Origin: a virus | DNA length: 24,302 nucleotides | Virus record (IMG/VR): IMGVR_UViG_3300028666_000105 | Location: 1-24,302 of that record | Reading direction: 5' to 3' (one strand) | Shown: piece after piece, positions 1 to 24,302 of the stretch | How positions within the stretch are numbered: position 1 is the stretch's first letter | How the letters are laid out: every line of letters begins with the position of its first letter | Made by a program: the position numbers and the translations under genes | The notes under the pieces: model-generated | Database searches by the model: none | Told to the model about the DNA's origin: nothing | The model's input: the letters and a program-made list of their open reading frames with translations, nothing else

Positions 1-527
1 TGTGCTTTCTCGAATATAATGGGGCTAAAACCATGAAAGGTTAAGGCTCTCTGGAGTATGATGCCAGCAGCCCCATGCCCGATTATCGCAATTTTCGTCT
101 TCCGGAGGACGTTGGGAATGCTAAAATCTACATGGCCCGAGAAGAAATTGTTACACGCCCCTTGCCCGAATTCGGTGCCATTTGGATGAATTCCCCCGAC
201 CAGCGACAAAGCCATATCAATGCGCTTGTTCTGTGCCTCGTCGCCTGTGTAGTTCTCAAATTCAGGGGTATCCCTTACTCGATAATTCCTTAACAGAAAA
301 TTACAGACGTACTGTAGCTCGTTAGGCTCCATCCCGTAATCGTGTCGGCCCAGAACATACTTGGTGATGATATACCCCATCAGCCCCGCTCTGGACAATC
401 CAATTACTGCTCTTGGGGAAAAATCCTTTCCTGTTATCCAACCAGACAGAATGTTCTCTGCCGAAGAAGCAAAACCGGGGAGAGATTTCAACCCATAGGA
501 CTTCAAATGCTCAACTGCTGTCGTCAT
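1..527 (-). CDS. Partial FAD/NAD(P)-binding oxidoreductase-like protein (C-terminus outside window)
   Basis: The reading frame is open from ATG at 527 to the window edge, giving 175 codons with no stop. A Shine-Dalgarno AAAGGAGAA lies 5-10 nt upstream. Residues 1-143 have no motif I recognise. Residues 145-173 form a clear Rossmann beta-alpha-beta unit, G150-x-G152-x-x-G155, with an acidic residue (E173) ending the second strand. That pattern is typical of FAD- or NAD-binding oxidoreductases. A nucleotide-binding domain placed about 145 residues from the start suggests a two-domain enzyme, and most of the cofactor domain lies outside the window. The substrate cannot be inferred. It is the last gene read from the promoter at 756-784, 1 nt after the stop of the upstream gene. 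The frame is certain; the function is only a fold-level guess. Confidence 0.75.
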   Translation of the reverse strand, partial: MTTAVEHLKSYGLKSLPGFASSAENILSGWITGKDFSPRAVIGLSRAGLMGYIITKYVLGRHDYGMEPNELQYVCNFLLRNYRVRDTPEFENYTGDEAQNKRIDMALSLVGGIHPNGTEFGQGACNNFFSGHVDFSIPNVLRKTKIAIIGHGAAGIILQRALTFHGFSPIIFEKA

Positions 528-528
528 C

Positions 529-738
529 CTATTCTCCTTTTCGATGTAGTTGGTTAAGGTGGGGAGAGAGAAAACGATGCAAACAGTTTTCTCCACAAAC
601 TGCGGGACGGTTTTTGTATTCGTCAGAGTAGGCGAGGATGGTAAGGACTCCTCCTCCTATTACGACGGTAAACCATCCGTTAGATTCTCCGTGGTAGATT
701 TCGCAAACATCACACTTAACACTCTCAGGTATTAGCAC
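529..738 (-). CDS. Small Cys-containing protein, 69 aa, unknown function
   Basis: It starts at GTG (738) behind a strong GGAGG about 5 nt upstream and stops with TAG just before the next gene. The N-terminal part has CDVC (residues 10-13) and a later CGENC pair near residues 49-53, a spacing that could bind one zinc ion. The middle is hydrophobic beta-type sequence with a GGG turn. It is the first gene of a two-gene unit driven by the promoter at 756-784. No family was recognised. Confidence 0.7.
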   Translation of the reverse strand: MLIPESVKCDVCEIYHGESNGWFTVVIGGGVLTILAYSDEYKNRPAVCGENCLHRFLSPHLNQLHRKGE

Positions 739-755
739 GAACCTCCATTCATTCG

Positions 756-784
756 ACGATACACGAAAAGTTTTCCACAGTCAA
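756..784 (-). promoter_or_regulatory. Minus-strand sigma70-like promoter P1
   Basis: On the minus strand the sequence reads TTGACT (784-779), a 17-nt spacer, then TATCGT (761-756). An AAAAAAATTTTC tract lies just upstream of the -35, like an UP element. The spacer contains the TTTTCCACA box (771-779). It precedes the genes at 529-738 and 1-527. Confidence 0.7.
771..779 (+). promoter_or_regulatory. DnaA-box-like TTTTCCACA inside promoter P1
   Basis: The 9-mer fits the bacterial DnaA consensus TTWTNCACA. The same 9-mer occurs near three other early promoters. Here it lies between -35 and -10, so a bound protein would block the promoter. Confidence 0.4.
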
Positions 785-800
785 GAAAATTTTTTTCGTA

Positions 801-932
801 CTACGAGTCAGTAATGAGTACTCCTTGACGACAGTTGGGGCCTTTGCAGACAGCAGTAACTTGTATCTTCTTACCGTGTCTGCGGATTGTCCGGTACACC
901 CATCCCTTTCCTTTGCACTTGAGACACATCAT
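801..932 (-). CDS. Tiny zinc-finger protein, 43 aa
   Basis: ATG at 932 follows GGAGGAGAAG, and the gene ends with TAG at 801. The protein has two Cys pairs: CLKC with the DnaJ-like CxxCxGxG pattern at residues 3-10, and C29-(x4)-C34. Between them is a basic segment (RTIRRHGKK). This is a compact single-zinc design, as found in many phage-encoded small proteins that bind nucleic acid or a host enzyme. Its start overlaps the stop of the upstream membrane peptide (TGATG), so translation is probably coupled. Specific function unknown. Confidence 0.7.
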   Translation of the reverse strand: MMCLKCKGKGWVYRTIRRHGKKIQVTAVCKGPNCRQGVLITDS

Positions 933-1033
933 CTTCTCCTCCGACAGTTGATTAGTACGCAAACTCCACCAAACAGGAGTAGGACGGTTACATCAACCGC
1001 CCCAGCCTGTAGCCAACTAACTACGTTGCTCAC
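929..1033 (-). CDS. Small single-pass membrane peptide, 34 aa
   Basis: GTG at 1033 lies inside the end of the upstream gene (17-nt overlap), and the TGA overlaps the ATG of the next gene. Residues 14-29 are a hydrophobic segment (VDVTVLLLFGGVCVLI), followed by CRRRR at the C-terminus, so the positive-inside rule would leave the tail in the cytoplasm. The translational overlap on both sides supports it being real. The ribosome site is weak (GGGAGG about 12 nt upstream). Function unknown; small phage membrane peptides are often toxic or modify the host envelope. Confidence 0.5.
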   Translation of the reverse strand: MSNVVSWLQAGAVDVTVLLLFGGVCVLINCRRRR

Positions 1034-1244
1034 CTAGTTTTAGAGCCTCCCTCTCGGCTTCCCCTCGGCTAGAGATAAGAGGGTTGTTGACAAAATACTC
1101 CGCTCCTCTCCCTGTTCTGAATGGACCTACCACAGCGTCGTACTGCGGATGGGTCTGCTTGGTTGGCATGTGGTGGGAGGTAAACTTCTCCCTCTGGGAG
1201 TCTCGCAACCCCACGTAAGCACGCTTCTTAAGTCGTTGCGTCAT
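1017..1244 (-). CDS. Hypothetical basic protein, 75 aa
   Basis: The start at 1244 is chosen because AAGGAG lies 6 nt upstream. An earlier in-frame start at 1274 has no ribosome site. The ATG overlaps the TAA of the preceding gene (TAATG). The N-terminus is strongly basic (TQRLKKRAY) and the rest is polar and low in hydrophobics, so it is probably cytosolic. No motif recognised. Confidence 0.65.
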   Translation of the reverse strand: MTQRLKKRAYVGLRDSQREKFTSHHMPTKQTHPQYDAVVGPFRTGRGAEYFVNNPLISSRGEAEREALKLGEQRS

Positions 1245-1477
1245 TATTTCTCCTTTACCGCGAATTGTTCGCAATAAATGATAGCTACGTCCCCATTCCG
1301 TTCAGGCAGATGGAAACTAACATACCCGTTATCGCATGGTGGAAGTTGTACGGCGATTGTCCACTCCCCCGCCGCTGCTTGTGGGTCCTGAGTATGGAAT
1401 TTAGCAGAGAAGAAAAATTCCTCCAACCCCGCTCCCAACACTAACCCCACGACGATGATGAGGATATTCTTCATCAT
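1244..1477 (-). CDS. Exported or membrane-anchored small protein, 77 aa
   Basis: ATG at 1477 overlaps the stop of the upstream membrane peptide gene (ATGATG). A further in-frame ATG lies upstream at 1507, but the overlap and a nearby GAAGG favour 1477. Residues 4-18 (NILIIVVGLVLGAGL) are a signal-anchor. The remainder is a small polar domain with two Cys that could form a disulphide outside the cytoplasm. It resembles the gene at 2226-2486 in layout: N-terminal signal, short beta-rich domain and a late Cys followed by a charged KEK end. Confidence 0.65.
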   Translation of the reverse strand: MMKNILIIVVGLVLGAGLEEFFFSAKFHTQDPQAAAGEWTIAVQLPPCDNGYVSFHLPERNGDVAIIYCEQFAVKEK

Positions 1478-1638
1478 CCCTTCACCACCCATTCCAACGT
1501 CAGCCATACAAACATGCCTAGCACGAAAAGATGGAAGATTGCTCTACCAGTCCTATCAAGATAGGCGTTGTGGCTGAAGTTATCGAGTGCGGCTATTACA
1601 CCCATAGCCATTAACACATGGTAAACCCGTTCGAGCAT
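1474..1638 (-). CDS. Small membrane protein, 54 aa
   Basis: ATG at 1638 has GGAGG 5 nt upstream, and the TGA overlaps the next ATG. The sequence has an amphipathic first half with hydrophobic residues 5-17 and a strongly hydrophobic C-terminal helix (IFHLFVLGMFVWLTLEWVV, residues 34-52). Likely one or two membrane passes. Unknown function; a holin-like or superinfection-exclusion role is possible but not shown. Confidence 0.65.
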   Translation of the reverse strand: MLERVYHVLMAMGVIAALDNFSHNAYLDRTGRAIFHLFVLGMFVWLTLEWVVKG

Positions 1639-1671
1639 TGTTCCTCCGGTTCCGGAAATCAGGGTTTGTCA

Positions 1672-2052
1672 TTACTTCCCCTCCTTCTTGGCTTGAGCAA
1701 CGGCACGGCGTCGGGACATTTCTGCCGAACGTGCCGCCTTAGTTGGAAATTTCTTCTGCCAGAAAGCTCTCTGCTTGCTTCTGGTACGAATGCTCTTTAC
1801 TGACCGTGGACCACCGCTTGATGCGCGGCTATCCACCGTAGCCTTCGATAAGAGCTTTCGATTGATCTTGGTGGGCGTTTCTGGCATGTCGGGCACTCGA
1901 TTGCTAACCCGCTGCCTGCTGGACTGAACAACCCTACCCAAGCCTTCGGTAAGTAGGTCTGGAGAGACACCGACACCGTGAGCGAAACTCTCCGCCTTGG
2001 CTTGGACATACCCTTGGAACCATGCGATTGCTTCATTCATCTTCTCCTTCAT
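1672..2052 (-). CDS. Very basic hypothetical protein, 126 aa
   Basis: ATG at 2052 is preceded by GGAGGAAG at good spacing. The second ATG (codon 5) has a closer AAGGAG inside the first codons, so a minor alternative start is possible. Residues 1-40 are a mixed helix. From residue 60 on the protein is rich in Lys, Arg and Ser, ending in an Arg/Lys/Ala helix (RSAEMSRRRAVAQAKKEGK). The composition suggests nucleic-acid binding. No family recognised. Confidence 0.6.
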   Translation of the reverse strand: MKEKMNEAIAWFQGYVQAKAESFAHGVGVSPDLLTEGLGRVVQSSRQRVSNRVPDMPETPTKINRKLLSKATVDSRASSGGPRSVKSIRTRSKQRAFWQKKFPTKAARSAEMSRRRAVAQAKKEGK

Positions 2053-2061
2053 TACTTCCTC

Positions 2062-2226
2062 CTACAGCTTGTAGTGCAAGATGTTATTGTTTTTGGGAGT
2101 CCAACCACACTTGGGTTGCTCCCAATTCGCCTTATTCTCTCTGATATCCTCTTTCCTCTCCCGGTAGTCCTCCACCTCTACCGGGGAGTTCGACTCGTGG
2201 TGAGCGTGTAACGTGATATTCTTCAT
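2062..2226 (-). CDS. Hypothetical polar protein, 54 aa
   Basis: ATG at 2226 follows GAAGGAGAAG and overlaps the TGA of the upstream gene (TGATG). It stops with TAG at 2062. The protein is highly charged (VEVEDYRERKEDIRENK in the middle) and ends with an aromatic and Asn-rich tail, with one Cys. Soluble, probably helical; no motif recognised. Confidence 0.6.
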   Translation of the reverse strand: MKNITLHAHHESNSPVEVEDYRERKEDIRENKANWEQPKCGWTPKNNNILHYKL

Positions 2227-2486
2227 CACTTCTCCTTCGGGTGATCGCAGGATACAACAAAAGGCTCGATCACTGGTTGATCTGGCTGTTTGAGGTGCAT
2301 CACCATCATATCCTCACAGACGGTGCCATAAACAGATACTTGCCATCTACCGTCAGCTTGTTCGCGGTAAATGAGTTGTATCTTATCCTTACTGCTTCCC
2401 CGCTCTGCCCTCGGCATGGCTTCAGTCAGACAGAACAGGAGTAACAACAAGGCGAGAAACCAAAGCCTATTTCTTAGCTTTGACAC
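2226..2486 (-). CDS. Secreted small protein with signal peptide, 86 aa
   Basis: GTG at 2486 has GGAGG about 7 nt upstream and overlaps the end of the upstream gene by 20 nt. Residues 1-24 form a classic signal peptide: KLRNR, a Leu-rich core, then a TEAMPRA cleavage region. The mature part of about 60 residues has two Cys and a short beta pattern. It is likely exported to the periplasm or cell surface. Role unknown. Confidence 0.7.
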   Translation of the reverse strand: MSKLRNRLWFLALLLLLFCLTEAMPRAERGSSKDKIQLIYREQADGRWQVSVYGTVCEDMMVMHLKQPDQPVIEPFVVSCDHPKEK

Positions 2487-2814
2487 GTTTTGCCTCCACT
2501 TGGTAGTGTCGTTTGATGAAGGTTAAAAGGACCTTTGGGTTGCTGTTCCTTAAGTCAAGGTCCCAGTATACGTTGCGAAACTTATAGAAGTTGTCGTCTC
2601 CTCCCCATTTTGCGTGTTCGGCGGGTTCGCCATCCACAGCCATTTCGAAGATGAACCATAGCAGCCATCCGGGGTTAGGGCATGTGCGCCAAATGGTTCT
2701 TAAGTCCTTTCCTTTCTGCCACTCCGTTGCAGACCAGCAAGCGGAACGACGCCTAATAAACGCCTGCACCTTGGCGGCACTCATGTTTTTCACAATCACT
2801 CTTTTGAGTCCCAC
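2467..2814 (-). CDS. Hypothetical protein, 115 aa
   Basis: GTG at 2814 is chosen because TAGGAG lies 5 nt upstream. A GTG at 2820 is directly adjacent to that site and less likely. The protein has a central Trp-rich segment, CPNPGWLLWF (about residues 46-55), typical of an uncharacterised phage protein family, and a basic C-terminus (VEAKRVKAKK). The 20-nt overlap with the signal-peptide gene suggests coupled translation. Function unknown. Confidence 0.6.
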   Translation of the reverse strand: MGLKRVIVKNMSAAKVQAFIRRRSACWSATEWQKGKDLRTIWRTCPNPGWLLWFIFEMAVDGEPAEHAKWGGDDNFYKFRNVYWDLDLRNSNPKVLLTFIKRHYQVEAKRVKAKK

Positions 2815-2822
2815 AGCCACTC

Positions 2823-3002
2823 CTATGCTCTGCGATAGTGGTAGTTATCCTTCCAAGGTATATCCGAAGGATGGATAAGTCTCTCAGACGGCACTCTTAT
2901 GGTATTAAGCTCTCGCCTAATGCCGATAAAAAGAACGTACTGAGCGATTAAGAACAAGAAAAACACCAATAAGGCAGTGTTTCTCAGGGTATCGCTGGTC
3001 AT
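2823..3002 (-). CDS. Small single-pass membrane protein, 59 aa
   Basis: ATG at 3002 has GGAGG 5 nt upstream and the stop is TAG at 2823. Residues 9-27 are a hydrophobic helix (TALLVFFLFLIAQYVLFIG), followed by a basic, then polar tail with several aromatic residues (WKDNYHYRR). The topology is probably N-out/C-in. No family recognised. Confidence 0.65.
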   Translation of the reverse strand: MTSDTLRNTALLVFFLFLIAQYVLFIGIRRELNTIRVPSERLIHPSDIPWKDNYHYRRA

Positions 3003-3003
3003 G

Positions 3004-3264
3004 TTACCTCCATTCGTAAGTCATTGATTCGTCGAAACTTTCATCCGTGAGGGAGATTCGGAATCCTTCCTCATTTGAGTAAATCCAACTTGCTCTAGGC
3101 CAGTAAAGCCAACTCCCACCGGAGAACTGCACTCCGTTGGTTTGCACTTTAACAACTTCCCGTACCCCGCTAACTCTCTCAGATAAAACGGGGTACCAAG
3201 AATGACTGACCATCTGGATTTTCTGTCCTACCTGCATCCTTCGTTTGACGCTGGATAGAGACAT
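3004..3264 (-). CDS. Small beta-barrel-like (SH3/KOW-type) protein, 86 aa
   Basis: ATG at 3264 overlaps the TAA of the upstream gene (TAATG). After a basic N-terminus the sequence reads VGQKIQMVSHSW, then VSGVREVVKVQTNGVQF and GGSWLYWPRASW. This alternation of strands and G/N turns suits a small SH3-like or KOW-like barrel. The fold call is by eye only. The C-terminus is acidic. Soluble; function unknown. Confidence 0.6.
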   Translation of the reverse strand: MSLSSVKRRMQVGQKIQMVSHSWYPVLSERVSGVREVVKVQTNGVQFSGGSWLYWPRASWIYSNEEGFRISLTDESFDESMTYEWR

Positions 3265-3668
3265 TAGTCTTCCAACTCATTTATCGTACCATTGTCGTTG
3301 GTTCTGGTACGAAGCATGTTGATGTATACCGCAATCTGTCCCTTGGCATCCGCTGCGTCGTATGCCCGTGCTAAATCTTCGGGCCATTGGGATACAGCAT
3401 CGAAAATTTGAGGCAGTTGGGAGAAGGTTGTAACTCCCAGAAGTTTCTTACCCGCCTCTATGCAAAGCCGCGCAAAAGAGGACTTGCTGGAACTGTCCAA
3501 GGCATAAAGGAATGCTCCGTCTCCCATCTCTATCAGAAGGGAAAAACCTGCGGCACAAAGCTGAGTACCACAGTCTGTTTTTGACGCCCAAACCCGCTGG
3601 TTGTAGAAGTACTTACCATTCGCCAGCATGATTGCTTCGAGTTTGTCAATTCCTTCTTTGTTCAGCAT
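3264..3668 (-). CDS. Phage protein of the CGTxxCxAG family, 134 aa
   Basis: ATG at 3668 is chosen for its AAGGAGGAGAACC leader. A longer in-frame start at 3758 has no such site. The motif CGTQLCAAGF (about residues 33-42) matches CGTTACLAGW in the gene at 3801-4241. Both also share a later helix ending near a LLG(V/L)T segment and a WP(E/K) pair, so the two are diverged paralogues. Role unknown; the conserved Cys pair could bind metal. The start lies within the preceding small zinc-finger gene (23-nt overlap). Confidence 0.7.
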   Translation of the reverse strand: MLNKEGIDKLEAIMLANGKYFYNQRVWASKTDCGTQLCAAGFSLLIEMGDGAFLYALDSSSKSSFARLCIEAGKKLLGVTTFSQLPQIFDAVSQWPEDLARAYDAADAKGQIAVYINMLRTRTNDNGTINELED

Positions 3669-3804
3669 GGTTCTCCTCCTTGTGCTCTTGATACTCGTGC
3701 CTACAATTCCAACATACTCCACCCGGTTTGGTATGTCCTTCGAAGGTATTGCAGACACTCTTGGCGGGTTTCCCTACTCCCGCCGCCGACTCATCCCAAC
3801 TCAC
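3646..3804 (-). CDS. Small zinc-finger protein, 52 aa
   Basis: GTG at 3804 overlaps the TGA of the upstream gene (GTGA). Residues 18-43 contain C-N-T-F-x-G-H, then CWNCRHEYQEH, giving three Cys and several His that could hold one zinc. The C-terminus is charged (HKEENHAEQRRN) and overlaps the start of the next gene, whose Shine-Dalgarno lies in this frame. The overlaps on both ends and the Cys/His pattern support it. Function unknown. Confidence 0.55.
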   Translation of the reverse strand: MSWDESAAGVGKPAKSVCNTFEGHTKPGGVCWNCRHEYQEHKEENHAEQRRN

Positions 3805-4241
3805 TCTCCCGTCTCTGCCATGTGCCTTACACGGGCAATGGCCAGCTTTTTGCCTTGTTCGTAACTAATGGCCAGCTTTTTGCCTTGTTCGTAACTAAAG
3901 TCCAGTTGGAACTGGAATTCCTTCGGCCAGCCAGACCTATAAAACAGAGCCTGCTGCTGGTCGTATGTCAACCCGAGTAGTCTAGCGGCTCTGTCCGCGA
4001 TATCAAGAGTCCTGATCTGCTTTTTCTCCGCTCTCGCCTTTTCAGTAACACAGTAACCATTGGCTATAACGGCCCATCCCGCAAGACACGCTGTTGTACC
4101 GCAAGTATGTAGCATGTCTTCCTGAGTGGCACATTCTTTCTCCAAGTCGCCCAAGTTTGCCCATGATCCCATGCACACCTTATTAGCCGGGACTATTTCG
4201 AGAAAGTCCGCGAGTTTCAACAACTGCTTCTTGTTTGCCAT
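3801..4241 (-). CDS. Phage protein of the CGTxxCxAG family, 146 aa, with 10-aa duplication
   Basis: ATG at 4241 has GAGGGG 3-4 nt upstream. The motif CGTTACLAGWAV (near residues 47-58) and the following AARLLGLTYDQQQALF helix match the paralogue at 3264-3668. Near the C-terminus a 30-bp tandem duplication yields the 10-residue unit SYEQGKKLAI twice. The protein is otherwise full and intact. Family members of this type occur in phage early regions, but their activity is not known to me. Confidence 0.7.
   Translation of the reverse strand: MANKKQLLKLADFLEIVPANKVCMGSWANLGDLEKECATQEDMLHTCGTTACLAGWAVIANGYCVTEKARAEKKQIRTLDIADRAARLLGLTYDQQQALFYRSGWPKEFQFQLDFSYEQGKKLAISYEQGKKLAIARVRHMAETGE
3837..3898 (+). 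repeat. 30-bp perfect tandem duplication
   Basis: Positions 3837-3866 are repeated exactly at 3867-3896, with two further matching bases. The unit is in frame within the minus-strand gene at 3801-4241 and duplicates ten residues. Confidence 0.95.
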
Positions 4242-4249
4242 TTCCCCTC

Positions 4250-4693
4250 CTAAATAGGTTGATTTCCGTTGTCGTTGGGGTCGTAAGTACCGAACCCATC
4301 AGGTTGAGAGACACTTTCCGGTTCCGGATGGAGGTTTGCCCGGATAAGTTCTGCTATATCCGGAAACTTCATGCCATTGTCGTTCAGGTATCCCAAGGTA
4401 TGACCCGTGCTTGACATTTGAGGGTTTGCGCCAACACCCGCCCACCACGCCACCTCGCGTGGAAGGGTTTTAGTCTCCCCCACATACACTGTGACTTTAT
4501 CGGCGCTACCGAGGGAAGGCTTCCCCGGCACGATAACCCCGGCTTTGACTGCCAACTCACACAGCACGCCTAAGCAGCAGTACTTATCTTCATGTCGAAG
4601 ATAGAATTTCCCTTGTTTGTACTCCCCGGATAGCAACGCTGCTACCCACGCCTTAACAATCTCTGCTGGTCTGGAATCTGTCGTTAGCTCCAT
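4250..4693 (-). CDS. Phage protein with W-xxx-LxSGxYxQGK and YCCLGVLCE motifs, 147 aa
   Basis: ATG at 4693 overlaps the upstream gene by 10 nt and has GGAG at correct spacing. The N-terminal third carries AWVAALLSGEYKQGKF (residues 15-30) and then YCCLGVLCELAVKAGVI (about residues 38-54), which match the neighbouring gene at 4684-5082. The C-terminal part (TLGYLNDNGMKFPDIAELI) matches it more weakly. The pair forms a tandem duplication of an uncharacterised phage family whose CC-(x4)-C cluster is conserved. Function unknown. Confidence 0.75.
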   Translation of the reverse strand: MELTTDSRPAEIVKAWVAALLSGEYKQGKFYLRHEDKYCCLGVLCELAVKAGVIVPGKPSLGSADKVTVYVGETKTLPREVAWWAGVGANPQMSSTGHTLGYLNDNGMKFPDIAELIRANLHPEPESVSQPDGFGTYDPNDNGNQPI

Positions 4694-5082
4694 TCTTTCT
4701 CCAAGTAGTCCGCAATCTGTTCGAACGACTGAGGATTCTCTGTCCTGTCGTTCATGTTAATGAGTACAGAGGTGGGAAAATACCCATACCTGAGACCCTC
4801 GGTCAGCCAGTTTCTCACCTTACGGGGAAGAATACAAATGTTCTTGGCATCGACATAGTTATCATCCCCGTAATAGTAGACGGTAATGGTTTTCCCATCT
4901 ACCTCCATAGCCAGAGAATCCGGAGGAGGAATAACTTTCTCCTTCACGGCCAACTCGCAGAGCACACCTAAACAGCAATAGGTATGCTTCCCTCCCGACT
5001 CCGAATGAAGACGGGTCTTACCTTGCGCGTAATTTCCACTCCGCAAGGCTTTAATCCACTCTTTCAATACCGGAACTTCCAT
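4684..5082 (-). CDS. Paralogue of the YCCLGVLCE phage family, 132 aa
   Basis: ATG at 5082 follows AAGGAGG at about 7 nt. It shares EWIKALRSGNYAQGK (residues 8-22) and YCCLGVLCELAVKEKVI (about residues 36-52) with the downstream gene at 4250-4693. It also has the matching C-terminal block (SVLINMNDRTENPQSFEQIADYL): an Asn turn followed by a F-x-x-IA helix. The start overlaps the end of the preceding gene by 32 nt. It is a member of the same uncharacterised family; the retained pair suggests diverged roles. Confidence 0.75.
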   Translation of the reverse strand: MEVPVLKEWIKALRSGNYAQGKTRLHSESGGKHTYCCLGVLCELAVKEKVIPPPDSLAMEVDGKTITVYYYGDDNYVDAKNICILPRKVRNWLTEGLRYGYFPTSVLINMNDRTENPQSFEQIADYLEKEWS

Positions 5083-5326
5083 CCTTCGCCCTCCTTAGTC
5101 GTCGGTAAATCGTTTTGCAAGTACAATCTACGACGTTGTTATTCCCCTTGCCGAGACATGCAGGATTAGTTTCTGGGATTTCTTCCTCCACGGTGGGGAG
5201 ACTTTCACTTATGATCTGTTCGATGGACTGTCTAACGTCTTTCTGCTTGTCCATCCAAATAGTCAGTTCCGCTATTTGGTGGTACGGAAGATGACCCAAA
5301 CAATCAGCTAAAAACTCCGGAACCAT
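5051..5326 (-). CDS. Hypothetical protein, 91 aa, behind a structured leader
   Basis: ATG at 5326 is chosen because AGGAGG lies 4-5 nt upstream; the frame extends to 5374 without a ribosome site. The N-terminal 45 residues are helical (FLADCLGHLPYHQIAELTIW). A Cys pair (CTC, near residue 70) precedes a basic segment (KTIYRRLRRAK). The untranslated leader contains a 15-bp inverted repeat (5346-5412). Function unknown. Confidence 0.65.
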   Translation of the reverse strand: MVPEFLADCLGHLPYHQIAELTIWMDKQKDVRQSIEQIISESLPTVEEEIPETNPACLGKGNNNVVDCTCKTIYRRLRRAKDGSSGIERVD

Positions 5327-5345
5327 ATTCCTCCTAACTGCGCTC

Positions 5346-5412
5346 TCTAGGATGCACCTTGTCTGACCAAGCAAGGGTTAAAGGACTATCACCCTCCAAG
5401 ATGCATCCTAGA
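5346..5412 (-). repeat. 15-bp inverted repeat forming a long leader stem-loop
   Basis: The arm at 5346-5360 (TCTAGGATGCACCTT) pairs with 5398-5412 (AAGATGCATCCTAGA). All 15 positions pair in minus-strand RNA if one G-U is allowed, with a 37-nt loop. It ends about 20 nt before the start at 5326, next to a separate 6-bp hairpin at 5413-5430. Confidence 0.8.
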
Positions 5413-5430
5413 CAGAGCACTTAAGCTCTG
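5413..5430 (-). other. Hairpin CAGAGC-acttaa-GCTCTG between genes
   Basis: A perfect 6-bp stem with a 6-nt loop lies 8 nt after the stop of the gene at 5439-5618. It abuts the long inverted repeat. No T-run follows, so it is more likely a processing or regulatory structure than an intrinsic terminator. Confidence 0.5.
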
Positions 5431-5438
5431 CCTTGAAA

Positions 5439-5618
5439 CTATGCCGCTGGAGCCAATTGAGGCATCAGTGACACAGCTTCCAGTGTGAACTGCAACTTCT
5501 CGGCGTCCGTCAGAGACTTCCAGAACTCGTTCATCTCTGTCATCCCAGCCGATTTAGTGCTACCGGCCTCGATGAACTTCTTGACGATAACCACCGATCC
5601 TTTGGTAATTTCTGCCAT
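5439..5618 (-). CDS. Small helical protein, 59 aa
   Basis: ATG at 5618 has GGAGGA 5 nt upstream and the stop is TAG at 5439. The sequence suggests a short beta segment (GSVVIVKKFIEAG) then two helices (MTEMNEFWKSLTDAEKLQF, TLEAVSLMPQLA). Soluble, no Cys. No family recognised. Confidence 0.7.
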   Translation of the reverse strand: MAEITKGSVVIVKKFIEAGSTKSAGMTEMNEFWKSLTDAEKLQFTLEAVSLMPQLAPAA

Positions 5619-5669
5619 TCTTTCCTCCTTCTTCTGGTTAACTGCGTTAAGTCAGGGGAATACGAGGGT

Positions 5670-6362
5670 TTACAGGGTCTTCTCGTACTCCTTCTCATCC
5701 CAGACTTCGATGTAGTACTGTTCGTTGCCTGCGTAAACAACTAGAAAGGGGTCAGGCTCCCGCACAATCCAGTTCTCTGTGTGTTTTTCGAGTTGATCGA
5801 CTTGGAATCTGGCCTCGGGGTAGGCCGCAGCAATCTGTACCATCTTGTTCAGGGCGAACTCAGGTATAGTGCCTTGGTAATCCTGTATGGTATACCTACG
5901 CCAAGAGATTTTGGATCGTTTTCCTCGTGAATCTTCGCCGACCAGCATTACCCACCCAATTATCTGACACAGGACGATGGCCACGCCTGTCAGAATGGTG
6001 AGAGTGATGCCCAGAGGCACAAGGATGTGATGGGAGGCAAGACCGGAGAAGGGTGCAGCGTCGTAGGTTAAGTCGCTCAATTGAATGGATTTGGCCATGA
6101 GGGGAGCCAACAGGAAACTCAGCACGAGCAAGCGAACAGCCCACACCTTACCAGACCACCAACCAATCTTCTCTTTGCTGGCCTTGTAGGTGTCCACACT
6201 ACCCGACGTGAATGGACGGATATCCAAGTCTCGTAGAGTAGTTAACAGGTTACTCCCTGTCGCCTGCTTCAGTTTGTGGTATCCAAGTGCGGAAGCCTTT
6301 TCTCCCAACACTCGTCTACCTTCGTTTATATCGGCAAAGCTCACCAATTGCAGTGTGCTCAT
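5670..6362 (-). CDS. Two-helix membrane protein, 230 aa
   Basis: ATG at 6362 has GGAGGAAG upstream. The longer in-frame start at 6578 would run through the promoter and is rejected. Residues 73-90 (VWAVRLLVLSFLLAPLMA) and 113-140 are hydrophobic and should span the membrane twice, leaving an N-terminal domain of about 70 residues and a C-terminal domain of about 90 on the cytoplasmic side. The C-terminal domain is acidic and aromatic. It is the first gene after promoter P2 (6403-6431), so it leads the long unit down to about position 800. Function unknown. Confidence 0.75.
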   Translation of the reverse strand: MSTLQLVSFADINEGRRVLGEKASALGYHKLKQATGSNLLTTLRDLDIRPFTSGSVDTYKASKEKIGWWSGKVWAVRLLVLSFLLAPLMAKSIQLSDLTYDAAPFSGLASHHILVPLGITLTILTGVAIVLCQIIGWVMLVGEDSRGKRSKISWRRYTIQDYQGTIPEFALNKMVQIAAAYPEARFQVDQLEKHTENWIVREPDPFLVVYAGNEQYYIEVWDEKEYEKTL

Positions 6363-6402
6363 ACTTCCTCCGTAGTCGCCCCTGAATCGGGCGATTGAGC
6401 CG

Positions 6403-6431
6403 ACGATACGCCGCAAAAAAGCCTTTGTCAA
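6403..6431 (-). promoter_or_regulatory. Minus-strand sigma70-like promoter P2
   Basis: TTGACA (431-426 in 6000s numbering), a 17-nt spacer, then TATCGT (6408-6403). AAAAAATTTTTG lies directly upstream. A degenerate operator (6450-6463) and a TTTTCCACA box (6481-6489) follow further upstream. It drives the gene at 5670-6362 and probably those beyond. Confidence 0.75.
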
Positions 6432-6449
6432 CAAAAATTTTTTCAGCAA

Positions 6450-6463
6450 GTAAATCGATTTTC
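6450..6463. promoter_or_regulatory. Operator-like palindrome, degenerate copy (GTAAATCGATTTTC)
   Basis: It matches the perfect palindrome GTAAATCGATTTAC at 12 of 14 positions. It lies 19 bp upstream of the -35 of P2. Confidence 0.55.
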
Positions 6464-6480
6464 TAACGGTGCGCGGCAAG

Positions 6481-6489
6481 TTTTCCACA
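6481..6489 (+). promoter_or_regulatory. DnaA-box-like TTTTCCACA near P2
   Basis: An exact copy of the 9-mer, 50 bp upstream of the P2 -35, and the most distal element of the shared upstream module. Confidence 0.4.
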
Positions 6490-6533
6490 GCCGTCCGGAA
6501 CCGGAAAACGGCATACCAGCAGCACATAAGCAC

Positions 6534-6561
6534 AAAAAACCCCGTGACCGGAGCCACGGGG
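6534..6561 (-). terminator. Intrinsic terminator, minus strand
   Basis: The stem is CCCCGTG (6540-6546) paired with CACGGGG (6555-6561) with an 8-nt loop. On the minus strand it is followed by six T (6539-6534). It lies 18 bp after the stop of the gene at 6579-6788 and closes the unit that starts at P3. Confidence 0.9.
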
Positions 6562-6578
6562 CAATGAAAACGTCTCAA

Positions 6579-6788
6579 CTACTCATCGTCGAACGACGTA
6601 TCACCTACCATTTCAGCAATGGAGCACAGGAGGAGAGTCCGGCCATCCGGGTCTTTCATGTAGTTCAGCTTCTCCTCGTAGTTCTTACGGGCTACGCTCT
6701 CCTCATCGAAGAAGTAGAACGTCGCCTCGTATGGGTCATGACGCTGGATTATAACCCATCCACCCTTCTTACCTTTACGAAAGTCCAT
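6579..6788 (-). CDS. Hypothetical protein, 69 aa
   Basis: ATG at 6788 follows GGAGG; a longer frame to 6836 lacks a ribosome site. The N-terminus is basic (DFRKGKKGGW), then a beta/aromatic segment (YEATFYFFDEE) and an acidic C-terminus (FDDE). It is the last gene before the terminator at 6534-6561. Unknown function. Confidence 0.65.
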   Translation of the reverse strand: MDFRKGKKGGWVIIQRHDPYEATFYFFDEESVARKNYEEKLNYMKDPDGRTLLLCSIAEMVGDTSFDDE

Positions 6789-6972
6789 CGGGTTTGATCC
6801 TCCTGTACCGTATAACCCCTGTGTTCTCAAACACATAGGTGCTTGCTTGTTTCTTCTCCCACTCCACCGACAAAGGGAATGGGAGGGATACAGGCTTGCG
6901 AATCTTCAAGGTACTCTGGTCAGTACCCAGCATGGCATTCCAGCGGTAGTACACAATCTTAACAGTATCCAC
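6775..6972 (-). CDS. Hypothetical protein, about 65 aa, start uncertain
   Basis: The frame is open from TTG at 6996; I place the start at GTG 6972, but neither has a clear ribosome site. It overlaps the upstream gene's stop and, by 14 nt, the next gene's start. The content is mixed strand and basic (RKPVSLPFPLSVEWEKKQ). It is supported mainly by its fit in the operon between two credible genes. Confidence 0.45.
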   Translation of the reverse strand: MDTVKIVYYRWNAMLGTDQSTLKIRKPVSLPFPLSVEWEKKQASTYVFENTGVIRYRRIKPDGLS

Positions 6973-7222
6973 ACTGGCACCCGGCCTGCTTACCAATCCG
7001 CTGATGGAAGTGCTTCACCTTCGCCTTTACTGCCTCGACATGGGCGTGGAACTCAGCAGCGTCCTTGTAATCCACACGCTCCAGCTTACCAGACCGGAAC
7101 GTTACCAGCGCATACTTGCTGGGTTGGAAGTGGTTATGCGTACGCCTAGACACAAACCGAATCACTGGTTTGTGAGACGTGTGGAATCCATTGTTAGCCT
7201 GAATGAGAGTTGTGCGAGTCAA
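6959..7222 (-). CDS. Hypothetical His/Lys-rich protein with CxCxxC end, 87 aa
   Basis: The likely start is TTG at 7222 with GCAGG upstream; no ATG fits. Residues 40-75 form a strand-helix pattern (YALVTFRSGKLERVDYKDAAEF). The C-terminus is Cys-rich (CQCGYC, last six residues), which may bind metal. It overlaps the upstream gene by 29 nt. Unknown function. Confidence 0.55.
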   Translation of the reverse strand: MTRTTLIQANNGFHTSHKPVIRFVSRRTHNHFQPSKYALVTFRSGKLERVDYKDAAEFHAHVEAVKAKVKHFHQRIGKQAGCQCGYC

Positions 7223-7391
7223 CTTGAACCTGCTTTCCGGCGAATAACGCCAGTGCTAGCTCGTTGTATTCATGTTGCAGCTTGTCGGCAGAGATACGAT
7301 CCACTGAGTCACCACTACGCAACTCATTGATCCTCTTAGACTTGCGCTGCATCAGGGACACGATTGTGGTTACTGGCATCGTGATAAGCAT
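7194..7391 (-). CDS. Hypothetical protein, 65 aa
   Basis: ATG at 7391 has AAAGGAGG 4 nt upstream. It starts inside the upstream gene (56-nt overlap). The N-terminus is moderately hydrophobic (LITMPVTTIVSLM), then basic, then a helix (ADKLQHEYNELALALFAG). No family recognised. Confidence 0.55.
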   Translation of the reverse strand: MLITMPVTTIVSLMQRKSKRINELRSGDSVDRISADKLQHEYNELALALFAGKQVQVDSHNSHSG

Positions 7392-7707
7392 CCATCCTCC
7401 TTTGCCGCTGTTCTTTCTCAGTGTCCTTCCAGCCCATAGCCTTGCACACCTTGACAGCCAACTTCTGATTTCTCTCCAGATAGCTATGCTTGGCCATTGA
7501 CATAGTGGCAGTCTTACAATACCCCCAAGGAACTAATCTCGGGTGATATATGGGCAATACCATGTTACCCAGCAAGTTCACCTTCTGGGTAGGTCTAAAA
7601 ACTCTCCCCAACCCACGCGCAGGCACATAGGCATAAGCTCTTGGTAATGCTTTCTTCTTCCCTACCGGCATATCAGGCTGGACAGAGAAGTAATCCAAGT
7701 CTGTCAT
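7336..7707 (-). CDS. Hypothetical basic protein, 123 aa
   Basis: ATG at 7707 overlaps the TGA of the upstream gene as ATGA, which fixes the start. A longer TTG start at 7785 is less likely. The protein is rich in Lys, Arg, Tyr and Pro with a middle segment of aromatic and Pro residues (LPIYHPRLVPWGYC), then a basic helix (ERNQKLAVKVCKAMGWK). It may bind nucleic acid. No family recognised. Confidence 0.6.
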   Translation of the reverse strand: MTDLDYFSVQPDMPVGKKKALPRAYAYVPARGLGRVFRPTQKVNLLGNMVLPIYHPRLVPWGYCKTATMSMAKHSYLERNQKLAVKVCKAMGWKDTEKEQRQRRMDAYHDASNHNRVPDAAQV

Positions 7708-7907
7708 GGCTGAGACGCCTTTACTGGCCGAAGGGAATACTCCACCTTCCCACCCATGAAGTAACTCAACAACGAGTTCTGCCAATACCTACGCGCCTGC
7801 TGAACCGGCATACCAGCATCACTCACACGGATATAGGACACCTTCCTCCCAACCCGCCTAACCTCGTGCAATGAGTACAACCTCGGGTAATTGCGCTTAC
7901 CTACCAT
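7704..7907 (-). CDS. Small basic protein, 67 aa, first gene after P3
   Basis: ATG at 7907 has GAGGGG 5 nt upstream; a longer frame to 8060 would cross the promoter. The start lies 31 bp downstream of the P3 -10. Composition is basic and aromatic: RNYPRLYSLHEVRRVGRK, then QQARRYWQNSLLSYF. Its position as the lead gene of an operator-controlled unit is consistent with an early DNA-binding or regulatory role, but no HTH is clear. Confidence 0.6.
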   Translation of the reverse strand: MVGKRNYPRLYSLHEVRRVGRKVSYIRVSDAGMPVQQARRYWQNSLLSYFMGGKVEYSLRPVKASQP

Positions 7908-7937
7908 GTAACCCCTCTCTCTCCACTTCCGGAATCG

Positions 7938-7966
7938 ATCATACACCGCGAAACCGAGCGCGTCAA
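7938..7966 (-). promoter_or_regulatory. Minus-strand sigma70-like promoter P3
   Basis: TTGACG (7966-7961), a 17-nt spacer, then TATGAT (7943-7938). AAAATTTTTG lies directly upstream of the -35, followed by the operator at 7985-8000. Confidence 0.8.
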
Positions 7967-7984
7967 CAAAAATTTTCACCCGCG

Positions 7985-8000
7985 AGTAAAGCGATTTACT
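7985..8000. promoter_or_regulatory. Operator-like palindrome AGTAAAGCGATTTACT
   Basis: A 16-bp palindrome with one mismatched pair, 19 bp upstream of the P3 -35. It is related to the perfect copy at 8150-8165. Confidence 0.6.
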
Positions 8001-8005
8001 GCGCG

Positions 8006-8014
8006 TTTTCCACA
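8006..8014 (+). promoter_or_regulatory. DnaA-box-like TTTTCCACA near P3
   Basis: An exact copy of the 9-mer, 5 bp beyond the operator at 7985-8000 and about 40 bp upstream of the -35. Confidence 0.4.
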
Positions 8015-8149
8015 GTTCGCCGCGCCACGGCATGACTACCTGCACTACTACCCCACACACGGCATGGCAGTCTACTCGACTCTGGCAGAATGGACATGGT
8101 AAGTAACCAGCCGCAAGGTTACCCGATACCAGTTACCAGTCCCCTCGAA

Positions 8150-8165
8150 GGTAAATCGATTTACC
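8150..8165. promoter_or_regulatory. Perfect 16-bp palindrome GGTAAATCGATTTACC
   Basis: It is the best copy of the repeated operator-like sequence and is symmetric at all 16 positions. It lies in non-coding DNA about 180 bp upstream of P3, so it may act by looping or mark another control point. Confidence 0.65.
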
Positions 8166-8212
8166 TAATTTTCCGGTGTATTCCCCTACACCGACCCGTC
8201 ATCGGCAGTTTA

Positions 8213-8226
8213 TAAATCGCTTTACT
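8213..8226. promoter_or_regulatory. Operator-like copy TAAATCGCTTTACT
   Basis: An imperfect copy of the palindrome, 48 bp from the perfect one. Confidence 0.5.
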
Positions 8227-8285
8227 TGGCCGGGAATGCATATCGCAGCGCGGGGGCGAACTTGCACAGACGAAGTTTTAGAGGC

Positions 8286-8316
8286 AAAAAAAAACCCCTA
8301 GGCCAAAGCCTAGGGG
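8286..8316 (-). terminator. Strong intrinsic terminator, minus strand
   Basis: A perfect 9-bp stem CCCCTAGGC/GCCTAGGGG with a 4-nt loop (8295-8316) is followed on the minus strand by nine T (8294-8286). It lies 20 bp after the gene at 8336-8746. Confidence 0.95.
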
Positions 8317-8335
8317 AAAAGGGAAAACAGTTGGG

Positions 8336-8746
8336 TTACTTCGCCTTAGACGATACCAGAGTGGCATCCTTCATGGCTTGCGCGTACCCTTCGGTATACT
8401 TCGCCTTATATGCCACGACGGATGGGTCGTCTTCTTTCGCATTGGACGGCCATTTCGCGCCTGACTTTTTTGCGAAGTCAGCAGCATACGCGGCACAACG
8501 AAGCTCATTGGAATACTTCGCCGCAAAAGCTTCCATGTCCGGGATAGCGGCTTTCAGCGTGGCAATCTGCGAGGGATAAACCGACAGTGGAAAGCGATTG
8601 ATACCATACAGGGAGATGGTACCAGCGCCATAATCGGCCATTTTCACAGTGACTTTGGCAGAGTTCCGTTCCTCAGCCTCTTTCCGCATTTGTTCAATTA
8701 ACGCTAATGCCTCTTGCATGTTCTTCGGTGCGATCATATTGGCCAT
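8336..8746 (-). CDS. Hypothetical protein, 136 aa, single-gene unit
   Basis: ATG at 8746 has AAGGAG 9 nt upstream; the frame extends to 8944 but crosses promoter P4. The N-terminus is a helix rich in Glu and Lys (MQEALALIEQMRKEAEERN). Next comes a short beta region (GAGTISLYGINRFPLSVYPSQ), then Ala/Lys-rich helices. The gene has its own promoter (8815-8844) and terminator (8286-8316), so it is probably strongly and separately expressed early. A middle beta segment like this could be a single-strand DNA or inhibitor surface, but I recognise no family. Confidence 0.75.
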   Translation of the reverse strand: MANMIAPKNMQEALALIEQMRKEAEERNSAKVTVKMADYGAGTISLYGINRFPLSVYPSQIATLKAAIPDMEAFAAKYSNELRCAAYAADFAKKSGAKWPSNAKEDDPSVVAYKAKYTEGYAQAMKDATLVSSKAK

Positions 8747-8814
8747 GTGGTGATTCTCCTTGCTTTCAGTTGGGAAGCGTACCAGAATTGCCGCGTTCAA
8801 TTGCGGCTGAAACG

Positions 8815-8844
8815 AGACTACAGGAAAAGGCAAAAACGTGTCAA
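8815..8844 (-). promoter_or_regulatory. Minus-strand sigma70-like promoter P4
   Basis: TTGACA (8844-8839), an 18-nt spacer, then TAGTCT (8820-8815). An A/T tract lies upstream with a degenerate operator TAAATCGTTTA (8854-8864). It drives the gene at 8336-8746. Confidence 0.65.
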
Positions 8845-8883
8845 GAGAAAAAATAAATCGTTTAGAATGAGTGGATTGCGGCG

Positions 8884-8892
8884 TTTTCCACA
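8884..8892 (+). promoter_or_regulatory. DnaA-box-like TTTTCCACA near P4
   Basis: The fourth exact copy of the 9-mer, 40 bp upstream of the P4 -35 and 18 bp from the iteron array. Confidence 0.4.
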
Positions 8893-8910
8893 TCGGCAGT
8901 CGGACTGGGG

Positions 8911-8948
8911 TCGCAAGGTGTCGCAAGTGTCGCAAGTGTCGCAAGGTG
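8911..8948 (+). repeat. Iteron-like tandem array, four TCGCAAG(G)TG units
   Basis: Four direct units start at 8911, 8921, 8930 and 8939, with lengths 10-9-9-10. The outer two carry an extra G. The near-helical spacing resembles initiator-binding iterons. Confidence 0.8.
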
Positions 8949-9132
8949 TTGATTTGACTTGAGTTATAAGTATGTAAATTTTACCTGTTTGAGACGCATC
9001 CAATACGACACCGCGTGACGAGTTCCTAAATGCAACTGATTTTAAACGAGTTACGCGCAATTGTCGCGCAAGTGCTGAGAATTGGTCCGATATATGAGTG
9101 ATTCGATACCAGAGTATAGGAGGGATTGCCAT

Positions 9133-9276
9133 GTGATAGTACATAGAGCGATAGATGATAGTCTATGGTGTGCCATCTATTTGATTGGATTGGAGTTAAG
9201 GTACTGTAGGGTACTCTTTTGGCTTGTGGGGGTACTGGGAAGCCCCCCTGCACCTCGGCACGCGAGCTTGACCTGA
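9133..9276 (+). CDS. Possible small hydrophobic protein, 47 aa
   Basis: AGGAGGG (9118-9124) is followed 8 nt later by GTG at 9133. The frame encodes a hydrophobic stretch (LWCAIYLIGLELRYCRVLFWLVGVLG) and ends at TGA 9276. The same ribosome site also precedes an ATG at 9131 that is followed at once by TGA. The region is repeat-rich, so the frame may be chance. Moderate to low confidence. Confidence 0.35.
   Translation: MIVHRAIDDSLWCAIYLIGLELRYCRVLFWLVGVLGSPPAPRHASLT
9195..9253 (+). repeat. GGTACT direct repeats and a GGGGG/CCCCC hairpin
   Basis: GGTACT occurs three times within about 40 bp. The third copy lies in a G5-C5 hairpin (GGGGGTACTGGGAAGCCCCC). This sits in the centre of the divergent region. 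Confidence 0.5.
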
Positions 9277-9327
9277 CCTGACTCCCCACACTTCTCCCTT
9301 GTGCTAACCCCTTTACAATCAATCAGT

Positions 9328-9357
9328 TAGACAACAAAGGCGAATCCGTGGTATAAT
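9328..9357 (+). promoter_or_regulatory. Plus-strand promoter with extended -10, start codon 6 nt downstream
   Basis: TAGACA (9328-9333), an 18-nt spacer, then TATAAT (9352-9357) preceded by TGG. ATG follows at 9363, where transcription should start, so the message would be leaderless. Confidence 0.75.
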
Positions 9358-9362
9358 GGAGT

Positions 9363-9578
9363 ATGATTCGATGCTTAGTTTGCGGCCAAGACCACCTAAA
9401 CCCAGACAATTCTATTGCAGTACAGGTTGGCGCACAATACTATGATGGGGAAACCTCTCCGAGTATGACGATCTGGAAATATACTTCCAGTGGACATTTT
9501 GGGTACGGGGGTTCACCGGGTGAGCTTTCTTCAGTTGGACGACCCGAAGCCGGAATACTGGATTCTGGAGTTTCCTAG
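9363..9578 (+). CDS. Hypothetical protein with CxxC, 71 aa, overlapping the next frame
   Basis: ATG at 9363 lies 6 nt after a TATAAT box, implying a leaderless message. CLVCG (residues 4-8) is half of a zinc knuckle. Residues up to about 47 look like real protein. After 9506 the composition in this frame worsens (Gly/Ser), while the +1 frame (9490-9798) becomes convincing. The true product may therefore be a fusion across a frameshift at the G5 run (9507-9511), by either a sequencing error or ribosomal slippage. Confidence 0.5.
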   Translation: MIRCLVCGQDHLNPDNSIAVQVGAQYYDGETSPSMTIWKYTSSGHFGYGGSPGELSSVGRPEAGILDSGVS

Positions 9579-9798
9579 CTACGGGTATGGTAAGTTTGTG
9601 TTTTATGGTACAATACGAGAAGCAACGGATTTGTATTATAAAAAGTTGACGTGGGAGGGCAAGGGCACTATCAAACTTGCTGATCCCGAGAACCGGGAGG
9701 ATAGGCTTCTGGTGGTAACAGAGATACAAGGGGTGAGGGAAGATAGGGCGTCGGGGATTAAGAACCTGCCTTTCTTGCCCTCGAAGGGATGGTTTTAA
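9490..9798 (+). CDS. Hypothetical protein or C-terminal part of the preceding gene, 102 aa
   Basis: Taken alone it would start at GTG 9490 with no ribosome site. Content from residue 12 on is convincing (FLQLDDPKPEYWILEFPSYG, then YGTIREATDLYYKKLTWEG), a soluble alpha/beta pattern. It overlaps the 9363 frame by 89 nt in the +1 frame. It ends TAA overlapping the ATG of the next gene. See the frameshift note for the preceding gene. Function unknown. Confidence 0.6.
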   Translation: MDILGTGVHRVSFLQLDDPKPEYWILEFPSYGYGKFVFYGTIREATDLYYKKLTWEGKGTIKLADPENREDRLLVVTEIQGVREDRASGIKNLPFLPSKGWF

Positions 9799-9908
9799 TG
9801 TGGTTTTTGATTGGGCTGGGGGCGGGGCTGGTTATCGGGGCGATTGTGATTATTGCCCTTATATCGGGTGCTGCCGGGGAAGCGGTTGGTAAAGGTTTGG
9901 GATGGTGA
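9798..9908 (+). CDS. Small membrane peptide, 36 aa
   Basis: ATG at 9798 overlaps the preceding TAA (TAATG), and the TGA overlaps the next gene's ATG region. Residues 2-24 are hydrophobic (FLIGLGAGLVIGAIVIIALI), giving one membrane helix with GxxxG-like spacing. The short tail ends AVGKGLGW. Function unknown. Confidence 0.6.
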   Translation: MWFLIGLGAGLVIGAIVIIALISGAAGEAVGKGLGW

Positions 9909-10117
9909 ATGCGGAGTTAGAGGATTTCGTGAAGTTTTGCCAAGAGCACCCGGAGCTTAGGTTCTGGCAAGCGGTACGGGCGTGGAGTGGGTTCAATAAA
10001 ATCTTGGCGGTAAGGGTAGAGTATGTTCCTGTTCCGGACCCGAACCCGTTGATGGAGTCTGGGTATGTAGAGCACCACTTCGATACATTTTACTGGGAGG
10101 GAAAGAATGGTAACTAA
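9902..10117 (+). CDS. Conserved phage protein (ELRFWQAxRAWSG family), 71 aa
   Basis: ATG at 9902, with AAAGG about 12 nt upstream and coupling to the membrane peptide. The segment EHPELRFWQAVRAWSGFNKI (residues 15-34) is a pattern I have seen in small uncharacterised proteins of many phages. The C-terminus is acidic and aromatic (HHFDTFYWEGK). No activity is known. Confidence 0.65.
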   Translation: MVNAELEDFVKFCQEHPELRFWQAVRAWSGFNKILAVRVEYVPVPDPNPLMESGYVEHHFDTFYWEGKNGN

Positions 10118-10376
10118 ACAGAGATTGCAGCAGATAATTGACGAGTCAAGTCTAAAGAAATCAGCTATTTGGCCTACTTGTTGCCCGTGGAGTTTGGCGA
10201 CTTCGGGGGAGATTTTGGCGATGGCCCAAGAGCTACACGACATAAAAACAAAAGAAGAGGCACGGGTAAAGGCCGTGGTAGAGGAGTTAACCAATGACAC
10301 TGTTATTCAGCCTGACAGCGAAGGACTTCGAGTTCCAGACGTTCTGCACGGGGGGCAAGGGGGGTCAACATCGTAA
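10107..10376 (+). CDS. Hypothetical protein, 89 aa
   Basis: ATG at 10107 follows GGGAGGG at 6 nt and overlaps the preceding gene by 11 nt. Residues 1-60 are helical, with a Cys pair (CC) and Trp/Pro in the middle. The last 28 codons overlap the start of the release-factor-like gene in another frame, so the C-terminal composition (Gly-rich) is shaped by that frame. Unknown function. Confidence 0.6.
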   Translation: MVTKQRLQQIIDESSLKKSAIWPTCCPWSLATSGEILAMAQELHDIKTKEEARVKAVVEELTNDTVIQPDSEGLRVPDVLHGGQGGSTS

Positions 10377-10620
10377 CGCTAAACAGAATGGAGTCAGGTG
10401 CATACATCCCGAATCTGGTGCAAGGGCGGAACACCGTGACGGTAGAGATCAGTTCCGGAATAAGCAAGAAGCTTTTAGAAAATGTGCTGAAACTCCGGAG
10501 TTCAAAGCGTGGCATAAAGTCGAAACCCTACGAAGACTCGGCAAGCTCCGAGAAGTAGATCGGGCAGTTGACGAACAAATGAGGGAAGAGAATCTCAAGA
10601 TAGAGTACTTGACTCCCTAA
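10294..10620 (+). CDS. Stand-alone GGQ release-factor-like protein, 108 aa
   Basis: The protein is a class I release-factor catalytic domain with its hallmark GGKGGQHRNAKQNGVR. GGQ is residues 23-25, followed by the conserved N-x-x-x-x-GVR and H-PSG-type segment (C36-I-H-PESG). In the RF1/RF2/ArfB family this loop hydrolyses peptidyl-tRNA in the ribosomal A site. It lacks the codon-reading domain 2 of RF1 and RF2, and its C-terminus is mixed rather than the Lys/Arg-rich tail of ArfB, so its targeting is unclear. ATG at 10294 has GAGGAG upstream and overlaps the previous gene by 83 nt. It may rescue stalled ribosomes or help termination. Such small proteins occur in other phages. Confidence 0.85.
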   Translation: MTLLFSLTAKDFEFQTFCTGGKGGQHRNAKQNGVRCIHPESGARAEHRDGRDQFRNKQEAFRKCAETPEFKAWHKVETLRRLGKLREVDRAVDEQMREENLKIEYLTP

Positions 10621-10637
10621 CCTAAAGGTGTTATAAT
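10609..10637 (+). promoter_or_regulatory. Plus-strand promoter, start codon 5 nt after the -10
   Basis: TTGACT (10609-10614), a 17-nt spacer, then TATAAT (10632-10637) preceded by TGT (extended -10). ATG at 10643 coincides with the expected transcription start. Confidence 0.85.
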
Positions 10638-10642
10638 ACATT

Positions 10643-11038
10643 ATGATTAAAATTTTACTAGGAATTTTACTGTTCACGGGTCCTTCTTTTTCAGAGGAGG
10701 CCAGTAAGGCTGTCCCCCCTCCCGCGCCTCAGCGGCAGGTACAGCCGCCCCAACTCAGACCCGAGGAACCCTCTAAGCCGGTGGAAGCTCCCAAAGCAGA
10801 GCCTCCTAAGCCGACGGAGATTCAAGTTCCTTTGACCCCACAGGAGCAGCTAGAGATTCGTTTGCAGTTGGCTAAAGAGCAGGAAGCGGCGATTAAGAAG
10901 CAACTGAAAGTGATTAACAAGAACCGTAAGTCCTCTTTTGCCAAGACTTTAGACAAGATTCGTAAGGCCCACGGATGGGATGATTCGATCCAGATCAGGG
11001 ACAACGGACAGCAAGTTGTGGGTATCGTTAAGCCATGA
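10643..11038 (+). CDS. Exported Pro-rich protein with coiled coil, 131 aa
   Basis: The start at 10643 lies 5 nt after TATAAT and has no ribosome site, so the message is probably leaderless. Residues 1-18 form a signal peptide (IKILLGILLFTGPSFS). Residues 22-70 are rich in Pro, Glu, Lys and Ala (PxPP, EAPKAEPPKP), an extended linker. Residues 68-105 are a Gln/Glu/Lys coiled coil. A Pro-rich linker after a signal peptide fits a protein spanning the periplasm or binding the cell wall. Spanin-like function is possible but the lysis cassette is not identified here. Confidence 0.7.
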   Translation: MIKILLGILLFTGPSFSEEASKAVPPPAPQRQVQPPQLRPEEPSKPVEAPKAEPPKPTEIQVPLTPQEQLEIRLQLAKEQEAAIKKQLKVINKNRKSSFAKTLDKIRKAHGWDDSIQIRDNGQQVVGIVKP

Positions 11039-11253
11039 AGTGTTTAGCCCACCCAGAACGGGAGGCTAAGCCGGGATTTGTACACTGTGACAGTTGCATT
11101 TATTACGCGATTGTAACGTCGGACAATATGACGGCGGAGTCTTCCCGCAGCCTGTACAACATAATCAGCGACTTCGAAGTCAGAATTAGAATGCTCGAAA
11201 CACTTATAGGATTCCGTAAATTGGATGGTAAAGATTCAGAACAGAACGATTAA
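11035..11253 (+). CDS. Small Cys/His protein, 72 aa
   Basis: ATG at 11035 overlaps the preceding TGA (ATGA). The N-terminus has C3-LAHPE and FVHCDSC, giving three Cys and two His in the first 21 residues, which suits one zinc ion. The rest is a long helix (AESSRSLYNIISDFEVRIRMLETLIGF). Unknown function. Confidence 0.65.
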   Translation: MKCLAHPEREAKPGFVHCDSCIYYAIVTSDNMTAESSRSLYNIISDFEVRIRMLETLIGFRKLDGKDSEQND

Positions 11254-11629
11254 GGGATGCCGTCCAAACCTAAGATACCAAAGGTATTTTGACAGGGTTA
11301 ACAAGCTTTATTTCTACGGAGAGTTAGCGCCGACGCGGGTACTCACCGCCCCCCTTCTGAAGATCACCTCGTTATCTCAGGGCGCAGCAGAAGAGGACGA
11401 GAACTGGCTGGATGCCGGGGAATATGGTATAGTAGGTATAGATGAGAACGGGGTACAGAGTATCATTCTTGACCGAGGAACCGCTGTGTTCCATTCTATT
11501 CTGACCAAACAGACCATCATCCACGAGGCAATACACATTTACATCAGCCCTTACCCCGGACACGGAGCTAAGTTCAAGAAGCAGATTCGTAGGGTAGCGG
11601 CGATGGGAGCATTGGATTTACTGATATGA
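11225..11629 (+). CDS. SprT-like zinc metalloprotease, 134 aa
   Basis: The catalytic motif HEAIH is residues 100-104 (HExxH), preceded by a hydrophobic strand-helix (QTII). The H113-GAKF that follows matches the third zinc ligand and HGxxF pattern of the SprT/Wss1 type peptidase family. The N-terminal half has the typical YFDRVNKLYFYGEL lead-in (residues 21-34). The first 29 nt overlap the previous gene in another frame. Protein substrates in phages are not known. The family assignment rests on the motif pattern. Confidence 0.75.
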   Translation: MVKIQNRTIKGCRPNLRYQRYFDRVNKLYFYGELAPTRVLTAPLLKITSLSQGAAEEDENWLDAGEYGIVGIDENGVQSIILDRGTAVFHSILTKQTIIHEAIHIYISPYPGHGAKFKKQIRRVAAMGALDLLI

Positions 11630-11802
11630 GCTATGACAAAGAAGAAGAGATAACTGCCGACGAGAAACTACTCCGAGATATCTTTGGGGAAGCCTACAAA
11701 GACACCACTGACGGCCCCGCCTCCTCTGGCGAAGACCAATCGGGAGCCATTAGCCACAAACCGTGGCCTTCTTTTAAGAAACAAAAACAGACCAACAAGT
11801 GA
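11626..11802 (+). CDS. Small acidic/polar protein, 58 aa
   Basis: ATG at 11626 overlaps the TGA of the protease gene (ATGA), and its own TGA overlaps the GTG start of the next gene (GTGA). The N-terminus is acidic (KEEEITADEKLLRDIFGE); the C-terminus is Lys-rich (FKKQKQTNK). The overlaps on both sides support it. Unknown function. Confidence 0.55.
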   Translation: MSYDKEEEITADEKLLRDIFGEAYKDTTDGPASSGEDQSGAISHKPWPSFKKQKQTNK

Positions 11803-12002
11803 GAGAAACGTTTATCAAAGTAAAATACATTGTATGCTGGGCGGGATGCCAAGTTCCGTTACAGGAGAGGTACTTTGATTTTTTTGACGAAGCCCTCGCA
11901 ATGTACGACCTGAACCAAGACAAGCTATCACTTCGGATAGAGGAAGTGGCTACTAAGACCCAAATTAAAATAGTTTGGCCTGAAAACCCCCGCCGCCCGT
12001 AA
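11799..12002 (+). CDS. Hypothetical protein, 67 aa
   Basis: GTG at 11799 overlaps the previous TGA. The sequence starts with a strand (FIKVKYIVCWAGCQV), then a helix (YFDFFDEALAMY), then two strands (LSLRIEEV, TQIKIVW), a small alpha/beta fold. No family recognised. Confidence 0.6.
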   Translation: MRETFIKVKYIVCWAGCQVPLQERYFDFFDEALAMYDLNQDKLSLRIEEVATKTQIKIVWPENPRRP

Positions 12003-12006
12003 AGTG

Positions 12007-12015
12007 TGGTATAAT
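12007..12015 (+). promoter_or_regulatory. Extended -10 promoter (TGGTATAAT) before the tRNA block
   Basis: No convincing -35 lies at 16-18 nt. ATG (12022) follows 6 nt after TATAAT, as at 9363 and 10643. It is well placed to transcribe the tRNA block. Confidence 0.6.
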
Positions 12016-12021
12016 GGTATT

Positions 12022-12072
12022 ATGACTTACAAAAACATCGACCGTCCAGCACCCGCCGCGCCGAAAGCGTAG
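12022..12072 (+). CDS. Possible 16-codon leaderless peptide ahead of the tRNA block
   Basis: ATG at 12022 aligns with two other leaderless starts. The frame ends with TAG after 16 codons (Ala/Pro-rich), 19 nt before tRNA-Pro. It may be chance or a leader peptide. Confidence 0.25.
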   Translation: MTYKNIDRPAPAAPKA

Positions 12073-12091
12073 ACGGGGGCCTGTGCCCCAA

Positions 12092-12167
12092 CGGGGTGTG
12101 GGCTAAAGTAAGCCTCTCGATCTGGAGTCGAGTCATCATGTAGGTTCAAGTCCTACCGCCCCGACCA
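12092..12167 (+). tRNA. tRNA-Pro (UGG)
   Basis: A 7-bp acceptor with C1-G72 and A73 (Pro identity), D stem GGCT/AGCC, anticodon stem CTCGA/TCGAG and T arm GTAGG/CCTAC. CCA is encoded. The loop TCTGGAG puts UGG at 34-36, but position 33 is C rather than U, and the short D loop lacks GG. Confidence 0.75.
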
Positions 12168-12173
12168 AACTTA

Positions 12174-12248
12174 GGGTTGGTAGTTCTAATGGGAAAACAC
12201 CCGGCTTGCACCCGGAAGTTGAGAGTTCGAATCTCTCCCGATCCACCA
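12174..12248 (+). tRNA. tRNA-Ala (UGC)
   Basis: The acceptor has the Ala hallmark G3-U70, with A73 and encoded CCA. Anticodon loop CTTGCAC; one C-A mismatch at 27-43. T arm GAGAG/CTCTC. Confidence 0.9.
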
Positions 12249-12256
12249 AAGGAAAA

Positions 12257-12589
12257 ATGACGTAGATTAAGTATTTCTATATTTTCGTACGGCAAGATAT
12301 AAGTCTTGCCCAGCAGATCATCCAGACTAACCATGCGACATTTGATATGTCGGCTGAGTATGCACATGAGGGGGAACCCCCTTATATAGTCTTGATAGGA
12401 GTACCCGATAGTCAGGGACTCCAAGATGTAATTAAGTATCTGAAAGATAACGAGATACCACACGTTGCTTTCGAAGACAATGACTTTGACTTTAAGATTG
12501 GCGGGGTTGTTACCCTTCCACTTAGAGAAGAACAAAGAGAGTTGTTAAGACATTACCCGCTCTGGAGGACTCCAGAAAGTTCGCAATAA
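12257..12589 (+). CDS. Peptidyl-tRNA hydrolase 2 (Pth2)-like protein with amber codon 3
   Basis: From ATT at 12266 the frame encodes about 107 residues that follow the Pth2 layout: first strand and helix (KYFYIFVRQDISLAQQIIQT then NHA), strand PPYIVLIG, helix QGLQDVIKYLKDNEIP, then HVAFEDNDFDFKIGGVVTL. Pth2 frees tRNA from stalled peptidyl-tRNA. The nearest ATG (12257) has AAAGGA just upstream but reads ATG-ACG-TAG-ATT-AAG, with the amber at 12263-12265. The next in-frame ATG (12347) would remove the first strand and helix. So the protein needs amber readthrough, an ATT start, or is damaged. The tRNA with anticodon CUA lies 328 nt downstream of the TAG. The family call is by pattern only. Confidence 0.7.
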
Positions 12590-12593
12590 GTTT

Positions 12594-12668
12594 GCGCGGG
12601 TAGCTCAGTGGTAGAGCAGCCGATTCTACTCCGGCTTGTCGTGGGTTCGAGTCCCACTCCGCGCTCCA
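12594..12668 (+). tRNA. tRNA with anticodon CUA (amber suppressor type)
   Basis: All arms are present: acceptor GCGCGGG/TCCGCGC, D stem GCTC/GAGC, anticodon stem GCCGA/CCGGC (one A-C mismatch at 31-39), T arm GTGGG/CCCAC, T73 and encoded CCA. The loop TTCTACT has U33 and CUA at 34-36, reading UAG. C37 is unusual. G1-C72, C2-G71, G3-C70 and U73 match glycine identity elements, so it may derive from tRNA-Gly; the charging amino acid is not proven. Confidence 0.75.
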
Positions 12669-12669
12669 T

Positions 12670-12741
12670 TGGGGCGTAGAATAAATAGTTCGTAGGTCCT
12701 AAAGACCTAAGGCGTAGGTTCAATTCCTGCCGCCCCAGCCA
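12670..12741 (+). tRNA. tRNA with anticodon UAA, Gln-like body
   Basis: Acceptor TGGGGCG/CGCCCCA with U1-A72 and G73, as in tRNA-Gln. Anticodon stem TAGGT/ACCTA is perfect, with loop CCTAAAG, giving UAA (Leu codon UUA) and C33. The variable loop is short, whereas Leu tRNAs have a long arm. The D loop is only five bases. Identity is uncertain. Confidence 0.6.
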
Positions 12742-12749
12742 AGTTTGTA

Positions 12750-12989
12750 AGTGGTTCCATGAAGGATAAAGAGATTTGCGCCTCTTCTCCCGCCCTTAAG
12801 TGGACGGGTGTAGCTTAAAGCAAAGAGCGTTCATAGGCCACTAAGTTTAGTTCGTCAGGCTCCGCGCAGTCGCTACTGCCGTTCACTAGGGTTCCCAGTC
12901 CCGCGAGAGAAACTGGGTAAGTTTAAGTGGTGACGAAAGCTAGATCACAAGGTCTTCCGTAAAATCGGGCTGGGTAACCAGAAGCCACT
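12750..12989 (+). ncRNA. Unassigned structured RNA-like region between tRNAs, ~240 nt
   Basis: No open frame and no complete tRNA. A closing helix pairs 12750-12756 with 12983-12989. Inside are hairpins GCAGT-cgct-ACTGC (12866-12879), CCCAG/CTGGG (12894-12898 with 12913-12917), and CTGG-gtaa-CCAG with a GNRA loop (12970-12981), plus further short stems. It may be an independent RNA or a processing scaffold. I could not match it to RNase P RNA, tmRNA or a group I intron core. Confidence 0.45.
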
Positions 12990-12992
12990 AAC

Positions 12993-13068
12993 ATTCCGAT
13001 GGTCTAATGGCTATGATGTACGTCTCCAAAACGTTACGGTGTGGGTTCAAATCCTACTCGGTTTGCCA
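12993..13068 (+). tRNA. tRNA-Trp (CCA)
   Basis: Anticodon loop CTCCAAA gives CCA; G73 and encoded CCA, A1-U72 as expected for Trp. Acceptor pairs 2-71 and 3-70 are U-U mismatches, and the anticodon stem has one mismatch at 27-43. T arm GTGGG/CCTAC. Confidence 0.75.
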
Positions 13069-13214
13069 AGATTACCAGTACTGATAGATACAATTTCCTC
13101 TTACATAAAGAATGCCGAAAGGCAGCTATTGTGTCGCATGTTGTCTGGTATACTTTGAGGGGTTCTAACCCTTCCGCCCCGGCTCCGAGGGAGTACAAAT
13201 CGGGTAAATTTTAT

Positions 13215-13328
13215 CCTTGCTTAGCTCAATTGGCAGAGCAGCTTCAGCAAGTCCTCTCTTTGGAGTCATGGCCCAAATGAAGACCCTAGTGGAGAAGGTT
13301 GTGGGGTCGAGTCCCGCCGCAAGGCTCA
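13215..13328 (+). tRNA. tRNA-like gene with a long insertion, possibly intron-containing or decayed
   Basis: The 5' half (acceptor CCTTGC, D arm GCTC..GAGC at 13224-13239) and 3' half (T arm GTGGG/CCCGC, acceptor GCAAGG, ending CTCA) pair well. Between D and T arms there are about 60 nt instead of about 22. CTTCA (13242-13246) can pair with TGAAG (13278-13282) around a 31-nt loop. The anticodon cannot be set, and the 3' CCA is replaced by TCA. Confidence 0.5.
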
Positions 13329-13338
13329 TCTTCGTAAT

Positions 13339-13395
13339 GCTAGTGCAACGCTAGCGGGTATGTACATAACTGGGCAGGGGACTGTGTTCCTCTGC
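13339..13395 (+). other. Two hairpins upstream of a structural gene
   Basis: GCTAG/CTAGC (13339-13355) and an 8-bp stem GCAGGGGA/TCCTCTGC (13374-13395). The second is strong but has no T-run. They lie between the tRNA block and the structural gene at 13447 and may define an mRNA 5' end. Confidence 0.5.
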
Positions 13396-13446
13396 TCCCC
13401 TTCCGGCCTGATTAAGCCCCCAAAATAAAAAAAAAAAGGATTTAAA

Positions 13447-14049
13447 ATGGCTAATGTCAATAGTTCCAATGGTTATGTTTCACTTCCCGCGCAGGTAATT
13501 GGTACCACTGCGGCGACTACTCTTGCTGTTCCAGCAGCTACCGCGTTGTATCAGGGACTCCCTTCTCCCATCTTTGCTGCGGGTGCCGGTCTTTATATCG
13601 ACCCAGCGAAGAATTACCAGTCTTCAAACCCCTCTGCGGCTTCGCCCACTTATGTGAACGACAGCGTGGATGGTCGTCAGTTCCGCGTTCGCGTGGTTGG
13701 CTTTACGACTGTTTCAGCTTCGTCCACCTTCCAAGTCTCGCTGTTCAATGGTTCTAGCTCGACCACAACTAGCGACACTCTTGTGGCGATCTCTGCTTCG
13801 TACACCATCACCACAGCGTCTACTGTGAACTTTGTTCTCGAAGCGAACTTCCTCTGGGATAGCACTTCTAGCCAGTTGAACGGCTGGTTCTTCTCAGATG
13901 TTAACAACACCTATACTGGTGCGGCAGCAACTACTAAGGTTGCCAGCTTGTCAGTGACCAACCTACAGTTCATTCCCGCGTTCACCTTCGGTACTTCGAA
14001 CGCAGCGAACACTGTGACGGTCAAGGAATTCCTGTTCGAAAACGTGTAA
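13447..14049 (+). CDS. Probable virion structural protein, 200 aa
   Basis: ATG at 13447 has AAAGGA in a very A-rich leader, suited to high expression. The protein is rich in Ser, Thr, Ala, Val and Asn with long alternating beta segments (RQFRVRVVGFTTV, STFQVSLFNGSS, TVNFVLEANF) and no Cys. That composition is typical of capsid decoration or tail-surface beta-sandwich proteins. A strong hairpin with a GAAA loop follows the stop. It lies upstream of the terminase in the late-gene arm. Exact role unknown; a decoration or minor head protein is most likely. Confidence 0.6.
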   Translation: MANVNSSNGYVSLPAQVIGTTAATTLAVPAATALYQGLPSPIFAAGAGLYIDPAKNYQSSNPSAASPTYVNDSVDGRQFRVRVVGFTTVSASSTFQVSLFNGSSSTTTSDTLVAISASYTITTASTVNFVLEANFLWDSTSSQLNGWFFSDVNNTYTGAAATTKVASLSVTNLQFIPAFTFGTSNAANTVTVKEFLFENV

Positions 14050-14058
14050 TAACGGCGG

Positions 14059-14076
14059 GGAGGGGGAAACCCCTCC
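14059..14076 (+). terminator. Strong GNRA hairpin after the structural gene
   Basis: A perfect GGAGGGG-GAAA-CCCCTCC stem lies 9 nt after the stop. Only TT follows, so it may terminate weakly or mainly protect the mRNA 3' end. Confidence 0.6.
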
Positions 14077-14105
14077 TTGCGGACTTTAAAATGACGGACT
14101 ATAAT
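14077..14105 (+). promoter_or_regulatory. Plus-strand promoter for tRNA-Gln/Asn
   Basis: TTGCGG (14077-14082), a 17-nt spacer, then TATAAT (14100-14105). tRNA-Gln begins 19 nt later. Confidence 0.55.
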
Positions 14106-14123
14106 CAAAGCCAGAATAATATT

Positions 14124-14197
14124 TCTGGCATCGTTTAACGGTAAGACAACTGCCTTTGAAGCAGCGAATGGGAGTTCAATTCTCTCTGCCAGAGCCA
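14124..14197 (+). tRNA. tRNA-Gln (UUG)
   Basis: Acceptor TCTGGCA/TGCCAGA with U1-A72 and G73, encoded CCA. Anticodon loop CTTTGAA. T arm GGGAG/CTCTC. The 5' end can alternatively pair with CCAGAA just upstream (14111-14116). Confidence 0.9.
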
Positions 14198-14200
14198 CAC

Positions 14201-14276
14201 TTCCCTGTAGCATAACTGGCAGTGCGTCAAACTGTTAATTTGAAAGGTGATAGTTCGAATCTATCCGGGGGAGCCA
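14201..14276 (+). tRNA. tRNA-Asn (GUU)
   Basis: Acceptor TTCCCTG/CGGGGGA, anticodon stem TCAAA/TTTGA, loop CTGTTAA, T arm GATAG/CTATC, G73 and encoded CCA. It starts 3 nt after tRNA-Gln. Confidence 0.9.
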
Positions 14277-14281
14277 GATTT

Positions 14282-14416
14282 TTGAAAGAAAAACGAGCAT
14301 ATTCCGATAGAAAAGAATACCTAAAAAACAAGATTAAAGAAGAAGTACAGAAATGTGTTCTCTTGTGCGCCAATTGCCACGCAGAAGTTCATGCGGGTAT
14401 TACGAAGGTACCCTGA
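14282..14416 (+). pseudogene. C-terminal fragment of an HNH endonuclease
   Basis: The frame encodes about 44 residues with CVLLCANCHAEVHAG, the C-terminal zinc-binding and catalytic His end of HNH homing-type nucleases. The DH-containing first half of the motif is missing, because the frame runs back into tRNA-Asn. It begins 5 nt after that tRNA and ends TGATG, overlapping the next start. It is most likely a decayed mobile HNH gene that once lay beside the tRNA. Confidence 0.65.
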
Positions 14417-14631
14417 TGTATCGAGTATACATCGAGGACTTCAATCCTCCGATTTGGGCGATAGACGAAGGCCCCGGAACAGAACAAAAAAGATTTGAGC
14501 AGATAGTATTCGAGGCCATTGGGTTTACTCACTATGATCTATCTGCCGATAACAAAGAAAACCCTAAATGCTGGATTGAATTTCCAGAAGCAAAACTAAA
14601 AATTATCGGGGGCACGGCCCTCTTGAGGTAA
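14416..14631 (+). CDS. Hypothetical acidic protein, 71 aa
   Basis: ATG at 14416 overlaps the stop of the HNH remnant (TGATG). The sequence has an acidic/aromatic N-terminus (VYIEDFNPPIWAIDEGPGTE), a helix (QKRFEQIVFEAIGF) and a final beta hairpin (AKLKIIGGTAL). One Cys only. Small soluble alpha/beta protein; no family recognised. Confidence 0.65.
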   Translation: MYRVYIEDFNPPIWAIDEGPGTEQKRFEQIVFEAIGFTHYDLSADNKENPKCWIEFPEAKLKIIGGTALLR

Positions 14632-14633
14632 AA

Positions 14634-15026
14634 ATGTCCTTCCTAACTTCTGTGGAATCGTTCTTCAAAAAGTATTTCGCTAACACTTCGTGGACCCAAA
14701 CCGCGAGTGCAGCTATTGCTCTTACTGCCCCTTCGCTTGAGGCGCTAGTCCTTGCTGCTACTAACGCAGAGGATGCCGCTAGCATTCAGAAAGTGGTCAG
14801 CGAGGTCCAAACCGATCTCGGCGTGGTCTCCCAGCTTCTTGTGCAGGCTCAGGGCGGGACCGATGTTAAAACAACCATCACCAACGTTTTGACCTCAGTG
14901 AATGCTAACTTAGCTGGTCTTCTAGAAGCCGGACACATCAAGGACGAAGCGACGGTTACGAAAATTACGGCGCTGGTTAAAGCAGTGACTGGTGAACTCG
15001 AAGCAGTTTTAAGCGTAGTGAAGTAA
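14634..15026 (+). CDS. Ala/Val/Thr-rich helical phage protein, 130 aa
   Basis: ATG at 14634 is 2 nt after the previous stop, so translation is probably coupled. The sequence is almost all helix, rich in Ala, Val, Thr, Leu (SLEALVLAATNAEDAASIQK, then KITALVKAVTGELEAVL), low in charge, with a N-terminal aromatic segment (FLTSVESFFKKYF). It resembles the next gene in composition and start (both lead with a short aromatic/Lys segment). Their position just before a membrane protein could reflect a lysis or envelope module, but this is inference. Confidence 0.65.
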   Translation: MSFLTSVESFFKKYFANTSWTQTASAAIALTAPSLEALVLAATNAEDAASIQKVVSEVQTDLGVVSQLLVQAQGGTDVKTTITNVLTSVNANLAGLLEAGHIKDEATVTKITALVKAVTGELEAVLSVVK

Positions 15027-15382
15027 TGGGTATTACGTGGAAATCCGTTGGGCATGTATTTGCCTCTGGGTTCCATGACTTAGTTGTGGCGGCGAGAGCC
15101 GTCGCTCTATTTAGTGCGAAAGTACAGCCGGAAGCCTCCACCATAGAGTCCATCACGTCTCTCGTGCCAATATACGGGCCTGAGGCGGCGACGATAGAAC
15201 GATTAGCGTTTGCCGCCTTAGGTGAGTTTGCCGCGATAGTTAATGCAGCAGGCGGGGCCTCAGCCGCAGCAAGTCTAGTTCCCGTTGACCCGGTTCTCCT
15301 TCAAGAGGTAGAGGCAGCGTTAAAAAACAACCCCCAGTTGGTGAAACAAGCGGCTGCGTTGGTTGGTATTAAGAATGCCTAA
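15026..15382 (+). CDS. Ala-rich helical phage protein, 118 aa
   Basis: ATG at 15026 overlaps the preceding TAA (TAATG). Residues 10-60 and 66-85 are Ala/Val/Phe-rich helices (GFHDLVVAARAVALFSAKVQ, ERLAFAALGEFAAIVNAAGG), with a Pro-broken helix at the end. It is related in composition to the previous gene. Weakly membrane-like but not a clear transmembrane protein. Function unknown. Confidence 0.65.
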   Translation: MGITWKSVGHVFASGFHDLVVAARAVALFSAKVQPEASTIESITSLVPIYGPEAATIERLAFAALGEFAAIVNAAGGASAAASLVPVDPVLLQEVEAALKNNPQLVKQAAALVGIKNA

Positions 15383-16097
15383 GTGGTTGGTAGTTACAAT
15401 TGGAGTTCTCTTAGCTAGTTTGATAGGGTCTTGGATCGTTATTTCATGGCTGGGAGTATTGGAATTCCGGAGAATCGAGCCGGAATTATTGTCGTTTCTA
15501 CGAGATACACACGCGGATATCAACACCACGTCAGATAATATCAACCGCGAGTGTAATACCGGTAGACCTTGTGGGACGCTAGCCGATGTGAACCAAACCT
15601 TAGGAACGGTCAGAGGAACTTTCGGGCAAATCGAGATAGCTACTAAGAGCTTCAACAGGAATCAAGCGGTATTTTTCGGGCAAGAACAGGCGCTATATGT
15701 CCACTCAGACGCCGTTTTGACCGATTTTTCGTCTGATCTGAAGCATTTTTCGGACGTTTTGGACACCACAAATGATGTTGTGGGGGGCCTGAAACCGGTC
15801 GAATCGAGTGCTGTGGACGAGTTTGGGATGCTTAAAACGACCACTTTAAGCCTCAACGCCTACCTAAATTCCGAATATTTCGTCGGTACGACCAAGAATT
15901 TGTACAATATCACAGGCAATATTGACGGCATCAGCGGTGATATTCGAATTAAATCCCACGAGTTTTTCTTTCCAGCCCCCTGCGTAGGGCGTGTTTGTTG
16001 GTTAAAAAGAACATATACCGTCCTCAAGGACGTTGGGCCGATGGCAGAACCCTTCTATTGGGGCGTCGAGGCTTTTAAGGCGATAAATGGCAAATAG
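15375..16097 (+). CDS. Membrane-anchored coiled-coil protein, 240 aa
   Basis: ATG at 15375 overlaps the previous gene by 8 nt. An earlier TTG (15363) has no support. Residues 4-28 are a transmembrane anchor (WLVVTIGVLLASLIGSWIVISWLGV). Residues 40-165 are Asn/Thr/Asp-rich with heptad-like helices (RDTHADINTTSDNINREC, and LTDFSSDLKHFSDVLDTTND). Three or four Cys in the outer domain could form disulphides. The N-in topology places most of the protein outside the membrane. It may be an inner-membrane spanin-like or injection-associated protein; not proven. Confidence 0.7.
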   Translation: MPKWLVVTIGVLLASLIGSWIVISWLGVLEFRRIEPELLSFLRDTHADINTTSDNINRECNTGRPCGTLADVNQTLGTVRGTFGQIEIATKSFNRNQAVFFGQEQALYVHSDAVLTDFSSDLKHFSDVLDTTNDVVGGLKPVESSAVDEFGMLKTTTLSLNAYLNSEYFVGTTKNLYNITGNIDGISGDIRIKSHEFFFPAPCVGRVCWLKRTYTVLKDVGPMAEPFYWGVEAFKAINGK

Positions 16098-16434
16098 TTA
16101 TTCAACTCAACCAATGATTCTAGACACAGATATTGCTAGCTATCGTACCGGGGCTAGCGTTACTTCCGGAGTCAGAATTCTTAAATTAGCTTTGGTGGTT
16201 GGTGGCTCTGCCGCTTCGGCTGGCACGGTGACGATTACCCTCCCGGCGAACAGCAAGCCTCTCTACATACCCCTTGTAGTTGCTAACGCGGCAGCAGCTA
16301 ACTCTTTGATTATAAATGACAATCCAACGGGCCAAGCCGTACTTACTTGGCAAGATTTCGCAGTTACAGGACTGACAGCGACAGGAACAAAGCTGTATCT
16401 CTGGACTTCCGGAAGCGGAGCGAACGCAAGTTAA
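16087..16434 (+). CDS. Small beta-rich virion-type protein, 115 aa
   Basis: ATG at 16087 overlaps the previous gene by 11 nt. The sequence is Ala, Ser, Thr, Val-rich with alternating strands (VRILKLALVVGGSA, GTVTITLPANSKPLYIPLVV, GTKLYLWTSGSG). It resembles small surface or decoration proteins and is similar in style to the protein at 13447-14049. Function unknown. Confidence 0.6.
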   Translation: MANSYSTQPMILDTDIASYRTGASVTSGVRILKLALVVGGSAASAGTVTITLPANSKPLYIPLVVANAAAANSLIINDNPTGQAVLTWQDFAVTGLTATGTKLYLWTSGSGANAS

Positions 16435-16685
16435 TGACTACTACCATACCTAACCCCGAAGAGAACTACAACAAGGGTATACCCAACGATGAGGGGGTCT
16501 GCCCCTGTTGCGGATATTGCAAGCATTGTGGCCGCAGCAATCCTCAGTTCGTTCCTTACACTCCTTGGATCACTTACACGTATTATCCTTATCCTAGCAT
16601 CACTACCTCGGGGTATATTACCACTGGGACATACGATCAGCCGGGTTCAACCAATATAACATTTACCGGAGGAACTTTAAGCTAA
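16434..16685 (+). CDS. Cys-motif protein with Tyr/Thr-rich tail, 83 aa
   Basis: ATG at 16434 overlaps the previous TAA (TAATG). CPCCGYCKHCG (residues 23-33) is a dense Cys/His cluster that should bind one zinc. The tail is rich in Tyr, Pro, Thr and Ser (TPWITYTYYPYPSI) and has low complexity. I have seen similar short proteins just upstream of terminase genes in other phages, but the role is unknown. Confidence 0.65.
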   Translation: MTTTIPNPEENYNKGIPNDEGVCPCCGYCKHCGRSNPQFVPYTPWITYTYYPYPSITTSGYITTGTYDQPGSTNITFTGGTLS

Positions 16686-16990
16686 TGGCATCCCCAGAAA
16701 AATCTCTCGGCAAAGGAAGAAAGTCTTCCAGCAAGAAGAAGTCTCCGAAGAAAAAGATTCGTCACACCCATATCGAGCATGGGGATGATGGCAGTCACGT
16801 AATCCGTCACTCGTTCGATCAGGGCGGGGGAGAAGGCGATGCACCCACTCCCGATTCTATCCACGGCGTAGGCGACAGTGATGGCCTTCTACAGCACATG
16901 CAGGGGCAATTCGGTGGGCAACTACCCGGAGCCGATGCAGGCGCAGGAGCGGGTCCCGCAGGGCCAGCAGCACCCCCACAAGGAATGTAA
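16685..16990 (+). CDS. Basic-to-Gly/Pro-rich phage protein, 101 aa
   Basis: ATG at 16685 overlaps the previous stop (TAATG). Residues 8-26 are Lys/Ser-rich (GKGRKSSSKKKSPKKK); residues 28-50 hold several His; the C-terminal half is Gly/Ala/Pro-rich (GADAGAGAGPAGPAAPP). It is probably disordered and could bind DNA or the packaging machinery near the terminase. No family name. Confidence 0.65.
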   Translation: MASPEKSLGKGRKSSSKKKSPKKKIRHTHIEHGDDGSHVIRHSFDQGGGEGDAPTPDSIHGVGDSDGLLQHMQGQFGGQLPGADAGAGAGPAGPAAPPQGM

Positions 16991-17139
16991 TGCCGTACAA
17001 AAGTAAAGCGCAAGAAGGATATTTCAACGCTAACAAAGCCAAGCTAGAGAAGCAAGGCGTTAATGTTGATGAGTGGAACTCGGCGTCTAAGGGAAAGAAA
17101 CTTCCTAAGAAGGTGAAAAGTGGCAGCAAAACCAAGTAA
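16990..17139 (+). CDS. Small Lys-rich phage protein, 49 aa
   Basis: ATG at 16990 overlaps the previous stop (TAATG). The sequence begins PYKSKAQEGYFNANKAKLEK and then reads GVNVDEWNSASKGKKLPKKV. This layout occurs in small proteins adjacent to packaging genes in many phages. Lys-rich; function unknown. Confidence 0.65.
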   Translation: MPYKSKAQEGYFNANKAKLEKQGVNVDEWNSASKGKKLPKKVKSGSKTK

Positions 17140-17221
17140 GCCTGCGAAAGCGCAGATGAAAGTTAAGATCAAAGGCACCCCTGAAAAGGTGGTTGCGGGG
17201 CTTAAGAAACTATCTAAGTAA
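17120..17221 (+). CDS. Tiny basic protein, 33 aa, before terminase
   Basis: GTG at 17120 lies within the end of the previous gene, with AAGGTG about 5 nt upstream. The TAA overlaps the terminase ATG (TAATG). Eleven of 33 residues are Lys (KPSKPAKAQMKVKIKG). It probably couples translation into the terminase gene. Confidence 0.5.
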   Translation: MAAKPSKPAKAQMKVKIKGTPEKVVAGLKKLSK

Positions 17222-19191
17222 TGGATATCAATGAGATCGAAAACTGGGATGAAGTCTCCGACGACGATCTGTATAAGTTTCTAAACGATAACAGGGAACT
17301 CTGGCAGATGCTTAAAGAGGAAAGGTCCGAGGGGAATAACGCCCTCCAAGCCCATCCTGTTTGGGATGTTGTTAGAGACAGAACGGTTAGAAGTCTGTAT
17401 TTTCTTAACCTGTTCTTATGGGATTCTAACCCCTTCGGTGGTCCGGATACCCCTATCTCTGAGAATCTAATGACCTTAGAGAGCCACCAGCATATCATTG
17501 ATATGTTCGTGAAGAAAGACCCTACCAAGAGCATAGCCCAGCAGTCGAGGATAAAGACAAGACTCATCCTCTACCCTCGTGGAAGTCTCAAGAGTTCTTG
17601 GGGAATCTTTGACGTGATCCAGTGGGTGTTACTGGACCGTACATACAAGATAAGAATTTTAGTTCTCAGTGCCGCCGACGATTTAGCCTCAGCTATCGTG
17701 GACGAACTTCGAGGCTTCTTCGTTATCAAAGAAGCCCAGTTATCGCTGATGAATCTGTTTTGGCCGGAGCACTGCCTTCTAGAAAAGGAACTACCGGCTA
17801 CCGGCGAGTACACTACCCCGGCATTCTCTAAGCTTCAGATTAAGAGAAGAGAAGCCACTATCATGTCAAGAGGCGTTACATCTTCTGTTAGCGGATTCCA
17901 CTTTGATGTTTTCCACGGCGATGACGTGGTGGAAACTAGAAACTCTTCTGAGACTCAGTGCGTAGAAGTTCGTAAAAGATATGGTATCACTCGTAAGGTT
18001 TTAAGAACTTTCGGGTATACCAACCTACTCGGTACGAGGTATCACGACTTAGACCTTTACGGGGATATCATCGCAAAGTCCGAGCTAGGGGAATTCACAA
18101 GTGTTGAATTCAATATCGGCGAGAAGAAAATCGCCAACCCCGGTAAAGGCATAGAAATTTTAATCGGCGCGGCCATGACCATCAAGACCGAAGCCGAGAT
18201 GGAACTGGTAAAGTACAACCTGCCCCGGCAGTCTTGGTTCAGAAAAGCAGGCCCAGAAGGAGTAATCCTCCTGATGCCTAAGGTTCTGACGTACGACACT
18301 TTACTGGTGGCTTATGAAGAAGAACCTGAAGCATTTGAAACCCAGATGCGTCAGAACGTTATCCCTCCCACCCAGCAGATGTTCACCCGAGAGTTGATTC
18401 TCAAGAACACTGTGAACTGGATGGACATTCCACCGTACGGAAGAGTGACCCAGACATGGGACTTGAACGGCGGTAAAGGAAAGAAAGATAACGACTTCTG
18501 CGTAGGTACAGCTTGTTTGTGGGACCCCAAAGGAGTTGGATATGTTATTGACATTGTTTGCACTAACTACCCTACCCCTGTGGCTATTGCCCAAGGTATT
18601 GTGCAGTTCGCGTGTAAGTACCATCCGGATATCCTCAGCATCGAAGATGCGGTAGGAATTCGAATGATCGAGCCTACGATATGGGCCGAGGCGGATAAGA
18701 CAGACGACACTTATGTCAAGAACCTAGTACGCCACATTTACTGGCGGAAGGTCGATACCAGCAAAGACGCTAAGAAAAACCGTATTAGCTCCTTGTATCC
18801 TTTAGTGCTTTATGGTAGAATAAAGTTTGAGCTAGGATTGAAAGAGTTGGAAAGATTCATCGACCAGATCATCAGGCCGATTACGAAGAACTCCAAAAAT
18901 GATATTCCCGACTGCTTAAGCTATCAGACCGACTTCCTTCCTTTACTGCCTCCTACAGAGATAGAGAAGAAAAGAATAGAAGACGAACTGACGGCACGCC
19001 GAAGAAATTATGTAGATAGAGCCTCATGGGAAATGGTATTTACCGAGGGATGGGATTCCCCATACAGACCGGTATATATGGAGGACGAGTACCCCTCCGA
19101 AGTTCTAGTCGAAGAATCATTTACGAACTACCAGCCGTATGTTGAGTCCGATGGGCTTGACAATATTCTGGGAACTGGTATAATAGGATAA
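17221..19191 (+). CDS. terL: Terminase large subunit (DNA-packaging ATPase/nuclease)
   Basis: This 656-aa protein is the phage packaging motor: an N-terminal ATPase drives DNA into the procapsid and a C-terminal RNase H-type nuclease cuts it. The Walker A-like PRGSLKSS lies at residues 119-126 and the Walker B segment FDVFHGDD at 228-235. The first nuclease acidic strand is TWDLNGGKG with D413, the second SIED near 474-477, and a late D in NDIPDCLS. Length is in the usual 500-700 aa range. The start overlaps the preceding TAA. No small subunit is obvious nearby. The promoter at 19157-19184 lies inside its 3' end. Confidence 0.95.
   Translation: MDINEIENWDEVSDDDLYKFLNDNRELWQMLKEERSEGNNALQAHPVWDVVRDRTVRSLYFLNLFLWDSNPFGGPDTPISENLMTLESHQHIIDMFVKKDPTKSIAQQSRIKTRLILYPRGSLKSSWGIFDVIQWVLLDRTYKIRILVLSAADDLASAIVDELRGFFVIKEAQLSLMNLFWPEHCLLEKELPATGEYTTPAFSKLQIKRREATIMSRGVTSSVSGFHFDVFHGDDVVETRNSSETQCVEVRKRYGITRKVLRTFGYTNLLGTRYHDLDLYGDIIAKSELGEFTSVEFNIGEKKIANPGKGIEILIGAAMTIKTEAEMELVKYNLPRQSWFRKAGPEGVILLMPKVLTYDTLLVAYEEEPEAFETQMRQNVIPPTQQMFTRELILKNTVNWMDIPPYGRVTQTWDLNGGKGKKDNDFCVGTACLWDPKGVGYVIDIVCTNYPTPVAIAQGIVQFACKYHPDILSIEDAVGIRMIEPTIWAEADKTDDTYVKNLVRHIYWRKVDTSKDAKKNRISSLYPLVLYGRIKFELGLKELERFIDQIIRPITKNSKNDIPDCLSYQTDFLPLLPPTEIEKKRIEDELTARRRNYVDRASWEMVFTEGWDSPYRPVYMEDEYPSEVLVEESFTNYQPYVESDGLDNILGTGIIG
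19157..19184 (+). promoter_or_regulatory. Near-consensus promoter inside the terminase 3' end
   Basis: TTGACA (19157-19162), a 16-nt spacer, then TATAAT (19179-19184) with TGG before it. It points at the gene starting 19216. Confidence 0.75.
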
Positions 19192-19215
19192 GTAGTAATC
19201 AGACGAAGGTTGATT

Positions 19216-19914
19216 ATGGCACAAGTAGGAATTGCAATGGGTCTACCGTTTGGCGGTAGGCTTCTCTGCCCGGAATGGGCATTATCGTTAAAGCTTTTAG
19301 ATGTTCCTCTTAACACTCAGCAAAGTATCGTGATGGTTAAGAAAGACACAATCGTAAATGCTAGAAATAGAATTGTAGACACGGTTATTGAAACTAAGGC
19401 CAAGTATCTATTCTTTCTAGATGACGACGTGATCGTACCCAAACAGACTCTGATGGCTCTGGGATGGGTACTGAACAACAACCCAGACACAATGGTAGCG
19501 ACTGGCATCTACACCACTAAACAGGAATACAATGCTCCTGTTTTATTCAAGGATGGGATACAGGGGCCTTACTGGGATTGGCGTGTTAACGATATCTTTG
19601 ATGTTGATGCCTGTGGCGCGGGTTGTTTAATGATAGACACAGATGTTTTTCAGCATCTAGAAAAACCTTATTTTAGGGAACTCCAAGAATATAGAGATAT
19701 AGACGGAACCCCTAATCTAACTACAGTCAGCGAAGACGTGTACTTTTGTCAGTCTGTTCGGAAAGCTGGTTTCAAAATTAAAGCACACGGGGCGATCATT
19801 TGTCCCCACTACGACGAAAAGAAAGATAAATTCTACACCTTGTCTGAAGATGCTCTACCTTACAAAAGGGAAAGAGAACGACAAGAAAAGGAACAAGAGG
19901 TTACTAATGGCTGA
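19216..19914 (+). CDS. Family 2-like glycosyltransferase (GT-A fold), 232 aa
   Basis: ATG at 19216 has GAAGG 6 nt upstream and a near-consensus promoter. The sequence has IVNARNRIVDTVIETKAKYL then FLDDDVIVP, with the D69-D70-D71 acidic motif that binds metal and nucleotide-sugar. CGAGCLMIDTDVF (about residues 135-147) and a later SEDVYFCQSVRKAG acidic segment (about residues 174-187) match the GT-A pattern of GT2 enzymes. The C-terminus is very charged. GT2-like genes near packaging genes occur in other phages; the target (DNA base, virion or cell surface) is unknown. Confidence 0.8.
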   Translation: MAQVGIAMGLPFGGRLLCPEWALSLKLLDVPLNTQQSIVMVKKDTIVNARNRIVDTVIETKAKYLFFLDDDVIVPKQTLMALGWVLNNNPDTMVATGIYTTKQEYNAPVLFKDGIQGPYWDWRVNDIFDVDACGAGCLMIDTDVFQHLEKPYFRELQEYRDIDGTPNLTTVSEDVYFCQSVRKAGFKIKAHGAIICPHYDEKKDKFYTLSEDALPYKRERERQEKEQEVTNG

Positions 19915-20233
19915 CAATAACAACAGTGGCGCAAACTCCGGAAGCCTTCTCAAGGCACCCGAAGACCTTCTACATCCCCGCGATTACTCCGCTCCTAGTT
20001 CGGACAACGCGCAGACGCGCGGAGCCACGAACAGTATTCTAAAACTTTCCGAGGATCAGATTTTCAATAACTCTGGCCAAGGTAAAGGTATTGCTGGTCC
20101 TAGTGTTTGGGGCGGTTCCACCGACGACAAGGCTTCTCAGTCTAGCGCCGATGCCGGTTCTAAGCAGGGGAACGGCAATAGCGTCGATCTAACATCTGGC
20201 CAAAACAGTTGTTGGAAGGGCGGAAGAAGTTAA
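19907..20233 (+). CDS. Asn/Ser/Gly-rich low-complexity protein, 108 aa
   Basis: ATG at 19907 overlaps the previous TGA by 8 nt; AAGAGG lies 6 nt upstream. The protein is rich in Asn, Ser, Gly, Asp (ADNNNSGANSGSLLKAPEDL, and a tail with GQNSCWKGGRS). It is probably disordered. It may be a minor virion or assembly protein; not identified. Confidence 0.6.
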   Translation: MADNNNSGANSGSLLKAPEDLLHPRDYSAPSSDNAQTRGATNSILKLSEDQIFNNSGQGKGIAGPSVWGGSTDDKASQSSADAGSKQGNGNSVDLTSGQNSCWKGGRS

Positions 20234-20295
20234 TAAAGAAGGTGGCTCACGCCTAGTACCGATCTTTGAAGTATCTAGACGGTTGCCTTCGGAAA

Positions 20296-20371
20296 GCTAG
20301 CGTAGCTCAATTGGTAGAGCAGTGGTTTTGTAAACCACCGGTTGAGGGTTCAAGTCCTTTCGCTAGCTCCA
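20296..20371 (+). tRNA. tRNA-Thr (UGU)
   Basis: Acceptor GCTAGCG/CGCTAGC, D arm GCTC/GAGC, anticodon stem GTGGT/ACCAC, loop TTTGTAA, T73 and encoded CCA. Confidence 0.95.
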
Positions 20372-20372
20372 T

Positions 20373-20446
20373 GCGGGGTTAGTTTAGGGGTAGAACTACA
20401 GCCTTCCAAGCTGATTACAGGAGTTCGAATCTCCTACCCCGCTCCA
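20373..20446 (+). tRNA. tRNA-Gly (UCC)
   Basis: Acceptor GCGGGGT/ACCCCGC, anticodon loop CTTCCAA, T arm AGGAG/CTCCT, U73 and CCA. One mismatch at 27-43. Confidence 0.93.
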
Positions 20447-20447
20447 T

Positions 20448-20522
20448 CTGCCGGTGGTGAAGCGGCAACACGATAGTCTGCAAAACTATTATCCGTGGGT
20501 TCGAATCCCACTCGGTAGTCCA
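20448..20522 (+). tRNA. tRNA-Cys (GCA)
   Basis: Acceptor CTGCCGG/TCGGTAG (with G-U pairs), anticodon stem ATAGT/ACTAT, loop CTGCAAA, T arm GTGGG/CCCAC, U73 and CCA. Confidence 0.9.
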
Positions 20523-20576
20523 TTTATGAACCAACGATTTACATTCCGATTTCGATATCCCTACGAGGGTAATCGT

Positions 20577-20651
20577 GTGTCCGTAGCTCAGCGGTAGAGC
20601 ATTGGCCTGAAAAACCAAGTGTCGTTGGTTCAATCCCAACCGGACGCACCA
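20577..20651 (+). tRNA. tRNA-Phe (GAA)
   Basis: Acceptor GTGTCCG/CGGACGC, D arm GCTC/GAGC, loop CTGAAAA, T arm GTTGG/CCAAC, A73 and CCA. One C-A mismatch at 31-39. Confidence 0.9.
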
Positions 20652-20652
20652 C

Positions 20653-20741
20653 GGGGTCGTGAGTGAGTCTGGTTAAAACTAACTGTCCGTAAAACAGTCC
20701 TTCTTAGAAGTCCGGTGGTTCGAATCCATCCGGCCCCACCA
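20653..20741 (+). tRNA. tRNA-Tyr (GUA)
   Basis: Acceptor GGGGTCG/CGGCCCC, anticodon stem ACTGT/ACAGT, loop CCGTAAA (C33, anticodon GUA), long variable arm CTTC/GAAG as in Tyr tRNAs, A73 and CCA. It starts 1 nt after tRNA-Phe. Confidence 0.88.
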
Positions 20742-20783
20742 ATTATGAATCGATCTAGTCACAGTTCGTCAAGTACCAACACC

Positions 20784-20870
20784 GGAAGATTGGCCGAGTG
20801 GTCAAGGCAACTGTTTGCTAAGCAGTAACACCGAAAGGTGTCAGGGGTTCGAATCCCTTATCTTCCGCCA
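20784..20870 (+). tRNA. tRNA-Ser (GCU)
   Basis: Acceptor GGAAGAT/ATCTTCC, G73 and CCA, loop TTGCTAA, long variable arm ACACC/GGTGT. Confidence 0.92.
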
Positions 20871-20880
20871 ATTTTAAAAC

Positions 20881-20970
20881 GGAAGATGCTGCTGGAGTGG
20901 CTGGCAACTGGTCTTGAAAACCAGAGGATACCTTCACCGGATCGGAGTTCGAACCTTCCATCTTCCGCCA
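20881..20970 (+). tRNA. tRNA-Ser (UGA)
   Basis: The acceptor is identical to the previous Ser tRNA (GGAAGAT/ATCTTCC). Anticodon stem CTGGT/ACCAG, loop CTTGAAA, long variable arm, G73 and CCA. The T stem has one mismatch. Confidence 0.9.
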
Positions 20971-20972
20971 TT

Positions 20973-21419
20973 ATGTTAAAGATTTGTAGGCTATGCTCAA
21001 AAGAGAAAGAAGCCCATCATGGAAACTTCTCTTTTCACAAAAAGTCCAAGGATGGTTTTCATCCGTGGTGTAGCCTTTGCAAGAACGAAAGACAAAGAAA
21101 GCACTATTACGAAAACAGAAAAAGTATCCTAGAAAAACAGAAGAAGAATAGAAGAACTAAATATCGTCGTATGGACCTTAGAAGAAACTATGGTATATCC
21201 GAAAAAGAGTACGACGATCTTCTTCAACAACAGGATAATCTCTGTGCAATCTGTCGCACAAAAAGTTCTAAGAATTTACACGTAGACCACGATCACGATA
21301 CAGGTAAAGTACGTGGTTTGTTATGCAGCAATTGTAACACAAGCCTCGGCTTACTCAGGGAAAACCCGGCTCTGTTCTTATCTGCGGTAGAGTACCTCAA
21401 AAAGTGTATAGCTGGGTAG
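20973..21419 (+). CDS. Endonuclease VII-family (His-Me finger) nuclease, 148 aa
   Basis: The C-terminal half has the recombination endonuclease VII pattern: YGISEKEYDDLLQQQDNLC (residues 73-91), CAIC (91-94), LHVDHDHDTGKVRG (102-115) with the catalytic His-Asp-His, then LLCSNCNTSLG (117-126). Two more Cys pairs near the N-terminus (residues 5-8 and 33-36) suggest a second zinc. T4 endonuclease VII resolves branched DNA before packaging; many relatives are mobile HNH-type genes. ATG at 20973 lies 2 nt after tRNA-Ser with no ribosome site, and its TAG lies inside the next tRNA. That placement favours a recent insertion, or use of processed tRNA ends. Confidence 0.88.
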   Translation: MLKICRLCSKEKEAHHGNFSFHKKSKDGFHPWCSLCKNERQRKHYYENRKSILEKQKKNRRTKYRRMDLRRNYGISEKEYDDLLQQQDNLCAICRTKSSKNLHVDHDHDTGKVRGLLCSNCNTSLGLLRENPALFLSAVEYLKKCIAG

Positions 21420-21487
21420 AGAAGTCCGGTTTAACTCGCAATCCTCATAAGTTTGAGACATGGGTTCAAATCCCATCCTAGCAACCA
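21410..21487 (+). tRNA. tRNA-Met (CAU) with initiator-like features
   Basis: Loop CTCATAA gives CAU. A1-A72 is mismatched and A73 follows, while the D stem has A11-U24; both are hallmarks of bacterial initiator tRNA. The three G-C pairs of the initiator anticodon stem are absent (CAATC/GTTTG). CCA is encoded. The first 10 nt overlap the end of the nuclease gene. Confidence 0.8.
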
Positions 21488-21495
21488 AATAAAAT

Positions 21496-23586
21496 ATGGC
21501 ACAAATAGAAAATCCGGGGAACGACAATACTCCTATCTTAACTGAGGAGATTATAGCACAGGTTCTCCGGACGGGGAAGTGGGCAGAAGACCCAGCCCTC
21601 ACGCTCGTGGTGCGAGATACTGCCACGGCTGAAACAGCTAAGGCAGCTAAGCAATGGATAGCAGGATGGAATGCTGCTTCTATTGTATACCAGTCTACCA
21701 CAGTTCCTAAGTATTGGGAAGGCACGCAGTTAGAGAGAGCTAATATTCCTCTATACGTTGTTGCCAAAGCAGTTAACTCCCTTACGCCGCAGATTCTAAA
21801 TGGATTGTTTTATGACGATCCGCCCTTCATCTTCCAGACTCGCCCCGGTACGAAATATGCTACCGTAGAAGCTATCTCCAATATCATTTCGTATCAGCTA
21901 AAGGAGATCAACTTCAAGGAAGAGGTTCGTAGAGGCATAATCAACGCTTGCCTGTACGGTACTAACATCTGGAAATGGGGATGGGATAGCTTCTCTTTCG
22001 AGAAGACTTACTACGCGAGAGAAGATAAAAAGACTGTAATTCCTTCTCAAGTTCCCGGAACTCCTGATACTGTTTTCCACGATCCCGATTCCCCTCTCGA
22101 AGAGAGAACAGAAACGATCAACGTGGAGCAGCCACGATTCGAGAACATCACCAGCATCAAAGACATTCTTATTGACTCGACCCTTCGCACCCCAGATATC
22201 CGCGAAGCAAAGTTCGTCATACACAGAATGTACATGACGTTCAATGACCTCGAGAAGCTGAGGGACCGCCCCGGATACAATATCCCTAGCCGAGAAGAAG
22301 TCATGAGTTGGTTTATGGCCCCCGCAGAGGAGGCTATTCCGGCTCTGGACGAACAGACCGGCGTCAATGCTGTTTGGGACATGAGGGCTAACCCCAGATG
22401 GACCCAAGCTACCGACGACCCTTTCCAGAAACCTCTAGAGATTCTAGAACGCTGGGATAAAGAAAAAGTTATCATCGTCGTTCAGCGTAAGAAAGTTATC
22501 TGCAACGGCCCCAATCCATACGGAGAAATCCCTTTCTTTTCCGTCAACTGGTGGGACGTGCCGGGTGCCTTCTACGGTCTTGGACTTGCTCGAACAATTG
22601 GTTCAGAGCAAAGACTTCAACAAGGAATTCTTAACACTTGGCTTGATTCAACCGCCATCGCACTTGCGGGAGTCTATACCCGTAAGCGTGGTAAGAGCAT
22701 ACCGACCCAGAGCATTCGTATCCATCCGGGAAGAGTGTTCGAAGTAGATGAAGCCGATGATTTTAAACCGTTAGAGAGAACTCCCCCCGTTCCGGAAGCT
22801 GGTCAACATCTAGCTTTGTCTCAAGCTAGAGTCGAACAAAACTCAGGTGCTGGAGAAATTACATCACAAGGTATTGCTGGTAGTACTGGACATAGCAACC
22901 TTGCCAGAACAGCAGCGGGAGCTAACGCTATCACGGGAGGGCAGGGAGTTCAGATTTCTGAGTTCCTAGAAAAGTTTGCCAACCAAGTATTCATTCCGTT
23001 CCTATACAGAGCGGATGAAATGAATCGCAGACTCCTTCCTGCTGGAATTGTTCAAAAGATTCTAAACGAAGAGTTACAGAATACTTACTTCTCAACGGGC
23101 GGGGACATTGATGAGATTCGTCACGCACGATTAGTATTCGATGTTCAGGCCGGAAGTAAGCTGAGTGAGCGCAGAGCGATGGCTCAGTCACTCCCCCTGA
23201 TGACTCAATTCTTACAGAACCAGTTTATCGTCCAAAGCTTAGCTGCGGAAGGTAAAAAGGTTGACACCATTCAGGTTCTTAAGATGATGTTCGAGGCTTC
23301 TGGATGGCGTACATTCTATAGCGTCATCATAGATATGTCTCCCCAAGAGAAGCAACAAGCTCAGCAAAATCAGCCTGCGGCCTTGGCTCAATCCAAGATG
23401 CAGAATGATAACGCTCAGCAAGAAGCTAAGTTCAGACACCAACAAGAGTTGGCTGAACAAAACAATATGGCTAGAGCCGCTAACGAAGTTCTCCGCAGAA
23501 GCTTCGAAACTACAGCGACTCCAGAAGCTCTTACCGGCCTTCCGGGTCCTCCGGGACAAGGGTTTGGCGCTGAGGACGTAGGTTAA
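21496..23586 (+). CDS. Portal (head-tail connector) protein, 696 aa
   Basis: A large, acidic, mixed alpha/beta protein with the layout of phage portal proteins. An N-terminal region carries W-x-x-x-x-x and YGTNIWKWGWDSFS (about residues 153-166). Next comes a core with NPYGEIPFFSVNWWDVPGAFYGLGLA (about residues 337-362), a conserved portal signature: a hydrophobic P-FF followed by GxGxA and a following helix. The C-terminal 120 residues are a Gln/Ala-rich coiled coil (QQAQQNQPAALAQSKMQ). It sits downstream of terminase and upstream of head-type genes. The start lies 8 nt after tRNA-Met with no clear ribosome site. Assigned from layout and context. Confidence 0.85.
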   Translation: MAQIENPGNDNTPILTEEIIAQVLRTGKWAEDPALTLVVRDTATAETAKAAKQWIAGWNAASIVYQSTTVPKYWEGTQLERANIPLYVVAKAVNSLTPQILNGLFYDDPPFIFQTRPGTKYATVEAISNIISYQLKEINFKEEVRRGIINACLYGTNIWKWGWDSFSFEKTYYAREDKKTVIPSQVPGTPDTVFHDPDSPLEERTETINVEQPRFENITSIKDILIDSTLRTPDIREAKFVIHRMYMTFNDLEKLRDRPGYNIPSREEVMSWFMAPAEEAIPALDEQTGVNAVWDMRANPRWTQATDDPFQKPLEILERWDKEKVIIVVQRKKVICNGPNPYGEIPFFSVNWWDVPGAFYGLGLARTIGSEQRLQQGILNTWLDSTAIALAGVYTRKRGKSIPTQSIRIHPGRVFEVDEADDFKPLERTPPVPEAGQHLALSQARVEQNSGAGEITSQGIAGSTGHSNLARTAAGANAITGGQGVQISEFLEKFANQVFIPFLYRADEMNRRLLPAGIVQKILNEELQNTYFSTGGDIDEIRHARLVFDVQAGSKLSERRAMAQSLPLMTQFLQNQFIVQSLAAEGKKVDTIQVLKMMFEASGWRTFYSVIIDMSPQEKQQAQQNQPAALAQSKMQNDNAQQEAKFRHQQELAEQNNMARAANEVLRRSFETTATPEALTGLPGPPGQGFGAEDVG

Positions 23587-23942
23587 TGGCTCCCGAAGAA
23601 CTCGTGGATTTAACTGATCCAGAACAATTAGAGAAACACCTTATAGACGCAATAAACGCCGCCAATGCTCTCCAGCTAACCATTAACACGGAAGGCTGGG
23701 AGATCATAGAAAACTCCTTCGAGAGCATTGAGTCGGACGCTTTAGAGCAACTAGGGGCACAACAACCGGGCAACGACAAAGCTATCTTAGCTGCCCACGC
23801 TGTGTGGTACTCAGTTAAGAATGCTTATCTTAACGTACGCCGCGCGGTAATTTCGGCCATCAAAGAAGGCGAACAGGCTACTATCACTTTAGCCGAGCTA
23901 CACGCCTCGAAGACCGAAACAAAAGACGAAGACTGGCTCTAG
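23586..23942 (+). CDS. Hypothetical virion-module protein, 118 aa
   Basis: ATG at 23586 overlaps the portal TAA (TAATG). The protein is acidic and helical (MAPEELVDLTDPEQLEKHL, then QLGAQQPGNDKAILAAHAVW and a final helix), with no Cys. It ends with TAG. Its place between portal and the next head gene suggests a small assembly or head-closure role, not recognised by sequence. Confidence 0.7.
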   Translation: MAPEELVDLTDPEQLEKHLIDAINAANALQLTINTEGWEIIENSFESIESDALEQLGAQQPGNDKAILAAHAVWYSVKNAYLNVRRAVISAIKEGEQATITLAELHASKTETKDEDWL

Positions 23943-23964
23943 TATTTAGAGCGGTAGAGGACAA

Positions 23965-24302
23965 ATGCCGAATCAAGATAATGAGATTTTCAACGAGTGG
24001 GCTTCAGGCGTTTCTTTAGCCACTGGTAACGATAGCAACGAATTCTTCCAAGAGATTCCAACAGAGCTAGCTAAGCCTGCGGATTTTCAAGTTCCGGTTC
24101 CGGACCCAACACCAGACCCAGTTCCTGTTCCTACCCCCGTTGTGGCGGTAGAGGAAGACAAAGGACCAGAGACTAGACCCGTCAAGAATGGCGGGACGAT
24201 GACTCTAGAAAAGACCAGCCGTGGTTGGCGGTTAACACTGAGTACTGGCGACCCCAAGATTGCCCCTGAGAATTTCTACGGGCCGAATAAAGACGAATTG
24301 AT
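23965..24302 (+). CDS. Partial head-module protein (possible scaffold), C-terminus outside window
   Basis: ATG at 23965 has TAGAGG 5 nt upstream. The frame is open to the window end (112 codons). The N-terminus is acidic; residues 40-60 are Pro/Val/Asp repeats (VPVPDPTPDPVPVPTP). The segment TLEKTSRGWRLTLSTGDPK then ENFYGPNKDEL is a pattern I associate with scaffold-like proteins of podovirus-type phages. A scaffold or head protein fits its position after the portal, but the end is missing. Confidence 0.55.
   Translation, partial: MPNQDNEIFNEWASGVSLATGNDSNEFFQEIPTELAKPADFQVPVPDPTPDPVPVPTPVVAVEEDKGPETRPVKNGGTMTLEKTSRGWRLTLSTGDPKIAPENFYGPNKDEL

Follow-up and report, generated by a model that had tools for sequence, protein, structure and literature searches.

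RF2 is autoregulated by a frameshift in the cellular prfB gene, which carries an early in-frame UGA that is passed by a +1 frameshift. In phages, the reading of stop codons as sense is known from the studies of genetic code 15, which concern wholly recoded genomes (PMC13037316, PMC9523058, PMC10879173). CUA suppressor tRNAs have also been reported, without identified targets, from the jumbo phages XacN1 (PMC5852040) and RsoM2USA (PMC8504454); the authors of XacN1 obtained no target from the read-through of amber-terminated ORFs (PMC5852040). Pth2 genes of jumbo phages, belonging to the Pth2 family (PF01981), were described by Iyer et al. (2021, PMC7824862). No description of an amber start of phage pth2 was found in the open-access literature searched.

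The window analysed here, meaning the whole stretch of 24,302 nucleotides (24.3 kb), comes from IMG/VR as a linear fragment; it belongs to a tailed phage whose portal is SU10-like. Its sequence reads AAAGGAAAA-ATG(12257)-ACG-TAG(12263)-ATT(12266)-AAG-TAT, and 107 codons stay open from 12266 to a TAA at 12587-12589. An earlier note, made from the letters of the window, had pointed to this ATG-ACG-TAG-ATT-AAG start and to a CUA tRNA nearby; both were borne out, the first with an intact Pth2-fold frame behind the TAG and the second by ARAGORN. The earliest ATG, GTG or TTG downstream of the TAG is codon 28 (12347), which lies within the Pth2 domain. The elements of the locus are:

12174 to 12248, plus strand: tRNA-Ala(UGC), called by ARAGORN, with its 3' end 8 nt upstream of the pth2 ATG.
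12249 to 12253, plus strand: Shine-Dalgarno-like AAGGA upstream of the ATG at 12257, from the sequence.
12257 to 12262, plus strand: two-codon leader ATG-ACG, that is the start and one sense codon, from the sequence, a layout also seen in relatives.
12263 to 12265, plus strand: in-frame amber TAG, next base A (purine), a TAG in 45/45 distinct TAG-bearing relatives.
12266 to 12589, plus strand: Pth2-fold domain, 107 codons and TAA, from AF2, Foldseek and alignment.
12594 to 12668, plus strand: CUA-anticodon tRNA, candidate amber suppressor, called by ARAGORN, 4 nt past the pth2 stop.

Since the tRNA-Ala gene ends so close to the pth2 ATG, the processing of its 3' end could form the 5' end of the pth2 mRNA. 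Further upstream, the stretch 12010-12072 contains a TATAAT followed by a 16-codon ORF (ATG 12022) whose TAG end lies directly before a tRNA-Pro gene, and the tRNA/pth2 array may be transcribed from this TATAAT. On the plus strand of the same fragment, approximately 1.6 kb upstream of pth2, the gene at 10294-10620 encodes a protein that carries the GGQ motif and matches the RF-1 domain (Pfam PF00472, E 1.1e-10); it is a stand-alone protein of the release-factor-like or ribosome-rescue type.

We consider it likely, with good confidence, that the pth2 amber is a lock opened by the CUA tRNA of the phage; its decoding and the conditional expression are what we infer from comparative sequence data. 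The ribosome would start at the ATG at 12257, read one sense codon and reach the UAG, where RF1 would normally terminate after two residues and leave little or no Pth2. Once transcribed, matured and charged, the phage CUA tRNA would compete with RF1 at a UAG followed by a suppression-favouring purine, and full-length Pth2 would result. The Pth2 enzyme is therefore probably made, under this mechanism, only where the CUA tRNA works.

The AF2 model of the window Pth2 has a pLDDT of 89.7 and a pTM of 0.84, and 14 of the 14 PDB matches of Foldseek at E<=0.001 are Pth2-family structures (including 3erj, 2zv3, 1xty, and 1q7s), with TM of approximately 0.6-0.74. The Pfam PTH2 profile matches seven of nine relatives (best 1.9e-6) and does not match the window sequence; the pT24 protein reaches 32.1 bits at a cut-off of 23. 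R9, D11, Q20, H23, and A24 are invariant in 40 aligned sequences. These phage proteins lack the Gly-Lys loop seen in the solved Pth2 sequence with which they were aligned, so their hydrolase activity is putative.

The early TAG is widespread in related phages. The first viral relatives found, with proteins 50% identical, have ATG-ACG-TAG-ATC at the same position. When 63 TAG-bearing related phage genes are clustered, a 90% identity threshold gives 45 clusters and a 70% threshold 24, and the stop ahead of the domain is TAG in 63/63 genes and in 45/45 clusters, with neither TAA nor TGA (0 each). The leader, including the ATG, is two codons long in 25 genes, three in 11, and four in 3, followed by lengths of 5, 8, 8, 9, and 12, and there is one GTG-start gene (n=45). 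For instance, pth2 starts with ATG-ACT-TAG in ME3, ATG-CTG-TAG in Arash, ATG-GCT-CAC-TAG in Kaldavass and XbC2, ATG-GCA-CAA-TAG in CBB and GAP32, and ATG-ACG-CAC-TAG in SNUABM_19 and BF; XacN1 and RAS14 have ATG-AAG-TAG before an HD-Pth2 fusion, and pT24 has ATG-AAA-TAG before a Pth2-HD fusion. An equivalent ATG...TAG start of pth2 is present in huge phages of 462-735 kb, and the majority of 80 metagenomic loci share the early TAG. The hosts or sources include Acinetobacter, Salmonella, Cronobacter, Erwinia, Xanthomonas, Stenotrophomonas, and Tenacibaculum, in addition to the huge phages of ~460-735 kb. The TAG and the preceding ATG recur at the same site in relatives at 26-50% protein identity, a recurrence that goes beyond chance. 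The alignment that the earlier note had proposed as a check thus keeps the TAG, and the ATG-AAG at 12266 that it had named as the opposite outcome was not encountered in relatives.

In a tree of 75 domain sequences, in which many forks are unresolved, TAG genes extend over most of the family and TAG-free groups stand at several places. In RaK2, K64-1, Hallingskeid, S-CBWM1, and several metagenomic groups, which are TAG-free, a normal start lies between the preceding stop and the domain. At the DNA level, a similarity search returned tRNA matches only, and a scan of genome contigs with the GAP32 protein gave no match. The string ATGACGTAGAT was considered as a separate conserved DNA motif and rejected: it was found at one site in the window and one in L001, in both cases at the gene, and the leader codons differ in other relatives. 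Two further starts are recorded here as observations. The pth2 of a 735-kb phage (L333, LR756501) reads ATG-TCG-TAG-ATT with a second in-frame TAG 33 codons on, and two CUA tRNAs lie ~2.2 kb downstream. Mycobacterium phage Cane17 (L334) has GAAGGC-ATG-TAG-GTG-ACA at ~2971-2979 before an annotated Pth gene, with a CUA tRNA 250 bp downstream; its start is ambiguous, the GTG being well spaced from the Shine-Dalgarno, and the gene is common to 193 mycobacteriophage records.

The base after the early TAG is a purine in 43/45 cases and U in 0/45, compared with the ordinary terminal TAGs of GAP32, ME3, XacN1, and BF, which are followed by a purine in 26/68 and by a pyrimidine in 42/68 (U in 37); the difference in purines is significant (Fisher p=1.5e-10). 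Amber suppressors are known to work best in E. coli with a purine after UAG, and U at this position favours termination. The context of the early TAG is accordingly of the kind predicted to favour suppression over termination.

CUA tRNAs were found with ARAGORN in 38/45 TAG loci, in 31/45 of them within 5 kb. The 44 CUA tRNAs within 5 kb are all on the pth2 strand, and CUA is the commonest anticodon in this interval, with 44 of 223 tRNAs (20%) and 13 for the next anticodon. The seven further loci (XacN1, RAS14, LR756511, L073, L079, L084, and L036) have a CUA tRNA elsewhere in the record or by a permissive call. It was not found in 7/45 TAG loci, namely L001, L030, L034, L051, two fragments of 8-12 kb, and L130/LR756502; the scan was near-complete for L001 (121 kb), L030 (105 kb), L034 (180 kb), and L051 (149 kb), and L130/LR756502 has only an 83-nt CUA candidate that was not called. 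Among TAG-bearing genomes, CUA tRNAs make up one of 26 tRNAs in GAP32 and one of five in ME3, and XacN1 has two (320 kb scanned). The TAG-free complete genomes contain none, with 0/8 tRNAs in RaK2, 0/7 in Hallingskeid, and 0/36 in S-CBWM1. The association is not two-way, as a CUA tRNA also lies close by in approximately 10 metagenomic relatives without the TAG, so such tRNAs must serve other uses.

The bodies and discriminator bases of 72 CUA tRNAs, judged by eye to be of ordinary bacterial type, vary between phages, and hence the identity of the inserted residue is probably neither fixed nor conserved. Pyrrolysine insertion was discarded, because ARAGORN labels every CUA anticodon as Pyl and the 72 tRNAs look ordinary. 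The CUA tRNA of the window has the loop TTCTACT with C37, an A31-C39 mismatch that makes the loop effectively 9 nt, and the discriminator U73. Its C37 and mismatch are unlike most related CUA tRNAs (A37), and by sequence it may be a weak one. As a separate observation, an identical tRNA abuts pth2 at L001:10320-10395 and L030:5320-5395, two contigs in which a CUA tRNA could not be called. This tRNA is called as Thr(AGT), and its anticodon loop, GCAGTCT, is abnormal and lacks U33.

Amber suppression by the nearby CUA tRNA, one of the readings offered in the earlier note, is strongly favoured by the conserved TAG, the purine context, and the linkage of CUA tRNAs. The alternative that survives best is a sensor of termination strength, in which near-cognate host tRNAs read the UAG when RF1 is limiting, comparable to the RF2 frameshift. 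It would account for the poor-termination context in 43/45 genes and for the seven TAG genes in which a CUA tRNA was not found, and it could be combined with suppression. However, UAG is used exclusively although UAA would sense RF1 too, and CUA tRNAs are enriched beside pth2 and absent from complete TAG-free relatives, which makes this sensor, taken for itself, unlikely.

There is no universal protein neighbour of pth2. An HD-domain hydrolase with the motif HDCGKP (phrog_14850) is the commonest recognisable one; it is located downstream in many loci, and no HD gene is present on the window fragment. HD and Pth2 are fused in both orders, HD-Pth2 in XacN1 and RAS14, and Pth2-HD in pT24, L325, and L328, all of which open with ATG...TAG. 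The HD gene usually has an early amber of its own; in at least 16 distinct loci, it starts with ATG-(1-11 codons)-TAG, such as ATG-CTG-TAG in L033, ATG-ACG-TAG-ATT in L329, and ATG-AAT-ACT-TAG in LR745206. The HD gene of Mimasvirus/Eneladusvirus has a normal start, but its codon 47 is an in-frame TAG, and the frame is highly conserved on either side; this TAG is conserved in CBB, XbC2, Kaldavass, BF, and Erwinia phages, and GAP32_398 and GAP32_399 (record ~290461-291027) are one HD gene that annotators split at it. In ME3, Arash-type phages, L024, L061, and L322, the HD gene has no TAG. The AF2 model of the HD protein has a pLDDT of 92.5, and its closest structures are 3wfp, 3wfr, and 3wfo ("tRNA processing enzyme"; E ~0.01, probability 1.0, TM ~0.6), which we take to be tRNA nucleotidyltransferases. 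NCBIfam gave a weak CCA-enzyme match for the same protein. On these weak matches and the Pth2 fold, both enzymes of the module are plausibly hydrolases that act on tRNA 3' ends. The lock would span two enzymes in most related phages, Pth2 for peptidyl-tRNA ester hydrolysis and an HD hydrolase with a fold weakly closest to a tRNA-processing enzyme.

The HD gene also bears on the proposal, made in the earlier note, of a minigene or drop-off sensor similar to lambda bar, in which ATG-ACG-stop would free dipeptidyl-tRNA, titrate the hydrolase, and sense its supply. The window does have a two-codon ORF, the leaders are mostly of two to three codons, which is the drop-off range, and the product has a peptidyl-tRNA hydrolase fold. 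However, leaders in the family run from 2 to 12 codons, the HD gene is amber-interrupted too, and its amber at codon 47 is beyond the drop-off range. The stop is always TAG in a poor-termination context, although any stop would serve a minigene; the CUA tRNA linkage is left unexplained, and the passing of the stop would still require a mechanism. The minigene sensor is needless and a poor fit, and we regard it as quite improbable.

It is very unlikely that translation starts directly behind the TAG, in this window at ATT, or that ribosomes reinitiate once they have read the two-codon ORF. ATT and ATC are rare but known starts, and the TAG is commonly followed by GTT or ATN. However, the codon at this position varies among relatives (GTT, ATT, ATC, AAC, ACC, AAT, GAT, AAG, GGC, and others) and is often one that could not serve as a start (AAC, AAT, ACC, GAT, AAG, GGC), and the Shine-Dalgarno-like sequence tracks the ATG, preceding it even with leaders of 8-12 codons, so the initiation at ATT considered earlier does not hold.

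General recoding of TAG, the code 15 of crAss-like and Lak phages, would make pth2 one of many such genes and could draw on the CUA tRNAs and on the second in-frame TAG in pth2 of the 735-kb phage. It is given a very low probability, since TAG ends ordinary long ORFs, terminating 3.1% (GAP32), 8.7% (ME3), and 7.4% (XacN1) of ORFs of at least 100 aa, which rules out whole-genome recoding. The use of TAG stops is not clearly depleted, with 5.9% in RaK2 (no CUA tRNA) and 8.7% in ME3 (with a CUA tRNA). The terminase and portal genes of the window have no in-frame TAG, and it is two gene families that have the ambers at their starts. When GAP32 was compared with BF for conserved frames interrupted by a TAG (judged by eye, non-exhaustive), only the pth2 and HD genes were convincing, and a scan of TAG-free loci for further amber-started ORFs found none convincing. 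GAP32 43396 (ATG ATT TAG) was rejected as a third amber gene, as a GTG with AGGA upstream gives it a normal start and BF has ATG there. GAP32 311451 (ATG CTA TAG) is a weak amber-start candidate.

The pairwise dN/dS of the pth2 frame is 0.07-0.24, with dS up to saturation. In the first 28 codons after the TAG, a region that in many relatives precedes the first internal start, pN (0.02-0.30) is lower than pS in every pair. The substitution pattern indicates that the frame behind the TAG is under purifying selection. Most TAG genes have no ATG, GTG or TTG between the TAG and the conserved domain, and the TAG-free relatives have one. Phage pth2 shows these marks of programmed read-through: the in-frame stop is conserved, so is the frame that follows, and in most genes an alternative start is lacking. 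A dead gene or a sequencing error, the former also raised in the earlier note and suggested by annotators having skipped or truncated the gene, has a negligible probability given these dN/dS values and the recurrence of this TAG in numerous isolates and contigs of independent origin.

The purpose of the proposed lock could be (a) timing, with no enzyme until the phage tRNAs exist, comparable to the synthetic suppressor-tRNA loop (PMC7969014); (b) homeostasis, in which read-through and poor termination stall peptidyl-tRNA and the same condition switches on the clearing enzymes, in principle akin to the RF2 frameshift; or (c) negative feedback on the suppressor tRNA. Most likely, the purpose would be a matched response: suppressor activity, or termination by RF1 that is too weak, leads to read-through and stalled peptidyl-tRNA, and the clearing enzymes are switched on by the same event; the lock would also block expression before the phage tRNAs are there. 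In six loci (L001, L026, L030, L031, L034, and L036), the pth2 frame runs without a stop codon up to an abutting tRNA or tRNA-like gene, which is a CUA tRNA in L031 and L036; RNase P/tRNA processing would then leave a nonstop pth2 mRNA, a hint of the homeostasis option. More tentatively, and at somewhat less than even probability, the CUA tRNA and the amber-locked Pth2/CCA-enzyme-like HD pair may form, in giant phages of many hosts, a natural suppressor-tRNA circuit that acts on tRNA ends, answers suppressor activity or failing termination with enzymes for the clearance or recycling of peptidyl-tRNA, and so serves as a feedback sensor of the termination state, with some members locked at both ends (no stop, tRNA abutting).

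If the proposed lock exists, phages of very different hosts, of up to 735 kb in size, would have conserved a natural amber switch on a single module of tRNA-metabolism enzymes. Gene callers mis-start or miss amber-start genes and so overlook the proposed lock: the genes of GAP32, CBB, Kaldavass, XbC2, ME3, and pT24 are annotated from internal starts, and the copies of Erwinia and Serratia phages are unannotated. PHROG 34073 and 14850 (77 and 270 positions) appear to be built on products truncated by such amber-caused wrong starts.

Compared with known systems, the phage proteins share the fold of the jumbo-phage Pth2 family, with Pfam PTH2 matches in relatives (PF01981, PMC7824862), and differ from it in being diverged and without the Gly-Lys loop of the aligned homologue. 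The nonstop mRNA predicted for the six pth2 loci is similar to that of ArfA. Like the RF2 frameshift, phage pth2 has an early in-frame stop in the gene of a factor of the end of translation, and its expression would hang on decoding there; unlike it, pth2 has a UAG, an unchanged frame, and a putative suppressor tRNA. In the code-15 crAss-like, Lak, and some jumbo phages, a phage CUA tRNA likewise reads UAG as sense and timing control was proposed (PMC9523058, PMC10879173, PMC13037316), but TAG occurs there in many genes, whereas here the code is standard and TAG is N-terminal in one two-gene module. The synthetic coherent feed-forward loop with a suppressor tRNA (Ho et al., 2020, PMC7969014) similarly couples an amber gene to a co-regulated suppressor tRNA for tight conditional expression; that one was engineered, whereas the phage lock would be natural. 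Lastly, in comparison with the CUA tRNAs reported from XacN1 and RsoM2USA, XacN1 itself has this module, and its HD-Pth2 gene behind ATG-AAG-TAG is a candidate target, which offers a concrete and conserved candidate for the CUA tRNAs of standard-code phages, XacN1 included.
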